A stretch of 64,000 nt of DNA from Natrinema pellirubrum DSM 15624 (GTDB taxonomy: Archaea > Halobacteriota > Halobacteria > Halobacteriales > Natrialbaceae): the NCBI RefSeq assembly GCF_000230735.2, contig NC_019962.1, positions 1,240,001-1,304,000 of the forward strand, written 5' to 3'. Of this stretch, positions 1 through 64,000 are shown piece by piece. The translations under genes and the position numbers were made by a program. Within the stretch, counting starts at the first letter, position 1. Every line of letters starts with the position of its first letter. A model generated the notes under the pieces. The model saw nothing but the letters and a program-made list of their open reading frames with translations. It was not told where the DNA came from and searched no databases.

Positions 1-1
1 G

Positions 2-127
2 CGCACAGACGCTCTGACCGAGCCGCAGGGGCGCCCATTCCTCCAGCGATGTCTCGCCGAGTTCGTCCCGACGCTCTCCGATCGAGCGATGACAGTCGTC
101 CGTCCGCACGAGAAAACCGAGATGTAA
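2..127 (+). CDS. C-terminal end of an unidentified protein (partial)
   Basis: An open frame enters from the left edge and stops at a TAA at 125-127, giving about 41 residues that end in MTVVRPHEKTEM. The mixed composition (hydrophobic, acidic and basic residues, with AEFVPTLSDRAM before the tail) looks more like real coding sequence than the Arg/Ser-rich translations typical of wrong frames here. I do not recognise the family. The gene is convergent with the small acidic protein that follows. Confidence 0.5.
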   Translation, partial: RTDALTEPQGRPFLQRCLAEFVPTLSDRAMTVVRPHEKTEM

Positions 128-190
128 GCAGTTCGACACCCTGCGGACCGTCGCAATCGATTCCGGGCGCTCCGGTCGCCTACCGACGCG

Positions 191-376
191 TTACTCGTCG
201 TCTTCGTCGTCTTTCATCGCGCCGAGCTGGTCGACCAGCTCGTCCGTCGATACGTCGGATTCGAACGACATCTCGCCATGATGGTCGTTTTCGTGGACGT
301 TGACGGCTTCGACGTCCTCGTCGTCGTCGGCAGTCTGCTCTTTTTGTTCGGATTCGTCGTAGCTACCAAAACCCAT
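191..376 (-). CDS. Small acidic DUF5786-type protein
   Basis: A 61-residue, strongly acidic protein starting MGFGSYDESEQKEQ and ending KDDEDDE. The MGFGSYDESEQ opening and the SFESDVSTDELVDQL segment are, from memory, those of the short haloarchaeal DUF5786 family, whose function is unknown. I chose the ATG at 374-376 because upstream in-frame sequence is Arg-rich and unlike the acidic body, and because a T-rich stretch (CCTTTTGC in coding orientation) sits at about the leaderless promoter distance. No signal peptide or membrane segment. Confidence 0.8.
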   Translation of the reverse strand: MGFGSYDESEQKEQTADDDEDVEAVNVHENDHHGEMSFESDVSTDELVDQLGAMKDDEDDE

Positions 377-908
377 ACGTACACGTTCGCCGCCACTGCA
401 AAAGGTGTGCCGGTTTTTGCCCCTTTCTGTCAACGTGGCTGCAACCCTTCGAAACCGAGTCGACCGGTCCCGTGTCCGTCCCCTACCGATCGTTTTGCCG
501 TCCGTACCAGAGCGGCGATCCCCTGTTCGTTTGCCGTACTTTTCACCGCCGGTCGACGCCTTCGGCAAAACCGCTCGAGAGCGCGGCCGGGACCGACGGT
601 TCGGTCGTGATAGCGACTCGATACGGCGACCCGTCCCCCGCATTCGAAACGGCCGAACCGCGACTCAGGCCTCGAGTACCCGGAGACTACGGCGTTCAGT
701 AGTCCGTCTATAGTAATGGGTTCGGGAGGGTTGCCTTGGCTCATGGTCGCGTACCGGTTGTCATCTCGAACACTCGATTCGGATCACTGTGCTGTCAGAT
801 CGCGTCGGCCCTCGCCGTCGGGGGCGAGCCGGGCCGTCGCTGCACACGCAACTACCGTGAGCGGGCCACACGACCGTCACCACCGGCCCGACGGGGGGTG
901 AGCCACCG
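377..908. other. Intergenic region and probable glmS leader
   Basis: This 532-nt divergent spacer has no convincing gene. A TATA-like CTATAGTAA lies at 708-716. A start 24-28 nt downstream would fall at the ATG at 743, which opens a 52-codon frame ending at 899-901, seven bases before glmS. That frame is Arg/Ser/His-rich and may be chance. A GGTGAG immediately upstream of glmS could act as a Shine-Dalgarno sequence, so glmS is probably read from a leadered transcript. Confidence 0.4.
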
Positions 909-2720
909 ATGTGTGGCATCATCGGCCGCGTCGGCGACGGCAACGCTCTCGAACCGCTGCTGACGGGCCTGGAAAACCTCGAGTATCGCGGCTACGATTC
1001 CGCGGGCGTCGCCGTCCAGAACGGTTCCGGCATCAACGTTGAGAAACGCTCCGGGAAGGTCGAGGAACTGAAATCGTCGATCGGCGAGCCGCTCCAGGGG
1101 GAGGTCGGGATCGGTCACACCCGCTGGAGTACGCACGGGCCCCCGACCGACGCCAACGCCCACCCGCATACCGACGAGAGCGAGGACGTCGCCGTCGTCC
1201 ACAACGGTATCATCGAGAACTACACCGAACTCAGAGAGCGGCTCGCGGCCAACGGCTACAAGTTCACCAGCGACACCGACACCGAAGTCATCCCACATCT
1301 GGTCCAGTACTACCTCGACGCCGGCTACGACAGCGAGCCGGCCTTCCGACAGGCCATCGACGAACTCGAGGGCAGCTACGCCGTCACCGCGATGGTCTCG
1401 GGCGAACACGTCCTCTACGCGGCCCGCAGCGGGTCGCCGCTGGTCGTCGGCATGGAAGACGGCGAGTACTTCCTCGCCAGCGACGTCCCCGCCTTCCTCG
1501 AGTACACGGACAGCGTCATCTACCTCGAGGACGGCGACGTCGTCGTCGTCGACGAGGACGGCGTCGAGTTCACCGACCTCGAGGGGGATCCGGTCGTGCG
1601 CGAACCCGAAACAGTCGAGTGGGACCCCGAACAGGCCGGTAAGGGCACGTACGACCACTTCATGCTCAAGGAGATCCACGAACAGCCCACGTCGCTGTCA
1701 CAGGCGATCGAGGGCCGGATCGATCCGGCCGGTGGCCGGATCGCGCTGGCCGACTTCGAACCCGGAACCTTCGCCGACGTCGACAGCGTCCAGTTCGTCG
1801 CCTGTGGGACCTCGTATCACGCTGCGCTCTACGGCTCGCTGGCGCTGAATCAGGCGGGCGTCCAGTCGACCGCCCTGCTGGCCAACGAGTACAGCGTCTC
1901 GGCCCCGCCGATCGACGACGACACGCTGGTGATCGCGGTCACCCAGAGCGGGGAGACGGCCGATACTCTCACCGCGCTTCGGCGGGCCGCCAGCGAGGGT
2001 GCCGCGACGCTCACCCTGACGAACGTCGTCGGATCGACGGCCGCCCGCGAGGCCGACGACGCGCTGTTTATCCGGGCCGGCCCGGAGATCGGGGTCGCCG
2101 CGACGAAGACCTTCTCCTCGCAGGCGGTCATGCTCACGTTGCTGGCCCAGCGGATCGCCGCCGACCTGCGGGGCGAGCCGCCGGCCGACCTCGAGGCGCT
2201 CCTGCCGGAACTGGAATCGATGCCGGCGGCAATCGACGACGTTCTCGCCGGGTCGGCCGCAAAGACCGTCGCCAGACGCTACAGCGACAGCGAGGCGTAC
2301 TTCTTCATCGGTCGCGGGCTCGGCTACCCCGTCGCGCTCGAGGGGGCGCTGAAGTTCAAGGAGATCACCTACGAACACGCCGAGGGCTTCGCCTCGGGCG
2401 AACTCAAACACGGGCCGCTGGCGCTGGTGACACCGGAGACGCCGGTGTTCGCGATCTTCACCGGACAGGAAGACGAGAAGACGCTGAAAAACGCCGAGGA
2501 GGCACAGACCCGCGGCGCGCCGGTGATCGCGGTCTGTCCCGACGACCACCCGGCCGTTGAGGTCGCCGACGACCACCTCCCGATCCCCGACACCGAGCCC
2601 GATCTGGCGGGCCTGCTCGCGAACGTTCAGCTCCAACTTGTGTCGTATCACGCCGCCGATCTCCTCGGCCGTCCCATCGACAAACCGCGGAACCTGGCGA
2701 AAAGCGTCACCGTCGAGTAA
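909..2720 (+). CDS. glmS: Glutamine--fructose-6-phosphate aminotransferase (isomerizing)
   Basis: This 603-residue enzyme makes glucosamine-6-phosphate from fructose-6-phosphate and glutamine, the entry step to UDP-GlcNAc. It starts MCGIIGRVG, so removal of Met exposes the catalytic Cys of the class II glutamine amidotransferase domain (about residues 2-220), which also carries HTRWSTHG and HNGIIENY. Two SIS sugar-isomerase domains follow (about 280-420 and 450-590), with CGTSYHAALYG, TQSGETADT and ATKTFSSQ. The chain ends in KSVTVE, the usual GlmS tail. Length is normal for the family. The start is fixed by the Cys; a GGTGAG lies just upstream. With glmM nearby it supplies amino sugars for the glycan genes of the window. 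Confidence 0.97.
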   Translation: MCGIIGRVGDGNALEPLLTGLENLEYRGYDSAGVAVQNGSGINVEKRSGKVEELKSSIGEPLQGEVGIGHTRWSTHGPPTDANAHPHTDESEDVAVVHNGIIENYTELRERLAANGYKFTSDTDTEVIPHLVQYYLDAGYDSEPAFRQAIDELEGSYAVTAMVSGEHVLYAARSGSPLVVGMEDGEYFLASDVPAFLEYTDSVIYLEDGDVVVVDEDGVEFTDLEGDPVVREPETVEWDPEQAGKGTYDHFMLKEIHEQPTSLSQAIEGRIDPAGGRIALADFEPGTFADVDSVQFVACGTSYHAALYGSLALNQAGVQSTALLANEYSVSAPPIDDDTLVIAVTQSGETADTLTALRRAASEGAATLTLTNVVGSTAAREADDALFIRAGPEIGVAATKTFSSQAVMLTLLAQRIAADLRGEPPADLEALLPELESMPAAIDDVLAGSAAKTVARRYSDSEAYFFIGRGLGYPVALEGALKFKEITYEHAEGFASGELKHGPLALVTPETPVFAIFTGQEDEKTLKNAEEAQTRGAPVIAVCPDDHPAVEVADDHLPIPDTEPDLAGLLANVQLQLVSYHAADLLGRPIDKPRNLAKSVTVE

Positions 2721-2732
2721 GCGGTCCCCGGC

Positions 2733-2752
2733 GACCCGATTCCTGTCGGGTC
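2733..2752 (+). terminator. Possible stem-loop after glmS
   Basis: A perfect 7-bp inverted repeat (GACCCGA, six-base loop, TCGGGTC) begins 13 bases after the glmS stop. No T-run follows, so it could be an RNA stabiliser rather than a terminator, or chance. Confidence 0.3.
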
Positions 2753-3387
2753 CGCGTTCCCACTGCTGTCATACTCTCGTTTTCGACCCTCCCGCTGCCG
2801 CTCTGGACGGGTTTCTGTCACCTCGCGACGAAAAGCCCGATCGGTCGGTTTCGAGCAGGGGTCACCGAGGCCGCAGGACACGAGGCCACCCCCGTAGCCC
2901 GGTCCACACGGCGTCGTCGATCGCGACCCGTACTCGAACGACATCGGAATCGAACGTGGAGGGTCACGCTGGCGATCGAGGTCGCCGGTGGCGGCCACCG
3001 GAACCTGGGTATCGATCGATACCCTCCGGTTAGCCTAGGTGTTTGCCGCTCGTATAAATGGCACACCTGATAGCTACGGCCGTCGCTTCGTCGGTCGCGA
3101 TCCGCCGGGTCGTGACGGGCTGGGCGTCGGTCTCCTGACGACGGTTCACACCTTCCTGTCGAGACCCGTCTACCGGTTGTGTTCGTGCGGGTTCAGACGG
3201 ACTTGGGTGGCGATAAAGACGTTGTTACTCGTGTTTAATATCGTATTTCCCGCGTCTCCGTGGCTCACACTCCCGATCCTCGAACAGTCTTCCGACTCGA
3301 GCCGTTCCGGGATCGCGTTGCAATCCCCTGCTGCGACCGGCATTATGCGGTCTATAGTAAATACCGTTCTGTCGCTACGGACTGTTG
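2753..3387. other. Intergenic region with no recognised gene
   Basis: About 635 nt between glmS and a zinc-ribbon gene. Open frames here are Arg/Ser/Pro-rich and look like shadows. A TATA-like TATAAATG on the plus strand at about 3052-3059 and AT-rich sequence at 3230-3250 could mark promoters of an untranslated transcript. CTATAGTAAATA at 3353-3364 is well placed as the promoter of the next gene. Confidence 0.35.
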
Positions 3388-3594
3388 ATGTCGACGGACC
3401 CATCCGCCAACTGGACGCCCATGACGGCCGGCCAGCAAACGACAGCCCCCCGATGTGTCAACTGTGGGAATCAGGTGACCCGCCAGTTCGCTCGCGTGTT
3501 CGGCGACAACCGCGACGTCGTCCACGCCTGTCCGGACTGTGCGACCTACCGCGAGATGAAGACGTCCGATTTCATCCCGAAAGAAGCCAGATAA
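3388..3594 (+). CDS. Small zinc-ribbon protein (DUF7563-like)
   Basis: A 68-residue protein with two Cys pairs: CVNCGNQV near residue 23 and CPDCATYR near residue 48, separated by RQFARVFGDNRDVVHA. This spacing is that of the very small haloarchaeal zinc ribbons often labelled DUF7563; their role is unknown and could be nucleic-acid or protein binding. The ATG at 3388 lies 23 nt after the TATA-like CTATAGTAAATA, which fits a leaderless start. An internal ATG at 3421 is the alternative. Confidence 0.75.
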   Translation: MSTDPSANWTPMTAGQQTTAPRCVNCGNQVTRQFARVFGDNRDVVHACPDCATYREMKTSDFIPKEAR

Positions 3595-3684
3595 CCGACG
3601 TTTTCGACCGAATCGTAGTCGTCGTCGCACCGTTGTTCCGCTCACACCTCGAGTCACACCGTTCTCCCGTCGTACTGTCGCCGC

Positions 3685-5010
3685 CTACGCCGACGAAGGG
3701 ATGGCCTCGGCGAGCAGCGACTGGGCGGTGTCGAACAGATCGTCGGCGTCGGCCGGCGATCGTGCCTCCGCGGTGACCCGGATCAGCGGCTGGGTCCCGC
3801 TCGCACGAAGCAGGAACCAGCCCGCCTCGGTCTCGACTCTGACGCCGTCGAGCGTATCGACCTCGTCGTATCGCTCGTCGACCCGCCGTCGAACGGCGGC
3901 CATCGCGGCCCGCTTGTCTTCGACTTCGACCGACGTTCGCCGGATCGGATACCGTTCGATTTCTCCGACGAGGTCCGATAGCGATCCCTGATCTGCGACC
4001 AGTTCGACCAGTTTACAGGCGGCGAGCGGGCCGTCGGGACACCGCGTTTCGGTCGGCCAGATCCACGCGCCGCTCGGTTCGCCGCCGAAGACCACGTCCG
4101 GCTCGGTCGTCCGCTCGGCGACGTAGACGTCCCCGACCCGCGTCCGGGTCACCGACGCGCCGACCGCCGCGAGCGCGTCGTCGACCGCGAGACTGGTATC
4201 GACCGGTGCGGCGACGCGCTCGCCCTCGCCGGCCGCGTCCCGGGCGAACAGTGCAAGGAGGACGTCTTTCGGAACGAACGCCCCGGTTTCGTCGACCGCC
4301 AGCATCCGATCCGCGTCGCCGTCGTGGGCCAGTCCGATCTCCGCGTCCGTCTCCGCGACCAGCGTCGACAGCGTCTCGAGGGTCTCGGCGGTCGGCTCGC
4401 TCGGTCGGCCGGGAAACGAACCGTCCCGCTGTCCGTTGAGCGTCCGCACCTGACAGCCCAGTTCGTCGAGGACCGATGCCGTCACCCCGCCGGTACCGTT
4501 GCCGATATCGACGACAACGCTTGGCGTCCGCTCGAGGTCGATCGCCTCGCTGAGTGCGTCGGCGTGGTGGTCACGAACGCCCGCGCGATGGGTCCGGTCG
4601 CCGATTCCCTCCCAGTCGGCCAGCTCGTAGTCGTCTTCGCGGACCCGCCGCTCGATCGCATCGCGCTGGTCGGGACCGAAGGCCTTCCCCGACGGCGTCC
4701 AGAGCTTGATCCCGTTGTCCGTCGCCGGGTTGTGCGACGCCGTGATCACGACGCCAGCGTCGGCCTCGAGATGATCGATCGCGCGGGCGACCGTCGGCGT
4801 CGCCTCGACGCCTACCGTCACGACGTCGGCGCCACACTCACACAGCCCCGCCGCGACGGCGTCGACGAGCATCGCCCCGCTCTCGCGGACGTCCCGTCCG
4901 ACGACGACGCGATCGTACCCCTCGGACGCGACCGCGCGACCGACCTCGAGGGCGGTCGCCGCCGTCACCTCGTCACCGACCCGGCCACGAATACCGCTCG
5001 TTCCAAACAT
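3685..5010 (-). CDS. glmM: Phosphoglucosamine mutase
   Basis: A 441-residue alpha-D-phosphohexomutase converting glucosamine-6-phosphate to glucosamine-1-phosphate. The hallmarks are in order: MFGTSGIRG at the N-terminus, TASHNPATDNG with the phosphoserine, the metal loop DGDADR, the sugar-binding GGEPSG, and the phosphate-binding RASGTQPLIRV near the C-terminus. Length is normal. The ATG at 5008-5010 is chosen because the family begins at MFGTSG and because ATAGTAAGG (5035-5043) stands exactly 24 nt upstream, so the message is probably leaderless. A phosphomannomutase or phosphoglucomutase role is possible, but glmS nearby favours GlmM. Confidence 0.9.
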   Translation of the reverse strand: MFGTSGIRGRVGDEVTAATALEVGRAVASEGYDRVVVGRDVRESGAMLVDAVAAGLCECGADVVTVGVEATPTVARAIDHLEADAGVVITASHNPATDNGIKLWTPSGKAFGPDQRDAIERRVREDDYELADWEGIGDRTHRAGVRDHHADALSEAIDLERTPSVVVDIGNGTGGVTASVLDELGCQVRTLNGQRDGSFPGRPSEPTAETLETLSTLVAETDAEIGLAHDGDADRMLAVDETGAFVPKDVLLALFARDAAGEGERVAAPVDTSLAVDDALAAVGASVTRTRVGDVYVAERTTEPDVVFGGEPSGAWIWPTETRCPDGPLAACKLVELVADQGSLSDLVGEIERYPIRRTSVEVEDKRAAMAAVRRRVDERYDEVDTLDGVRVETEAGWFLLRASGTQPLIRVTAEARSPADADDLFDTAQSLLAEAIPSSA

Positions 5011-5034
5011 ACGATTCTCTGAGTGGGGCGAGTG

Positions 5035-5043
5035 CCTTACTAT
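5035..5043 (-). promoter_or_regulatory. Core promoter of glmM
   Basis: ATAGTAAGG in coding orientation, 24 nt before the ATG. It resembles the ATAACAAAG box of the glycan genes (six of nine positions match). Confidence 0.5.
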
Positions 5044-5198
5044 GTGTGGATTAATCAGCCGACGAGCGGGGTAACACCGGCTAAGATCGCCGTTTTCGAC
5101 GGGGGTCGTGGAGTGGTCGTCGGCCGTCCGTGTCCGGTCGTCTGTCACGTCGATACGACCGGTTAGCATCCGCCTGTCTGGCTGAACTGTCTGGGCCG

Positions 5199-5204
5199 TA
5201 TATA
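5199..5204 (+). promoter_or_regulatory. TATA box of the winged-helix gene
   Basis: TATATA, 27 nt before an ATG at 5232 that opens a 15-codon mini-ORF. The spacing puts the transcript start at the mini-ORF rather than at the regulator itself. Confidence 0.55.
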
Positions 5205-5231
5205 TGACCGACGCGGGTAGGATCGAACAGC

Positions 5232-5279
5232 ATGGGACCGACACAGCCAGCGGCCGTCCAATCGAGTCGAACCGTATGA
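5232..5279 (+). other. Leaderless mini-ORF overlapping the regulator start
   Basis: Fifteen codons (MGPTQPAAVQSSRTV) followed by a TGA that overlaps the regulator ATG at 5276 as ATGA. The ATG lies at leaderless distance from TATATA. Probably a translational-coupling leader, but short enough to arise by chance. Confidence 0.4.
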
Positions 5280-5536
5280 GTGCGACCGAGTCCGACACCC
5301 ACGGTGACGATCCCGGGACCGACGTCTCGCTCGACGACCTCCCGCCCAGTGCGAAACTCGTCTACAAGGTCCTCGAGTACGAGGAACCGCTCACACAGGA
5401 GGGCATCGCAGCCGAGTCGCGGCTCTGTCCCCGGACCGTTCGCTACGCCCTCGGGAAACTCGAGGACCAAGAACTGGTCGCCAGTCGCGTCTGTCTCGAG
5501 GACGCACGCCAGTCGACCTACCGGATCCGCGAGTAG
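5276..5536 (+). CDS. Winged-helix transcriptional regulator
   Basis: An 86-residue protein: an acidic N-terminal tail of about 20 residues, then a single winged-helix domain (LPPSAKLVYKVLEYEEPLTQ, then IAAESRLCPRTVRYALGKLEDQELV as the recognition helix, and a wing ending STYRIRE). This is the short MarR/TrmB-like architecture common in haloarchaea; it has no effector domain. A longer start at 5204 is rejected because that ATG sits inside the TATATA box. The target is unknown; neighbours are glmM and an NSS transporter. The two Cys residues could be redox sites, but that is speculation. Confidence 0.82.
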   Translation: MSATESDTHGDDPGTDVSLDDLPPSAKLVYKVLEYEEPLTQEGIAAESRLCPRTVRYALGKLEDQELVASRVCLEDARQSTYRIRE

Positions 5537-5721
5537 TCTCGGTGCCCCCGTTTCGCCGGCGCTGTCGCGTTCCCATCGTAGCCACTGCAAGTCGGTACTG
5601 ACGGGCGAGAACTGACCCGGGTACGCGTCGTCTCGGAGTCCCCGCTCCCATGTCACTGCGAATGGGGGTATGGCACTGATAAACAATTCTTATGCTCGCC
5701 GAGTCGATTTCCTGAGACAGA

Positions 5722-7149
5722 ATGGTACGTGAGAGTTGGACGAGCCGGGCCGGATTCATTTTGGCCGCGGTCGGAAGCGCGATCGGACTGGGGAACATCT
5801 GGCGATTTCCCTGGATGACCGCGGAGAACGGCGGGAGTGCCTTTCTGTTGTTGTATCTGCTCATCGTTCTCCTCGTCGGGGTACCGGGATTACTGGCCGC
5901 GTTCGTGATCGGCCGACGGTCGAACCGGAACCCAGTGGGGGCGTTCAAATCGCTCTCCGGATCTCGCTTCTGGACGGTGTTGGGCGTCCTCTGTGTCGTC
6001 ACCTCGATCATGCTGATGTCGTTCTACAGCGTCGTCGGCGGGTGGATCCTCCGGTACTTCCTCGAGAGCGCGACGGGTGCCTATTTCGCGGCTCCCGAAA
6101 CCCACTTCGCGGCGATCAGCTACGGTGCCGAAGCGTTCGGCTACCAACTCGCGGTCCTCGCGGCCACGTCGCTGATCGTCGCCGCGGGGATCAGACGCGG
6201 CATCGAGGCGTCGACGAGGGTGATGATCCCCGGCGTCGTCGTGTTGCTCGTTGGACTCGCGGTCTGGGCGGCCCGCCAACCCGGCGCTGCGCAGGGATAC
6301 GAGTTCTACCTCGCGTTCGACGGGGCATACCTCGCAGAGAACTTCCTCTCGGTACTGGGCGCAGCCGCCGGCCAGGCGCTGTTTACCCTCTCGATCGGCA
6401 GCGGGACGATGATCACCTACGCCTCCTACATCAACGACGACCGCTCGCTCCCACTCGACGCCTCGGCTATCGCCGTGTTCAATCTCGGTATCGGCATCCT
6501 GGCCGGACTCGTGGTGTTCCCGTTGTTGTTCTCGTTCGCGCCGGGACCGACTGCTGGCGGCCCCGGTGCCCTGTTCATCGGGATCGCCGGCGCGTTCGCG
6601 AGCCTGCCCGCCGGGCGGCTCCTCGGCGCGGTCTTCTTCCTCGTCGTTCTCCTCGCAGCCCTGACGAGTCTGATCAGCATGCTCGAGATTCCGGTCTCGT
6701 TTCTGGTCGACGAGTTCGACCTCGAGCGGTCGACGGCGACACGGGGGCTGTTCGCGCTGGTCGCGGTTACCGGCGGCGTCAACGCGTTCAGCCCCACGGT
6801 GTTTACGCTGTTTGCGGACCAGCTCGTCAACCTCCTCCTGATACTCGGCTTGACCGGGTTCATGACCTACACCGCCTGGGTTCTCGGCCCGGCCGCGATC
6901 GAGGAGTTTCTCGCGGGAGCGGGACGGTTCTCACGCCCGCTGGTGGTCCCGTGGCGATACGCGATCGGGACCATCTTCCCGGCGTTTCTCCTCTTTACGT
7001 TCTACGCCGACGTCACGGCGCTCGTCGGACTCTCGGCGGGAACGGGACCGTTGTCGGTCGCGGCGGTGCTGACGCTGCTGGCGCTCGTCGTCGTCGCCCG
7101 CCGGTCCGTCTCCGAAAGCCGACCGCAACCGAGCGAGCGGGCGGACTGA
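5722..7149 (+). CDS. Sodium-dependent transporter, NSS/SNF family
   Basis: A 475-residue polytopic membrane protein of the LeuT fold, which imports amino acids or related solutes with Na+. The first helix has the family signature AAVGSAIGLGNIWRFPW (about residues 14-30), containing the residues that line the Na+ and substrate sites. About twelve hydrophobic segments follow, and helix 6 carries the GQALFTLSIGSG stretch typical of the unwound region. The tail is short and polar. Length is normal for prokaryotic members. A TTCTTATGC lies roughly 26 nt before the ATG, consistent with leaderless transcription. Substrate cannot be told from sequence. Confidence 0.93.
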   Translation: MVRESWTSRAGFILAAVGSAIGLGNIWRFPWMTAENGGSAFLLLYLLIVLLVGVPGLLAAFVIGRRSNRNPVGAFKSLSGSRFWTVLGVLCVVTSIMLMSFYSVVGGWILRYFLESATGAYFAAPETHFAAISYGAEAFGYQLAVLAATSLIVAAGIRRGIEASTRVMIPGVVVLLVGLAVWAARQPGAAQGYEFYLAFDGAYLAENFLSVLGAAAGQALFTLSIGSGTMITYASYINDDRSLPLDASAIAVFNLGIGILAGLVVFPLLFSFAPGPTAGGPGALFIGIAGAFASLPAGRLLGAVFFLVVLLAALTSLISMLEIPVSFLVDEFDLERSTATRGLFALVAVTGGVNAFSPTVFTLFADQLVNLLLILGLTGFMTYTAWVLGPAAIEEFLAGAGRFSRPLVVPWRYAIGTIFPAFLLFTFYADVTALVGLSAGTGPLSVAAVLTLLALVVVARRSVSESRPQPSERAD

Positions 7150-7214
7150 CTGCGACGCGTCGCTCAGTGCGACGAACGGTTGCGCTGTGATCGCAGCGGA
7201 GTCTCACCTCGGCG

Positions 7215-8228
7215 TTACCGGTGTTTCTGATACTGATCGACGAGGAGATCGATCCCGAACACGCCCCGCGTGATCTCGTAGTGGGTCTCGAGGCGGGGGT
7301 TGAACTTGGCCTTGTAGCGGTTGATGCTGGGGACGCCGGCCCCGACGAGGTCGTATTCGTCGATCCCCTCGCGGAGCCCGTCGCGCATGACGTGCCAGTC
7401 CAGGAGGTCGTTGATCGCGATGTCGACGTCGACGTCGGGCTTGACGCCGCCTTGCCACCGGTAGCGGGTGCGATCGGACTCGACGACGAGGATGCCGCCG
7501 AGGAACTCGCCGTCGACCCGACAGGCGTAGGGCCGGATCGCGCCCTCGGGCAGCGTCTCGTACAGCGACCGCGCGAAGCCGGGCCGCAGCCGGAACGGCT
7601 GATCCTGGCTCTCGTAGCGCTGTCGCACCTTCTCGACGATGCGTTCGACGTCGTCGCCGTCGCCCTCTTCGATGACGTAGCTATCGTCGTCGGCGTTGCG
7701 GACGTTGCTGCGAGCGTCACTGCTGAACCGCTTCAACAGCTCCTCCTCGCTCCCCTCGAGGTCGACGATATAGGTGTGACCGGGGACAACGTCGTACTCG
7801 TTCCAGCGGAACGGCCGGATGTCGTCGAACGCGGCACCGGTGACGAACTTGCTGTACAGCGGCGAGATCGTCCCCTCGATCCACTCGAGACAGCCCTCGA
7901 GAAAGCGCTTGATCCGCCGATCGGCCTTGCGCCGTTTGAGTTTCGCGACGTTCAACAGGGCGGGCCCCAGGTAGGACGTCCACGAGTGCGGGGCCGGCGA
8001 GAATACACCGGTGATCGGCCCCTTCGCGTACTCGAAGACGGGAAAGACCCCGACGGGTTCCTGTCCCTTGAACCCGGCGAGGAGATGGGGCGTCGTGTCG
8101 GTTTCCTCGCCTTGCAACGCCAGTGCTTCCGCCCGGAAGAACGGGTTCGTCCCGTCGGATCGCTCGACGTAGCGGTTCCACTCGTCGGCGTCGGTTCGCG
8201 GATCGAACTGCCGTATCTCGATGCTCAT
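7215..8228 (-). CDS. FemAB-like GNAT acyltransferase, copy 1
   Basis: A 337-residue protein of the FemAB/BioF2-like double-GNAT type, which in bacteria transfers aminoacyl or acyl groups to amino groups of cell-envelope precursors. Blocks shared with two paralogues in the window are FKGQEPVGVFPVFEY (about 53-67), YLGPALLNVAKLKRRK, SSDARSNVRNADDDSYVI in mid-protein, a C-terminal GNAT core with NDLLDWHVMRDG, and a terminal INRYKAKFNPRLETHYEI. No signal peptide, so cytosolic. The start ATG overlaps the stop of the upstream AP-superfamily gene (ATGA, four bases), which indicates one operon and translational coupling. The substrate is unknown. Confidence 0.82.
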   Translation of the reverse strand: MSIEIRQFDPRTDADEWNRYVERSDGTNPFFRAEALALQGEETDTTPHLLAGFKGQEPVGVFPVFEYAKGPITGVFSPAPHSWTSYLGPALLNVAKLKRRKADRRIKRFLEGCLEWIEGTISPLYSKFVTGAAFDDIRPFRWNEYDVVPGHTYIVDLEGSEEELLKRFSSDARSNVRNADDDSYVIEEGDGDDVERIVEKVRQRYESQDQPFRLRPGFARSLYETLPEGAIRPYACRVDGEFLGGILVVESDRTRYRWQGGVKPDVDVDIAINDLLDWHVMRDGLREGIDEYDLVGAGVPSINRYKAKFNPRLETHYEITRGVFGIDLLVDQYQKHR

Positions 8229-9853
8229 AGATATCCGAGGTCCGAGAGTCGGTCTTCGACGGTTCCGTCGTCGGTCGCGGTGATCGGGTCCGGATCGTAG
8301 GCCGGATACGCTCGCCGACGACCGCCGTCGACGGCCGACAGCGGCCCGCCGTCCATGTCGTCGTCGACCGGCACGTCGAACAGCGAACAGATCGTCGGCG
8401 CGATATCGAAGATCGTCGCCCCCTCGAGGTCGGCGGCCGCGTCGAACGCCGGGCCGGCGGCCGCGACGACGCCAGTCCGCTTGTGGTTCCACGGCTCCAT
8501 CGGCTCGCCGAACCGCTCCCTGCCGAGATCGGCGGAAATGGCGTTGTCGAACGCCGCGGGGATCGTCATTACGTCCGGGGCCCGCTCGACGTGTGGCCCC
8601 TCGAAGTAGGTCTCGCGGGGTTCGACCGCCTCGAACATCGGCTCGCCGTCGGGCGTTCGGACGGCCGATAGCGACGCGATGAGGTCCTCTCGGACGGTCT
8701 CGTACTCCTCGGGCGGCACCGTGCCGTCGGGCTCCCGGCCCTCGAGGTTGATGCGGACGCCGAGTTCGCTCTTCGAGCGGACGTACGCCCTCGAGTCGGG
8801 GAAGTCGACCTGCTCGCTGGCCGCCCGGATGGCGTCGTTCGGGACCCGCTTGCCGATCGGTTCCTTCAGGCCGACCCGATCGAGCGCGCTCGCGATCCGC
8901 TGGGTCGTGAGTCCGACCGTCGCGGCGGCGTTGAGCGCCCGTTCGATGGCACTTGGCTCCCGGTCGCCGGCTTCGGAACCGTAGAGCAGGTCGTTCTCCC
9001 ACGTCTTCGACCAGTCGGGCATCCCCTCGCCGCCGCTGCGGGCGCTGACGTAGCCCTCGTCACGGAGGTATTCGTTGAGTCGGAACTCGTCGCCGGTCAC
9101 TTTCCCCATCCCGTGGTCGCTGACGACCAGGACGTTTGCCGGCTCGGTCCGTTCGATGGTTTCGGCCACCTGTCGATCTACCTCCCGGTAGACGGCCTCG
9201 ATCGCCCGCTTGTCGCCCGGCCGTTCGTGAAACACCGAGTCCGTCTGCTGGAACTGCAAAAAGCCGAAGTCGGGGTCGAACCGCCGGGCGAGGTATCGAA
9301 ACGCCGTCCCCCGGAGTTCGATCGTTCGCTCGTAGCCCTCGATCGATCGGTCCGGCACCGGCCCGCTCTGGGGGTAGATCCAGTACTCGCCCCCGCATGC
9401 GAGCTTGACGTCCTCGAGGATCCCCTCGGGGTGACAGGCCGGTTCCTCGGGGGCAGTCAGCCCCGGTATCAGTGCGCCGTCGAACTCCCGTGCCGGATGG
9501 GTCACGGGGACGTTGACGACGACGCTCGAGCGGCCGTGATCGCTCAGCAGTTCCCAGATCGGTCGCGCCCGAACGTGGGTCGCGTTGACAACGTCCCAGT
9601 CGTAGCCGTCGAAGGTAAGGAAGTCGTAGACGCCGTGTTTGCCCGGGTTCTTGCCGGTGTACAGCGACGGCCAGGCGCTCGCGGTCCACGGCGGGATCTG
9701 CGACTCGAGCGGTCCCGCCGTCCCCTCCGCGAACAACCCCCGTAGCGTCGGCAGCTCGCCCGACTCGAACAGCGGCTCGAGTATCGGCAGACAGCCGGCG
9801 TCGAGCCCGACGACGAGCAGCCGAAGATCGTCTCCATCCGTCGAACCTGCCAT
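8225..9853 (-). CDS. Alkaline-phosphatase-superfamily phosphodiesterase/phosphotransferase, copy 1
   Basis: A 542-residue type I phosphodiesterase/nucleotide pyrophosphatase-like enzyme. Visible catalytic features are VVGLDAGC (metal ligand Asp18), PPWTASAWPSLYTG with the probable Thr57 nucleophile, VVSDHGMG (Asp and His ligands, mid-protein) and WNHKRTGVVAAAGPAF (His ligand). There is no signal peptide, so it appears cytosolic, unlike lipoteichoic-acid synthases. The C-terminus ends DRLSDLGYL, a tail shared with four paralogues in the window. ATAACAAAG lies 24 nt before the ATG. It is co-transcribed with the FemAB-like gene. It may cleave or transfer a phospho-group on a nucleotide-sugar or lipid-linked intermediate; the substrate is unknown. 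Confidence 0.85.
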   Translation of the reverse strand: MAGSTDGDDLRLLVVGLDAGCLPILEPLFESGELPTLRGLFAEGTAGPLESQIPPWTASAWPSLYTGKNPGKHGVYDFLTFDGYDWDVVNATHVRARPIWELLSDHGRSSVVVNVPVTHPAREFDGALIPGLTAPEEPACHPEGILEDVKLACGGEYWIYPQSGPVPDRSIEGYERTIELRGTAFRYLARRFDPDFGFLQFQQTDSVFHERPGDKRAIEAVYREVDRQVAETIERTEPANVLVVSDHGMGKVTGDEFRLNEYLRDEGYVSARSGGEGMPDWSKTWENDLLYGSEAGDREPSAIERALNAAATVGLTTQRIASALDRVGLKEPIGKRVPNDAIRAASEQVDFPDSRAYVRSKSELGVRINLEGREPDGTVPPEEYETVREDLIASLSAVRTPDGEPMFEAVEPRETYFEGPHVERAPDVMTIPAAFDNAISADLGRERFGEPMEPWNHKRTGVVAAAGPAFDAAADLEGATIFDIAPTICSLFDVPVDDDMDGGPLSAVDGGRRRAYPAYDPDPITATDDGTVEDRLSDLGYL

Positions 9854-9877
9854 GGTGGCGTTGTGCCGGCGGCCGGG

Positions 9878-9886
9878 CTTTGTTAT
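9878..9886 (-). promoter_or_regulatory. ATAACAAAG core promoter box
   Basis: Exact ATAACAAAG in coding orientation, 24 nt upstream of the AP copy 1 start. This is TATA-box position for a leaderless transcript. Confidence 0.6.
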
Positions 9887-10044
9887 GCAAGTACTGGTAC
9901 GCTGTAAGCCGATGCTGGCAGCGATCGTCCCGGAACGCGAGCGAACTGCGCGACCGACAGCGCGGCTGTAAGTCCCGGTTTCTCACTGGCGCTACCCCTG
10001 TACCGTCCGCATCACTAAGGGCACGGACGAACCGTCTCTCGCTG

Positions 10045-10086
10045 ATGACCCTCTCTCCTACTGACCGCCCGCGACCGCAGGCATGA
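10045..10086 (+). other. Leaderless mini-ORF overlapping the aminotransferase start
   Basis: Thirteen codons (MTLSPTDRPRPQA) ending in a TGA that overlaps the next ATG (10083) as ATGA. A CACTAAGG box at 10013-10020 is 24 nt upstream of the mini-ORF ATG, so transcription probably begins at the mini-ORF. Confidence 0.4.
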
Positions 10087-11198
10087 TCAGTGCGACCCCG
10101 TCCGTGTTCGACGCCTCGCTCTCGCAGTCGGACGGCGAGGGGATCGACGCCTACGTCGAGCGCCACGCTCCCGGCGTCGGCTACTCCTACTACGGTGCCG
10201 GCAAGGTCGCGCTTCGGGACGGCCTCGACGGCCTCGTCGAACCCGGCGGCAACGTCCTCGTTCCCGCCTACCTCTCGCCGGCCGTCGTCGAACCGTTCCG
10301 CGAACTCGGTCTCGAGCCCCGGTTCTACGCTCTCGAGCCGTCCCTAGACCCGGATTTCGCCGACCTCGAGTCCCGCCTAGACGAGGACACCGTCGCCGTC
10401 ACCTCGGTCAACTACTTCGGGTTCCCTCAGCCCGGCCTCGAGCGGCTCGCGGACCTGACCGACGAGTACGGCTGCTATCACGTCGACGACAACGCCCACG
10501 GGCCGATCAGCGTCGCCGACGGCCGGCTGCTGGGGACCCACGGCGACCTCGGGATCACGACGCTGCGGAAGCTGCTGCCGGTCCCCGACGGTGCCGTCCT
10601 CTACCGGGCCAGCGACGAGGTGGAGGCGGCCTTCGAGCCGTCGTCGCTGGCCGGCAGGGCGGACCGGTTCGGCGCCGATGACTGTCGCTACCTCGCCACG
10701 TCGGTCGCCGAAACCGCGCTCGACCCGCTCTACCGATCGATCGAGTCGTTCCTCGACGACGACGATGTCTCGAGCGTCGATCCGATCGCCAGATACGAGG
10801 CCGCGAAGGCACCGATGTCGAAGCTCTCGGCGGCCGTCACCGACGCCGCCGACCCGGACGCGATCCGGGCCGCCCGCCGCGAGAACTTCCGCGCGTGGGG
10901 CCGCGTGCTGGCCGACCGCGACGACCTCGCCCCGCTGTACGAGGAGCTACCGACCGGCATCAGCCCCTACGAATATCCCGTGCTGGCGGACGACTCGTCG
11001 TCGTTTCTCGCCGATCTCGAGGATGCTGGCGTCGCCGGTGCCCACGGCTGGCCGATCCTCCGGGAGTCGGTACGGGGCGACGACGCCTACGAGACGGCGA
11101 ACCGCTACGCCGAGTCGGTCGTCGCCCTGCCGGTCCACCAGGGAATCGAGCCGAGCGCGATCGAAACCGTCGGCGAACGACTCCGGGGGCGACGGTGA
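10083..11198 (+). CDS. DegT/DnrJ/EryC1-like PLP aminotransferase
   Basis: A 371-residue fold-type I PLP enzyme. It has a small-molecule aminotransferase layout: GVGYSYYGAGKVALRDGL near the N-terminus, an LVPAYLSPAVV strand, the cofactor-binding VDDNAHGPIS (about residues 138-147), and GDLGITTLRKLLPVPDGAVLY, where the Lys is the likely Schiff-base residue. The family installs amino groups on keto-sugars of surface glycans, and the setting supports that. The lysine loop diverges from the classical GDxGxFSF form, so the substrate may not be a standard nucleotide-sugar. Divergent from AP copy 1 across about 230 nt. Confidence 0.75.
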   Translation: MISATPSVFDASLSQSDGEGIDAYVERHAPGVGYSYYGAGKVALRDGLDGLVEPGGNVLVPAYLSPAVVEPFRELGLEPRFYALEPSLDPDFADLESRLDEDTVAVTSVNYFGFPQPGLERLADLTDEYGCYHVDDNAHGPISVADGRLLGTHGDLGITTLRKLLPVPDGAVLYRASDEVEAAFEPSSLAGRADRFGADDCRYLATSVAETALDPLYRSIESFLDDDDVSSVDPIARYEAAKAPMSKLSAAVTDAADPDAIRAARRENFRAWGRVLADRDDLAPLYEELPTGISPYEYPVLADDSSSFLADLEDAGVAGAHGWPILRESVRGDDAYETANRYAESVVALPVHQGIEPSAIETVGERLRGRR

Positions 11199-11235
11199 CG
11201 TTCCGACGGCGGTGAGAAAGCGGGTCGGTGGCCGA

Positions 11236-12996
11236 TCACTCGCTGAGGGTCGCAGTCCGCAACTCAGCCCGGACGTCCTCGTGTAGCGCGTAGGTCCGCT
11301 CGCCCGCCCGCTCGAGGACGCCCTCGGTTCGTAGCTCCGAGACGAGGCTCTGGACCGCGACCCGCGACCGATCGACTCGGGCGGCGACGGTCTCGGTCCG
11401 GAGCGGCCCCGCCCGCGCGAACAGTTCGACGATCGCTTCGGCCGTCTCGACCGAACACTGCGACCCCTCGCAGGCGCGGGCGAGTCGATCCTCGAGGTCC
11501 GTCTCGAGTATCTCTCCGATGCGACGGTCCTCGTCCGCGATGACGACTCCCTCGTCCGACCCGGACGAAGCGGTATCGGTTCCGCCGCTCGAGTCTCTCT
11601 CCCTCGCATCGTCGGCGGACATGTATCCGAACTCGACGGCGTCGCCGCCGGCTTGGACGATTTCGGATTCGTCCCCGCCGGCCGACTCCGCCCCGGCGTT
11701 TTCGGCTCCGCGCCCGTCGTCACCCGAGTCCCCCTCGCGTCTCGCCGCGCGCTCGCGGACGACCTCCCGTAACTGCGCGTTCTCCCCGCGGAGCCGCTCG
11801 AGTTCCGCTGTCCGCTCCTCGAGGTCGACCTCGAGCGCCTCGACGCGCTCGTCGCGGTCCGCGAGTTGCTCGCGTAACTCGTCGCGCTCGTCCTCGAGGT
11901 CGGCGATCTCCTCGTGGAGCCGGCGCAGGTCCCCGCCGCCCTCCGGCAGCTGAGATTGGACCGTCTCGGTGTTCTGTAGGGCATCGGCCATCTGTCTGGC
12001 CGCACTCGAGACGTCACGGGCCGACGAGAGTTCGTCCTCTAAGGTCTCGATCCGTGTTTCCTTCTTTTCGAGTTCGGTCTCGAGTTCCTGAATCCGGTCC
12101 TGTTCGCGGTCCTTGCGCTCGGAGATCTGCTGGAGGTCCCCGACCAGCGCGTCGGAGACGGACTTGAGTTCGGGCCGTTCGACGTCCTCGAGTCCGGGGG
12201 TCGCGCCGGCGTCGAAGGTCCGCTTGCGCCGGAACTGGACCCTCCGGACATCGGTCTCGGTCCAGTCGGTCTGGACGAACGCCTGGCCGTCGTCGAGTTC
12301 GGAGACGAGATCCGAGTACTCGGTATCGATGATCCGGCCGACGACCTTGGTGTCGTTGTCCCAGGTCAGGCGGTGCCAGACGAGCCAGTTGGCCTGCGTG
12401 ATGAAGTCCTTCTTCACATCGGCGGGCCGCTGGCTGATCCCCAGAATGCCGAGTCCGTGTTTCCGGCCGCGCTTGCTGATCTTGATCAGCAGGTTGCCCG
12501 TCTCGCCGACACCGCCGCCCTCGGGGATGTACTCGTGGACCTCCTCGACGACCAGCAGGAACGGCTTTTTCAGCTTCTTCTCCTTGACGAACAGCTGTCG
12601 GGCGACCTCCCGGAGCAACTCGTCGGCCACGTCCGAGTCGAGATAGCCCGAGACGTCGAGGATGACGGGGACGTTCTCCTCGAGCGCGATCGTCGCCATC
12701 TGCTCGGCGTGTTCCGGCCCGATCTGGATGTCACACTCCTCGTCGGCTCCGGCATGCAGCATCTCGTACTCCTCTTTCAGGCCGTAGTACTCGCCGTCGG
12801 TGTCGACGATCAGGAGCGGGTAGCCGGCCTCGAGCAACTCCTCGGCGATGACCGATGCGGTGTTTGACTTCCCGGAGCCGCTCTTCCCGGTCGCGAACCC
12901 GCGGCCGGTGAGGACCTCGATCACGGGCAGTTTGAGCGGCGCTCCATCGGCCGTCTCGCCGACGCGGATCTGGCGCTGCTGGGTGTCGTCGCTCAC
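11236..12996 (-). CDS. HerA-like ATPase (DUF87) with coiled coil and winged-helix tail
   Basis: A 586-residue protein of the HerA/FtsK-type hexameric translocase superfamily. Walker A is GKSGSGKS (residues 37-44), Walker B is LLVVEEVHEY (about 147-156), and ISQRP fits the sensor/arginine region. The ATPase ends near residue 290, followed by a long Glu/Arg coiled coil (about 290-430), a disordered acidic linker, and a C-terminal winged-helix segment (about 505-580) with ETVAARVDRSRVAVQSLVSEL. Classical HerA works with NurA in DNA end resection; no nurA is adjacent, so a different DNA role is possible. The start is GTG and is overlapped by a 12-codon upstream mini-ORF. Confidence 0.85.
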   Translation of the reverse strand: MSDDTQQRQIRVGETADGAPLKLPVIEVLTGRGFATGKSGSGKSNTASVIAEELLEAGYPLLIVDTDGEYYGLKEEYEMLHAGADEECDIQIGPEHAEQMATIALEENVPVILDVSGYLDSDVADELLREVARQLFVKEKKLKKPFLLVVEEVHEYIPEGGGVGETGNLLIKISKRGRKHGLGILGISQRPADVKKDFITQANWLVWHRLTWDNDTKVVGRIIDTEYSDLVSELDDGQAFVQTDWTETDVRRVQFRRKRTFDAGATPGLEDVERPELKSVSDALVGDLQQISERKDREQDRIQELETELEKKETRIETLEDELSSARDVSSAARQMADALQNTETVQSQLPEGGGDLRRLHEEIADLEDERDELREQLADRDERVEALEVDLEERTAELERLRGENAQLREVVRERAARREGDSGDDGRGAENAGAESAGGDESEIVQAGGDAVEFGYMSADDARERDSSGGTDTASSGSDEGVVIADEDRRIGEILETDLEDRLARACEGSQCSVETAEAIVELFARAGPLRTETVAARVDRSRVAVQSLVSELRTEGVLERAGERTYALHEDVRAELRTATLSE

Positions 12997-13031
12997 CGAC
13001 GACCCACCCCGGCCACGCGCGAGTCAGTCAT
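12993..13031 (-). other. Mini-ORF overlapping the HerA-like gene start
   Basis: Twelve codons (MTDSRVAGVGRR) whose TGA overlaps the GTG start at 12996 as GTGA. CTTCAAGG (13055-13062, coding orientation) lies 23 nt before the mini-ORF ATG and could be the core promoter. Confidence 0.35.
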
Positions 13032-13104
13032 ATCAGTACGGTTCGAACACGGCACCTTGAAGATTGGCCTCGGCTCGAGCCGCGAGACTGCGGCGGTGCC
13101 GCAG

Positions 13105-15027
13105 TCAGTCCTCGTCCTCGCCCGCGCCGTCGTCGACCCGCTGCTCGCGGACCGTGATCCCCTTCCGACCTAGGTGCTGGAGCTGTTTCCGGGCGAAGTC
13201 CTCCTCACGGCTGCCCCGCGTCGCGAGGACGTAAACGAGCGCGCCGCCGGCGGGCCGCATCGTCCGGCCGGCCCGCTGGGTTCCCTGCCGGCGCGAGCCG
13301 CCCAGCCCCGAGGCAACGATGGCAAGATCGGCCGTCGGCAGGTCGATCCCCTCGTCGCCGACCCGCGAGATCAGCAACAGATCGCGCTCGTCGCGTCGGA
13401 ACTCCTCGAGCAGTCGCCGGCGCTCGTGGTGGGGCGTCTCCCCGCTGAGGAAGGGCACGTCGAGCGCTTCCGAGAGTTCCCGGCCCTGCTCGAGGTAATC
13501 GACGAAGACGATCGCCTTCGCCTCGGGATGGGCCGACAGCAGGTACCGCACCTCGTCGATCTTGCCCCGATTGCGGGCGGCGATGCGGTACTTCTCCTGG
13601 CCCTCGGCCGACGCGTAGGCGTTTTGCTGTTCGTCGTCGCCCCACGGCACGTAGCGGATCTCGAGTTCGGGCTCGGCCACGAAGCCGGCGTCGAACAGTG
13701 CCTCCCAGTCGGTGCCGATCGGCGGGCCAACGAGGGTGAAGATCTCGGTCTGGCGGTCGTCCTCCCGAATCGGCGACGCCGACAGGCCCAGCCGGTGTTT
13801 GGACTGCAGGTGCGTACTCCGCCGATAGACGTCCGAGGGAACGTGCTGGCACTCGTCGAAGATCACCAGTCCCCACTCGCGGTCGTCGAACAGCGACCGA
13901 TGGCGGTCCATCCCCGCGATCTGGTAGGTCGCGATCGTCACCGGGCGGACGTTCTTCTGCCCGCCGTGGTACTGGCCGATCTGATGGGGCTCGAGCGAGG
14001 TGTACTCGACGATCGTGTCGGCCCACTGTTGGGCGAGGTCGCGGCTCGGGACGAGGACGAGGGTCTCGCCCTCGACGTGGGCCATCGCGCCCATCGCGGC
14101 GACGGTCTTCCCGCTGCCGGGCGGGCCGACGAAGACGCCTTCGCCGGCCTCGGCGAAGCGGTCGACCCACGTCCGCTGGTAGTCCCGCAGCGACACCGTC
14201 AGCTCGATCGCTAGCTCCTCGCCGGCCTCGAGGTCGCGGTGGTCTTGCACCGGGTAGCCGGCCTCGTAGAGGATCCGTTTGATCGCCGCTTCCGCGCCCT
14301 CGCGGACCCAGTCCTCCGTCTCGGAGATCGGCGCGTGGACGTGTTCCTCGTCCAGTTTCTGGCGGGCGACGTTGCCCATGATCTCGGGGGTCTGGGCCTC
14401 GAGGACGGTGTAGCCGTCCTCGTGGGTGGTCAGCCGGAACTGGTGGGCCCGATCCCACTGGCTGTGGACCCAGTCCTCTAAGTCCTCGGCGCGCTGGCCG
14501 AGCGCCTGTCGCATCGTTCGGGCGAGGTCCTCGAACGAGTCGTGAGGGGTACTCCAGACGTCCTCGGGCCGGACGACGTAGCGGTATCCCTGTTCGCCGT
14601 TGGCGTCGGCCAGGTGGGCGAACTGGGCCAATTGTGCGCGCGTGAACTGGTCCGGCCGGTCGACGACGATCTCCCGGCGCTTCGGAAAGACGACCACGCG
14701 TTCGCGGTCCGTGAGGTCCTCGAGTTCCGTCGGATACCAGACCACGGGGTCGGTCGACACCGAGAGCCGCTCGAGGTCGCCGTCCTCGGCCAGCGCCGCG
14801 AGCCGGTCGCTGGCGTCCTCGTGGGGGATCTCGAGCGCACGGGCGACGGCCGCCGCCGTGAGGACCGGACGGCCTTCGCGCTGGCTGGCATCGTGGAAGT
14901 CGGCGATGGTGAACGGGTCGCCGTCGCTCTCCGCGTCGACGGCGGACGGTTCGTCGTCGACGACCGACGCCGCCTCGGGGTCGCTTCGCTGCTCGTCGGA
15001 GGGCGTCGCAGAACGTTCGTCAGTCAC
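13105..15027 (-). CDS. XPB/Rad25-like DEAD/DEAH-box helicase
   Basis: A 640-residue SF2 helicase. The N-terminal third has a winged-helix-like segment (TAAAVARALEIPHEDASDRL) and a damage-recognition-like region. The motor contains FVGPPGSGKTVAAMGA (motif I), the DEAH variant FDECQH (motif II), LGLSASPIRED (motif III) and QRAGRTMRP (motif VI). XPB proteins unwind DNA in repair and transcription; in archaea the partner is often the nuclease Bax1, which I do not see here. I chose the GTG at 15025-15027 because GGTTTACC lies about 22 nt upstream and translation above it is Arg/Pro-rich. Confidence 0.9.
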   Translation of the reverse strand: MTDERSATPSDEQRSDPEAASVVDDEPSAVDAESDGDPFTIADFHDASQREGRPVLTAAAVARALEIPHEDASDRLAALAEDGDLERLSVSTDPVVWYPTELEDLTDRERVVVFPKRREIVVDRPDQFTRAQLAQFAHLADANGEQGYRYVVRPEDVWSTPHDSFEDLARTMRQALGQRAEDLEDWVHSQWDRAHQFRLTTHEDGYTVLEAQTPEIMGNVARQKLDEEHVHAPISETEDWVREGAEAAIKRILYEAGYPVQDHRDLEAGEELAIELTVSLRDYQRTWVDRFAEAGEGVFVGPPGSGKTVAAMGAMAHVEGETLVLVPSRDLAQQWADTIVEYTSLEPHQIGQYHGGQKNVRPVTIATYQIAGMDRHRSLFDDREWGLVIFDECQHVPSDVYRRSTHLQSKHRLGLSASPIREDDRQTEIFTLVGPPIGTDWEALFDAGFVAEPELEIRYVPWGDDEQQNAYASAEGQEKYRIAARNRGKIDEVRYLLSAHPEAKAIVFVDYLEQGRELSEALDVPFLSGETPHHERRRLLEEFRRDERDLLLISRVGDEGIDLPTADLAIVASGLGGSRRQGTQRAGRTMRPAGGALVYVLATRGSREEDFARKQLQHLGRKGITVREQRVDDGAGEDED

Positions 15028-15163
15028 TGGCCAGTCTAACGGCGGTGCGGGTAAACCGATTTCGTTCGCCGGTGCCGGCCGCTCGAGTCCATCGGTTCCG
15101 TCCCTCGGAACCCGGTCGCGAGCCCGGATAGCTATATGAGACTGGGCGGTGTCGAGTAGCGGT

Positions 15164-15340
15164 ATGTACCGCGCGATCCTCCCTGAGGGACAGATCGAGT
15201 GCGACCGGTACGACCGCACGGAGACGGGCGTCGAACTCTACAACGACGACGAGCAGTTCATCGCGTTCGTTCCCTACGACAACCTGCACGCGCTGGTCGA
15301 CGAGGCGTTCTACGGCGAGGACGACCGCTCGGTCATGTAG
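15164..15340 (+). CDS. Conserved hypothetical small protein
   Basis: A 58-residue acidic protein, MYRAILPEGQIECDRYDR through VPYDNLHALVDEAFYGEDDRSVM, with no Cys cluster, signal or membrane segment. It has the look of a conserved haloarchaeal orphan. It is divergent from the helicase and its 3' end overlaps the convergent TFB gene by eight bases. GCTATATGAG lies about 25-30 nt upstream of the ATG, as expected for a leaderless transcript. Function unknown. Confidence 0.7.
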   Translation: MYRAILPEGQIECDRYDRTETGVELYNDDEQFIAFVPYDNLHALVDEAFYGEDDRSVM

Positions 15341-16292
15341 CCGGTTGCTGATCGATCGCCTCGAGTTGCTCCCGGTACCGGTTCCGGACCGTGACGACCG
15401 TCGTCTGGGCGGTGTCGGCGACGGCCCGCTGTGGAATGGTCTCGTCACAGAGCAGGCCGGCGGCGTAGATGGCCGCGGCCGCGAACCCGGTCGGCGACTT
15501 GCCCGAGTGCAGGCCCTGCTCGGTCGTCCGGTCGATGATCTCGACGGCCTTGGTCTCGACGTCCGTGCCGACGTCGAGTTCCGAACAGAACCGCGGGACG
15601 AACTGGCGAGGGTTCGTCGGCTCCAAGTTGATGCCCAGTTCGTCCGCGATGTACCGGTAGGTCCGACCGATCTCCCGTTGCTCGACGCGTGACACGGCGG
15701 TTACCTCCTCGAGGCTCCGGGGGATGTCCTCCTTCCGACAGGCGGTGTACAGCGAGGCGGTCGCGACGCCCTCGATCGAGCGCCCACGGATGAGGTCCTG
15801 CTCGAGCGCCTGCCGGTAGATGACGCTCGCCGTCTCCTTGACCGGCTTGGGGACGCCCAGCGCGCTGACCATCCGATCGATCTCCGAGAGGGCGTACTTG
15901 AGGTTGCGCTCCCCGGCGTTTTTCGTTCGGATCCGTTCCTGCCAGACCCGCAGTCGATGGAGCTGGCCGTGTTTGTCCGCGGACATCGAGTGCCCGTTGG
16001 CGTCCTTGTTTCGCCAGTCGATGGTCGTCGTCAGCCCCCGATCGTGCATCGACTGGGTCAAGGGTGCGCCGACCCGGGAGAGTTCGTCGTGTTCCTGTGC
16101 GTTGAACGCCCGCCATTCGGGCCCGTAATCGATGGGATCTGCGTTCAGGACGAGCCCACATTCCTCACAGACACGCTCTCCCCGATCGGGGTCGTGTACG
16201 ATCGTGTCGGTCTCACAGTCGGGACACAGACCAGCCTCGACCTGCTCGGACTGCGATTCGTCGCTGGCGTGATCGATGATAGACCGCGTCAT
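15333..16292 (-). CDS. tfb: Transcription initiation factor IIB (TFB)
   Basis: A 319-residue TFB, which bridges TBP, the BRE element and RNA polymerase. It has the N-terminal zinc ribbon (LCPDCETDTIVHDPDRGE and CEECGLVL, residues about 22-50), a B-reader/linker including WRAFNAQEHDELSRVG, and two cyclin-like repeats (about 120-210 and 215-310), with the recognition helix near TAQTTVVTVRNRYREQ. Haloarchaea carry several TFBs with different promoter preferences, so this could be a specialised copy. CCTTACAG lies about 27 nt upstream of the ATG. The region further upstream is rich in inverted repeats. Confidence 0.95.
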   Translation of the reverse strand: MTRSIIDHASDESQSEQVEAGLCPDCETDTIVHDPDRGERVCEECGLVLNADPIDYGPEWRAFNAQEHDELSRVGAPLTQSMHDRGLTTTIDWRNKDANGHSMSADKHGQLHRLRVWQERIRTKNAGERNLKYALSEIDRMVSALGVPKPVKETASVIYRQALEQDLIRGRSIEGVATASLYTACRKEDIPRSLEEVTAVSRVEQREIGRTYRYIADELGINLEPTNPRQFVPRFCSELDVGTDVETKAVEIIDRTTEQGLHSGKSPTGFAAAAIYAAGLLCDETIPQRAVADTAQTTVVTVRNRYREQLEAIDQQPAT

Positions 16293-16402
16293 CAGTAGTC
16301 GATCGAAACCGTGCCGGCACTGTAAGGGGTTCACATGGTTTCGACGGAAACACCGACTTACCGTTCCCGCCCGGCGGTTCGAAGCGGAAAGCAAAGAGAA
16401 AG

Positions 16403-16450
16403 GACTCGACCATCGACTGTCCGCGAGCGAACAGCCCCGATGGTCGAGTC
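16403..16450. repeat. 13-bp inverted repeat, large hairpin
   Basis: GACTCGACCATCG at 16403-16415 is perfectly complementary to CGATGGTCGAGTC at 16438-16450. The loop itself can pair CTGT with ACAG, giving an extended two-tier stem. Lies 111-158 nt upstream of the TFB start. Confidence 0.7.
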
Positions 16451-16479
16451 GAAACCGTGTCCCATCGGTCGTGTCCGGG

Positions 16480-16506
16480 CGAAACGACCGACAGTCGGTC
16501 GTTTCG
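16480..16506. repeat. Perfect 13-bp palindrome with one-base centre
   Basis: CGAAACGACCGAC at 16480-16492 and GTCGGTCGTTTCG at 16494-16506 around a single A. Such a tight dyad suits a dimeric DNA-binding protein better than an RNA hairpin. It is about 190 nt upstream of TFB. Confidence 0.7.
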
Positions 16507-17040
16507 ACCCGCAATGACCAATGATCACATGCAACAAGAAACGCCCCGATCGTTTCGGCGAGTCGCCGACGTAAATCACCCCTTCATTCCGTAAACTGCT
16601 CTTTCGTGTGTGAACTGTCGCTCGATTTTATATCGGTCCCAGCGGACGTTCGGTACCAGTGCCGTGTCCCGCACTACCCCATCACTGCACGGTCGTCGTT
16701 CCTTCCACCCCTTACTCGCCCGTACGTCGTCGATATATGCACGCAATCGCCGGATACGGTCCGGACTCGACAGCCGTCGTCATTGCTCGTCTCGCCCTCG
16801 AGGAGCCGCCGCTATCGGTCGGTCGAGAAGTCGATCCGTACCTCCTTTGCAGACGGTGCGAAACGTAGTCGTGTTTAAGAGTATCTCTGTTGGTGTTCAA
16901 CCTGGTGTGTCAAACGTGATTTCGACCCGCCGTTCGAACGTACAGCGGTCGTCGTCGAGTCGATACGCCGGTGATCCGGCGTTCCGGAGTCAGGGGGCTG
17001 CAAGCTCGAATGGGGCCGATACGACTGGGGGGAGTCGGTG

Positions 17041-17634
17041 ATGTCCTCGATCGATACGTCGTTGCCCGACGAGATCGCATCGGTCGCCGACGACGAGGGC
17101 GAACGCCTCTCGAAGGACGTCATTTTCGAACTATTAAAGAACCGCAGACGGCGGGAAGTCCTCACGTACTTGCTGGAAGCCGACGAAACGGTCACCCTCG
17201 GCGAACTCGCCGAGCAGATCGCGGCCTGGGAGAACGACACCGATATCAACGCGCTCAGTTCCGATCAGCGAAAACGGGTCTACGTCGCCCTCTATCAGAC
17301 CCACCTGCCGAAGATGGACGACGCTGGCATCGTCGAGTACGATCAGGACCGCGGGTTGATCTCGCTGTCGGACAATGCCGACCTGCTGATGATGTATCTC
17401 GATACCGAGACCCATCGACAGGACCGCTGGGACCGGTGGTACGCCGCCCTCAGCGTGGTCGGTGTCGCCGTCCTCGCTGCGGCGTCTCTCGGCCTTCCCG
17501 TGCTTGCTGCTGTCCCGATGACCGCGCTCGCCGCCGTCGTCGTCGCCGCGTTCTGTTGTCTCTCCGGTGCCCACCTCGTCCGGAACCGCCATCAGGAGCG
17601 CAACGTCGACGGCAAACTCTCCCGGATCGAGTGA
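17041..17634 (+). CDS. DUF7344-type HTH protein with C-terminal membrane anchor
   Basis: A 197-residue protein. Residues about 20-120 form a winged-helix domain of the haloarchaeal DUF7344 type: LSKDVIFELLKNRRRREVLTY, TLGELAEQIAAWEND, then KRVYVALYQTHLPKMDDAGIVEYD. After a linker come two hydrophobic helices (about 140-185), so it is probably a membrane-tethered regulator. A purine-rich GGGGGGAG lies about eight bases upstream of a GTG/ATG pair (17038/17041), so translation is probably leadered. Target and signal unknown. Confidence 0.85.
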   Translation: MSSIDTSLPDEIASVADDEGERLSKDVIFELLKNRRRREVLTYLLEADETVTLGELAEQIAAWENDTDINALSSDQRKRVYVALYQTHLPKMDDAGIVEYDQDRGLISLSDNADLLMMYLDTETHRQDRWDRWYAALSVVGVAVLAAASLGLPVLAAVPMTALAAVVVAAFCCLSGAHLVRNRHQERNVDGKLSRIE

Positions 17635-18041
17635 TCCTCGATCCGCCGGTCTCGGTTCGTCAGTTTCGCCGCCGGTCACTGCGGACGTTTTCCGACCGCT
17701 TTCGCCCACCGAGCGGTGGGTCCTCGCTCCCGCGGCCGGTTCCGATCCGCGAGCGCTCCGTCGCGGTCCGATCGCCGCGCCGTCGACCGATCGTCGCCGA
17801 CCGCTGAGAAGCTTTTTGGTACCGGGTCCCGTAGCCACGGCTGGCTCCCGACGACCGTCATCCAGTACCGGAGCAGTCGCGTGCCAGCAGCTGTTCCAGG
17901 CGCGGGAGCCTTCTCGATACGACGACGATCCGTACAGTTCTCACGCCGTCCCGAGAGACGGGGCCGGCCACCGCTCGCGTCCGCCGTCGCCGCGTTCTGT
18001 GGCGGATCGCGCGCTCGCGACCAGTGAGAAAACACTCGGAA
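17635..18041. other. Convergent spacer, no recognised feature
   Basis: About 400 nt of high-GC sequence between two convergent genes. The open frames are Arg/Ser/Pro-rich shadows. I see no RNA gene or clear terminator. Confidence 0.4.
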
Positions 18042-19853
18042 TTATTGGTCGCGTGCGTTGTACTGCAGGTCGACCGCTGCGTCGCCGCGCAGTCGGAAAT
18101 CGTCGATATCGCCGTCGAACCAGTAGGCGTCGAGCCAGTTGCCGACCGCGCCGCGGACGGTTCCGTTCTCGACGACGTCCTCGTCGTCGATCGAGGCGTC
18201 GCGATAGTCCGATCTGACGACCGCGCCGTCGACCTCGAACGCGTAGGTCGTCGGCCCGTCGGCGTCGGTGCCGTCGATGACCAGCGCGTGGGGAAGCATC
18301 TCGTGATCGCCGTACTCGCTGGGGTCGATCGGTTCGCCGTCGACCGTGATCGTCGCAGCCCCGTCCGAGAACGTCACGTCGGTTACCGCACCCGAGAACC
18401 GGAACGTCTGGGTGCCGTCCGTGATCGAACTCTGGACGGTCGAACCCGAGACGGTCGTGGCCTCCGCGGCCGGCTCGTCGTCGGCGACGAGTTCGATCGT
18501 CCCATCGACGGTGATCTCGTAGCTCGTCGCCGTCCCGTCGCCGCTGACCTCGAGAACGTGGGGAAGATCCGAGCCGTAGTCGTCGGGGTCGACTGCTTCA
18601 CTGTTGACCAGCACGGAGCCGGGACCGTCGACGGTCAGTTCGGTGAGATCGCCGGCAAAACGGAAGGCGTCCTTCCAGTCGGCGACGCTGCCCTGGACCG
18701 TCGAGCCGTCGATTCGGTCCTCGTCGTCGATCGACGCGCCCTCGGCGGTCGAGCGCTCGACGTCGCCGTCGACGGTGAACTCGTAGCGCGTCGCGTCCGC
18801 CGGACTGCCGTCGACCAGCAGGAGGTTCGGTAGCCCGTCGCTGTCCGTCTCGCTGGCCGAACCGGCGGTCGGACCACTCGAGCCATCGCTATCGCCCGTC
18901 GCGGCTTCCTCGGGCGTCGTCGGGACGCCGTCGGGGACCGAGAGGTCGGGATCGCTCGAGACGGCGCTGGCGACGTCGACGGTTGAGCCGCTGGCGCGTT
19001 GAATCTCGCCGCGGACGCCGCCGCTTTGGAAGTCGACGCTGCCGGGCGACCCGTTCGCACCGGCCACGAGCGCGTAGGGGTAGGGGCCGGCCGCGAAGTG
19101 GGAATCGCGGATCGTTACGGTCCCGCCGTTCCAGACCCAGACGGGGCGGCCGCTGGTTTCGCCGTAGCCGCCGTAACCGGGGCCGTAGTCGGTGTCGTCG
19201 TTGTACGCGACGCAGTCGACGATCTCGTCGTCGGCGCTGCCACACCGGAACGTGGTGACGCCGTTGTTCTTGCCGAAACAGCGCTCGAAGCGGACGCTGC
19301 CGCCGTAGGGCGTATTCGAACAGTAAAAGCCGTTATTCGGGAACCCCTGAACGTTGCAGTGCCGGAACGTCACGTCGGCGTCGTTTTCCGGATGCATGAA
19401 GACGCCACCGGGGCCGTGAACGAAACTCGAGCCCTCCTTGGTCGCGCCGTCGCCGAGATAGACGTTCTCGACGAGAATGTCGCCGACACCGGCCTTGATC
19501 GAGATCATGAAGGAGTCGCCCCGGTACAGTCCCTCGAACCCGACGTTTCGGATCGTCGCGTTCGCGCCCTCGACGTAGAGCAGGAAGCCCTCGCCGGTGG
19601 TCAGGTCGATCAGTTTGTTCTCGAAGGTTTCACCGCGGCCGATCCTGATCGTCTGTCCGCGGGCCTCGATGGTCTCGTACTCGTCGCCGGCGGCGGCCGC
19701 CGCTCCCGTCAGCGTCGCCGCCGCCGTCGTCGCACCGGCCAGCTTCATGTACGATCGCCGGTGTAGTAATCCGTCCTTACCGCCGTCGTCGCTCGCCTCC
19801 CCGTCCGGGGAAGGGGACGACTCGCCGTCCGATACCGAAGGGTCGCGTGCCAT
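18042..19853 (-). CDS. Tat-secreted parallel beta-helix protein with three C-terminal VDG modules (A)
   Basis: A 603-residue surface or extracellular protein. The twin-arginine signal is RRSYMKLAG (about residues 32-40) followed by a hydrophobic Ala/Thr stretch. A right-handed beta-helix region (about 60-290) has short repeats such as NATIRNVGFEG, ILVENVYLGDGA and VTFRHCNVQGFPNNG, as in pectate-lyase-like folds. After an acidic Ser-rich linker come three copies of an 80-90 residue module of the form LxVDG..YxFxVDG..F.FxGxLTxLxVDG. Paralogous to the genes at 20251-21201 and 32913-35132. A TTTATA box stands 26 nt before the ATG. It may bind or cut polysaccharide; no catalytic site is evident. 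Confidence 0.82.
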   Translation of the reverse strand: MARDPSVSDGESSPSPDGEASDDGGKDGLLHRRSYMKLAGATTAAATLTGAAAAAGDEYETIEARGQTIRIGRGETFENKLIDLTTGEGFLLYVEGANATIRNVGFEGLYRGDSFMISIKAGVGDILVENVYLGDGATKEGSSFVHGPGGVFMHPENDADVTFRHCNVQGFPNNGFYCSNTPYGGSVRFERCFGKNNGVTTFRCGSADDEIVDCVAYNDDTDYGPGYGGYGETSGRPVWVWNGGTVTIRDSHFAAGPYPYALVAGANGSPGSVDFQSGGVRGEIQRASGSTVDVASAVSSDPDLSVPDGVPTTPEEAATGDSDGSSGPTAGSASETDSDGLPNLLLVDGSPADATRYEFTVDGDVERSTAEGASIDDEDRIDGSTVQGSVADWKDAFRFAGDLTELTVDGPGSVLVNSEAVDPDDYGSDLPHVLEVSGDGTATSYEITVDGTIELVADDEPAAEATTVSGSTVQSSITDGTQTFRFSGAVTDVTFSDGAATITVDGEPIDPSEYGDHEMLPHALVIDGTDADGPTTYAFEVDGAVVRSDYRDASIDDEDVVENGTVRGAVGNWLDAYWFDGDIDDFRLRGDAAVDLQYNARDQ

Positions 19854-19879
19854 GCAATCGGGTAATACGAGACTACCTG

Positions 19880-19886
19880 TATAAAC
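19880..19886 (-). promoter_or_regulatory. TATA box of beta-helix gene A
   Basis: GTTTATA in coding orientation, preceded by GGGAAA and 26 nt before the ATG. The stretch from this box to the start closely matches that of the third paralogue at 32881-32915. Confidence 0.65.
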
Positions 19887-20002
19887 TTTCCCTATTTACT
19901 AGCGTAAAATTAACAGACTGTAACTACATACAGCACGATTCGTAGAAGATTCGGTGATGTTCCGTGTCGTACTTTACGAAGTTCGAAATTCGATGTACGG
20001 GT

Positions 20003-20023
20003 TCGGTAAGTAGCTATTACCGA
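20003..20023. repeat. Inverted repeat upstream of beta-helix gene A
   Basis: TCGGTAA (20003-20009) and TTACCGA (20017-20023) flank the seven-base spacer GTAGCTA, itself containing TAGCTA. Part of an AT-rich 19880-20090 stretch with several dyads that may be operators. Confidence 0.4.
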
Positions 20024-20067
20024 GACGGGCAGCCGATTCCGGGCCCGCTCGAGAACGGTCTCGGTCA

Positions 20068-20082
20068 GTAATAGCGGATTAC
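20068..20082. promoter_or_regulatory. Dyad GTAATAGCGGATTAC, candidate operator
   Basis: Palindromic GTAAT/ATTAC around AGCGG, 215 nt upstream of beta-helix gene A. Nearly the same site recurs upstream of paralogue B (21493-21507), with a weaker version upstream of paralogue C (32848-32861). Confidence 0.45.
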
Positions 20083-20250
20083 TCGAGTTGCAGCGGCGGA
20101 ACGTGGGTGGGAGGACCGAATGCGGTGTGGGAGAAACAGCGGGGACGATGGTGGAGGTGGGGGTTGGAGAGAAAGCGCCAGCGGGGCGGTAATGGGGAGG
20201 GTCGGAAACCGTCAGCGGGCCGGGATGTAGTGACGAGAGGCGTCGGCGGC

Positions 20251-21201
20251 TCAGTCCGAACCGCCCGACGCGGCTTCCTCGGGCGAGGTCGGAACGCCGC
20301 TGGGAATGACAGGCTCGGGATCAGTCCCCACGTTGTCACCGAGTTTGACCGTCGAGCCGGCGTGTTCGGCGATGCCGGCTCCGTCGTCGTACTCGGAGTC
20401 CGTCACGACGACTTCGGTCGGGTTGCCGTTTGCACCCGCGTCGATGGCGGTGTTCTGTCCGTTCATCTCGATCTGGCAGTCCTCGACCTCGACCGTGCCG
20501 GGTGCCCACGCCCAGATCCCGCGGCCGACGTAGCCCTCGTTGGTGTCGACGTAGACGCTCGAGTTGGTGACCTTGCTGCCCTCCGTCCCGAGCCGGAAAT
20601 GCGAGACGTAACAGTTGGCGGCGAAACTGCTGTCGATGTGGATCGTGCCGCCGCCCTTGTTGCCAGGCGCGGAGCCGTAGATCGCGTTGTCCGAGAAGTT
20701 CTGGATGTTGACGTTCTCGAAGTCGATGTGACCGTTGTGGTCCGGGGCGACCCAGAAGGCCGTCTGGCCGTGGCCGTTCGGGTTGGTGTTGCCCGTACTC
20801 GCGCCGTCACCGAGGTAGACGTTCTCGACGGTACTGGTGCCGTTGCCCGTATCGGAAATCCCGAACGTGGCAGAGCCGGTACCGGAGGTGTTCTCGCCTT
20901 TGAAGCCGACGTTCCGGATCGTCCAGTCGCTGCTGTGGGCGGTGACGACGATGTCCTGGCCGGTCGTCATGTCGATGAGTTTGTTCTCCCAGGTCTCGCC
21001 CTCCTCGAGGGAGATCGTCTGTCCCTGGGCTTCGATGACCTCGTAGTCGTCCTCGGCCGCGGCCGCACCGACGCCGCCGAGTGCAGTCGTCGCGGTCGCC
21101 ACCGCGGCGAGCGAGCGCACGTAGTTTCGGCGGGTTAATCCGCTGTTACGGCCTGTCGTCGGCATAGATTCCGTTTCGGACGTACGGGGGTTCTGCGCCA
21201 T
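20251..21201 (-). CDS. Tat-secreted parallel beta-helix protein, short paralogue (B)
   Basis: A 316-residue protein: twin-arginine signal TRRNYVRSLAAVA (about 23-35) and a beta-helix domain closely related to paralogue A. Compare IEAQGQTISLEEGETWENKL with the A-version IEARGQTIRIGRGETFENKL, and VENVYLGDGAS. It ends after VPTSPEEAASGGSD, exactly where paralogue A enters its linker, so it lacks the VDG modules. No catalytic residues recognised. The GTTTATG box is 26 nt before the ATG. It may be a simpler surface beta-helix or the ancestral form of A. Confidence 0.82.
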   Translation of the reverse strand: MAQNPRTSETESMPTTGRNSGLTRRNYVRSLAAVATATTALGGVGAAAAEDDYEVIEAQGQTISLEEGETWENKLIDMTTGQDIVVTAHSSDWTIRNVGFKGENTSGTGSATFGISDTGNGTSTVENVYLGDGASTGNTNPNGHGQTAFWVAPDHNGHIDFENVNIQNFSDNAIYGSAPGNKGGGTIHIDSSFAANCYVSHFRLGTEGSKVTNSSVYVDTNEGYVGRGIWAWAPGTVEVEDCQIEMNGQNTAIDAGANGNPTEVVVTDSEYDDGAGIAEHAGSTVKLGDNVGTDPEPVIPSGVPTSPEEAASGGSD

Positions 21202-21715
21202 ACACTTGCGTAACTCCGACTTACACCCATAAACTTTTCCTTGGAGATATGGCTTAAATTTACAGACTATATTTCTAACACTGTGGAATCGCGAACAATA
21301 TACCGCTGTACGCTCACGAAATTACGAACGTAATCGTGAGGAATCGGCGGTCAGTAAGCAACGCTTTTCGGCAGGAAAGACGGGAATACAGCGGCCACTG
21401 GCCGGCTCGAGCTAGATCTCTCCGATCAAACTGTGTGTCTCCGTCTGGAACGGACGCCACCGTTTCGACGACACACGGTCGCGTTTTCGGCCGTAATAGC
21501 GTATTACTGGCGCTTCAACGGTGATCGACGGTCGGATTGCCCGTCGGGAAAGCGGACGGGACGGCCTCGAGGCGACGCCGGTAGGCACGACGGGCGATGG
21601 CGAACCGCTCACGACCCGACGGTCCGGCGTGGCCGCTCGCACGCACGGATGACGATTCGATTCAACGACTCGCAGCGACCCACCGGAGCGACGATCCGAG
21701 ACCGACGACGGTCGG
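21202..21715. other. AT-rich upstream region of beta-helix gene B
   Basis: About 510 nt. Contains the promoter (21228-21234), a box GGCTTAAATTTACAGACT (21251-21268) that parallels GCGTAAAATTAACAGACT upstream of paralogue A (19902-19919), an imperfect 12-bp dyad at 21313-21340 (CTCACGA..TTACG/CGTAATCGTGAG), and GTAATAGCGTATTAC at 21493-21507. No gene seen. Confidence 0.5.
21493..21507. promoter_or_regulatory. Dyad GTAATAGCGTATTAC, candidate operator
   Basis: Matches the dyad at 20068-20082 in 14 of 15 positions and lies 292 nt upstream of paralogue B. Confidence 0.45.
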
Positions 21716-23503
21716 TTACGCGTCTCGGACGGCGTACATCTCGAATTCGTCGTTCGAGATGACCTTGTTCGCGCCGCGATATCGATCCATCCCCTCGAGG
21801 GCCTCGCGCCGGTAGTTGAGCTGGTCGTAGATATCGATCTCCTTCGTGCGGTCCCACTCCGTGTAGACGAAGTAGTACTCGTCGGTCGGATAGGCCCCGC
21901 TGTAGTTCCCCCTCGAGAAGACGGTCGCGTTGGCCGTGCCGGTGGCGGCCGAGGCGCTGCTGAGCGTGTCGTTCCCCGCGAGGCCGTTGATCCCGTGGTC
22001 GTACCGGTAGGGATCGTACCCCATCCCGACGTGCGGCGTCCCGTTGGCGCCGTGTTCGAGCCCGTCCTCGTAGCCGCTCATCATCTCGGGGGTCACGTGC
22101 TGGCCGGGATTGTAGATCAACGGCGAGGCGAACATCGTGAGCAGCCCGAGGACGAGACAGCCCCCGAGGACGAGCGCCGCGACGGCGTTCGCACCCGGCC
22201 GCGTGATCCACTTCGAAAGCCCGCCGACCAGCTGTGCCAGCGCGATCCCGGCGAGGATCGTCAGCAACACGTAGATGAAGCCGACCTGTCGGAACGCCAT
22301 CGTCGGCGTGCCCAGGAAGTAGGCCCCGAAGAGGCCGCCGAGCGGGACGAGCGCGAGCGAGACGTAGTTGACGAACGCGCGGGGCTCGTCTGCGAGACTC
22401 GACCGGCGGACCCAGACGACCAGCACGAACAGGCCCACGATGAGGCCGACGATCGCCGCATCGAGGAACAGCTTCACGAACAACTCGGGTAGGCTGCCGC
22501 CGATCTCCGTCAGCGACGTCCCGCGCTGGTTTACCGTGTTGCCGGCTCCGGTGTCGTCCGTGAGCAGCCCGGAAACGAGCGCGATCGCCGACGACCGGAA
22601 CCGTTCGTTGCCGAGCGCCCAGAGCCCGAACAGCCCGCCGAGAAGCAGCGTCTGTGCGGCCAGGGTCGGATGCTCGAGCATCGGGTGGTCGTCGAACCGC
22701 CAGCGGGCGAGGTACTGAACGCCGGTGATCGCGCCGATGAGGACGACGACGTTGAACATCTGCTGGGGGTGGACCAGCAAGAGCGCGATCGCGGTGAGAG
22801 CGAGGAGGACACTGAACGGCGAGAGTCCGAGCGGGAGCCGCTCGATGGTCGCCCGGCGGCGGAGATAGGCGACGACCGCAAAGACGACCGGGGGGACGAG
22901 AAACAGCGCGTTCGAGTTGGTGTGGACGGCCATGTGAGTCGCGATGTTGTTGACCGGCAGGACCATCCAGGAGACGATCGCGGCGAGCCCGACCGCGAGC
23001 CCGCTGTCGGCCATCTCCCGGACGGTCAGGGGGACGAAAAGCAGGAAGGGGACGAACAGGACGACCATGCCGAACAGGAGCGCGCGTTCGATCGAGACGC
23101 CGCCGACGAGGTGAAAGACCGACGCGATCGCGTGGAGACCCGGATAGAACAGTTCGTGGGGCGCGGTCCCGCCCGCGACGATGTCCCGCGTCCACCCCAG
23201 ATGAGTCATCGGGTCACCCATCCCGAGGAACCGGTAGTTCCGGATCACGGGGAGGCTCGCGATGGCCGTGACCGTCATCGCGCCGAGCGCGATGCCGAGC
23301 CCCTGCCGCCGGCCGCGACAGGTAAGCGCCGTCCCGACCGCGATCGCGAGCGCGAGCGCGAACCCAACCCAAACTCCCGTCGGCGAGCCGGTGTACACCG
23401 AGGACTCGTACGCGGTTGCGGGGTTGGCTCTCGCGACGAGTAGCCCCGCGGCGACCGCGAGGTAGCCGACCGCGAGCGTCACGTCGAGTCGCGAGCGGTT
23501 CAC
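21716..23503 (-). CDS. Large GT-C-like polytopic membrane protein, copy 1
   Basis: A 595-residue protein with about a dozen hydrophobic helices followed by a soluble C-terminal tail (about 490-595). It aligns by eye with the protein at 29642-31465: ATAYESSVYTGSPTGVWVG near the N-terminus, an exposed loop GDPMTHLGWTRDIVAGG with an Asp and His suited to metal or donor binding, and LFYPGLH. This layout recalls GT-C glycosyltransferases that use polyprenyl-phosphate sugars, but I cannot name a family. The start is GTG at 23501-23503, overlapped (GTGA) by a 14-codon mini-ORF that sits at leaderless distance from ATAACAAAC. Confidence 0.72.
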   Translation of the reverse strand: MNRSRLDVTLAVGYLAVAAGLLVARANPATAYESSVYTGSPTGVWVGFALALAIAVGTALTCRGRRQGLGIALGAMTVTAIASLPVIRNYRFLGMGDPMTHLGWTRDIVAGGTAPHELFYPGLHAIASVFHLVGGVSIERALLFGMVVLFVPFLLFVPLTVREMADSGLAVGLAAIVSWMVLPVNNIATHMAVHTNSNALFLVPPVVFAVVAYLRRRATIERLPLGLSPFSVLLALTAIALLLVHPQQMFNVVVLIGAITGVQYLARWRFDDHPMLEHPTLAAQTLLLGGLFGLWALGNERFRSSAIALVSGLLTDDTGAGNTVNQRGTSLTEIGGSLPELFVKLFLDAAIVGLIVGLFVLVVWVRRSSLADEPRAFVNYVSLALVPLGGLFGAYFLGTPTMAFRQVGFIYVLLTILAGIALAQLVGGLSKWITRPGANAVAALVLGGCLVLGLLTMFASPLIYNPGQHVTPEMMSGYEDGLEHGANGTPHVGMGYDPYRYDHGINGLAGNDTLSSASAATGTANATVFSRGNYSGAYPTDEYYFVYTEWDRTKEIDIYDQLNYRREALEGMDRYRGANKVISNDEFEMYAVRDA

Positions 23504-23544
23504 GCGTTCTCACCGCGCCCGTTCGGCGGGCTCTCGACACGCAT
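23500..23544 (-). other. Leaderless mini-ORF overlapping the GT-C-like start
   Basis: Fourteen codons (MRVESPPNGRGENA) ending TGA inside GTGA, which also contains the GTG start of the membrane protein. Its ATG is 28 nt after ATAACAAAC (23573-23581). Confidence 0.45.
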
Positions 23545-23572
23545 GTATTGGTCAGTCGTCGGCACTGGCCAC

Positions 23573-23581
23573 GTTTGTTAT
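23573..23581 (-). promoter_or_regulatory. ATAACAAAC core promoter box
   Basis: Coding-orientation box at leaderless distance from the mini-ORF ATG (23544), but about 70 nt from the GT-C-like gene itself. Confidence 0.5.
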
Positions 23582-23847
23582 CCGTCTCTTACGGCCGAAA
23601 ACAGGTGTGTGAATCGATCCCGTCCACGAACGTTCGACCGCTGCCGATGCTGATATCGTCGATATCACCGTTCGAGACCGCTCGGAGCCGGCTCGAGTCG
23701 TGACCGCGTGGCGACACCCCTCCTGTATGGCAACCCTGCCGTTCCGAACGGTCGGCTACGGAACGATTTCTCGATCCCGAATTGATCAACGGTTCCGGTC
23801 CCTTTTGTAGACGGTCGTGGTCCGACCGGGACGAGAGGCGATTCCGA

Positions 23848-25155
23848 ATGTCATCCATTCTCATCGACGACCTATCCGTCGACGAACGCACGTTCGAGTG
23901 TTCCGTCCGGACCTCGAGCGACCTCGAGCGGTTTTTCACCGACGAGCCCTTCCAAGCCAGCTACGACGTCCCGATCGCGGACGTTCCCGACGGAATCCTC
24001 GCGATCCCAGTTCTGGCCCACGTCTGTCCGGTCGCGTGGGCCAACGGGGCCGACGTCTACGTCGACGAGGTCGACGCGACGTTCGCCCGCGCCCTCGAGG
24101 ACGTCGAGGCGTCGCTGTGTTCGATGTACGACTTCCTCGAGGGCGGGGACCTCTACGCCCGCCGGACCGTCGAGCCGGATCCTGAACCGGACGGGGAACG
24201 CGGACTGCTCTTTACCGGTGGAGTCGACTCGACGTGTTCGTACGTCCGCCATCGCGACGAGTCGCCGACGCTGATCGGGATCCGCGGTTGGACGATCACC
24301 CCCGACGCGGCCGACGACGACAAGTGGGCGGCGCTCCGTGAGCGCGTGTCGGGATTCGCCGACGACCGCGACTGTGACGCCGCGTTCGTCGAGTCGAACA
24401 TGCTCTCTTTCCTCGATCACCCCATGCTGTTGGCCCACTACAAGCGCCACGTCGACGGCGGCTGGTACAGCTCCGTCGGCCACGGGCTGGGACTGCTCGG
24501 GCTCTGTGCCCCCCTCGCGTACGCCCGCGGCATGGCGGATCTCTCCGTCGCTGCGACCCACTGGGACGGGATCGATCTCGAGTGGGGGTCCCGTCCCGAT
24601 ATCGACGAGCGGGTTCGGTGGGCCGGCACCCGATGTCACCACGACGCCTACGAACTCACCCGCCAGGAGCGACTCGACGTCATCGCCGACTACGTCCGCA
24701 CCGAGAACCCGGGGCTACAGCTTCAGACCTGTAACGACCGCATGGACGGCAACTGCGGCGAGTGCGAGAAGTGTTATCGCACTGCGGTCGGCCTCCGGCT
24801 GGCCGGCCTCGAGCCGACCGACCACGGCTATCCCTTCACCGACGCCGACTATCGCCGCCTCCGGCGCTCGCTCGAGCGCGGCGACTGGGTCCTCGGGCAG
24901 GACGAGCGCCACATGTGGGCCGACATACGCGAGCGCGCACGCGAGACCGAGCCGGCGTCGCCGGCCGAGCGGGCCTTCTTCGAGTGGCTCGACGGCGTCG
25001 AACTGGACGACCTGATCACGACCGCGGAGCCGCCACTGTCCGATCGACTCCTCCGTGCCGGCGCGCGGAACGCCCCCGCGCCGGTCTACAACGCGGCCTA
25101 TCCGGTCTGGACGACGGCGAAGGCCGGACTTCGGCTCGTTCGCTCCGACCGGTAA
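23848..25155 (+). CDS. QueC-like PP-loop ATPase domain protein
   Basis: A 435-residue protein with an N-terminal acidic alpha/beta region and a PP-loop nucleotide-binding domain whose signature is LLFTGGVDSTCSYVRH (about residues 122-137). Near residues 298-316, CNDRMDGNCGECEKCYRT matches the C-x(7-9)-CGxCxxCxxR zinc site of QueC-type enzymes. PP-loop enzymes adenylate a carbonyl or carboxyl and replace it with an amine or thiol. In a glycan locus it could amidate a uronic acid or act on an N-acetyl sugar, but this is inference. The ATG at 23848 is chosen since upstream sequence is Arg-rich. Confidence 0.72.
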   Translation: MSSILIDDLSVDERTFECSVRTSSDLERFFTDEPFQASYDVPIADVPDGILAIPVLAHVCPVAWANGADVYVDEVDATFARALEDVEASLCSMYDFLEGGDLYARRTVEPDPEPDGERGLLFTGGVDSTCSYVRHRDESPTLIGIRGWTITPDAADDDKWAALRERVSGFADDRDCDAAFVESNMLSFLDHPMLLAHYKRHVDGGWYSSVGHGLGLLGLCAPLAYARGMADLSVAATHWDGIDLEWGSRPDIDERVRWAGTRCHHDAYELTRQERLDVIADYVRTENPGLQLQTCNDRMDGNCGECEKCYRTAVGLRLAGLEPTDHGYPFTDADYRRLRRSLERGDWVLGQDERHMWADIRERARETEPASPAERAFFEWLDGVELDDLITTAEPPLSDRLLRAGARNAPAPVYNAAYPVWTTAKAGLRLVRSDR

Positions 25156-25174
25156 GCGTCTGGGCCCGTCCGAG

Positions 25175-26788
25175 TCACTCGAGATACCCCAGATCCGCGA
25201 GTCGCTTTTCGACCCCCTCGTCGGCGGTCTCGACCGACGGGTCCGCGTCGAACCGGGGATACGAGCGGGTCTCGAGCGACTCGACGCAGGGAAGCGCCTC
25301 GCCGTCCATCCGCTCGTCGGCCGGAACGCCCAGCGTCGCGAGGACCGTCGGCGCGATGTCGAAGAGGTGCGGCTGGCCAACCCCCGCATCGGGATCGACG
25401 GCGTCGCCGCTGGCCGCGACGGTCCCCTCGAGCTTGTGGTTCCAGGGCTCGCTCGGCGGGCCGAACTGCTCGTCGCGCAACGTCGCCGACAGGAAGTGAT
25501 CGAAGTCAGCCGGCACGATCACGATGTCGACGGCACGATCGCTCTCCGGACCGTGGAAGAACTCCTCGCGGGGAGCGACGGTCTCGAAGACCGGCTCGCC
25601 GTCCGGCGTCGTGACCGACCGCAACTCCCCGATGAGCCGCGACCGGACCGTCTCGTACTCCGCCCGCGGAACGACGCCGTCGGGCTCGCGCCCCTCGAGG
25701 TTGATGCGGACGCCGAGTTCGATCCGCGAGCGGACGGAGGCGGTCGAGGCCGCGAAGTCGACCTGCGTCGCGCCCGCATTGACCAGCCCCGCGGGGGCGT
25801 AGTCGGCCACGAAGTCGTCGATCCCGAGCCGCTCGAGGACGGCACCGATCCGCTGGCTCGTGAGTCCGACGCCCGCGGCCCGCGCCATCGCGCGCTCGGC
25901 GAGGCCGGGCTCGTACTCCGTGGCCTCGTCGCCCTGCTTGAGATTGCCGTCCCGAACCGTCGCCCACGTGGGCATTCCCTCGCCGCCGCGTTCGGCCTCG
26001 ACGACGCCGCGATCGCGGAGGTAGTCGTTGACGCGGAACTCGTAGCCGTCGTAGGGCCCCATCCCGTGGTCGCTGGCGACGATCACGGTGTCCGGATCGT
26101 GGGCCGCAAGGGTCTCGCCGAGCTGGCGGTCGACCTCGCGGTAGATCGACCGGATCGCCGCCTCGTCGTCGGGCCGCTCGTGGAAGATCGAGTCGGTCGC
26201 CTGGAACTCCAGGAAGCCGAAGTCTGGATCGAACCGGTCGGCGAGATACCGGAACGCCTCGCCGCGGGTCCGCACGCAGTCGGCGTAGGCGCTCCCGAGG
26301 TCGGCGGCGTCCTCGTCGGGGTAGACCCGGTACTCGCCGATCGACTCTCGCACGTCCGCGAGCAGGCCCGCGGGGTGACAGTCGGGGTCTTCCGGCGCAG
26401 TGTACCCCGGAATGAGCGCGCCGTCGAACTCGCGGGGCGGGTGGGTCACGGGGACGTTGACGACGACGCTCGTCATCCCGTGGCGGTCGAGCAGTTCCCA
26501 CAGCGTCCGCTCGCGGACGTCGGTCGCGTTGACCACGTCCCAGTCGTAGCCGCCGAAGGAGAGAAAGCCGTAGACGCCGTGTTTTCCCGGGTTCATGCCG
26601 GTGTACAGCGACGGCCACGCCGAGGCCGTCCACGGCGGGATCTGGGACTCGAGCGGACCGCTTGCCCCGTCCCGGTAGAGCGACTGGAGGGTCGGTACCT
26701 CGTCGGCGTCGAACAGCGGCTCGAGGACCCGATCGCAGGCCGCGTCGATACCGACGAGTAGCGTTCGAAGGGAGGATCCGTCGTCCAT
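25175..26788 (-). CDS. Alkaline-phosphatase-superfamily phosphodiesterase/phosphotransferase, copy 2
   Basis: A 537-residue enzyme very similar to the copy at 8225-9853. It has LLVGIDAACDRVLEPLF (first metal Asp), IPPWTASAWPSLYTGMNPGK with the likely Thr nucleophile, VASDHGMGPYDGYEFRVNDY, and EPWNHKLEGTVAASG with the His ligand. It ends KRLADLGYLE. No signal peptide. ATAACGAAG is 25 nt before the ATG, so the transcript is probably leaderless and separate from the FemAB-like gene 165 nt upstream on the same strand. Confidence 0.85.
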   Translation of the reverse strand: MDDGSSLRTLLVGIDAACDRVLEPLFDADEVPTLQSLYRDGASGPLESQIPPWTASAWPSLYTGMNPGKHGVYGFLSFGGYDWDVVNATDVRERTLWELLDRHGMTSVVVNVPVTHPPREFDGALIPGYTAPEDPDCHPAGLLADVRESIGEYRVYPDEDAADLGSAYADCVRTRGEAFRYLADRFDPDFGFLEFQATDSIFHERPDDEAAIRSIYREVDRQLGETLAAHDPDTVIVASDHGMGPYDGYEFRVNDYLRDRGVVEAERGGEGMPTWATVRDGNLKQGDEATEYEPGLAERAMARAAGVGLTSQRIGAVLERLGIDDFVADYAPAGLVNAGATQVDFAASTASVRSRIELGVRINLEGREPDGVVPRAEYETVRSRLIGELRSVTTPDGEPVFETVAPREEFFHGPESDRAVDIVIVPADFDHFLSATLRDEQFGPPSEPWNHKLEGTVAASGDAVDPDAGVGQPHLFDIAPTVLATLGVPADERMDGEALPCVESLETRSYPRFDADPSVETADEGVEKRLADLGYLE

Positions 26789-26813
26789 CGAGGGGACGTC
26801 CCCCCTCTCTACC

Positions 26814-26822
26814 CTTCGTTAT
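26814..26822 (-). promoter_or_regulatory. ATAACGAAG core promoter box
   Basis: One mismatch from ATAACAAAG; 25 nt before the AP copy 2 start. Confidence 0.5.
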
Positions 26823-26953
26823 AGACGAAATTATCACGGACCGACTCGTTTTTCGGCTCTGAGCGGCCCCTCTGTATGTCGATCGATCGCCGGTAACGAC
26901 TCCGAATAACCGTCGAAACGACTCCATACCGGCCGCCCCGCGGCCGCAAGGTG

Positions 26954-27964
26954 TTATTTGACCGAATCGTACAGTGACGCGACCTGTCGGACTCCCCAGG
27001 AGCCGTACTCGAGGCTGTAGTAGGTCCGCAATTCGGGGTTGAACTTCGCCTTGTAGCGGTTGATCCGGCGGGTATCGGCACCGACGAGGTCGTAGGTCTC
27101 GAGGCCGCACTCGATGCCGTCGCGCATGATCGCCCAGTCGAGGAGGTCGTTGGTCGGGATGTCGATGTCGGCGTCGGTACGGACGCCGCCGAGCCAGCGG
27201 CCGACGGTGTCGCCGTACTCTAGCGCGAGAATGCCGCCGACGAACTCGCCGTCGACCCGGAGGGTGTAGGGGCGGACCTGACCGTTGGGCGATCGGTCGG
27301 CGAGATCGAGGACGAACGCGAGCGGCACGTCGAAGTCGATTCCCTGGGACTCGTACCGGTGTTGGACCTGCTCGTGGATCAGCCGGATCTCCTCGCGGCC
27401 GCCGACGGTGATCTCGTAGGCGTCGTCGTCGGCGTTGCGGACGTTGCTCCGCGCGTCGCTGCTGAACGACATGAGGAGGTCGTCTTCGTCCCGCTCGAGG
27501 TCGACCGCGTAGGTATACGACGGCGTCACGTCGTACTCGTTCCACTGGAACGGTCGCGCGTCCGCGAAGGTCGTCGCGGTGCGGACGTGGCCGTATTTGG
27601 GGTTCAGTTCGGACTCGATCCACTCGAAGCAGCCGTCCATGAACCGCTGTCGCCGGCGCTCGCGCTTGCGCTGTTTCAGCTTCCCCATGTTCAGAAAGGC
27701 CGGCCCGAGATAGGGGACGCGGAGCCGCGGCGGCGGCGAAAACGCCGTCGTCACGAGCCGCTTGGTGATCTCGAAGACGGGGAAGATCCCCACCGGCTCC
27801 TGTCCCTTGAACCCCACCAGCGGGTGCAGCGTCGCGTCCGCGTGGTCGGCCTGTACCCGCAGCGCCTCGAGTTCGTGACACAGCCGTCCCTGGGGCGATC
27901 GCTCGACGAATCCGTTCCACCGGTCCAGATCGTCCTCCGTCGCGACGCGGACGTCGATGCTCAT
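26954..27964 (-). CDS. FemAB-like GNAT acyltransferase, copy 2
   Basis: A 336-residue paralogue of the protein at 7215-8228, sharing FKGQEPVGIFPVFEI, YLGPAFLNMGKLKQRKRERR, SSDARSNVRNADDDAYEI, NDLLDWAIMRDG and INRYKAKFNPELRTYYSLEY. The duplicated GNAT fold and the lack of a signal peptide suggest a cytosolic aminoacyl- or acyltransferase acting on an envelope precursor. The start (MSIDVRVATED) is supported by the paralogue and by the ATGA overlap with a 17-codon upstream mini-ORF. Adjacent to AP copy 2. Confidence 0.82.
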   Translation of the reverse strand: MSIDVRVATEDDLDRWNGFVERSPQGRLCHELEALRVQADHADATLHPLVGFKGQEPVGIFPVFEITKRLVTTAFSPPPRLRVPYLGPAFLNMGKLKQRKRERRRQRFMDGCFEWIESELNPKYGHVRTATTFADARPFQWNEYDVTPSYTYAVDLERDEDDLLMSFSSDARSNVRNADDDAYEITVGGREEIRLIHEQVQHRYESQGIDFDVPLAFVLDLADRSPNGQVRPYTLRVDGEFVGGILALEYGDTVGRWLGGVRTDADIDIPTNDLLDWAIMRDGIECGLETYDLVGADTRRINRYKAKFNPELRTYYSLEYGSWGVRQVASLYDSVK

Positions 27965-28014
27965 GGTCGCGATCCCTCGCGTGCGATCGGGGCGGTCGTC
28001 GCTCGGCGTTCCAT
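27961..28014 (-). other. Leaderless mini-ORF overlapping FemAB-like copy 2
   Basis: Seventeen codons starting MERRATTAPIAR, ending TGA in an ATGA shared with the FemAB-like start at 27964. The ATG at 28014 is 24 nt after CTTACAAAG (28039-28047), so transcription is predicted to begin on the mini-ORF. Confidence 0.45.
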
Positions 28015-28038
28015 GAGCGATGGCTCCCGGCACAGCTA

Positions 28039-28047
28039 CTTTGTAAG
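28039..28047 (-). promoter_or_regulatory. CTTACAAAG core promoter box
   Basis: Variant of ATAACAAAG, 24 nt before the mini-ORF ATG and about 75 nt before the FemAB-like gene. Confidence 0.45.
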
Positions 28048-28467
28048 CAGCCTGTTTCCGTCGTCGATGCTGATCTGTTTGTATCTACCGACGGACCAAT
28101 CGGACACTGAGACGCGAAGCCGGCAGCTACGGGACGGCGACGACGCGCCACGCGCACCGTCCGGACGAACGCAGCCGGAAAGGCAACTCACTGAACGTCA
28201 CCGCCCGACGCGACGCGGACATCGAAGCGGCCCAAAGGCCTGCACCCATCCCTCGCTGCCGTGGGACTAGCGGCCACCGAGGTGCCGTTTCGTCTCCACT
28301 GATTGTGACAGACTAGGTCGCCGATGAAACGATCGGACTATGTCCTAATGGTCGCGTAGACGGTTTCGAGTCTGTGTCAGTTGTGGCGGCTGGACACGCC
28401 GATCCGAACGGTAGCCGACGGGTAACAATGCTTAGCCTGGTCGAGTCACCGGCAACTGGCAACTACG
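28048..28467. other. Divergent spacer
   Basis: About 420 nt between the FemAB-like copy 2 promoter and the DUF1616 gene. GTAACAATG at 28422-28430 is the probable box for the plus-strand gene (37 nt before its ATG). No ORF worth calling. Confidence 0.4.
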
Positions 28468-29496
28468 ATGAAAGACAACTCAATCCAACCCTTCGCGGTC
28501 GTGCGACGCCGGGGAAAACGTCTCGTCGGTTGGCTACCGGCCGATCTGCTCGTTGTCACTGGCTTTGTTATCGTCGCGACCGGCCTCCTGACGGTCATCA
28601 CCACGTCGTCGCTGCTCGTCCGGGCGGCGGTCGGATTCCCGCTGTTGTTCTTCGCTCCCGGATACGCGATCGTTTCTGCCCTTTTTCCCCGAGCGCCGTC
28701 GAGACAGGGAGAAACGGCCCTTGAGCAGCTGGTGGCCCGACCCAACGACGTCGTCACGGAACTCGAGCGGGCAGCGCTCTCGTTCGGCCTCAGTCTCGCG
28801 GTTCTCCCCTTCCTCGGGCTCAGTATCAGTCTCTCGGCTTGGACGTTTACCCGCTCGACCGTCGTCGTGGTCGTCGCGTGGTTCACGTTGGTCGGTCTCG
28901 GTCTCGCGACCGCCCGCCGGCTGTCTGTCCCACCTGCCGATCGGTACCGATCCGGGATCGGACGGCGACTCGCGGCAGGCTTCGATAGTAACTCGGCAGT
29001 CAGTGTCGCAGTCAATGTCGCGCTTGTTCTCAGTGTCCTGCTCGCGACGATGACCGTCGGCTACGCACTAGTCTCTCCGCAGGACGGCGAGCGGTACACG
29101 ACCCTCCAACTGCTCACCGAAAACGGGGATGGTGAACTCGTCGCATCGGGATTCCCCTCGGAACTCGAGTCTGGGGAGTCGACGCCGGTCGTGATCGGCA
29201 TCGAGAACCAAGAGGGCGAAGAACGTCAGTATACAGTCGTCGTTCAGGAGCAGCGGTTCGAAGACGGTGAACTGAGTGAGCGGAACGAACTGCAGCGCAT
29301 CGAGTATACGGTCGCGGACAACGAGACCGCGTACGACGAACTGTCGGTCTCGCCCGAGGCCGACGAGGGTACCGTTCGAATCACCGTGCTGTTGTACGAG
29401 GACACCGTCCCCGAGAACCCAACGACTGAAACCGCGTACCGGTCGGGATACTTCTGGACGGATATGACCGAGGACGGGTTCTCCGCGGATACGTGA
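28468..29496 (+). CDS. DUF1616-type membrane protein
   Basis: A 342-residue protein. The N-terminal half has about five hydrophobic helices (residues about 24-120, 120-145 and 175-200), including LLVRAAVGFPLLFFAPGYAIVSALFPR, characteristic of archaeal DUF1616 proteins. The C-terminal half (about 205-342) is a soluble beta-rich domain with VVIGIENQEGEERQYTVVVQEQ, an immunoglobulin-like fold probably outside the cell. DUF1616 genes are recurrent in archaeal glycosylation loci; function is not established. The gene precedes the second GT-C-like protein by 145 nt on the same strand and may work with it. Confidence 0.8.
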   Translation: MKDNSIQPFAVVRRRGKRLVGWLPADLLVVTGFVIVATGLLTVITTSSLLVRAAVGFPLLFFAPGYAIVSALFPRAPSRQGETALEQLVARPNDVVTELERAALSFGLSLAVLPFLGLSISLSAWTFTRSTVVVVVAWFTLVGLGLATARRLSVPPADRYRSGIGRRLAAGFDSNSAVSVAVNVALVLSVLLATMTVGYALVSPQDGERYTTLQLLTENGDGELVASGFPSELESGESTPVVIGIENQEGEERQYTVVVQEQRFEDGELSERNELQRIEYTVADNETAYDELSVSPEADEGTVRITVLLYEDTVPENPTTETAYRSGYFWTDMTEDGFSADT

Positions 29497-29599
29497 GGAT
29501 CTCTCTCGGTGGCGAGAACGGAACGCTGGCGGCGGGCCCGCCTCGAGATGGTTTCGTCGCGGCCTCGGTATTATCGAATTTCTATTCGCCAACTAGTGG

Positions 29600-29608
29600 A
29601 TAACAAGG
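29600..29608 (+). promoter_or_regulatory. ATAACAAGG core promoter box
   Basis: Box 33 nt before the GT-C-like copy 2 ATG. A second partial copy, GTAACAAT, lies at 29620-29627. Confidence 0.4.
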
Positions 29609-29641
29609 GATGAACGTCGGTAACAATCGGAGCAGCTTCAC

Positions 29642-31465
29642 ATGTCTTCGAAAGCAGTCTCCACCGAACTGGCCCGCAAGCTGATACTGATACTCGGCTT
29701 TCTCGCAGTCGCCGGCGCTACACTCGCCGCGCGTAGTACCCCGGCGACGGGATACGAGCTATCGATCTACGCGATGACGCCCTCATCGGTCTGGGTCGGG
29801 CTGTTGGTCGCCTTGGCCATTTCGCTGGCCGTCGCGTTCGTCCGCCCTCCGCGCGAGAACGATCTGACCCGCTTGACCGCGCTCGTACTCGGCGGGCTCG
29901 CAGTGACCCTGTTTGCCGGCCTCCCGATCATTCGCGGTTATCATTTCTTCGGCCAGCAGGATGCTCTGACGCATCTGGGATGGGCGAGGGGGATCGCGAA
30001 CGGATCGATATCACCGTTCGAACTGCTCTATCCCGGTATTCACACGGTCTCTGTGTTCATCCATTCCGTTATCGGAATTCCGCTGCCGACTGCACTGATG
30101 CTGGTGGTACTCCTTGCGACGGTCGCGTTCGTCGCGTTCGTCCCGCTCAGCGTGGGGATAATCGCTCCGGACTCGCTTGCCGTGACGACCGCGACCTTCG
30201 GGGCGTTTCTCCTGTTACCGATCACGACCATCTCGACGTTCATGCAGCCACACGCGATGACCCAGACGATCTTGCTGTTCGCACTGTTCGTCTACGTACT
30301 CCTGAAGTGTCTCACGGCAACCGACCAGCGACGGATCGGGCTGGGTGTCCTCTTTGCGATTGTCACGACTGCAGCTGTCGTCTACCACCCCCAGTATGTC
30401 GTCCACATTCTCGTCGTCTGTCTGAGTATCTGTCTCGTCCAGTTCCTCGCGCCTCGAGTTCCGTTTGTCTCCGGAACAGCGGTGGCGAATCGGATCGCCG
30501 GCCACCGTCGGCTGTACGGACAGACGCTGTTTCTGATCGGCGTCTTCCTCGCCTGGTCCGCGAATCACGGTTTCTTCGCTTCGTTCGCTGGCCGTGCCGT
30601 CTCGTCGGCGATCAGCTTCTTCCTTACTGGAAGTGGTGGCGCGGGGACTTCGATCTCGCAGCAGAGCGGATCTCTGACTGCGATCGGAGTGAGCTTGACC
30701 GAAATATTTTTTAAACTCTTTTTGGCCCCACTCGTCGTCTCGGTACTCGCGGGTATCCTCGTTCTCCTCGTGATCGGTACTGGTCAACCGAGCCGCTTCC
30801 CGGATGTCCCGGCCGTGACGACGTACGTGGCCGTCGGTCTCATCGGACTTGCGGGCCTCTTTGTCGTCTATTTCGCGAGTACGACCAGCGAGATGTACTT
30901 CCGCGTGTTCGGATTAATGATGGTGTTTACCGTCGTTCTCGCTTCCGTCGCAGTCCACGAGGGTATCCTGTCGCTCTCCGAGCGTCTGTCGCCGGCCACA
31001 GTTCGGACGGTCGTCGCTGGTGGCATCGCCGTCCTGCTGGTACTGTCTCTCGCTTCCGTGTTCGCCTCCCCGTACGTTTACAGACAATCCCAACAGGTCT
31101 CGGAACAACAGTACCACGGGTACGAGACCGCGTTCGATAACGCCGAGGACGATGCTGTCTTCGCCGGGTTCCGCGGCACACCGAACCGCTATGCGGACGC
31201 GATCCACGGCCGGGAAACGCGAACGAAGGCCCACACGAGTGTGACGCCCGAGACGTTCGAACAAGGGCCGAGCGACTACTACGACGGCGATCGGTACCTC
31301 GTCGTCTCGGAACTCGACTACCAGCGGGAGGTGATTGCCTATCGGGGACTTCGTTATTCCGAAAGCGACTTCGAGTCCATCGAATCCGATCCGCGCGTCG
31401 ACCGCGTCCAGTCGAACGGCGAAGTCGAGACCTACCGCGTGACCGCGAACACTGAGACAACGTAA
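29642..31465 (+). CDS. Large GT-C-like polytopic membrane protein, copy 2
   Basis: A 607-residue paralogue of the protein at 21716-23503 with the same order of landmarks: ATGYELSIYAMTPSSVWVG, IIRGYHFFGQQDALTHLGWARGIANG, and LLYPGIHTVSVFIHSVIG, then about ten further helices and a soluble tail from about residue 485 containing YLVVSELDYQREVIAYRGLRYSE. The Asp and His in the first exposed loop are conserved between copies, as expected for a GT-C catalytic loop. It probably glycosylates or ligates something at the outer membrane face, but no family name can be given. Confidence 0.72.
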   Translation: MSSKAVSTELARKLILILGFLAVAGATLAARSTPATGYELSIYAMTPSSVWVGLLVALAISLAVAFVRPPRENDLTRLTALVLGGLAVTLFAGLPIIRGYHFFGQQDALTHLGWARGIANGSISPFELLYPGIHTVSVFIHSVIGIPLPTALMLVVLLATVAFVAFVPLSVGIIAPDSLAVTTATFGAFLLLPITTISTFMQPHAMTQTILLFALFVYVLLKCLTATDQRRIGLGVLFAIVTTAAVVYHPQYVVHILVVCLSICLVQFLAPRVPFVSGTAVANRIAGHRRLYGQTLFLIGVFLAWSANHGFFASFAGRAVSSAISFFLTGSGGAGTSISQQSGSLTAIGVSLTEIFFKLFLAPLVVSVLAGILVLLVIGTGQPSRFPDVPAVTTYVAVGLIGLAGLFVVYFASTTSEMYFRVFGLMMVFTVVLASVAVHEGILSLSERLSPATVRTVVAGGIAVLLVLSLASVFASPYVYRQSQQVSEQQYHGYETAFDNAEDDAVFAGFRGTPNRYADAIHGRETRTKAHTSVTPETFEQGPSDYYDGDRYLVVSELDYQREVIAYRGLRYSESDFESIESDPRVDRVQSNGEVETYRVTANTETT

Positions 31466-31478
31466 CTGGCCCGTCCGC

Positions 31479-32594
31479 TCAGGAACGGCGGGCAAGCGAC
31501 CGATCCGAAAGTAACCGTATATTCCCGTTGTCTCGGTCCGTATTGTAGGGGTTTACGAACACGCCGCGGTCCGGATGGCTTGCGAGAAACACGTACGCGT
31601 TGGCCCTCGGCAGAACTCCCCTTGGGTTCCACCGGTCGGTGGGGACCGATCGCTTTCGGAAGGCGACGAGCACGTTCCACTCAGTAAACCCGGTGGTGGA
31701 CGAGGCGGCGATGACGGCCGCCCGGTCCGAGTAAACCGTCTGACCGTCCGGACCGGTGCTGTCTCCGCCGGCCTCCATGGCCGTCGAAAAAAGTACCCAC
31801 TTCGTTCCCCCGACCGAGACGGTCTCGGCGTAGTACACCGAACTCGAGACCTCGTGGACGGTCGTCGGGCGAGGATCAGGGTCATCGAATCGCTCTCGGG
31901 GGAGCTTTCTGATCGGTTTTAGTTCCGTGTAGACGCTGTCGACCCCCCATAGGACTGCTTCGGGCGTAAACGCCAACTCGACCGCACGCCACGACTGGTC
32001 GCCGCCGCCGACGGCCTCGACCGTGCCGTCTCGAAGCCGGCCGATCTGACACTCCATGTCCGCGTCCCCGGTAGTGACCCAGATGTCGCCGGTGTAGGGA
32101 TCCGTCTGGACCGAATGGACGTGGCGAACGCTCTCGAGGGACGCGGCGGTCAACCACGTTCGGCCGCCATTCTCGGATGCGAGGATTCGGGGCGTCGTCT
32201 CCCCGTCGAGGGGGTACTCGCCGAGATAGACTGTGCCGTCGGCGACACAGACCGCCGACGGGAGGACGCCCATCGGTGCCGAGGAGTCGGGTAACGATCT
32301 GACGGTGGTCCATCGGCTGCCGCCGTCGGTCGACCGGAACAGCCAGCGGTCGGCGCTCGCGATCAGGGTCCCGTCGTCGATCGACCAGATGTTTACGGCC
32401 GGGAAATCTCCGGTCAGAGTCGTCACAACCGACCGAAACGGTGCGGTAGCCTTCGCTCGATAGCCGAGATCCCACGGCTCCGGTACTGGTAGCTTCCCGA
32501 CTCTCTTGACTCCGGGTTCGCCGACGGATTCGACGAGTACCGACCGATCCGCTGTCGCGATGACCCGTCCGTCGTGGATCGTCTGGAGTTTCAT
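31479..32594 (-). CDS. Asp-box (BNR/sialidase-like) beta-propeller protein
   Basis: A 371-residue protein with repeated Asp-box motifs: FRSTDGGSRWTTV (about residue 85) and LASENGGRTWLTA (about 138), and weaker copies further on. This implies a beta-propeller related to sialidases or photosystem-assembly Ycf48-like proteins. I see neither a signal peptide nor the sialidase Arg triad, so it is probably a binding scaffold. It is convergent with the GT-C-like gene. Homologues in glycan loci would support a role in sugar binding; otherwise function unknown. Confidence 0.6.
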   Translation of the reverse strand: MKLQTIHDGRVIATADRSVLVESVGEPGVKRVGKLPVPEPWDLGYRAKATAPFRSVVTTLTGDFPAVNIWSIDDGTLIASADRWLFRSTDGGSRWTTVRSLPDSSAPMGVLPSAVCVADGTVYLGEYPLDGETTPRILASENGGRTWLTAASLESVRHVHSVQTDPYTGDIWVTTGDADMECQIGRLRDGTVEAVGGGDQSWRAVELAFTPEAVLWGVDSVYTELKPIRKLPRERFDDPDPRPTTVHEVSSSVYYAETVSVGGTKWVLFSTAMEAGGDSTGPDGQTVYSDRAAVIAASSTTGFTEWNVLVAFRKRSVPTDRWNPRGVLPRANAYVFLASHPDRGVFVNPYNTDRDNGNIRLLSDRSLARRS

Positions 32595-32912
32595 TCGAAC
32601 GTGTACCAGTTCCGCGTAACGACCGCATCTGGTTTTGTAATTCTGGACCTGACGGCGCTGATCGGGTCGGGAACCGGTTCATGAGCTGTTTCGTCGTCCG
32701 TCGACCGGTATCGTTCGCCTCCGAGGCGTCTCCTCCGAGCGACTTCGGTGAGGCCCGGTTTGTACGCTCTACGTTAGTATGACGTTTGGACATTAAAGAC
32801 TTCAAGAATTAAATGCATGGGTGGTAATTGGGTGAGAAAAAATTAAATAATGGCGTATATTGGGGGAGCTTAACAGAAGATTTATACAGGTATATTGGGA
32901 TTACCCGAAGGC
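32595..32912. other. AT-rich divergent promoter region
   Basis: About 320 nt. The last 100 nt are strikingly AT-rich for this genome and hold TAATGGCGTATATT (32848-32861), related to the dyads upstream of the other two beta-helix genes, and TTTATAC at 32881-32887, 25 nt before the beta-helix start. Confidence 0.5.
32881..32887 (+). promoter_or_regulatory. TATA box of beta-helix gene C
   Basis: TTTATAC 25 nt before the ATG at 32913. TTTATACAGGTA, then ATTACCCGA, then GCATGGCACGCGACCC are shared with gene A. Confidence 0.65.
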
Positions 32913-35132
32913 ATGGCACGCGACCCATCGGTACTGGACGACTGCGGTTCAGGAGAAAGAACGTCTGAGGCTCCCGAAGACGGGGGTAATAGTGGATTAA
33001 TCGATCGGCGATCATACCTGAAGTTGACGGGAGCCGCCGCGACGACGCTCGCGACCGGGGCTGCAGCGGCTGCGGGCGTCTCGGCAGCCGACTCCGAACC
33101 GGCGGTGGCGGACACGGAACAGATGTCCGAACGGCAGTTGTCGATCTCGGACGGCGAGGACCTGTCGTCATACGTTTCGGACTCGAGCAACGGTGAGTTG
33201 CTCGTCGTCCCATCTGGTTCCTACGAGTGGAACCGGCGAGTGTCGTTCTCCCGTCGGAACTGGGGTATCCGCGGCGAAGGTGATGTCGAAATCGCGGTCC
33301 CCGCGAGCCGCGGTCGGGGAACCAAGAACGGCTACGTGTTGAATGTCTCCGGCGACAATGTGTTCGTTGAAAACCTTACGTTCGATTCCGACGGCCGCCC
33401 GGCCATCGGTTTCCGCTGTATCGTGGACCAACGTGCGGAGTTCCGCGACATCACGGTCGCGAGCGACGGTCCGCGGACCTGGAACGCCAAGCAGACTAAC
33501 ATGTTCAACGTCGGGGCGGAGTCCTCGAGCGGGGAGGTCCTGCTCGACGGTATCGTCGCCTACAACAACGGCAACATCTCGCAGTACAATGGCGGTAGTT
33601 CCCGAGTCGGGATCTGGTCGTCCCGATCCGGAAAGCTGACCGTTCGGAACTCGGTCGTCTCGGGGTTCCCGAACAACGGGATCTACACGCGGATGCCGGG
33701 CGCACTCGAGGTCGACAACTGCGTGTTCGCCAACAACAACGTCAGTAGTATCCGCCTCGGTGGGAGCAACGAGGTCGTGAAAAACAGCACGTTCTACCTC
33801 GACCTCTCCCGGGACGATACGACGCACTCGCATCCGCAGCGCGGCGTCTCGAACACCGGTGGGATCACCGCGGACAACCGCGAGCGAGCGTCCAATGGGG
33901 GGTACGTTCGAAACTGTTCGTTCATCGTTGAGAACGTCCCGAACTCGACGGGCGCGATCCGGTTTCTGGAGAACGAGTGGGTCGAAGTCGAGGACTCGCA
34001 GTTCCTGCTCAACCAGTCGGACGTTCCCGGCGTCGGCTGGAACAACAGCGGCTCGGCCCGCCTTCGGAACCTCGTGTTCGACACCGAGAACGGGTCGGGT
34101 GCGGCCGCCGCTTCGCAGGGTGGCCAGTACCCGACCGTCGAAGACGTCTGTGTCAGTTCCGATCTCTCCGACGGTGCGATCGACGCCAGCAGTCGCAACT
34201 GCAGTTTCGACTGGAGTCAGGCACACGACTATCCGAACCCCGATTTCGAGGGCGGAACGGAGACGACCGGAAACGGGACCGACGAACCGCGGCTCGGGAA
34301 CACGCTGGTCATCGACGGCGAGGGCGGTTCCGAGCGGGCTGACTACCAGTTCGCGGTCGACGGCGCGATCGAACACAGCGAGTACTACTCGGCGTACGGT
34401 ACCGGCGGCGAGATTGACGGCGGCTCCGCGACTGGGTTCGTCCGCGGCGGTGCCGATGGCTTCCGGTTTTCCGGCGAACTCACGAACCTCCAGATCGATG
34501 ACGGACCGACTGTCCGGGTCAACGGCATCGAAGTCGACCCCGATGACATCGGCGAGGAAGATTCGGGAAACGGTGACAGCGGCCTCGAGCGGACGATCGC
34601 GATCGACGGTGACGGCGGCAGTGAGCGCGTAACTTACCGGTTCACCGTCGACGGCGAGGTCGAGCGCAGCGAGGAACTCTCGGCGTACGGTACCGGCGGC
34701 GACATCGATGGCAACTCCGTTAGCGGGTTCGTCCGTGGCGGTACCGACGGCTTCCAGTTCTCGGGCGAACTCACCGAACTCGAAGTCGACGGGGAGCCGA
34801 TCGTCCGCGTCGACGGGGCCGTCGTTGAACCGGCGGAGATCGTCAGTTCGGACGCCGGTCAGGAACTCGTGAACACGCTCGTGATCGACGGCGAGGGCAG
34901 TTCCGAACGGGTCGACTACCAGTTCGCGGTCGACGGCGCGATCGAACACAGCGAGTACTACTCGGCGTACGGTACCGGCGGCGAGATTGACGACGGCTCC
35001 GTGACTGGGTTCGTCCGCGGCGGTGCCGATGGCTTCCGGTTTTCCGGCGAACTCACGGACCTCCAGATCGATGACGGACCGACTGTCCGGGTCAACGGCG
35101 TCGAAGTCGATCCGAGTCGGCTCTGGGACTGA
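32913..35132 (+). CDS. Tat-secreted parallel beta-helix protein with three VDG modules (C)
   Basis: A 739-residue surface protein. It opens MARDPSV, as paralogue A does, with twin-arginine signal RRSYLKLTG (about 36-44). The beta-helix region (about 90-430) has repeats such as NVFVENLTFDSDG, KLTVRNSVVSGFPNNGIYT and ALEVDNCVFANNNV. Three C-terminal modules follow (about 460-545, 560-645, 650-735), with the pattern LVIDGEG.ER..Y.FAVDGAIEHSEYYSAYGTGG. Modules 1 and 3 are almost identical at DNA level, module 2 is diverged. Start at the ATG at 32913 is supported by the TATA spacing and by paralogue A. Confidence 0.85.
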   Translation: MARDPSVLDDCGSGERTSEAPEDGGNSGLIDRRSYLKLTGAAATTLATGAAAAAGVSAADSEPAVADTEQMSERQLSISDGEDLSSYVSDSSNGELLVVPSGSYEWNRRVSFSRRNWGIRGEGDVEIAVPASRGRGTKNGYVLNVSGDNVFVENLTFDSDGRPAIGFRCIVDQRAEFRDITVASDGPRTWNAKQTNMFNVGAESSSGEVLLDGIVAYNNGNISQYNGGSSRVGIWSSRSGKLTVRNSVVSGFPNNGIYTRMPGALEVDNCVFANNNVSSIRLGGSNEVVKNSTFYLDLSRDDTTHSHPQRGVSNTGGITADNRERASNGGYVRNCSFIVENVPNSTGAIRFLENEWVEVEDSQFLLNQSDVPGVGWNNSGSARLRNLVFDTENGSGAAAASQGGQYPTVEDVCVSSDLSDGAIDASSRNCSFDWSQAHDYPNPDFEGGTETTGNGTDEPRLGNTLVIDGEGGSERADYQFAVDGAIEHSEYYSAYGTGGEIDGGSATGFVRGGADGFRFSGELTNLQIDDGPTVRVNGIEVDPDDIGEEDSGNGDSGLERTIAIDGDGGSERVTYRFTVDGEVERSEELSAYGTGGDIDGNSVSGFVRGGTDGFQFSGELTELEVDGEPIVRVDGAVVEPAEIVSSDAGQELVNTLVIDGEGSSERVDYQFAVDGAIEHSEYYSAYGTGGEIDDGSVTGFVRGGADGFRFSGELTDLQIDDGPTVRVNGVEVDPSRLWD
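34299..34540 (+). repeat. Near-identical coding repeat, copy 1
   Basis: About 242 bp that recur 573 bp downstream (34872-35113) with roughly a dozen differences, clustered at the ends; a central stretch of about 70 bp is identical. The diverged middle module separates the two. Confidence 0.8.
34872..35113 (+). repeat. Near-identical coding repeat, copy 2
   Basis: Second copy of the 34299-34540 repeat, encoding the third VDG module. Indicates recent duplication or gene conversion of modules 1 and 3. Confidence 0.8.
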
Positions 35133-35210
35133 TCGACTACGCCGGTACCGGTCCGAACGAGTCTCGGATCGGGGCGATCGAGTCGGACCGTTTTTGCGCA
35201 TCGCACGGCG

Positions 35211-36731
35211 TTAGTTGGATTCCGGCAGATACCGGTGAACGAACGGGACCGTCACGTCCAGTCGCTGCTCAAGCAGCGAGATGGGGATGCGGTCCGCCGG
35301 CTGGAGACAGCCGGCCAGAGAGACGATCGCGATCGAGCAGAGGCCCGTGCCGACGAGGAAGAGCGGAAGCGTCACTGCCGTCAGCGAGACCGAGCCACGG
35401 AGCAGGAACGCGACCGGAAAGAGGGTCGCCGGGAGGACGACAAATGTCCGCCTCGACCACTTCGAGAACGGCGTGATGTCGTATTTCAACTTCAGTATGG
35501 CGTAGACCGTCAGGTTGAGGACGACGAACGAGAACATCGAGGTCATGGCGGCACCCATGTAACCGTACCGCGGGATGAGAACGAGGTTCAGGGCGACATT
35601 GATCAAGAACGCGAGCCCGTTCGCGCCCATGATAGCGGTGGTGTACCCGAGGGCCGAGAGCGTCTCGCGATTGCGTCCGAACATTGCGCTCGTGAAGAAC
35701 CCGATCGCGAGGATCGACAGCGCGTTCCCGGCCGTGGCGTAGCGCTGGCCGAAGACGATCGTCAGGACGTCGCTTGAAAAGACAACGAACGTGAGAAAGA
35801 GCGGGAACGTGAGGATGTAGACCCACTTCGTTGTCAGCTCGTAGATTGAGCCGACCTCGGCGCGTTCGTTCTCCGAATCGAGCCGCGACGCTAGCGGGAG
35901 GTACATAAATCCGAACGAAGAGAGGACGAGCAACATCCCGCTGGCGAGGGGATAGGCAGCGCTGTAGAGCCCGACCTCGCGTGACGGCCGGAAGTACCCC
36001 AGCATCAGCGTGTCAGTTCGGGTGAGCATATTCGAGAGTACCGTCGCGAAGACTAGGGGCACGGAAAACACCAGCAACTCGCGGAGGCGCAATCGGGCCG
36101 ACCCGACGAGGGGGACGAGTCGATCGAGGAGGTAACACGCGAGCGCACACGAGACGATCGCACCGAGGAGGTAAGCCATGGCGGCGGCATGAACACCAAG
36201 GCCCGCGAGCAGGAATCCGGCGAGGAAGAGCAGCCGACTGGTCGGGTAGAGCAGGTCCCGTGCGTACGTCCGGTAGAGCGTGTTCTCCCGCCCGCGGATC
36301 CCCGCTACTGCGAGTTCGAGGCCGACGGTGAAGGGGATACACGCCACGAACAAGGTGACTAGTCCGTTCGAGCCGGCCCGCTCGAACAGGAGGTCCGACA
36401 GGATCCCCGCACTCCCGAGCAGCACAGCGGTCAGAACGAGGGACGCGACACCGGCGATGACGACGCCGGTCAGCCAGACGCCCCGTTCGTTCTCCTCGTC
36501 GTCGAACCGGGACATGTACCGGGGAACCCCCCCTCGCATGCCGAGCAGCCCGACCGTCGTCACGAAGGTCAGGATCGCCAGTCCGATGCTGACCTCCCCG
36601 TAAGCGTCAGTCGTCAACAGCCGTGCGACGACGATCCGCTCGAGGAGTTGCGATACCGAGTAAAACACCTGTCCAGCACCGATGAGGACCGCGCTCGAGA
36701 GGAGCTTCGACACGTCGTGTTCGTCGACCAT
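35211..36731 (-). CDS. Oligosaccharide flippase (Wzx/MOP superfamily)
   Basis: A 506-residue protein with about 14 hydrophobic helices and the Wzx/RfbX layout: LLSSAVLIGAGQVFYSVSQLLERIVVARLL in the first two helices, YGEVSIGLAILTFVTTVGLLGMRGGVPRYM, then repeated Gly-rich helices. Such proteins move lipid-linked oligosaccharides across the membrane. The start ATG shares one base with the stop of AP copy 3 (TAATG-type overlap in coding orientation), so the two are translationally coupled. This ties one AP-superfamily enzyme directly to glycan export. Confidence 0.9.
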   Translation of the reverse strand: MVDEHDVSKLLSSAVLIGAGQVFYSVSQLLERIVVARLLTTDAYGEVSIGLAILTFVTTVGLLGMRGGVPRYMSRFDDEENERGVWLTGVVIAGVASLVLTAVLLGSAGILSDLLFERAGSNGLVTLFVACIPFTVGLELAVAGIRGRENTLYRTYARDLLYPTSRLLFLAGFLLAGLGVHAAAMAYLLGAIVSCALACYLLDRLVPLVGSARLRLRELLVFSVPLVFATVLSNMLTRTDTLMLGYFRPSREVGLYSAAYPLASGMLLVLSSFGFMYLPLASRLDSENERAEVGSIYELTTKWVYILTFPLFLTFVVFSSDVLTIVFGQRYATAGNALSILAIGFFTSAMFGRNRETLSALGYTTAIMGANGLAFLINVALNLVLIPRYGYMGAAMTSMFSFVVLNLTVYAILKLKYDITPFSKWSRRTFVVLPATLFPVAFLLRGSVSLTAVTLPLFLVGTGLCSIAIVSLAGCLQPADRIPISLLEQRLDVTVPFVHRYLPESN

Positions 36732-38380
36732 TAGCGGTAGCCGAGGTTCTCGAGGCGGTCGACGACCGCGTCGTCTTCGGGCCGGTCGACGGCCGTCGGG
36801 GATCGGTCGTCCACGGTCGGAATTCTGTCGTACGCTGCGGCCCGCGGCTCGTCCGTGACGAGGTTCGGGGGGGCCTTGCCGTGCATCCGCTCCGGAACCG
36901 GTTCACCGAGCAGGCTCATCGCGATCGGGGCAACGTCGGTCACCGAAAGCGGTCCGGTCCCCGAAGGAGCCGGTTCCGAGATCCCCGGTCCCGCGGCGAC
37001 GAACACGCCCGTTCGCTTGTGGTTGTGCTTGTCGATCGGGACGAACGCGGAACCGAGGAGGCTCGTCGCGACGAGGTTGTTCATCTCCCGTGGCATGAAG
37101 AGAACGTCACAGGCTTCATCCGCGTAGGGGCCGTCATAGACCGTCTCACGCGGCTCAACCCACTCAAAGGCAGGCTGCCCGTCCGGCGTCCGAACCGACT
37201 CGAGGGTCTGGATCACTTCAGTCCGGACCGCCTCGTACTCGTCCGGAGGAACCACACCGTCCTCGTCCCGCCCCTCGAGGTTGATCCTGACTCCGAGTTC
37301 GGGTCCGCTCCGGCAGTACGCTTTCGAGGCTCGCCAGTCGACGTCTTCTCCGAGCATCTCCCGGGTTCCATCAGGTAGCAGTCGCTTGACGAGCCCGTCA
37401 GCACCGGTCCGCTGGGCGAGTCGGTAGGCGTCGCCCGGCGTCAGACCGACGGCGTGAAGCGTCGACTCGGCGGTCGATACGAGCCGCGTCGATAGCGACT
37501 CCCCGTCGGCACCCGGTTCGGCCGTTTCACTCAGTTTCCCCTTGCTCTCGCCTAGGGTCGGCGTTCGCCCGTCGGCACAGGTCTCGACAAACCCGTTTCG
37601 ACGAAGGATCTCGTTGACATAGACGTTGTAGCCGTCCGTTCGACCGATCCCGTGATCCGAACAGAGGATCACGTTGGTCCCATCCGGCACCGCCTCGAGG
37701 ACGGTCCCGACGAACTCGTCGGCGGCCTCGTAGACCCGTCGAAACGCCGATTCTCGATCGAACTCGTGAAACACCGTGTCAGTCTTCTGAACCTGGAGGA
37801 ACGCGAACTCCCAATCGGTCGACTCGAGGAACGCTTGCGCCGCCCGACGGCGGTGATCGATCATGGAGACGAAATCGTCGACGGTCGCGGCTCGGTCGCT
37901 CGCTTCGCTTTCCGCGTAAATCCGGTACCGTTCCCCGAGGTCCCTCGAAAGGTCGTCTCGGATACCCGTCGGCGATCCGTCGGCGGACTCGGGAGCGAGA
38001 TAACCAGGCACCAGCGATCCCCGGATCTTGCCGGCTGGATACGTGACAGGGACATTCAACACGGCAGCGGGGACGTCGCGAGCGGCGAGATAGTCCCAGA
38101 TCGCGGGCGAGCGAACGCTGTCGTGGGAGACGACGTCGGCGTCGTCGGGATACGTCCCACGAAAGTCGAAAAACGAGTAAACCCCGTGGTGGGACGGGTC
38201 GACGCCGGTATAGATCGACGGCCAAGCGCTCCCGGTCCACGGCGGGAACGTCGAGTCGAGTTCGGCCTCGACGCCCCGCGAGCGAAGCGACTGCACGTGT
38301 GGGAGGTCGAACCGATCGAGATAGTCGAACGACAGCGCGTCCAGTCCGATAACGACGGTTTTCGGGAACTTAGTAGCCAT
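36731..38380 (-). CDS. Alkaline-phosphatase-superfamily phosphodiesterase/phosphotransferase, copy 3
   Basis: A 549-residue member of the same family: VVIGLDALSFDYLDRF (metal Asp), FPPWTGSAWPSIYTGVDPSH with the Thr nucleophile, LCSDHGIGRTDGYNVYVNEI, and DKHNHKRTGVFVAAGPGI with the His ligand; it ends DRLENLGYR. No signal peptide. The ATG at 38380 is preceded by GGTGAG at Shine-Dalgarno distance, and ATAACAATG lies 51 nt upstream, so unlike copies 1 and 2 it probably has a short leader. Operon with the flippase, by a one-base overlap. Confidence 0.85.
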   Translation of the reverse strand: MATKFPKTVVIGLDALSFDYLDRFDLPHVQSLRSRGVEAELDSTFPPWTGSAWPSIYTGVDPSHHGVYSFFDFRGTYPDDADVVSHDSVRSPAIWDYLAARDVPAAVLNVPVTYPAGKIRGSLVPGYLAPESADGSPTGIRDDLSRDLGERYRIYAESEASDRAATVDDFVSMIDHRRRAAQAFLESTDWEFAFLQVQKTDTVFHEFDRESAFRRVYEAADEFVGTVLEAVPDGTNVILCSDHGIGRTDGYNVYVNEILRRNGFVETCADGRTPTLGESKGKLSETAEPGADGESLSTRLVSTAESTLHAVGLTPGDAYRLAQRTGADGLVKRLLPDGTREMLGEDVDWRASKAYCRSGPELGVRINLEGRDEDGVVPPDEYEAVRTEVIQTLESVRTPDGQPAFEWVEPRETVYDGPYADEACDVLFMPREMNNLVATSLLGSAFVPIDKHNHKRTGVFVAAGPGISEPAPSGTGPLSVTDVAPIAMSLLGEPVPERMHGKAPPNLVTDEPRAAAYDRIPTVDDRSPTAVDRPEDDAVVDRLENLGYR

Positions 38381-38431
38381 TGAACACTCACCTGAGACCG
38401 ATAGCTCGATCCATCGGTCTCGTCGTCCGGC

Positions 38432-38440
38432 CATTGTTAT
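38432..38440 (-). promoter_or_regulatory. ATAACAATG core promoter box
   Basis: Box 51 nt before AP copy 3. A TSS at about 38405 would give a leader of roughly 25 nt. An eight-codon frame (MDRAIGLR, 38388-38414) precedes the gene but its ATG is only 17 nt from the box. Confidence 0.45.
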
Positions 38441-38648
38441 ACCGCACCTACCCACCGATGGGATCGCCGGTCAGTTCGATCTCGAGGATTCGGACGAGAC
38501 CACCGAGAGAACGGCCGAACGCGGCGACCGAGGGCAGACGTATCAGCCGTGTGGCTACCTGCGGTTCGCCCTCGAGCCCGACGGACTGATCCTGTCTACG
38601 GACGATTCGCTGCCGAACTGAACTGTCACGTCCGTCTATAGACTCGTA

Positions 38649-38657
38649 TTAACAAAC
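38649..38657 (+). promoter_or_regulatory. TTAACAAAC core promoter box
   Basis: Lies 27 nt before the GTG at 38685, favouring that start over the ATG at 38733 for the following glycosyltransferase. Confidence 0.45.
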
Positions 38658-38684
38658 CGGCTGCCGGCCGATGGTTGAAGAAAC

Positions 38685-39809
38685 GTGGCTGAAACGAAGA
38701 CCCCCGCAGACCGAAACGGTTCCGAGGCAGTAATGGACTCCGTGTTGATCGTCTCCGAACATCAGAACCCCTCGAAGATCGAACGCCATTACGGTCCCTT
38801 GGCCGATGTCGCCGAGCGGACGACTATGGTCTGTCTCACCCCCTCGGAGTCGACCGATTCGATCAGGTATCGGACCGTCCCGACGTTCGGACACCGGCTT
38901 ATCGGGATCTGTCTCATGTTCTTCGTTGCGTTCCTTGAGGGGGTCCGCAACGACTACGACGCCGTCGTTTCGATCTCGTTGTTCCCCTATGGCTGCTTCG
39001 CGCTGGCGTTGCGACCGTTCACGGGCGCGCCAGCCCACCTCGGAATCATTGGAGCCGATATCGACATACATGCGACGGCCTGGTACGGAGCGGTTCCTCG
39101 AGCCGCGATCAAGCGGTTCGACTCGGTGTCCGTTCCCGGGTCGGCCCATAGGAAGGCACTCCTCGAGTTCGGCGTCGACGAGGCACGGGTGTCCGTCCTC
39201 TCGAACGCGATCGATACGGACCGGTACGTTCCGCCGACCGACCCGGCCGAACCGACCTACGACTTCCTCTGGATCGGCCGGTTCAGCGAGGAAAAAGATC
39301 CGTTGCTGTTCGTCGAGGCGCTGGGGGAACTGTCGGCGAAGGGCGTCGAGTTCCGTGCGGCGATGGTCGGCTCGGGGGCCGAACGCGACGCGGTCGAACG
39401 GGCGATCGCGTCGCACGGTCTGGACGATGCGATCGATCGGCCCGGTTGGGTCGACGATCCACGCCGGTACTACTACGAGTCCGAAATCTTCGTGTTGACC
39501 TCTGCTCGAGATGCACTCCCGCTGACGCTAATTGAGGCGATGGCCACTGGGATCCCGAGCGTCGTTCCCGCGGTCGGTTCCGTGCCCGACATCGCCGATC
39601 ACGGTGAGACCGCGCTCGTCGTTCCCGACCGGACCCCCTCGGCGTTTGCCGACTCCCTCCGTCGGCTCTCCGTCGATGACCGGCTGCGGGCTCGGCTCGG
39701 TGCGAACGCGACCGCCGTGCGAGCGGAGTTCTCGTACGCGAACGCTCGCGACGACTGGCGACGGATCCTCGGAACACTCGCCGGAGCGGACGGCCGGACG
39801 TTGCGATAG
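38685..39809 (+). CDS. Glycosyltransferase family 4
   Basis: A 374-residue GT-B enzyme. The N-terminal domain carries DAVVSISLFPYGCFALAL and GIIGADIDIHAT. The donor-binding C-terminal domain has YDFLWIGRFSEEKDPLLFVEAL (about 188-209), AMVGSGAERD, and the retaining-GT4 motif ALPLTLIEAMATGIPSVVPAVGSVPDI (about 278-304), with a Glu for the nucleotide ribose. It probably adds a sugar from a nucleotide donor to a lipid-linked glycan in the cytosol. GTG start at 38685 is supported by box spacing; ATG at 38733 (MDSVLIVSEH) remains possible and is overlapped by a 20-codon frame ending TAATG. Confidence 0.88.
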   Translation: MAETKTPADRNGSEAVMDSVLIVSEHQNPSKIERHYGPLADVAERTTMVCLTPSESTDSIRYRTVPTFGHRLIGICLMFFVAFLEGVRNDYDAVVSISLFPYGCFALALRPFTGAPAHLGIIGADIDIHATAWYGAVPRAAIKRFDSVSVPGSAHRKALLEFGVDEARVSVLSNAIDTDRYVPPTDPAEPTYDFLWIGRFSEEKDPLLFVEALGELSAKGVEFRAAMVGSGAERDAVERAIASHGLDDAIDRPGWVDDPRRYYYESEIFVLTSARDALPLTLIEAMATGIPSVVPAVGSVPDIADHGETALVVPDRTPSAFADSLRRLSVDDRLRARLGANATAVRAEFSYANARDDWRRILGTLAGADGRTLR

Positions 39810-39975
39810 CCAACCGCCGACCCGGACCGGTCCCGTCGTGACTACGTTCCGATCCTGGTTCCGGTGGCGAAGGGCCGGGAGCGGGGTCGGAGGCGAGCCC
39901 TCGAGTTACCCTGCCTGGCACTCACCGATGATCGTGTCTCGAGAGTTTTCGTACTGGTCGCCCGACGCTGGTACG

Positions 39976-41334
39976 TTACATGTAGCCCAGATCCTTCAGC
40001 TGGGCCTCGACGCTCGAGTCGATCTCGCGGTCGCTCGGCGACTCGTCGGCTGTCGATCCGAACTCGCGGACGCGCTCGGACAGCCGCTCGGCGTACGCGT
40101 CACAGCGGTCCTGGTCGGGCCGTGACCGGCGGCTGTCGGCGGTCCGGTCGTAGAGGTACTCCTCGCCGGCGTCGTTTCGGACGTACTTGTGGCTCTCGTC
40201 GGCGGCGACCCGCCAGCGAGTGATCTCGTCGGGCTTCTTACGACCCGCGTGGGGTACGAAATCCTCGGCGACGGCGACGTCAGTCGTGTAGCTCCCAACC
40301 GGCGGGTCACCGTCGCGGACGACATCGAACAGCGAGGCGAGTTCGAACATGTCGTTGACGGTCTCGCCCTTGCGCTGGCCGGGGCGTTTGATCCACAGCG
40401 GGACGTTGAGGTTGATGTCGCGAACGTAGTGGGGTGGCCGTTCCTCCCGCGGGTAGTCCCCAAGGGTCTTTCCGTGGTCCGAACAGACGATCACGAGCGT
40501 GTCGTCTAACAGATCTGTCTCCTGCAACTGCCCGAGAAGCGCTTCGACTTTCTCATCCTGATAGCGCACGCTCGCGTCGTAGTACTCCATGACCCGCTCG
40601 CGGGTCCCCGGTGCGAGGTCGGACTTCCCCATCACGTACGTGAGCAGTTTCGTGTTGAGAACACGGGGCTCGAGGGCCGACGGCGACTCGAGGTCGAGCG
40701 CTTCGAAGGCCCGTTCGGGAGGGAAGTACGGGCTGTGGGCTTCCATGAGGTTCAGGAAAGTAAACGTCGGCTCCGGGGAATTGGCCCGGCGGGCGAGCCA
40801 GCGCTTTGCCCGATCGACGAGGCTGTCGGTGAAGAAGCGGCGTTTCAGCAGGAACAACGGTTGCCGGGCCGCTTTGCCCAGGGCCGGATGGAGCCTGGAA
40901 TAAATCTCCTCGCGAGACGTGTGAACTCCGGGGTCGTCCGACGCTGAGATCTCGAGGTCCCACTCGACGAACTCGTCGAAGCCGCGATCGAGGCCCGAAA
41001 GCTGCCCGACCCACGGGTTGTTCGAGAAGCCGGCGGTCCGATATCCCTCGTCCGAGAGGTGTTCGGCGAGCGTCGTCCGCGACTCAGGGAGTCGACTCAT
41101 CCCATCGGAGAAGCCGTTAGTGACGCCGTGTTCGGACGGGAACGCTCCCGTAAACATCGACGTGTGCGAGGGAAGCGTCCAGGGTGCCTGCGTGAACGCG
41201 TTTTGGTATCTCGTCGCGTACGTCGAGAGCGTCGAGAGCGCAGGGGTCGTCTCCCGTTCGTGGCCGTAGGCGGAGACGCGGTCCGTTCGAAGCGAGTCGA
41301 GTACCAGGAACAACACGTCCGGTCGGCTTGCCAT
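39976..41334 (-). CDS. Sulfatase-fold phosphotransferase/hydrolase lacking the formylglycine Cys
   Basis: A 452-residue alkaline-phosphatase-superfamily protein of the sulfatase branch: FLVLDSLRTDRVSAYG (metal Asp13), FLNLMEAHSPYFPP, VIVCSDHGKTLGDY (metal ligands). In true sulfatases the nucleophile lies in CxPSR; here the segment reads APWTLPSHTS, so the Cys/Ser is Thr53 and Arg is His57. A Thr nucleophile is typical of phosphoglycerol or phosphoethanolamine transferases, so phosphotransfer or phosphodiester cleavage is more likely than sulfate release. It has no signal peptide. The C-terminus EAQLKDLGYM matches the other AP copies. GTAACAAAG is 23 nt before the ATG. Next to FemAB-like copy 3. 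Confidence 0.83.
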   Translation of the reverse strand: MASRPDVLFLVLDSLRTDRVSAYGHERETTPALSTLSTYATRYQNAFTQAPWTLPSHTSMFTGAFPSEHGVTNGFSDGMSRLPESRTTLAEHLSDEGYRTAGFSNNPWVGQLSGLDRGFDEFVEWDLEISASDDPGVHTSREEIYSRLHPALGKAARQPLFLLKRRFFTDSLVDRAKRWLARRANSPEPTFTFLNLMEAHSPYFPPERAFEALDLESPSALEPRVLNTKLLTYVMGKSDLAPGTRERVMEYYDASVRYQDEKVEALLGQLQETDLLDDTLVIVCSDHGKTLGDYPREERPPHYVRDINLNVPLWIKRPGQRKGETVNDMFELASLFDVVRDGDPPVGSYTTDVAVAEDFVPHAGRKKPDEITRWRVAADESHKYVRNDAGEEYLYDRTADSRRSRPDQDRCDAYAERLSERVREFGSTADESPSDREIDSSVEAQLKDLGYM

Positions 41335-41357
41335 ACCCGTAGCTTCGGGAATATAGA

Positions 41358-41366
41358 CTTTGTTAC
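41358..41366 (-). promoter_or_regulatory. GTAACAAAG core promoter box
   Basis: One mismatch from ATAACAAAG, 23 nt before the sulfatase-fold gene. Confidence 0.5.
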
Positions 41367-41460
41367 AGACCTACTAAATGCGGCCGCGACCGAACCAGAC
41401 GCGTCGATCAGCCAGAGGCTTCGGCCGTCGAAGGATGATTCTACGCCCGTTATCGGGCCA

Positions 41461-42474
41461 TCACTTGATGCTTGCGAACGTCTGGTAAGCCGACTTCGCG
41501 AGCGACATCTCCAGCCCTCCGGACTCGACGACGTAGTACTGTCGTAGGTCGGCGTTGAACTTGGCCTTGTACTCACAGAGGCGTTCGGTGTTCGCACCGA
41601 CCAGGTCGTAACCGGTCACCGACTCGAGTTCCGGGTCAGTGAGGACGTCCTCGATGATGGCGTGGTGGAGCAAACTGTTGACGCTGATCCCGTCGTACGA
41701 GGCGGTGACCCCGCCTTGCCAGAAGTAGGCTAAGTCGGGGGAATAAAGCGCTAGAACGCCACTCTGGTACTCGCCGTCGGGAGTCCGGGCCACGTAGACC
41801 CGCCACCGCTCGCCGTCGAGTGCCGAGAGGAGATCCCGGAGAAACGACCGTGAAAGGGGGGCTGGGTCGTCGTGTTCGCGATACTGTTCGACGACGTCCT
41901 CGTAGACGCGGAGGGCCGCGTCGATTCCCTCTCGTTCGATCGTGAGATCGAGGTCGTCGCGCTTGCGCATCTCCCGCCGGAGGCTCTTGCTGAAGCTGCT
42001 CAGTACGTTCTCGAGGGATTTCGCCTCAAGGTCGAGGACGTACGTGAACCGCGGTGTCAGCGAGAAGTCTCGCCACTCGTACGGTCGCGGATCCCCGTAT
42101 TCGACGGGACAACTCATCCGGAACAGCGTCGTTCGCGCGTCAATATCGAGGGTTTCGATTACTTCCTCAGCAAGGGTCCGGTTGATCCGTTCTCGCTTGC
42201 GACGTTTCGGGCTGTTCGGGTTGACGACCGGACCGAGTCGAGGCACACTGAACGAGACTGGCGGTGACAGGACCGTTCGGCCGATCGACCGACTCCCGAC
42301 GAACACCGGAAGCAAGCCGACCGCCTGCTGGCCCTTGTAGGCCCCGTACAGTTGCAATTCCGCATCCGTGTGATCGTCGAGGACGGAGAGCGCGTCCGGG
42401 TCGTGAAACACTTCGTAGCCGTCCGCCGGCAGCGCTGCCCGCCACTCCTCGAGTCCGATTCTCGTGACGTCCAT
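41461..42474 (-). CDS. FemAB-like GNAT acyltransferase, copy 3
   Basis: A 337-residue, more diverged member: YKGQQAVGLLPVFVG, RLGPVVNPNSPKRRKRER, SFSKSLRREMRKRDDLDLTIE, LVGANTERLCEYKAKFNADLRQYYVV. The order of landmarks is as in the copies at 7215 and 26954. It again neighbours an AP-superfamily enzyme (the sulfatase-fold gene, 126 nt downstream on the same strand). ATAACAAGG is 25 nt before the ATG, so it is leaderless. Probable cytosolic acyl- or aminoacyltransferase on an envelope precursor. Confidence 0.8.
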   Translation of the reverse strand: MDVTRIGLEEWRAALPADGYEVFHDPDALSVLDDHTDAELQLYGAYKGQQAVGLLPVFVGSRSIGRTVLSPPVSFSVPRLGPVVNPNSPKRRKRERINRTLAEEVIETLDIDARTTLFRMSCPVEYGDPRPYEWRDFSLTPRFTYVLDLEAKSLENVLSSFSKSLRREMRKRDDLDLTIEREGIDAALRVYEDVVEQYREHDDPAPLSRSFLRDLLSALDGERWRVYVARTPDGEYQSGVLALYSPDLAYFWQGGVTASYDGISVNSLLHHAIIEDVLTDPELESVTGYDLVGANTERLCEYKAKFNADLRQYYVVESGGLEMSLAKSAYQTFASIK

Positions 42475-42499
42475 ACCTGCCCGGTGTTCGGAGAACAGA

Positions 42500-42508
42500 C
42501 CTTGTTAT
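42500..42508 (-). promoter_or_regulatory. ATAACAAGG core promoter box
   Basis: 25 nt before FemAB-like copy 3. Confidence 0.5.
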
Positions 42509-42626
42509 GCTCACAGTACCTGTTCGATGAGAGTCGTTGTCGCTGACGTTCTCGGCGTGGGTCGACCCTATCGATACGCTCGGCGGTGTAGCGACTGCGG
42601 AATCGGAACGAGTCGGCGACAATCAG

Positions 42627-43949
42627 TCAGCGGGTCACCGCCGGAGAAGCAGGTTGGTCACGAGCCGCGAGCAGGAACTCCGAGAGCGCGTAGGACATCC
42701 ACCCCTGACACCAGCGCATCAGCGTCACCCGTTTCGTGTGATGGCGGTACTTTCGGTAGTAGAACCGGCCCTGTTCGGGCTGGAGGTTCGCGAGGACCCA
42801 CCGGAGGATCCGCTCGGCGACGTCCAGTTCGCCCTCGCGGGTGAACACCAGGATCCCCTGCGTGCTGGCGTGGATGTCGCGGGGATAGGCGTTCTCCTCG
42901 TCGAAGTTGGGCGCGCCGTCTACGTCGAACAGCTCGGTCCGATAGAACTCGAGGGCGGTCTCCAGCGCGTCGGCGTACCGGTCCGCGTCGATGACGTCGC
43001 GATAGCGCTGGAGACACTCGATGATGAAGCCGTTGTGGTGGCTGTCCATCGAGAGGTGGGAGGCAGAGGCCGGCAGCCGGTAGGGCCATCCGCCGCGGTC
43101 GGTCTGGTTGGCGACGACGTGATCGAGGATCTTCGTTGCCCGCTCGCGGTACTCCTCGTCGCCGAAGTACTCGTAGAGGTCGACGAGCATGCCCGCGCCA
43201 AGCGCCGCAGAGTTGAGAGTGTAGGAGTCGTCCGGGTGGTTCATGTGGTAGTCGATCTTCGCGCCCTCGGGGACCTCCCGGTAGTTCAGGTCCTCGACGA
43301 GGAAATCGCGTGCGGTCCGGGCGATCTCCGCATACTGCTCGTCGAGCTGGGCGGCGCGCAACAGCGCCTTCACCGCGTAGGCGGTCGAGACGATGTCGGG
43401 ATCGCTCGGCTCGCCTTTCGTGTGAAGATGTTGGAGTTCGTGGCGATGGCCCCCGCAGAACCCGCTGTACCCCTCACACCGTTCGGCGACGAGCCAGTCG
43501 GCGAGCCGTTCGGCCTCCGCGAGCGGGTCGAACCCCGGCTCGCTCGCCGGGTCCCACTCGGTTCCGAGGTCGTGATAATTCAGGTTCGCCATCGCGAACA
43601 GGCCGCCGCCCTTGAAATTGCGTCGGAGTTCGACGCGAAACAGCGGCCTGACGTCGACCGGCGTCCGTTTGACGGTCTCCTGGACGGCGAGATTGAGCCA
43701 CTTGTTCTCGACCGGCAGCGCCTGCAGGAGCTGGCTGCTCATCCCGTCGCCGTAATCGGGTCCGACGTAGTCCCGCTCCCGGGCGTACGCGAGCGTCGAG
43801 TCGAGGACGGGCCCGTATCGCTCGAGCGCTCGAGCGGCCGTCCCCGACCTGTTTTCCCCCGTCGAATCGCCCTCCGGGTCGGCGGACCGGGAGGAGACGG
43901 TACTCGAGAGTCGCCGGACGCCGATCCGCGGAATGTACTCGGACTGCAT
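42627..43949 (-). CDS. Alpha/alpha-toroid protein, possible glycan lyase or epimerase-like
   Basis: A 440-residue, mostly helical protein with recurring segments such as DPDIVSTAYAVKALLRAAQL, NSAALGAGMLVDLYEYFGDEEY, ILDHVVANQTDRGGWPYRLP and SHHNGFIIECLQRYRDVI. These imply an (alpha/alpha)6 toroid like those of glycoside-processing enzymes, lyases and uronyl C5-epimerases. Homologues are sometimes mislabelled as antibiotic ABC transporter permeases, but there are no membrane helices. ATAATAATG (43976-43984) lies 26 nt before the ATG. Likely cytosolic and acting on glycans; exact activity unknown. Confidence 0.65.
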   Translation of the reverse strand: MQSEYIPRIGVRRLSSTVSSRSADPEGDSTGENRSGTAARALERYGPVLDSTLAYARERDYVGPDYGDGMSSQLLQALPVENKWLNLAVQETVKRTPVDVRPLFRVELRRNFKGGGLFAMANLNYHDLGTEWDPASEPGFDPLAEAERLADWLVAERCEGYSGFCGGHRHELQHLHTKGEPSDPDIVSTAYAVKALLRAAQLDEQYAEIARTARDFLVEDLNYREVPEGAKIDYHMNHPDDSYTLNSAALGAGMLVDLYEYFGDEEYRERATKILDHVVANQTDRGGWPYRLPASASHLSMDSHHNGFIIECLQRYRDVIDADRYADALETALEFYRTELFDVDGAPNFDEENAYPRDIHASTQGILVFTREGELDVAERILRWVLANLQPEQGRFYYRKYRHHTKRVTLMRWCQGWMSYALSEFLLAARDQPASPAVTR

Positions 43950-44064
43950 CTGTCTCCGCCCTCCCGCCGGCAGGCCATTATTATACGGCGGCTACCCCTT
44001 CGATCGGCCGTGCCGGCGATCGATCGGTTCGGTGAACTCTCCCGGTGAAACTGGTATGAGCGAG

Positions 44065-44073
44065 ATAACAATT
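44065..44073 (+). promoter_or_regulatory. ATAACAATT core promoter box
   Basis: Exactly 24 nt before the ATG at 44098 of a six-codon mini-ORF, but 46 nt before the DUF354 gene. Confidence 0.5.
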
Positions 44074-44097
44074 GCAGTGACGGTCCCACGTACGGAT

Positions 44098-44118
44098 ATG
44101 GATCCGGGTGGTCCGTGA
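44098..44118 (+). other. Leaderless mini-ORF before DUF354 gene 1
   Basis: Six codons (MDPGGP) and TGA; one base (C) separates the stop from the DUF354 ATG at 44120. The mini-ORF also contains GGGTGGT, which could act as a weak ribosome-binding site for the main gene. Confidence 0.4.
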
Positions 44119-44119
44119 C

Positions 44120-45238
44120 ATGAGATACCTGTTCTTTACGAATACGCCAGCACACGTACACCTGTACAAACACGCCGTCGCGACGTTGCGTGAGCAGGGC
44201 CACAACGTCCTCGTCCTCGCGCGCGACTACACCTGTACACTCGACCTGCTCGAGTGGTACGACTTGCCCTACGAGGTCTACGGCTACTGTGATACGTCGA
44301 AGGGGTCGCTGCTGAGTCGGCTGCCGGCCCATTACCTCCGGGCGATCCGCCACGCCAGACGGTTCGATCCCGACCTCGTCTTCGGGATGGGGGGCTACGC
44401 GGCCCACACGGGGGCCCTGCTCCGGACGCCGACGGTGTTGCTCATCGACTCCGAGCCGGCGTCGTTCGACCACACTGTCTCGACGCCGTTCGCACGGGCG
44501 ATCCTCACGCCGAACACCTTCCGCAAGGACCTCGGGGAAGATCACTACGTGTTCCCGGGGCTCAAGGAGTGTGCGTACCTCCATCCCGAGGTCTACGAAC
44601 CGAACCCCTCGGTCCGCGACCGACTCGGCGTCGGCGAGACGGAGCCGTACGTCCTCCTCCGGCTCAACGCCTTCGGCTCCCAGCACGATGTCGGCAAGGA
44701 CGGCATCTCGAGCGAGCAGTGTCGCCGCCTCGTCGAGCGACTGAGCGACGACGCGACGGTCCTGGTCTCCGACGAGGGGAAAGACATCGACCTTACGGGC
44801 CTGCCGGCACGGTCGTTCGACCTCCATCCCGCCCTGATGCACGACGCGCTCGCCGAGGCGACGCTGCTGGTCGCCGACACCCAGACGATGGTCACCGAGG
44901 CCGCCCTGCTCGGTACGCCGGCGGTCCGATCGAACTCCTTCGTCGGCGACGCCGACATGGGCAACTTCGTCGCGCTCGAGAACCGAGGGCTGATCCACAA
45001 CGTCGCCCGTTTCGACGCCCTCCGCGATCGGGCAACGGCGGTCCTTCGCGACGAGGGCGTCGACGAGGCGTGGCAACGGCGTCGCCACGATTACCTGGCC
45101 GAGACGGTCAACCTCACGGACCTGCTCGTCGACGTCGCGACGGCCCGCGGTCGCGTCGACGACATCGATGCCGTCCGCCAGTTCGACCAGCCGGCGACCG
45201 ACGATCCGAACGCACCCGTCGGCGTCGGCAGCGACTGA
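44120..45238 (+). CDS. DUF354 glycosyltransferase-like protein, copy 1
   Basis: A 372-residue GT-B-like protein of the archaeal DUF354 family. It starts MRYLFFTNTPAHVHLYKHAV, followed by FDPDLVFGMGGYAAHTGALL (about 99-118), FPGLKECAYLHPEVYEP and the donor-site-like DTQTMVTEAALLGTPAVRSNSF (about 255-276). It resembles the paralogue at 60489-61589 along its whole length. Probably adds a sugar to a glycan precursor. The start is the ATG of MRYLFF, matching the paralogue MRILVLANTPAHVHLY. Confidence 0.85.
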   Translation: MRYLFFTNTPAHVHLYKHAVATLREQGHNVLVLARDYTCTLDLLEWYDLPYEVYGYCDTSKGSLLSRLPAHYLRAIRHARRFDPDLVFGMGGYAAHTGALLRTPTVLLIDSEPASFDHTVSTPFARAILTPNTFRKDLGEDHYVFPGLKECAYLHPEVYEPNPSVRDRLGVGETEPYVLLRLNAFGSQHDVGKDGISSEQCRRLVERLSDDATVLVSDEGKDIDLTGLPARSFDLHPALMHDALAEATLLVADTQTMVTEAALLGTPAVRSNSFVGDADMGNFVALENRGLIHNVARFDALRDRATAVLRDEGVDEAWQRRRHDYLAETVNLTDLLVDVATARGRVDDIDAVRQFDQPATDDPNAPVGVGSD

Positions 45239-45256
45239 CCCTCGATGTAACGGCGT

Positions 45257-46207
45257 CTAGATGCCCAGAATGGTCGGGACGAGAACGGTCGCAGCGACCG
45301 ACAGGACGAGCCCGTTGATGAGCGCTGGAATCACGAACCGCTCACCCGAAACACGCTGAATCAACGGGAGCGTGACGTCCATCGTCGTTGCGCCACCTGG
45401 TGCGATACTCGTTACCCCACCGAGATACTTGGCGACGGCTGGCAGCACCAGGAAGGTAACGATCTCCCGAAAGAGATTCGCGAGAAACGCGATCGTCCCC
45501 AGTTCGACCCCGCCGAGATCGAAGACGACGACACCCGCGTAACTGTACCATCCGAACCCTGCTGCGACCGCTGCGGCGTGGGTGACTGGCATGCCGATAA
45601 CCGCCCCGAGCAACACGCCACCGAGAATGCTCCCGACGGCCACGGCCACCGGAATCAGGAGGACGCCCCAGCCAATCCGGACGATATGACTCACGGCCTC
45701 GGTATCGCCGCCAACTGTAATACCGACGCCGAACAGCAGCGCCAGTAGCGCGTAATCGGAGATCGAGACGATACGTGTGATGACGTGTTCCGGAAGCCCG
45801 ACGGCAGAGAGCCCGAGCCCGGCGGTAAGCGAGACGACGATGAGGCCCGTGACCTTCCAATCGAAGCCACCAGCGTCTAGTTCCGACGGTGTGTCCGGCC
45901 GAGTGACGGTCCCATCGGCCGAGGCGGATTCCGGATCGCCGATCGACGTGGCCGTGATGAGGAGGTAGACACAGGCGACACTTCCGATGATACTGCCCAG
46001 ACACAGCACGAGGGCGGAGCCGCCGATCGTATTCAAATCCTGTAGAATCTGTTCGTCACCGCCGAGTTGTGTCCCGATCGAAACGAGCAAGACGGCGAGA
46101 CCGCTGAAGATAATGGCATCACCGATCTCCTGAATCCGGTGCAAAGCGGTGTAGTATCCGACCAGACTACCGACTACCAGTGCGAGCAGGAGCGTTCCGA
46201 TACTCAT
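45257..46207 (-). CDS. LysO-type lysine exporter family protein
   Basis: A 316-residue protein with about eight hydrophobic helices in two halves separated by an acidic loop (DPESASADGTVTRPDTPSEL). The C-terminal half has the LysO/DUF340 landmarks: SISDYALLALLFGVGITVGGD, GFGWYSYAGVVVFDLGGVELGTIAFLANLFREI and TSIAPGGATTMDVTLPLIQRVSG. LysO exports lysine in Escherichia coli; specificity here is not provable. The gene is convergent with DUF354 gene 1 by 18 nt and appears unrelated to glycans. Confidence 0.85.
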   Translation of the reverse strand: MSIGTLLLALVVGSLVGYYTALHRIQEIGDAIIFSGLAVLLVSIGTQLGGDEQILQDLNTIGGSALVLCLGSIIGSVACVYLLITATSIGDPESASADGTVTRPDTPSELDAGGFDWKVTGLIVVSLTAGLGLSAVGLPEHVITRIVSISDYALLALLFGVGITVGGDTEAVSHIVRIGWGVLLIPVAVAVGSILGGVLLGAVIGMPVTHAAAVAAGFGWYSYAGVVVFDLGGVELGTIAFLANLFREIVTFLVLPAVAKYLGGVTSIAPGGATTMDVTLPLIQRVSGERFVIPALINGLVLSVAATVLVPTILGI

Positions 46208-46273
46208 GGTGTTTCCCGAGCCAATACGGTATCCCGGGATTTCATCGATGGTCGTTGCATCGTTTGCTCGTGG

Positions 46274-47371
46274 TCACGAATCCAATTGCTTCTCGCTACT
46301 GGTTCGTTGTTCGACGTATTCTCGCGTTTCGCCCTGTAACACGTATTCCGTTCGTTGAAGCGCGTCGATCGACCCCGAACCGGTCACGAACATCGCCGTC
46401 CGTAACTCGGCGATCAGGTCCTCGATGCGTTCGATAACGGCGTCCGGGCCGTTCGTGGCCGGTTTCAGGAACGGTTTCGCCAACCCGCCGGCACGGGCAC
46501 CTACCGCGATCGCTTTGGCCACGTCTAACCCCGTCCGCACACCGCCACTCGCGATCACGCAGTCGTGTTCGGCGACACACTCGAGCGTACTTGCAGCGGT
46601 CGGGATGCCCCAGTCACGGAACAGAGTCCCGATCCGTTGCTGGCGTGGTTCGTTCGCGGTAGCCGCACGGTAGGCTTCGATCCCGGACCACGTCGTGCCG
46701 CCTTTGCCGGCGACATCGATCGCGTGTACACCTGCTGCGGACAGCTTTCGGGCAGTCTCCCCGGAAATCCCGTTGCCGGTCTCTTTGACGATGATCGGAA
46801 CCGAGAGATCCGCGGCGACGCGTTCGATCGCAGCCAGACAGTCCCGCCCGTCGACGTCGCCTTCGGGTTGGACGGCTTCTTGGAGGAAGTTCAGGTGGAC
46901 CGCGAGCGCGTCCGCCTCGATCATCGCTACTGCGCGCTCGACGGTTTCGATGTCGTACTCGCGAAGCTGTGCGGCACCGAGATTCCCGTAGATGAACGCG
47001 TCGGGCGCGACGTCGCGGACGACGGTATACGACTCGAGGACGCCGTCGTCGTCGAGTTCGAGGCCAGCCCGCTGGCTTCCAAGCCCCATAGCGATGCCCG
47101 TCTCGCTGGCAGCACGGGCCAGTGCCCGATTGATGGCCGTGGTGTTGCGGTGCCCGCCAGTCATGCTCTCGATGAAGATCGGGGCCGACAACTCGTGTCC
47201 CAGAAATTCGATGGCGGGGTCAATCGCGTCGTAATCGAGTTCCGGCAGCGCGTCGTGGACGAGGTGTACGTCTTCGAAGCCCGTTCCCGTGGTTTCGACG
47301 TCTCGCTCCTGTACGATCCGGATATGATCGTCTTTTCGGTCTTCAGTCTCCGACGAGCCCTGCTCCGTCAT
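46274..47371 (-). CDS. fni: Type 2 isopentenyl-diphosphate delta-isomerase
   Basis: A 365-residue FMN- and NADPH-dependent TIM barrel that interconverts IPP and DMAPP, feeding archaeal lipids and dolichols. Visible signatures are RKDDHIRIV near the N-terminus, [81 protein letters not shown] and the FMN phosphate site [20 protein letters not shown]. The start MTEQGSSE is supported by the family start region; ATAACAGTA lies 32 nt upstream. Haloarchaea usually have it near mevalonate genes, but no such genes flank it here. Confidence 0.93.
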
Positions 47372-47643
47372 TAGTCGAACTTGCAAAAGGGATGGCAAAA
47401 GGGTACTGTTATGCTGATTCACCCTGACCCGGCTAACTCTGGAATGACGTGTCCCTTCCCGCGGTGTACGCTGTATGCAGTACAACCTTCGGCTCGATTT
47501 CTGACGTGACGGACGGTGGCACGCAGGACTCCAGCGAGAGGATATAGCCGCTGAACGTCATGCTCCCCTGATCGCGCGACGACATCGCGAGCAGTGCGTA
47601 CACCGTCTTGGAAACCGGTCTTTCGCGGCCGTGGATGCCGTCG

Positions 47644-48975
47644 CTATCGGTCGCGCAGTCTGGTCGTCGCCAGCCAGCCAAGGCCGATGACTGCCCCCGC
47701 GGCGAGGCCCGCCCCGAGTCCGAGCAGGCCGAGCGAATCCGACCCACTGCCGGGTGCCGGCGCGACCGCGACAGCCGAAGGTGCGGTTACGTCCGCCTCG
47801 AGCCGATACGCACCGTCGGATTCCGAGAGAACCTCGGTGTCGGCCTCGGTCCAGCCGTCGCCCGTCTGCTCGTAGAGGACGACTTCTTCGGGCTCGAGAC
47901 CCAGCTCCTCGAGTCGGTCTTTCTGGACCGTGAAGGAGACGGTCCCCGACGCGTTGGCAGCGCCCGACTCGTTCGTGATGGTTAGATACGACAGCGCCTC
48001 GACGCCGTCGGGGCCGCTCCCGGAGAGTTCGGAGAACCGGCTCTCGAAGCCGATCGACGCCTCGCCGGAGAGTCCGGTCAGCTCGACGCCGTCGAACCGG
48101 ACGCCGTCGTCGGTCCCGCGGGTCGGCTGCAGGAAGACGCGATCCTCGGGCGCGGCGTCGGTCACCCTCGCAGTGATTCCACCGTCGGTTCGCTCGTACG
48201 TGACCGACGGATCGTCGCAGGTGCCGGTCCGGATCGTCACCGGCTCCTCGAGGGAGGGCAGTTCCGTCCGCCGGTTGCCGTCGCCGGCCGCGCCGGAGAG
48301 GACGTCCCACTGTTCGATCTCGCCGTCGCCGTCGAAGTCGGGGTCATACAGTTCGCTGCGCCGGTCGGCGAACGCCGAGTCCTCGTTGAAGCCCGGCCGG
48401 ATAGTCACGGCGAACTGGCCGTCGAGGCCGCCCCGGATCGCGCCGCCGTCGGTGCGTCCGTCCCGGAAGATCCAGGAGGCGGACGTCCAGCCGTCGCCGC
48501 GGTCGAACTCGTCCATTCTCGTGTCGCCCGTGTAGTTGTCGTCCCGGACGACCCACTCGCTCTCGGCGGGCAGGCCGGCGATCTCGTAGGTGACCAGCCC
48601 GCCAGGGGTCTCGGTGTCGAGGCGGCCGTGGACGGTCACGAGACTCAGCCCCTCCGGCCCCTCGTGGAGGAACAGGGCGGACGTGTTGTCCCGCTGGAGG
48701 TGGGTCGTCCCGTAGGAGCTGTAGAAGCGGTCAGTTCCTTCCGGATGGGTCTCGTGGCTGCGATACTCGTAGAACGATTCGACCGATTCGCCAGAGGACA
48801 GCGGCTCGATCGGCTGACAGAACGAGCCCTGTTCGACGACGTAGCCGTCGGCCTGCTGCGTGTCCGCCTGTGCGATCGGCGAGCCGGACTGGCCGGCGAC
48901 GCCGCCGACGCTGCCGACGAGCAGTAGCACGGTGACGACGACCGCCGCAGCGCCTGTCGGGAGTCGAGAACTCAT
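47644..48975 (-). CDS. Secreted, membrane-anchored protein with PGF-pre-PGF-like domain
   Basis: A 443-residue protein with an N-terminal Sec signal (AAAVVVTVLLLVGSVGGVAGQ, about 9-29) and a C-terminal hydrophobic helix (about 415-438) ending TTRLRDR, so it is anchored with most of the chain outside. DPDFDGDGEIEQWDV (about 236-250) looks like a calcium-binding loop. Residues about 345-410 (GTVSFTVQKDRLEELGLEPE, VVLYEQTGDGWTEA) resemble the PGF-pre-PGF domain of archaeal surface proteins, though the tail lacks a PGF motif. The start overlaps the deacetylase stop (ATGA), so it is third in the wecB operon. Confidence 0.75.
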   Translation of the reverse strand: MSSRLPTGAAAVVVTVLLLVGSVGGVAGQSGSPIAQADTQQADGYVVEQGSFCQPIEPLSSGESVESFYEYRSHETHPEGTDRFYSSYGTTHLQRDNTSALFLHEGPEGLSLVTVHGRLDTETPGGLVTYEIAGLPAESEWVVRDDNYTGDTRMDEFDRGDGWTSASWIFRDGRTDGGAIRGGLDGQFAVTIRPGFNEDSAFADRRSELYDPDFDGDGEIEQWDVLSGAAGDGNRRTELPSLEEPVTIRTGTCDDPSVTYERTDGGITARVTDAAPEDRVFLQPTRGTDDGVRFDGVELTGLSGEASIGFESRFSELSGSGPDGVEALSYLTITNESGAANASGTVSFTVQKDRLEELGLEPEEVVLYEQTGDGWTEADTEVLSESDGAYRLEADVTAPSAVAVAPAPGSGSDSLGLLGLGAGLAAGAVIGLGWLATTRLRDR

Positions 48976-50009
48976 GATTTTACCTGTGTGAATTGAAATT
49001 CGGCGGGGTCGGTTTCGGCGCGATGCGATCCGTCGGAGTCGCCCTCGAGCGCCGCCTGTAGCGCCCGCGGTGGGCCGATCCAGGCCTCCAACTCCCGCGC
49101 TCGCTCGATCAGCCAGCGATACAGCGTCCGGTAGCCGGGAAACTCCCGGTCGCTGAAATAGCGTGGATGCCAGAGAACGGTCATGACAGCCCCGTTTTCC
49201 GCCGCCTCCGTCAACAGCCGCTCGCAGGTTTGACGCGCCGCGCTGGGTCGACTGCCGGGATCCGGAAGCGCCTGCTCCATGATCGTCAACGGAAAGACGA
49301 GGAAGTCGTCGCCGAACGGCCGGATCGGGTCGTAACCCGCGTGAAACCCACACTCGGTACTCGAGCCGAGGCTCGCGTCGTACTCGAGGCCGATCGCCCG
49401 GTGGTAGCGCCACGTCTCGGGGACCGACAGCCGCAGGTAGTGCTGGCGACCGCCGGCGATGGGACCATCGAGAACGTCCTCGAGGGTCGCTTTCTCCTCG
49501 CGCAGCCGCTTGGGTTCGTCCGCGGAGTGATAGGAGCCATGGAGGCCGACCTCCCAGCCGCCCGAATCGAGATCACGGATGACGCCGGCGATCCCGTCGC
49601 CGGTCACGTCGTAGCGGCCGAGGTGTTGGACCCAGTTGGCCGGCGCGAACCACTCCCGGACCGGCCGGTCGGCAAGCAGGTGCTGTTCGTTCAGGAAGTA
49701 AAACGCCGAGCGTACCCCTAACTCGTCCTCGAGGGCCATGATCTCCTCGAACTGCCAGTAGGGGTTGTCCCCGGCGACGGCGGTCCGGAGGTGATGTGTC
49801 GGTCGCTCCTGGAGGGCATAATACAGCGACCGGATCCCCTTGAACGGTCGGTCGACATCGTGGGTCAGACAGAGGGCGAACGAGGCGTCGCCGGGGGGAT
49901 CGACCCGCGCCCGCGGGAGGTCGGCGACCCGGTCGACCGTCGCGTCCGACGGGCGGTCGTCGGTCGCTACCTCCGTCTCGGCCCGCCCTCGAGTGGGTGT
50001 CTCAGCCAT
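48972..50009 (-). CDS. Polysaccharide deacetylase-type protein, copy 1
   Basis: A 345-residue NodB-like TIM-barrel protein. LCLTHDVDRPFKG (about 46-58) gives the Asp-Asp metal/base pair, GLHGSYHSAD gives the two His ligands, and VMTVLWHPRYFSD the C-terminal His. There is no clear signal peptide, so it may act in the cytosol on a nucleotide- or lipid-linked sugar. It overlaps wecB by eight bases upstream and the secreted protein by four bases downstream. In this operon, de-N-acetylation of a HexNAc is plausible. Confidence 0.85.
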   Translation of the reverse strand: MAETPTRGRAETEVATDDRPSDATVDRVADLPRARVDPPGDASFALCLTHDVDRPFKGIRSLYYALQERPTHHLRTAVAGDNPYWQFEEIMALEDELGVRSAFYFLNEQHLLADRPVREWFAPANWVQHLGRYDVTGDGIAGVIRDLDSGGWEVGLHGSYHSADEPKRLREEKATLEDVLDGPIAGGRQHYLRLSVPETWRYHRAIGLEYDASLGSSTECGFHAGYDPIRPFGDDFLVFPLTIMEQALPDPGSRPSAARQTCERLLTEAAENGAVMTVLWHPRYFSDREFPGYRTLYRWLIERARELEAWIGPPRALQAALEGDSDGSHRAETDPAEFQFTQVKS

Positions 50010-51066
50010 CGTCGACGTGTCGCTCGAGCGTCGTGACGATTCGCGCCGCTGCGTTGCCGTTCCCGTAGAGGTCGGGCTTGGCGGGCGGGTTCTCGGCGGC
50101 CCGGACGGCGTCGACGATCCGGTCGGCGTTCGCCCCGACGAGGTCGTTCCAGCCGGCGTCGACCGTCGCCGTCCACTCCGTCCGGTCCCGGAGGGTGACA
50201 CACGGCGTGTCCAGATAGAACGCCTCCTTCTGGACGCCGCCCGAGTCGGTCGCGACGCAGGTCGCGCCCTCGACCAGCCCGATGAACCGGGCGTAGCCGA
50301 CGGGATCGACGACGCGGACGTCCGCGGTCAGTCGCTCCCAGAGGCCGAAGTCGTGGAGCGCGTCGACCGTTCGGGGATGAGCCGGGAAGACGACCGGCCG
50401 CTCGAGTCGCCCCAGCCCGTCGACGATCGATTCGAGCCGGTCGGGGTCGTCGGTGTTTTTCGCCCGGTGGACCGTCGCGAGGACGTACTCGTCGGGAACC
50501 GACGGCTCGTCGCCGCCAAGCGTCTCGAGGCGATCGCGGATCGCCAGCAGCGTGTCGTACATCACGTCCCCCGGAACCGAGACGCCCTCGGTGATCCCCT
50601 CCCGCTCGAGGGTCCGCTTTGCGTCCGGGCCGGGCGCGAACAGGAGGTCGGCGGCGTGGTCGGTCAGTCGTCGGTTGACCTCCTCGGGCATCGATCGGTC
50701 ATGTGAGCGCAGTCCAGCCTCGACGTGTGCGAGCGTCGCCGACGACTTGGCCGCCACGAGCGCGCCCGCCAGCGTCGAGTTCGTGTCCCCGTAGACGAGG
50801 ACGACGTCGGGCGATTCGTCCTCGACGACTTGCTCGAGTGCCGTCATCATCTCCGCGGTCTGCGTCGCGTGGGGGGCCGACCCGACGCCGAGGTGGTACG
50901 CCGGTTCGGGAAGGGCGAGTTCGTCGAAAAACACCGCGGAGAGTTCGGGATCGTAGTGCTGGCCGGTGTGGACGAGGCGTTCGTCGTGGGCGTCCCGAAG
51001 CCGTCGCGAGACGGCCGCAGCCTTGACGAACTGCGGTCTGGCACCGACGACCGACACCACCTTCAT
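50002..51066 (-). CDS. wecB: UDP-N-acetylglucosamine 2-epimerase (non-hydrolysing)
   Basis: A 354-residue GT-B-fold enzyme converting UDP-GlcNAc to UDP-ManNAc. Signatures are GARPQFVKAAAV (N-terminus), VHTGQHYD, LVYGDTNSTLAGAL, LAHVEAGLRSHDRSMPEEVNRR, LATVHRAKNTD and CVATDSGGVQKEA, covering the substrate- and UDP-binding residues. A strong GGAGGTGA lies six to seven bases upstream of the ATG, so this is a leadered gene. With the dehydrogenase at 63054-64000 it would supply UDP-ManNAcA. First gene of a three-gene overlapping operon. Confidence 0.95.
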   Translation of the reverse strand: MKVVSVVGARPQFVKAAAVSRRLRDAHDERLVHTGQHYDPELSAVFFDELALPEPAYHLGVGSAPHATQTAEMMTALEQVVEDESPDVVLVYGDTNSTLAGALVAAKSSATLAHVEAGLRSHDRSMPEEVNRRLTDHAADLLFAPGPDAKRTLEREGITEGVSVPGDVMYDTLLAIRDRLETLGGDEPSVPDEYVLATVHRAKNTDDPDRLESIVDGLGRLERPVVFPAHPRTVDALHDFGLWERLTADVRVVDPVGYARFIGLVEGATCVATDSGGVQKEAFYLDTPCVTLRDRTEWTATVDAGWNDLVGANADRIVDAVRAAENPPAKPDLYGNGNAAARIVTTLERHVDDG

Positions 51067-51203
51067 TCGCCGTTCACCTCCGCGGTCCGCTCGCGGCCGG
51101 CGGACGGGCGATCGTCGGCTCGCGGGCGCGTCTCGAGTCCGTCAGCGGGCCGTCGGCGGGTCCCGACGGGGAGCGGGCCGCTCCGAGTCTGACCTCTATT
51201 CAT
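51063..51203 (-). other. 46-codon upstream frame overlapping wecB
   Basis: Starts MNRGQTRSGP and ends VNGE with a TGA inside the ATGA of the wecB start. Arg-rich composition suggests chance, but the position repeats the overlap seen at other genes, and an AT-rich CTATTTACTAACA lies at 51241-51253. Confidence 0.25.
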
Positions 51204-51869
51204 TGTCTGTTTGACCGATTACGTCTCAGCACAGACACGGTGTTAGTAAATAGTCGCATACCGGAGAGTCCCGGTCGATGATGGGACGCGGCCGACGGAA
51301 CCGAAACCCGCCGGCCAGGAGCCGAAACCCCGATCTCGTCACGGCTGCCGGAATACGGGCTCGAGGGAGGCGGACACGCGCCGACCGAACCGACGTTCCG
51401 ACCCGCTCGAGGCGTCTCGTGGGACAGTCGTCTCGGTATCGGCCGGCTCCGATCCGTCGGCCCGACGAGCGATCGATGCGAATCGATCGGATCCGATGAA
51501 CGTTATCGCGCCGACCACCGCCGTTGCGATCGCGATCAGTAGCTTCTGCCGTCTCATCGTCTCACTCGAGACACACGCGTTCGACCCGCCGACTGCGCTG
51601 ACGACGGCCGACTACGGGTGCGTGCCTACCAACGGTCACCGATGCCGACACTATTAATTATATATGTGTTTCCCCACGGATGAGGCTCCCTACTGCCCCG
51701 TAGCGCTCACGTACCGACGATAGGATCCTGCTACCGCTCGCGTCTCGATGCTGGAGTCCCGACGACGACGTGTGTCCGTCTCATCCGGTCATCGGCCTCG
51801 AAGTGACTGCGTGCAAACACTGCCCATACTCTTTTCGGGTTCTAACACTAATCCGTATAGAACAGTCGT
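51204..51869. other. Long spacer between wecB and the histidine kinase
   Basis: About 670 nt. Holds one possible small membrane-protein gene (51339-51557, separate entry), an AT-rich block ATTAATTATATATG at 51652-51665 that could serve promoters on either strand, and TTCTAACACTAATCC (51839-51853) before the kinase. No RNA gene recognised. Confidence 0.4.
51339..51557 (-). CDS. Small putative secreted or membrane protein
   Basis: A 72-residue frame beginning MRRQKLLIAIATAVVGAIT, a basic N-terminus followed by a hydrophobic stretch of about 17 residues, as in a signal or anchor. The rest is polar and Arg/Ser-rich with no known motif. It could be a real small exported protein or a chance ORF; the signal-like start is the only positive evidence. 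The AT-rich block at 51652-51665 lies about 95 nt upstream. Confidence 0.35.
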   Translation of the reverse strand: MRRQKLLIAIATAVVGAITFIGSDRFASIARRADGSEPADTETTVPRDASSGSERRFGRRVSASLEPVFRQP

Positions 51870-53257
51870 ATGGAGATGGGTGATTTCTCGTCCGTATTGC
51901 TCGAGCATGCCCGGGAAAAGCTCGTGGTCGTCGACGCGGCTGGCACGTACGTCTACGTCAACGAAGCCAGTACCGAGATCGTCGGCTACGAGCCGAGTCA
52001 ACTCGTCGGTGAGCGTGCCATCGAGTACGTTCATCCCGACGACAGAACAACCGTTCTCGAGCAGTTCGAGGCCGTGATCGAAGCGACGGGGTCGTCGGCG
52101 ACGGTTCGCTACCGACACGCGGCCGCGGACGGCGGGTGGGTGTGGCTCGAGAGTCGGTTCACGAACCCCCGGACGACGCGCTCGAGGGCTGTGTCGTGAG
52201 TTCGCGCGACATCTCCGAGCAGGTGGCTGCGGAGCAGGAACGCCGCGACGCGGAGAGCCGCTTGCGGACGATCGCCGGGACGGTCGGCGACGTTCTCTGG
52301 ATGTTCGACGGGGACTGGGAAGAGGTCCTGTTCGTCAACCCCGCGTACGAGGCCGTCTTCGGTCAGCCGATCTCGACCCTCGAGGCCGACCCACAGGCGT
52401 TTCTCGACGTCGTCCACCCCGACGACGCTCCCTGTGTCAAGGAGGCTATGAAACGGGCAGCGAGCGGCGAATCGGTCGATATCGAGTACCGGGTCAACCC
52501 CGCGGCCGACTACGGCCGCTGGGTCTGGGTCCGCTCGGAGCCGATCCTCGAGGACGGCGATGTCGAGCGGATCGTCGGCTTCTCCCGGGATATCACCGAC
52601 CGACGACGGCGCGAACGTCAACTCGCGGTCATGGACAACCTCCTGCGACACAACCTCCGCAACGACATGTCCGTCATCCTCGGCAACGCCGAGTGCATCG
52701 CCAGCGAGGCATCGGAACCTTCCCGCGGGCGCGCGGAGATCATCCGAACGCAGGGACAGGAACTCTTAGAGAGCGCGGACAAACAGCGCGAGATCATCGA
52801 GTTGCTGACCGAGCGGTCGGTCCCGGAACCCATCGACCTCGTCCCGGTCGTCACCGACGCGGTCGACCGGATCCACGACTCGTACCCCGACGCGACGATC
52901 GAGACGAACCTGCCGGACGCGGCGACCGCCCGCGCTCTACACGAGGTCGAACTGGCAGTGATGGAACTGCTCGAGAACGCCGTTCGCCACGGCTCCGACG
53001 GAACGACGGAGCTGTCGGTGACCGTCCGTACCCGGTCGGACGGGGTCGATATCGTGATCCGTGACGACTGCCCGCCGATTCCGGAGGTGGAGTTTCGCGT
53101 CCTGACCGGCGACTGGAAGATGGACGACGTCTATCACACCTCGGGGCTGGGGCTGTGGCTCGTTCACTGGGTCGTCGACCTCTCGGACGGCCACATCGCC
53201 TTCGAACGCGCCGAGGGGGGAAACACGGTCACCGTGTCGCTGCCGCGGGACTCATAA
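51870..53257 (+). pseudogene. PAS-PAS sensor histidine kinase interrupted by one frameshift
   Basis: The first frame (51870-52199) encodes a PAS domain up to GGWVWLESRFTNP and then stops. The second (open from 52136 to 53257) continues PDDALEGCVVSSRDISEQVAAEQ, exactly the end of a PAS/PAC domain and its linker, followed by a second PAS (FVNPAYEAVFGQP), an H-box MDNLLRHNLRNDMSVILGN with the phospho-His, an N-box ELLENAVRH and a G-box TSGLGLWLVHWVV. Joining needs one extra base in the C-run at 52166-52170. So this is either a sequencing/assembly slip or a real inactivating or phase-variable shift. ATG 51876 is an alternative start. No membrane segment; cytosolic. Confidence 0.82.
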
Positions 53258-53302
53258 CGGCCGACCGTCTCCTCGAGTCGTGCCTGCGGTTCGCGACCGG
53301 AA

Positions 53303-54895
53303 TTACTCCATGTAACCCAATCCCTTCAGCCGGTCTTCGACGTCGTCGAAGTCCTCGTCGACGTCGTCGCCAGTATCGATCTCGGTGACCGCCGTCCGTT
53401 CGACCCGGCTCGTCGCCGGCGTACTCGTCTCCGCGAAGGCGTCGAACAGGACTCGCCCGTCCGCGTTCTTCGGGACCGGCTCACCGATCCCGTGTAGCAG
53501 GGTCGGCGCGACGTCGACGACTCGAGCCCCGCGCAGGGTTGCGCCGGGGTCGATCGACGGCCCCCGACAGAGGACGATCCCCTCGCTGCGGTGACTCGCG
53601 TCGTAGGTCCCGGTGTCGCCCCGCACCTCGTCGGCCATCCCGCTGCGGGACTCGTAGACGCCGCGTCCACCGACCACCAGATCCGGCGAGTCGTCGTCGG
53701 TCGGGAACAGTTCGTCCCCGTCACGGACCTCGAGCAGCGGCTCCCCCGTCTCGTCGGTTACCGACTCGAGGGCGGCCCTGACGTCGGCTTTCACCTCGGG
53801 GACCTCCGCCGGCGAGACGACGCCGCCGTCGAAGCGATCGGTGTCGTTGATATAGCAGTTGCCGGTGTCGTGGACGAACGCGACGGTCCGATCGAAGTCG
53901 ACGTCGTAGAGGGCGTGATCGCCGGGGATCTGCTCGGCGACGGAGTCGACCAGCCGCCGGGGCAGCGACTGGACCAGCGTCTCCTCGGTGATCCCGACGC
54001 GGCTGAGCGCCCCCGTGATGGTGTCTCGTGAGATACCGAGACTGGCGAGCGCACCGCGGGTCCCGTCGTCCTCGCGCCTGGCCAGATACCCCTCCTGCTC
54101 GAGGATCCGGTTGGCGTAGACGAGTTCCTCGATCGGGCCGAAGCCGTGGTCGGAGACGACGTAGAGATCGGCGTCGTGATCGTCGGTGTAGGCCATCATT
54201 TCCCCGAGAATTTCGTCTAACTGCTTGTAGTGTGCCAGCAGCCGATCCATCTCCCAGACGAGATGCTGGAAGCGGTCCGGTGCGGTAAAGACGAAGAAAA
54301 ACAGCTGCCAGTCGTCGCCGGCCCGTTCGAGTTGTAACTCGAGGAGTTCGCGCCGGTTCGAGAGCATCTCATCGACGGCGACCTCGAACTCGTCGGGGCG
54401 GTTGGCGTACTCGGGGTAATCGAGGCTGATCTCGTAATCGGGGATCCGCGACTCGATCTCCGCGCTCAGTTCGGGCGGGTGTGTAAACTCCCGGTCCGTC
54501 GCGGGCGTCATCATCCCGGTCACCATCGAGCCGTCGATCTCGCGGGCCGGATACGTCATCGGGACGTTGCCGACGTGGGCCGGGCCGAGCTGGTCCCACA
54601 GGGCCGGCTGTGCCAGGTCCCGGCTCGTGTACATTTCGTGGCTGTACTCCGACGAGAGGTTCTGAAAACCATAGATCCCGTGTTTGTCCGGCCAGACGCC
54701 GGTCGCGATCGACGGCCACGCAAGCGGCGTCGTCGGCGGCTGGGTACTCTCGAGTGGGCCGGCGGCGCCCTCCTCGCGCATCCGGGCGAAGTTCGGGAGT
54801 TCGCCCTCGTCGCTCCATCGCTCGATGAGTCGCCACGGGACGCCGTCGAGTCCGAGTACGAACGCTCGCTCGGAAGGGGGTATAGATCCGCTCAT
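53303..54895 (-). CDS. Alkaline-phosphatase-superfamily phosphodiesterase/phosphotransferase, copy 4
   Basis: A 530-residue member, more diverged: FVLGLDGVPWRLIERW (metal Asp), TQPPTTPLAWPSIATGVWPDKHG with the Thr nucleophile, YVVSDHGFGPIEELVYANRI, and SHRSEGIVLCRGPSI with the His ligand. It ends DRLKGLGYME. The extra FFVFTAPDRFQHLVWEMD segment is typical of the AP branch acting on larger substrates. No signal peptide. ATAACAAAA lies 56 nt upstream of the ATG, so it probably has a leader of about 30 nt. No FemAB-like partner is adjacent; the neighbour is a divergent polysaccharide deacetylase. Confidence 0.84.
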   Translation of the reverse strand: MSGSIPPSERAFVLGLDGVPWRLIERWSDEGELPNFARMREEGAAGPLESTQPPTTPLAWPSIATGVWPDKHGIYGFQNLSSEYSHEMYTSRDLAQPALWDQLGPAHVGNVPMTYPAREIDGSMVTGMMTPATDREFTHPPELSAEIESRIPDYEISLDYPEYANRPDEFEVAVDEMLSNRRELLELQLERAGDDWQLFFFVFTAPDRFQHLVWEMDRLLAHYKQLDEILGEMMAYTDDHDADLYVVSDHGFGPIEELVYANRILEQEGYLARREDDGTRGALASLGISRDTITGALSRVGITEETLVQSLPRRLVDSVAEQIPGDHALYDVDFDRTVAFVHDTGNCYINDTDRFDGGVVSPAEVPEVKADVRAALESVTDETGEPLLEVRDGDELFPTDDDSPDLVVGGRGVYESRSGMADEVRGDTGTYDASHRSEGIVLCRGPSIDPGATLRGARVVDVAPTLLHGIGEPVPKNADGRVLFDAFAETSTPATSRVERTAVTEIDTGDDVDEDFDDVEDRLKGLGYME

Positions 54896-54951
54896 GATTG
54901 GGTTTTGAAGTGTCTGCGACGCCTGCTATCCCGGGAATCGCTCGATGAGCG

Positions 54952-54960
54952 TTTTGTTAT
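54952..54960 (-). promoter_or_regulatory. ATAACAAAA core promoter box
   Basis: One mismatch from the consensus, 56 nt before AP copy 4. Confidence 0.45.
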
Positions 54961-55101
54961 AGAGCGTGTTCAGGCAGTGTCGCGTCGACCCGGTCCCTGT
55001 TCGGTTCGGTTAACCCGGTGGCGACCGCGGCTCGTCTCGCCGTTGCGGGCTCGTCGACGGGCGACGACGCCGGTCCCGGTTCCGTCGCCGGCAAGAGATC
55101 C

Positions 55102-55110
55102 ATAACAAAG
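55102..55110 (+). promoter_or_regulatory. ATAACAAAG core promoter box
   Basis: Exact box, 24 nt before the ATG at 55135 of a mini-ORF and 41-53 nt before the possible GTG starts of the deacetylase. Confidence 0.55.
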
Positions 55111-55134
55111 TCATCCCGTCGGAACCGTCCAGAT

Positions 55135-55179
55135 ATGAAACGCGTCCAACCGTGGTGGGATCCGTGGGCAGCGTCGTAA
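55135..55179 (+). other. Leaderless mini-ORF running into the deacetylase start
   Basis: Fourteen codons (MKRVQPWWDPWAAS) ending TAA at 55177-55179, in a different frame from the deacetylase, whose GTG start (55152, 55155 or 55164) lies inside it. Confidence 0.4.
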
Positions 55180-56096
55180 TCTCGCTCGATGCGGAACTCG
55201 GCTGGGGGTTTCACGATCTCGTGACGCCGCCGGCCGAACGGGTCGAGGCCGGCCGTCGCGGCTGGTCGGTCATGCTCGAGTTACTCGAGGAGTTCGAAGT
55301 GCCGGCGACCTGGGCCGTCGTCGGCCATCTCATGCTGGATAACTGTGACGGGGTTCACGACGATCATCCGGCCCCGGAGGGGTGGTTCGCCCGCGAACGG
55401 GACGAGTGGGCCGACCGCGAGGACCTGCGATACGGCCCCGACCTCGTTGCCGACGTCCTCGCGGCCGACGCCGACCACGAGTTCGCGAGCCACACCTTTT
55501 CGCACGTGTTGTTCGGTCGCCCCGAAACCGACCGGGAACTCGCGGTGGCCGAACTCGAGCGCAGTCGCGAGATCGCGGCCGAGTGGAACCGGTCGATCGA
55601 CACCCTGGTTTATCCGCGCAACGACGTCGGCCACCGCGACGTCCTGGCCGAGCAGGGGATTACGGCCTATCGCGGGCGGTCCCCGACCCGGGACGGCGTT
55701 CGTGGCTTGTTCGACTCGACGGTCCGGGATCGATCGATGCTCGTGGAACCGGTCGTCGACGAGTACGGGCTGGTCAACGTTCCCGCCTCGCTGTTCCTGT
55801 TCGGGTTCGAGGGGGCCGCCCGCACCGTCGCCGAATCGATCTGGGCTGACCCGATGGTCGAACTGGCCCGTCGCGGCATCGACGAGGCCGCCCGCACCGA
55901 CGGGCTCTTTCACATGTGGCTGCACCCGAACAACCTGACCGACGAGCGCGACGACCGGCGCATGCGGGCGATCCTGTCGTATCTCGACCGCCAGCGGGCC
56001 GCGACGGACCTCCGGGTCGAGACGATAGCCGACGTCGCCGGCCGGGTCGCGCCCGAATCGGGGTTTAGCGAACGGGCAACGGCGAGCTGGCAGTGA
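55152..56096 (+). CDS. Polysaccharide deacetylase-type protein, copy 2
   Basis: A protein of up to 314 residues with a NodB-like barrel: VVISLDAELGWGFHD at the N-terminus supplies the acidic pair (SLDAE), FASHTFSHVLFG (about 118-129) the metal His residues, and FHMWLHPNNL the C-terminal His. No signal peptide, so cytosolic. Three in-frame GTG codons (55152, 55155, 55164) are possible starts; 55164 gives the compact VGSVVISLDAE beginning. No in-frame ATG is available. It is not closely similar to copy 1 at 48972. Probably removes acetyl groups from a glycan intermediate. Confidence 0.82.
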   Translation: MVGSVGSVVISLDAELGWGFHDLVTPPAERVEAGRRGWSVMLELLEEFEVPATWAVVGHLMLDNCDGVHDDHPAPEGWFARERDEWADREDLRYGPDLVADVLAADADHEFASHTFSHVLFGRPETDRELAVAELERSREIAAEWNRSIDTLVYPRNDVGHRDVLAEQGITAYRGRSPTRDGVRGLFDSTVRDRSMLVEPVVDEYGLVNVPASLFLFGFEGAARTVAESIWADPMVELARRGIDEAARTDGLFHMWLHPNNLTDERDDRRMRAILSYLDRQRAATDLRVETIADVAGRVAPESGFSERATASWQ

Positions 56097-56145
56097 CGGC
56101 TGAAAGGGAGCGCTACACGAAAGCTCGACGAGACGTACGACGGCG

Positions 56146-56154
56146 ATAACAAAG
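56146..56154 (+). promoter_or_regulatory. ATAACAAAG core promoter box
   Basis: Exact box, 26 nt before the Gfo/Idh ATG; leaderless position. Confidence 0.6.
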
Positions 56155-56180
56155 CCCGCCGCGGCCCCCTGTTCGGGCAG

Positions 56181-57332
56181 ATGACTCCACCGCTTTTGAA
56201 TCGCTGGACGGACTCGAGCGCGCTCTCGCTTGGTATCCTCGGCGTCGGCAACATCGGCATGGTACACCTGAAATCGGCGGCGGCGATGCCGTCGGTCGAG
56301 GTCGTCGCGGCCGCCGACGCCGTCCCGGGGAACCGCGAGCGGGCGGAACGGGCTGGCGTCTCGCGGACTTACGACGACTATACGACGCTGCTCTCGGCCG
56401 AGGACGTCGATGCGGCGGTCGTCGCCCTCCCCCCTTTCCTCCACGCCGACGCCGTCGAGCGGGCCGCCGAGGCCGGCGTTGACGTCTTCGTCGAGAAACC
56501 GCTGGCCCGCTCGACTGACGAAGCGGACCGGCTCCTCGAGACGGCACGCGAGGCCGACATCGCCGTCGGCGTCGACCACACGCTGCGCTACCAGCCGGAC
56601 ATGCAGGGGGTCAAAGCGGCCTACGACGAGGGCAGCGTCGGTCACGTCCCCTACGCCTCGATCACCCGGCTCAACGACGGCCCGCTCGGCCGGCCGCCCG
56701 CCGAGGACGCCCCCGCGTCCTGGCCGCTCGACGCCGACGCGGCCGGCGGCGGTTCGCTGTTCGAACTTGGCGTCCACTGTTTCGACGTCCTCGAGTGGCT
56801 GTTCGGCGACCTCGAGGTGCGGGACGCGTCGATGGGACGAAGCCTCGAGACCGACGTCGAGGACGCGGCGACGGTCCTCATGGCCGCTCCCGAGACGGGG
56901 ACGACGATCACGCTCCACTGTGGCTCCTACCAGTGGGAGCAACTCCCCGAGGTCAACACCCGACTGCGACTCGAGGGCGTGACGGGGACGATCAGCAACG
57001 ACGACTACCTGCCGGCGAACTTCTACGCCGACGCGGCCAAGTCGGCGCTCTCGAACGTCGCGAGCCGATTCACGAGCGACGAACCCGACGTCTTCGGGCC
57101 GACGTTCTACCTGCAGGCCCACTACGATGCGCTGGCGGACTTCTGTGAGGCGATCCGCGAGGGGGAGCGCCCGCCCGTCGACGGCGAGGTTGGCCGCCGA
57201 ACACTCGCGCTGGCCGAACGGGCCTACGAACTCGCCGCGGAAGCGGACGAGACGGACGGTACGGCTGACGACGCGGACAGCGAGACGGGCGGTCCCGCGG
57301 ACGACCGCGGGACTCCGGAGGTGACGCGATGA
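56181..57332 (+). CDS. Gfo/Idh/MocA family oxidoreductase
   Basis: A 383-residue NAD(P)-dependent dehydrogenase. The Rossmann domain has LGILGVGNIGMVHLKSAAAM (about 17-36) and VDVFVEKPLARSTDEADRLL with the EKP motif (about 102-104), whose Lys is catalytic. The C-terminal domain contains GGGSLFELGVHCFDVLEWLFGD with the conserved His. Such enzymes oxidise or reduce nucleotide- or free sugars (for example UDP-GlcNAcA 3-dehydrogenase WlbA/WbpB). First gene of a tightly packed operon with the DUF362 and epimerase genes, overlapping the next by four bases (ATGA). Confidence 0.9.
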   Translation: MTPPLLNRWTDSSALSLGILGVGNIGMVHLKSAAAMPSVEVVAAADAVPGNRERAERAGVSRTYDDYTTLLSAEDVDAAVVALPPFLHADAVERAAEAGVDVFVEKPLARSTDEADRLLETAREADIAVGVDHTLRYQPDMQGVKAAYDEGSVGHVPYASITRLNDGPLGRPPAEDAPASWPLDADAAGGGSLFELGVHCFDVLEWLFGDLEVRDASMGRSLETDVEDAATVLMAAPETGTTITLHCGSYQWEQLPEVNTRLRLEGVTGTISNDDYLPANFYADAAKSALSNVASRFTSDEPDVFGPTFYLQAHYDALADFCEAIREGERPPVDGEVGRRTLALAERAYELAAEADETDGTADDADSETGGPADDRGTPEVTR

Positions 57333-58261
57333 GAACCGAGACGGTCCGTGTGGCCCAAACCGACGACACCGATCGCCGCGGCGGCTGGGGCCCCGATGTC
57401 GACGCCCGGCTGGCCGCCCTCGAGTCGCCGGTCCGGGACGTCCTCGGGCCCGCGCTCGAGGAACTGAGCGACGCCGAGCGGATCACGATCGTTCCCGACG
57501 CCCACTACCCGTTTCATCCCTCCTCGGGGATGGTGACTGACCCCGCCGTCGTCGGCGCGATCGTCGCCCGTCTCGAGGACCGGACCGACGCCGAGATCAC
57601 CGTCGCGGGCGCGACCGACGACCGGATCGACTTCGATCGGACCGCCGAGTACCTGGGCTATCCGGGCCTGCTCGAGCAGTTCGACGCGACCCTCGTCGAC
57701 CTCGCGGACGAGCCCCGAACCGGCGGCCTCAGCGGGGTCGAGGACGAACCGGTCGCGCTCTCGGTCCCGACCCGACTCGCCGAGGACGCGGTCGTCGTCG
57801 TCCCGTCGCTGCGGCCGACCGCCGACGGACCGGTCGCGGGCGCGATGCGAACCCTCGCCGCGCTGGTCGACTGCGACGCGGGTGCGGACCGGGCACCGGT
57901 TGCGGTCACCCGGTCGGTCGAGCCGGCCCTCGCCGTCCTCGACGCGACGATCGCCTACGGCGGCGACCCGATCGCCGCGAACGCGCTGTTTGCCGGCTCG
58001 GCACCGGCCGTCGACGCCGTTGCTACCTCCTTGCTCGGCCGCTCGCTCGAGGCCGATCCGGTGCTTTCGGCCACCCGTCGCACCGACGACCCGGTCACCG
58101 TCGACGGGGCGGGCGTCGACGTCGATCGCCTGCGAGGCCGGATCAGCGACGGTGCCCTCCCGCCGTCGGACGACCCCCACCCGGCCGTCACGACCGCGTA
58201 CCGACTCTACGCGGCAGTAGCCGGCGACGCCGTCCCGCCACAGCTCGAGGGGGGTCGATAA
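57329..58261 (+). CDS. DUF362-type protein
   Basis: A 310-residue protein with alternating strands and helices: ITIVPDAHYPFHPSSGMVTDPAVVGAIVARL, AEITVAGATDDRIDFDRTAEYLGY, DAVVVVPSLRPTADGPVAGAMRTLAAL. This fits the DUF362 family, here without the C-terminal ferredoxin domain some members carry. Function is not known. Its position between a Gfo/Idh dehydrogenase and an epimerase (4-nt overlap before, 2-nt gap after) implies a shared pathway, perhaps handling a sugar intermediate. Confidence 0.75.
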   Translation: MRTETVRVAQTDDTDRRGGWGPDVDARLAALESPVRDVLGPALEELSDAERITIVPDAHYPFHPSSGMVTDPAVVGAIVARLEDRTDAEITVAGATDDRIDFDRTAEYLGYPGLLEQFDATLVDLADEPRTGGLSGVEDEPVALSVPTRLAEDAVVVVPSLRPTADGPVAGAMRTLAALVDCDAGADRAPVAVTRSVEPALAVLDATIAYGGDPIAANALFAGSAPAVDAVATSLLGRSLEADPVLSATRRTDDPVTVDGAGVDVDRLRGRISDGALPPSDDPHPAVTTAYRLYAAVAGDAVPPQLEGGR

Positions 58262-58263
58262 CC

Positions 58264-59238
58264 GTGTCCGCCGACGCCCCCACTGCGGCGGTCACCGGCG
58301 CGACGGGGTTTCTCGGCTCGCACCTCTGCGAGCAGCTGCTGGCGGATGGCTGGATCGTTCGTGGCCTCTGCCGGCCGACGTCGGAGCGGGGCGACCTCGC
58401 AGGCGTCGACTGGCACGTCGGCGATCTCTCCGACGGGGAAACGCTGCGAGAACTCGTCGACGGCGCGGACGTGGTCTTTCACCTCGCGGGGATCGGACTC
58501 TGGAGCGCCGGCCCGGCGACGATCTGGGCGGTCAACCGCGACGGCACCGAGCGGCTCCTCGCGGCCTGTCGCGATGGTGACGTGGGTCGCGTCGTGTTCA
58601 CCAGCACGGCCGGCACGCGCCGCCCTGCGGGCGACGACGCGTTCGCCGACGAGACCGACGTGGCCGAGCCGGTCGGGGCCTACCAGGCTTCGAAGGCCGC
58701 CGCCGAGGAGTTGGTCGACGACTACGCCGCCAACGGCGGCGACGCCGTCACCGTCCATCCGACCTCGATCTTCGGTCCCGGCGACGAGGCGTTTACGGCA
58801 CAGTTGCTCGCGATGGGCGTCGAGCCGACGATGCCGGCCCACCTCCCCGGCGGGCTGAGTATCGTCGGCGTCGCCGACGTCGTCGACGGGCTGCTGGCAG
58901 CGGTAGAGCGCGGCGAGAGCGGCGACCACTACATCCTCGGCGGCGAGAACCTCACCTACGACCGCGCCGTTTCCCGGATCGCCGAGACCGTCGACGGCTC
59001 TCCCGCGCGGATCCGCGTCCCCGCGACCGCGATCCGCGCCGCCGGCCCCGTCGCCGAGGTCGTCGACGCCGTCGCCGACCGCCGGGTGTTCCCCTTCGAT
59101 CGCGACATGGCCGAGATGGCGACCCAACGGCTGTTCTACACCTCAAGAAAGGCCAACGAGGAGTTAGGGTACGAGTATCAGCCCCTCGAGGCCCACGTCC
59201 CCGAAGCCATGGAATGGTATCGGGCGGCGGTGCAGTAG
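58264..59238 (+). CDS. NAD-dependent epimerase/dehydratase family protein
   Basis: A 324-residue extended SDR. GATGFLGSHLCEQLL (about 14-28) is the Rossmann GxxGxxG, DVVFHLAGIGLWS follows, then FTSTAGTRRP with the Ser/Thr, and the catalytic YxxxK as YQASKAAAEEL (about 140-150). VHPTSIFGPGD and a variable C-terminal substrate region complete the fold. Likely a nucleotide-sugar epimerase, reductase or dehydratase. The GTG start is two bases after the DUF362 stop, so it is co-translated; no promoter between. Confidence 0.9.
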   Translation: MSADAPTAAVTGATGFLGSHLCEQLLADGWIVRGLCRPTSERGDLAGVDWHVGDLSDGETLRELVDGADVVFHLAGIGLWSAGPATIWAVNRDGTERLLAACRDGDVGRVVFTSTAGTRRPAGDDAFADETDVAEPVGAYQASKAAAEELVDDYAANGGDAVTVHPTSIFGPGDEAFTAQLLAMGVEPTMPAHLPGGLSIVGVADVVDGLLAAVERGESGDHYILGGENLTYDRAVSRIAETVDGSPARIRVPATAIRAAGPVAEVVDAVADRRVFPFDRDMAEMATQRLFYTSRKANEELGYEYQPLEAHVPEAMEWYRAAVQ

Positions 59239-59339
59239 TCGCCGGACCGGTCGCGGAGACCGCTGAAAAGGACCCTTCTCGTCGGTTTCTCGGAGCTTCG
59301 GTCGACCACCCGACTCCGTAGCGAGAAGCGGCGTCGCCG

Positions 59340-60323
59340 TCACTCGAGCCGGCCCGTCCCCACGACGCGCCGCCGCTCGCCGTCGGTCTCGGTATCGATC
59401 ACCGTGCCCGCGACCCGCTCGTAGACCGCGAGCAGCCGGTCCGCGGTTCGATCGATGCTGACCTCGCGGGCGGCCGCGCGACCGTTCGATCGCTCGTCGC
59501 GCTCGAGGACCGCGAGCAGGCCCTCGACGAGTTCCTCGTCGCTCGTTGCGACGACGGAGGGGTCAACGCCGGCCAGCCGTTCGGGGACGTCGCCGACGTC
59601 CGTGGCGACGACGGGCAGGTTACAGGCCAGCGCCTCCTTGACCGAGTTGGGCGAGCCCTCGCTGTCGGAGGTCAAAAGCAGCGCGTCGGCGGTGTTCATG
59701 TAGTCGGCGACGGCGTCGTGGTCGACGCCGTGGACGGTCCGGAGCCGCACCGGCTCCTCGCGGAGGTTGTCCACGACGGAGACGATCCGCTCGGCCCGCG
59801 GGTGGTTCTTGACCCCGCGAGCGGGCGGGTACGGAAAGAGAACGTCGCGGCCCTCGTCGTCCCACCCCACCCGTTGTTTGGCCTGCTCCCGTGGCTCGGG
59901 CCGGAACCGCTCGAGGTCGACCCCGTCGGGGATCACCGTACACTCCCGTCCGAGCGCCTCGCGCATGCGCTCGGACATGACGACGACCGCGTCACAGAAC
60001 GGCGCGGCCGCCTTGCTGATGGGGGCGACGGGGCCGTGGACGTCCGACCCCCACAGCGAGAGGACGACCGGGGTGCCAAGTCCCGCGAGCGCCAGCGGTG
60101 CCGTCAGCCCGTAGTGGGCGTGGATCAGGTCGTAGCCGGCCGCCGCCTCCCGGACGACCCGCGGAACGGTCCGAACGTAGTCGACGGGCCGTCGATCGGT
60201 GTCGGCGGCGACCTCCCCGGCCACCGACAGCGTCGTGAAGGAGACGCCGCGTTCCTCGAGTGCGGCCTGTTGCTGGGTCATGAACGGGGCGTCGGCGTAC
60301 GTCGTGAGCGTGAGGACCTCCAT
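59340..60323 (-). CDS. Glycosyltransferase family 4
   Basis: A 327-residue GT-B enzyme. The N-terminal domain has YDLIHAHYGLTAPLALAGLGTPVVLSLWGSDV (about 84-115). The C-terminal donor domain has VIPDGVDLERFRPEPRE, VLFPYPPARGVKNHPRAERI and the GT4 motif EGSPNSVKEALACNLPVVATDVGDVPE (about 230-256), with Glu for the nucleotide. Acts in the cytosol on a lipid-linked or free acceptor. CTAACAAAG lies 31 nt before the ATG. Divergent from DUF354 gene 2. Confidence 0.9.
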   Translation of the reverse strand: MEVLTLTTYADAPFMTQQQAALEERGVSFTTLSVAGEVAADTDRRPVDYVRTVPRVVREAAAGYDLIHAHYGLTAPLALAGLGTPVVLSLWGSDVHGPVAPISKAAAPFCDAVVVMSERMREALGRECTVIPDGVDLERFRPEPREQAKQRVGWDDEGRDVLFPYPPARGVKNHPRAERIVSVVDNLREEPVRLRTVHGVDHDAVADYMNTADALLLTSDSEGSPNSVKEALACNLPVVATDVGDVPERLAGVDPSVVATSDEELVEGLLAVLERDERSNGRAAAREVSIDRTADRLLAVYERVAGTVIDTETDGERRRVVGTGRLE

Positions 60324-60354
60324 CTCGACTGCGGGGGACGACGGCCCGGAGCCG

Positions 60355-60363
60355 CTTTGTTAG
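60355..60363 (-). promoter_or_regulatory. CTAACAAAG core promoter box
   Basis: One mismatch from the consensus, 31 nt before the GT4 start. Confidence 0.45.
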
Positions 60364-60454
60364 CCGCGGCGCTCGAGGCCGTTTTCCTTCACGTACAACG
60401 GGACGTGACGGCTGCAGCGGGAAATTTCGTCGCACTGACGGCTGTAGTAATGCG

Positions 60455-60463
60455 ATTACAAAG
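60455..60463 (+). promoter_or_regulatory. ATTACAAAG core promoter box
   Basis: One mismatch from the consensus, 25 nt before DUF354 gene 2; divergent from the box at 60355-60363. Confidence 0.5.
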
Positions 60464-60488
60464 CCTCGAAGGCCCCTAGCCCCCGGCG

Positions 60489-61589
60489 ATGCGGATCCTC
60501 GTCCTGGCGAACACGCCGGCACACGTTCACCTGTATCGACACGCGGTCGACCGCCTCGAGCGGGCGGGCCACGACGTCCTCGTCCTCACCCGGGAGTACG
60601 CCTGTACGACCGACCTACTCGACTACTTCGGGATTCCCTATCGGGTCTACGGCCGCCACGAGACGGACGGCTACTCGCGGCTCGGGTTCGTCCGCGAACT
60701 GGGCGGACAGTTCCTGACGATCGGAACTGAAGCCCTGCGGTTCGACCCGGACGTGGTCTTCGGCCGGGGGCCCTACGCGGCCTACGCTGGCACGTTCTCG
60801 CGAGCGCCGGTCGTCCTCGTCCTCGACGACGAGCCCGGCGACTTCAACCACACCGTCTCTCGGCCCTTTGCCGACTGCATCATCTCGCCCGCCGTGACCC
60901 GCCGCGACCTCGGCGACGCTCACTACACGTTCGACGGCTTCAAGGAATGTGCCTATCTCCACCCGGAGGTGTTCGAGCCGGCCGGCGACGTCCGGGAGTA
61001 CCTCGACGTCGACCCCGACGAGCCCTACGTCATCGTCCGGTTCAACGCGCTCGACGCGCTCCACGACACCGACCTCGAGGGGTTCAGGCCCGAACAGCGC
61101 CGCGAGCTGATCGAGCGGCTGGGCGAGGCGGCGACGGTCTTCGTCTCCGACGAGGGCGACGACCTGGACCTGCGGGACCTCCCAGCGCGACCGTACGATC
61201 TTCACCCCGCACTGATCCACGACGCGATGGCCGAGGCCGAGCTGCTGGTGGCCGATACCGGGACGATGGCCACCGAGGCCGCGCTGCTTGGGACCCCGGC
61301 GTTCCGGTATCGGGGCACTGACGACCACGAGTACGGCGAGTTCCGGGCACTCGAGCGGGCCGGGCTAGCCGAACAGTTCGACGCCTACGACGCGGTCCGG
61401 GACCGCTCGCTCGAGATCATCGCCGACGACGGGGCAAGCGACCGCTGGGAGCGCCGGCGGCGGGAGTACGTCGGCAGCCTGGTGAACCTGACCGACCTGC
61501 TGGTTGCGGTCGCGGAATCCCGGGGCTCGATCGCCCGGCTTGAGGGCGAGGCAAAGCGGGCGCTGCGCCCTCGGTCGCACTCCCTGTGA
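60489..61589 (+). CDS. DUF354 glycosyltransferase-like protein, copy 2
   Basis: A 366-residue paralogue of the protein at 44120-45238, sharing NTPAHVHLYRHAVDRLERAGHDVLVLTREY, FDPDVVFGRGPYAAYAG, FDGFKECAYLHPEVFEP and ADTGTMATEAALLGTPAFRYRG. The GT-B-like fold with an acidic, Gly-rich donor site suggests a glycosyltransferase. Leaderless start supported by a box at 25 nt. Confidence 0.87.
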   Translation: MRILVLANTPAHVHLYRHAVDRLERAGHDVLVLTREYACTTDLLDYFGIPYRVYGRHETDGYSRLGFVRELGGQFLTIGTEALRFDPDVVFGRGPYAAYAGTFSRAPVVLVLDDEPGDFNHTVSRPFADCIISPAVTRRDLGDAHYTFDGFKECAYLHPEVFEPAGDVREYLDVDPDEPYVIVRFNALDALHDTDLEGFRPEQRRELIERLGEAATVFVSDEGDDLDLRDLPARPYDLHPALIHDAMAEAELLVADTGTMATEAALLGTPAFRYRGTDDHEYGEFRALERAGLAEQFDAYDAVRDRSLEIIADDGASDRWERRRREYVGSLVNLTDLLVAVAESRGSIARLEGEAKRALRPRSHSL

Positions 61590-61685
61590 GGTCCCGGACA
61601 CTCGTTCAGCAATAATAATGTCGTACCGACAGTCGCGAAACACTTATGACTCGCTCTGGAATAGGAGCGATCACCACCCCGTTCT

Positions 61686-61889
61686 ATGAGCCTCTCCACC
61701 CTCCTCGGTGACCTGTTCTCCGACGCGGAGTCGGGGACTGACACCCCCGAACCCGCTACGGAGAGCGGGGAAGACGGGTCGGTCACCGTCCTCCACGAGT
61801 GTCGAAACTGTGGAACCAACGTCTCGGCCGAGACGAGCCGTTGTCCCGCCTGTGAGAGCCAGGAGATCGTCACCTACTCCATCGAGTAG
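61686..61889 (+). CDS. Small zinc-ribbon protein
   Basis: A 67-residue acidic protein: MSLSTLLGDLFSDAESG, then a two-CxxC zinc ribbon (CRNCGTNVSAETSRCPACES, about 39-58) and IVTYSIE. Such one-ribbon proteins are common in haloarchaea and may be protein-binding or nucleic-acid-binding. No partner is evident. The ATG overlaps as ATGA the end of a 23-codon upstream frame beginning at 61618, so coupling is possible, though a TTATGA box (61642-61647) points to a start downstream of that ATG. Confidence 0.75.
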   Translation: MSLSTLLGDLFSDAESGTDTPEPATESGEDGSVTVLHECRNCGTNVSAETSRCPACESQEIVTYSIE

Positions 61890-61981
61890 TCCTGCTCTCC
61901 CGGCGTCGACGACGCCGCTCGAGCCGCTGCTGTTGCTCTCGAATCCCTATCACTCCCCCTTTCTCCCACGGCGCCGCGTCG

Positions 61982-63061
61982 CTACGGGTCCTGCCGTGCC
62001 GGCGCTCGATTCTCGCGGCTGACAGGCTCCGAATCGCCCTCGCGGTCGGCACACGGGCGCTCGAGGTCCTCGCTCGCCGCGGCGTCGAGTTTGATCGCGG
62101 AGCCGAGCGAGACGAGGCCGAGCATGGTGGCGACGAACGACGCGATTCCGGCGGTGAACCCGTCCCCCTCGCGAGTCGCTCGGGCGGCCGATCCGGCCAG
62201 TCCGACCAGCCCGCCGGCCAGGCCCAGCGAGCCGACGGCGTAGTGGACGACGGCCGGGTTGAACGACCGGGCGACGTACTTGGTCTTCAGCCGCCAGCAG
62301 AAACTACGCAGCAACAGCAGGGAGACGAACCGGACGAACGGCACGTAGCGGATGCTGCTCTCCTCGTCGCCGTAGACGGCCGACATGGGGACGTCCGCGA
62401 CTCGGCGATCGGCGACGTTGAGGTGAGTCAGGATGTGGTTGAGAAACCCGTACCGGTCGGTGATCGCCTCGAGGTCGAGTTCCTCGATCGTCTCCCGCGA
62501 GATGGCGGTGTAGCCGTTCTGCGGGTCGCCGATCGACCAGTAGCCCGACGCGAACTTCGAGAGGCCGGTGAGGACGGCGTTGCCGAACAGGCGGAACCTC
62601 GACATCTCCGCGCGGTCCGCGGGGCTGCGCAGCCGGTTGCCCTTCGCGTAGTCGGCCTCGCCCGTGGCGACCGGGTCGACGATCCGATCGAGGATCGCGG
62701 GGTCCATCTGGCCGTCGCCGTTCATCACGGCGACGACGTCCATCCCGTCCGCGGCGGCCCGCCGGTAGCCGGTCTTGACGGCCGCCCCGTAGCCGCGGTT
62801 TGCCTCGTGGCGGATCGGGACGACCCGGCGATCGTCGCCCCCGTCGGCCACGGCGACGGCCGGATCGGCACCCTCACTCGCCGCCCGCTCGTTGAGCCGC
62901 TCGGCGACCCGCTGAATCACGCTCCAACTCTCGTCCGGCGAGGCGTCGTCGATGGCGTAGATCCGATCGACGAAGTCGGGGACGGTTTCGATGACTCGCC
63001 CGACGAAGGCCGCCTCGTCGTAGGCCGTGACGACGACGCCGATCCGCTTGCCCTTATACAT
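61982..63061 (-). CDS. Glycosyltransferase family 2, dolichyl-phosphate-sugar synthase type
   Basis: A 359-residue protein with a GT-A domain (residues about 1-245): RIGVVVTAYDEAAFVGRVIE, YAIDDASPDESW, HEANRGYGAAVKTGYRRA and VVAVMNGDGQMDPAIL, where DGQMD is the metal-binding DxD. Two or three hydrophobic C-terminal helices (about 265-340) anchor it. This is the layout of dolichol-phosphate glucosyl/mannosyl synthases such as AglJ/AglD relatives. Its start overlaps the dehydrogenase gene by eight bases, so it is in the same operon. Confidence 0.9.
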   Translation of the reverse strand: MYKGKRIGVVVTAYDEAAFVGRVIETVPDFVDRIYAIDDASPDESWSVIQRVAERLNERAASEGADPAVAVADGGDDRRVVPIRHEANRGYGAAVKTGYRRAAADGMDVVAVMNGDGQMDPAILDRIVDPVATGEADYAKGNRLRSPADRAEMSRFRLFGNAVLTGLSKFASGYWSIGDPQNGYTAISRETIEELDLEAITDRYGFLNHILTHLNVADRRVADVPMSAVYGDEESSIRYVPFVRFVSLLLLRSFCWRLKTKYVARSFNPAVVHYAVGSLGLAGGLVGLAGSAARATREGDGFTAGIASFVATMLGLVSLGSAIKLDAAASEDLERPCADREGDSEPVSRENRAPARQDP

Positions 63062-64000
63062 CGGCGCCTCCGTCGGTCGTCGCCGGCGTCGTCTCGGCGT
63101 CGCCGCCGTCCGTTCCACCGCCCTCACGTCGCCGACCTCGAGGCGGCCGCCCGTCGCTCGAGCCCGCGAGGTCGTACTCCCGATGGTGCGTCCCCGAGAG
63201 GTCGACCGCGTCCCGGCCGTCGACGACGACCATCGGCTCGAGGGCGTCCCACGCGATGCGGTCGAACGCTGCGTGGGGCGTGACGACCACCGCGGCGTCG
63301 AACCCCTCGCCACGTAGGTCGTCGATCTCGACGGGCCGCGCGCCGTAGTCGACCGGATCGACGAGCGGGTCGACGCCCGCAACGTCGGCCCCGAACTCGT
63401 CCAGCACGTCGATGACTCCCAGCGCGGGCGAGGCGCGGGTCTCCTCGACACCGGCCCGATACGTGATCCCGAGAACGACGACCGACGCGTCCGCGAGGTC
63501 GGTGCCGTCGCGGGCGAGTTCCCGCTCGAGGCGCTCGACGACGGTCGCGGGCATCCCGTCGTTGACCCGGCGGGCCGTCTCCGTCACGGCCATGGACTCG
63601 TCGGTCCGGCCGAGCAGGAAATGCGGGTAGTAGGGGATGCAGTGGCCGCCGACGCCCGGGCCGGGGTCGTGGAGCTGGCACATCGGCAGGTCGTTGGCGG
63701 TATCGATCGCCTCGCGCACCGAGATCTCGAGTTCGTCCGCGAGCCGGCCGAGTTCGTTGGCCAGCCCGATGTTGACGTCGCGGTAGATCCCCTCGAAGAC
63801 CTTGACCGCCTCCGCGGTGGTGGCGTCCGAGACAGGGTGAACCGCGTTCTCCGAGAGTTCGTCGTAGACGACGGCCGCGGCCCGGGTACTCTCCGAATCG
63901 ACCCCGCCGACGACTTTCGGGTACTGGCCGCGGATGTCCCGCAGGGCGGTCCCCGAGGACGTCCGCTCCGGACAGAAGGCCAGCCCGAACTCGTCGGGCT
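63054..64000 (-). CDS. Nucleotide-sugar dehydrogenase, UDP-ManNAc type (partial, N-terminus outside window)
   Basis: The C-terminal about 315 residues of a UDP-glucose/GDP-mannose dehydrogenase family protein. Visible are FCPERTSSGTAL at the window edge, KVFEGIYRDVNIGLANEL, and GPGVGGHCIPYYPHFLL with the catalytic Cys, followed by the C-terminal domain with LGITYRAGVEETRASPAL. GHCIPYYP and FCPER are typical of the UDP-ManNAc dehydrogenases (WecC-like). It would oxidise UDP-ManNAc, made by WecB at 50002-51066, to UDP-ManNAcA. The tail is unusually long, acidic and Gly-rich. The N-terminus lies beyond base 64000. Confidence 0.88.
   Translation of the reverse strand, partial: PDEFGLAFCPERTSSGTALRDIRGQYPKVVGGVDSESTRAAAVVYDELSENAVHPVSDATTAEAVKVFEGIYRDVNIGLANELGRLADELEISVREAIDTANDLPMCQLHDPGPGVGGHCIPYYPHFLLGRTDESMAVTETARRVNDGMPATVVERLERELARDGTDLADASVVVLGITYRAGVEETRASPALGVIDVLDEFGADVAGVDPLVDPVDYGARPVEIDDLRGEGFDAAVVVTPHAAFDRIAWDALEPMVVVDGRDAVDLSGTHHREYDLAGSSDGRPPRGRRREGGGTDGGDAETTPATTDGGADV

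Follow-up and report, generated by a model that had tools for sequence, protein, structure and literature searches.

In Bordetella pertussis, the sensor kinase gene bvgS is switched by a one-base change in a run of Cs. According to the part of the published account used here, alleles with six and with seven Cs have both been detected, also mixed within one culture (PMC1891110). A second relevant system is archaeal. The Saccharolobus solfataricus gene fucA1 is split by a -1 shift into a short and a long open reading frame that overlap, and is subject to -1 programmed frameshifting, which the same source, in the part drawn on here, also reports for some haloviruses (PMC8211752). Among the titles listed by a limited literature search on haloarchaeal phase variation, none concerned an archaeal sensor kinase that varies through a homopolymer tract.

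Here we describe a locus in Natrinema pellirubrum DSM 15624 that bears some likeness to both systems, in which a gene for a PAS-domain sensor histidine kinase changes reading frame at a run of five Cs. It lies in a stretch of 64 kb with 66% GC, hereafter the window, which spans positions 1240001-1304000 of the chromosome (G000:C1). The genome comprises 4,354,100 bases and the chromosome 3,790,479 bases, the sizes printed for N. pellirubrum DSM 15624 assembly GCA_000230735.3 (PMC8530250, PMC5333441). Judged from its sequence, the locus fails those features of bvgS and fucA1 that were checked. The change appears to be the loss of one base, private to this genome record, within a conserved sensor kinase gene, and its interpretation is probably ordinary: a recent mutation or a reading error.

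A kinase gene divided between two frames

The earlier note on this DNA had placed five Cs at 52166-52170, and the forward strand of the window carries exactly that number there. The features of the locus are as follows:

51870-52199, forward strand: ORF1, 109 aa; the first PAS domain minus its C-terminal end, then about nine out-of-frame residues
52013-52199, forward strand: double-open stretch of 187 bases, in which both frames are without a stop
52136-53257, forward strand: ORF2, 373 aa as listed from a GTG; homology starts at about the C-run
52166-52170, forward strand: five-C run, the point where homology switches frame
52196-52199, forward strand: GTGA, in which a GTG of the kinase frame overlaps the TGA stop of ORF1
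52649-52651, forward strand: presumed phospho-acceptor histidine codon, within RHNLRND

ORF1 has a Pfam match to PAS_3 at residues 28-99 (E 1.9e-16) and ends in ...TNPRTTRSRAVS*, with its stop at 52197-52199. The second frame, preceded by a stop codon at 52010-52012, stays open from 52013 until a stop whose last base is 53257, and reads ...EPPDDALEGCVVSSRDISEQ... It supplies the end of the first PAS domain, followed by the second PAS domain (PAS_3, ORF2 residues 65-149), a presumed phospho-acceptor region and an HATPase_c domain (residues 271-372). We take RHNLRND to be the phospho-acceptor motif of the window kinase. HisKA itself gives only a sub-threshold match in one intact relative (L007, 16.4 bits against a cut-off of 26.9), and none is listed for the intact N. 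thermotolerans gene (L005). Both of these relatives show two PAS_3 and two PAS_4 stretches together with HATPase_c. The two pieces in the window match the two parts of such a protein, with two PAS domains and HATPase_c in order, and this identifies the gene as one for a PAS-PAS sensor histidine kinase.

As the tblastn query we used P0002, the unbroken kinase of N. thermotolerans (462 aa, from L005, AOIR01000058.1); a second record from the same contig (L034) matches it at 100%. On the window's genome, where no single open frame covers the kinase, residues 1-100 of P0002 match in one frame (96% identical) and residues 100-462 in another (98% identical), and the junction is the C-run. Since PAS_4 in the intact relative spans residues 12-119, a break at about residue 100 falls within the first PAS domain. 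The earlier note was thus right about both the frame switch at the C-run and its position in mid-domain. Its further claim, that neither piece alone would hold a complete first PAS, stands for that domain; the downstream piece on its own nonetheless still matches PAS_3 and includes the ATPase domain.

The genus was searched across 29 genomes: the window's own, 22 with a full-length match and six with short matches only (up to about 130 bases). Three orthologues from other genera, two from Halorubrum (L037, L038) and one from Salinarchaeum (L039), bring the total to 25 distinct sequences. Three repeat records (L034, L035 and L036, which duplicate L005, L006 and L013) were counted once, and P0002 found no match in a further locus (L040). 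In all 25 of the other distinct full-length orthologues, one stop-free stretch crosses the site, which leaves the window's genome as the only broken record of 26. Intactness was judged by the tblastn query; the longest stop-to-stop frame in L006 and L035 is not the kinase frame. Both pieces in the window align end to end with the same gene in Natrinema orthologues such as that of N. thermotolerans, the nearest relative (98% DNA identity over the gene). Because the query splits at the run here and is unbroken in 25 orthologues, the arrangement does not come from two open frames that happen to overlap.

The site itself varies among these intact genes. Six Cs are present in two of the 25, those of N. 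thermotolerans and N. mahii, and in the other 23 any run of Cs at the site is shorter than five. The next-nearest relative (G015) has CCCCTC at the site, while in ten orthologues a CTG is followed by a proline codon. The flanking DNA is collinear in three relatives (G015, G012 and G025). One relative also carries a partial, diverged second copy of the first-PAS region on a separate contig (L033, G020:C2:77656-77915), which is in frame over the site.

Recoding, restart and switching as unlikely readings

The two open frames differ by a -1 shift and overlap by 187 bases, so that the locus resembles fucA1, and programmed -1 ribosomal frameshifting or transcript slippage might yield the full kinase. 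The heptamer at the site, C CCC CGG, however, departs from the usual X XXY YYZ, in which Z is not G, as given in the part of that source used here (PMC8211752). RNA folds were no better than those of shuffled sequences (z -0.02 behind the site and -0.25 around it), and the codons concerned are not rare, with CCC making up 0.25 of proline and CGG 0.33 of arginine codons across the 25 orthologues. Neither a slippery heptamer with a stimulatory structure nor a conserved split was found, the split arrangement occurring in none of the 25 relatives. Programmed frameshift signals were accordingly rejected, with codon use, heptamer and folds all unremarkable. Unlike fucA1, the N. pellirubrum locus lacks a canonical slippery heptamer, unusual structure and conservation, and it is known here from sequence alone. 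We consider recoding exceedingly improbable.

The GTG at 52196 is a possible reinitiation start, in frame with the kinase and overlapping the ORF1 stop. Together with the PAS and ATPase domains retained downstream, it might suggest a pair of coupled proteins, one a short PAS peptide and the other a PAS-kinase begun anew at the GTGA. Against this, ORF1 stops inside its PAS domain, and GTG AGT is simply part of the intact gene in three of the 25 orthologues, those of the three nearest relatives. (An automatic count of GTG-A gave five, including the two Halorubrum sequences, which matched one codon earlier; the homologous codons number three of 25.) Since the same codons occur in these intact genes, the GTGA is no sign of adaptation, and a two-protein arrangement seems to us extremely unlikely.

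The earlier note had also proposed a slippage switch, in which a change between five and six Cs would turn the kinase off and on. The anatomy is like that of the bvgS C-run, with a one-base change in a run of Cs (there six versus seven) within a sensor kinase gene (PMC1891110, in the part consulted), and the six Cs in the two nearest relatives provide what would be the on state. The run is nonetheless short and ordinary: the window contains 39 runs of five Cs, five of six and one of seven, as well as 43 runs of five Gs. Five Cs are therefore nothing special in DNA of this GC content. A selected switching tract would be expected to persist in relatives, and this one does not. No contingency tract kept in relatives was found, as the six-C run is confined to two of 25 orthologues; a conserved slippage site was rejected on the same survey, with no run of at least five Cs in 23 of 25. 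The off state was seen in none of the 25. Whereas both bvgS alleles have been detected, N. pellirubrum is represented by one allele in one record, and its run is not kept in most relatives and shows no evidence of reversal. Phase variation at this site is thus very improbable, and the switch is the one of the three readings in the earlier note that finds no support; the other two, sequencing error and recent pseudogene, are together strongly favoured.

A more elaborate version may be considered, in which the N. pellirubrum kinase acts as a switch that is reversible or leaky. Here the five-C allele would produce a kinase containing the second PAS domain from the GTGA, freed from the first PAS domain, with occasional full-length kinase arising by slippage or from a six-C subpopulation. 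We give this only a very small chance. Were it true, the C-run would stand as the archaeal equivalent of that in bvgS, and mixed alleles, if they exist, would make this an archaeal sensor kinase with homopolymer phase variation.

A young lesion or a reading error

The two pieces of the kinase gene remain constrained. When the window is compared with N. thermotolerans, dN/dS comes to 0.22 for the whole gene, 0.30 for the upstream piece and 0.21 for the downstream piece. Three intact-gene pairs at greater distance give 0.28, 0.37 and 0.47; together with two further pairs that include the window, they make up the five other pairs compared, whose whole-gene values span 0.28 to 0.47. In the two pieces, neither another stop nor another frame change was seen. 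Because 0.22 compares with 0.28, 0.37 and 0.47 among intact pairs, constraint held until recently; and because the pieces are constrained and free of a second lesion, the change is either young or absent from the cell. With constraint normal and no added lesion seen, we reject an old pseudogene. Substitutions polarised with two outgroups number six nonsynonymous and eight synonymous on the window branch and three and six on the N. thermotolerans branch, with five ambiguous, and are too few for dating the break.

Four of the substitutions lie at 52177-52181, just behind the C-run, three on the window branch (52177, 52179 and 52180) and one on the N. thermotolerans branch. This cluster sits in a loop that is variable throughout the family, and for that reason we draw no conclusion from it.

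A C-run that is one base short is the classic mark of a homopolymer base-calling error. On this explanation, a base-calling or assembly error has left the deposited sequence one C short, and the gene of the strain itself is intact. The window's genome is the sole broken record of 26, six Cs are present in the two nearest relatives and constraint is undiminished, all of which speak for an error. Furthermore, in the parts of the window aligned to relatives (about 48 kb to G015, about 49 kb to G012 and 12 kb to G025, with indels placed by eye against the ORF list), the C-run is the only private, isolated, frame-changing indel placed well inside a conserved gene. Of the others, some are intergenic, some sit where an alignment ends (42666) or close to the start of a gene (47378), and some reflect a change in the relative (43995). 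Set against an error is the description of the assembly as complete, in the portion of the source used (PMC8530250), along with the spread of private indels over a larger stretch of the chromosome, described below. We regard an error as a serious contender, with somewhat less than an even chance.

A real, recent mutation by chance stands at about even odds, and we lean slightly towards it over an error, though on a weak basis. We infer that the base was truly lost and not misread, and likewise what becomes of the two pieces. According to the mutational reading, an ordinary Natrinema PAS-PAS histidine kinase gene would recently have lost one base in this strain's lineage, through chance replication slippage within the short C-run. 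Normal decoding would then no longer give the full kinase, as translation from 51870 would end after 109 residues, inside the first PAS domain. At most, a shortened kinase with the second PAS domain might be made by restart at the GTG at 52196 or that at 52136.

As it stands the finding matters little: it adds one further haloarchaeal sensor kinase gene broken at a single base. It does serve as a reminder that a pseudogene or a switch should be called only after another assembly of the strain has been consulted; for N. pellirubrum, a separate draft of the same type strain in 134 contigs is recorded (AOIE00000000 / GCA_000337635; PMC5333441, in the part used here), which probably stems from the Illumina project described in PMC4230888.

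Private indels across 264 kb

To learn whether homopolymer indels are frequent in the assembly, we set 264 kb of the chromosome against the corresponding DNA of two relatives (G015 and G012). An indel was called private when it was isolated, not a multiple of three bases, and of the same type and length against both other genomes within 8 bases, with flank identity of at least 80% and no other gap within 60 columns. This yielded 15 private indels in this genome, 10 in G015 and six in G012, in 136,253, 136,063 and 138,867 bases, respectively, aligned to both others. This genome has the most, which could mean that it contains more errors.

For 13 of the 15, and for all 10 and all six in the relatives, we determined whether some open frame of at least 120 codons, on whichever strand, is shifted relative to both references; the two left out (51338 and 51607) are multi-base changes outside the kinase ORF. 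Such shifts were found for seven of 13 indels in this genome, six of 10 in G015 and three of six in G012, open frames of this kind not being proven genes at 66% GC. As G015 and G012 have them too, private frame-changing indels are not special to this record. Moreover, most of those in this genome fall outside homopolymers, with runs of five or more bases holding two of the seven, at 52170 and in a nine-G run. Both observations weigh somewhat against a reading error at the C-run, but they do not separate it from a mutation.

The nine-G run (L052 at about 4081, G000:C1 at about 1348081) faces GGGGCGG in the two relatives, so that this genome alone is two bases longer there and open frames of 195-291 codons are shifted. 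It makes a better case for slippage, or for an error, than the C-run does. Another of the seven, a private one-base deletion on the minus strand (L054 at about 14132, G000:C1 at about 1398132, or 158132 in the joined sequence), shifts frames in the frame test, but is ambiguous and doubtful, as an unbroken 551-codon match to G012 runs across its position. Elsewhere, a private one-base insertion that lies in no homopolymer (L058 at about 13663, G000:C1 at about 1477663) puts a minus-strand frame of 462-481 codons out of register with both relatives.
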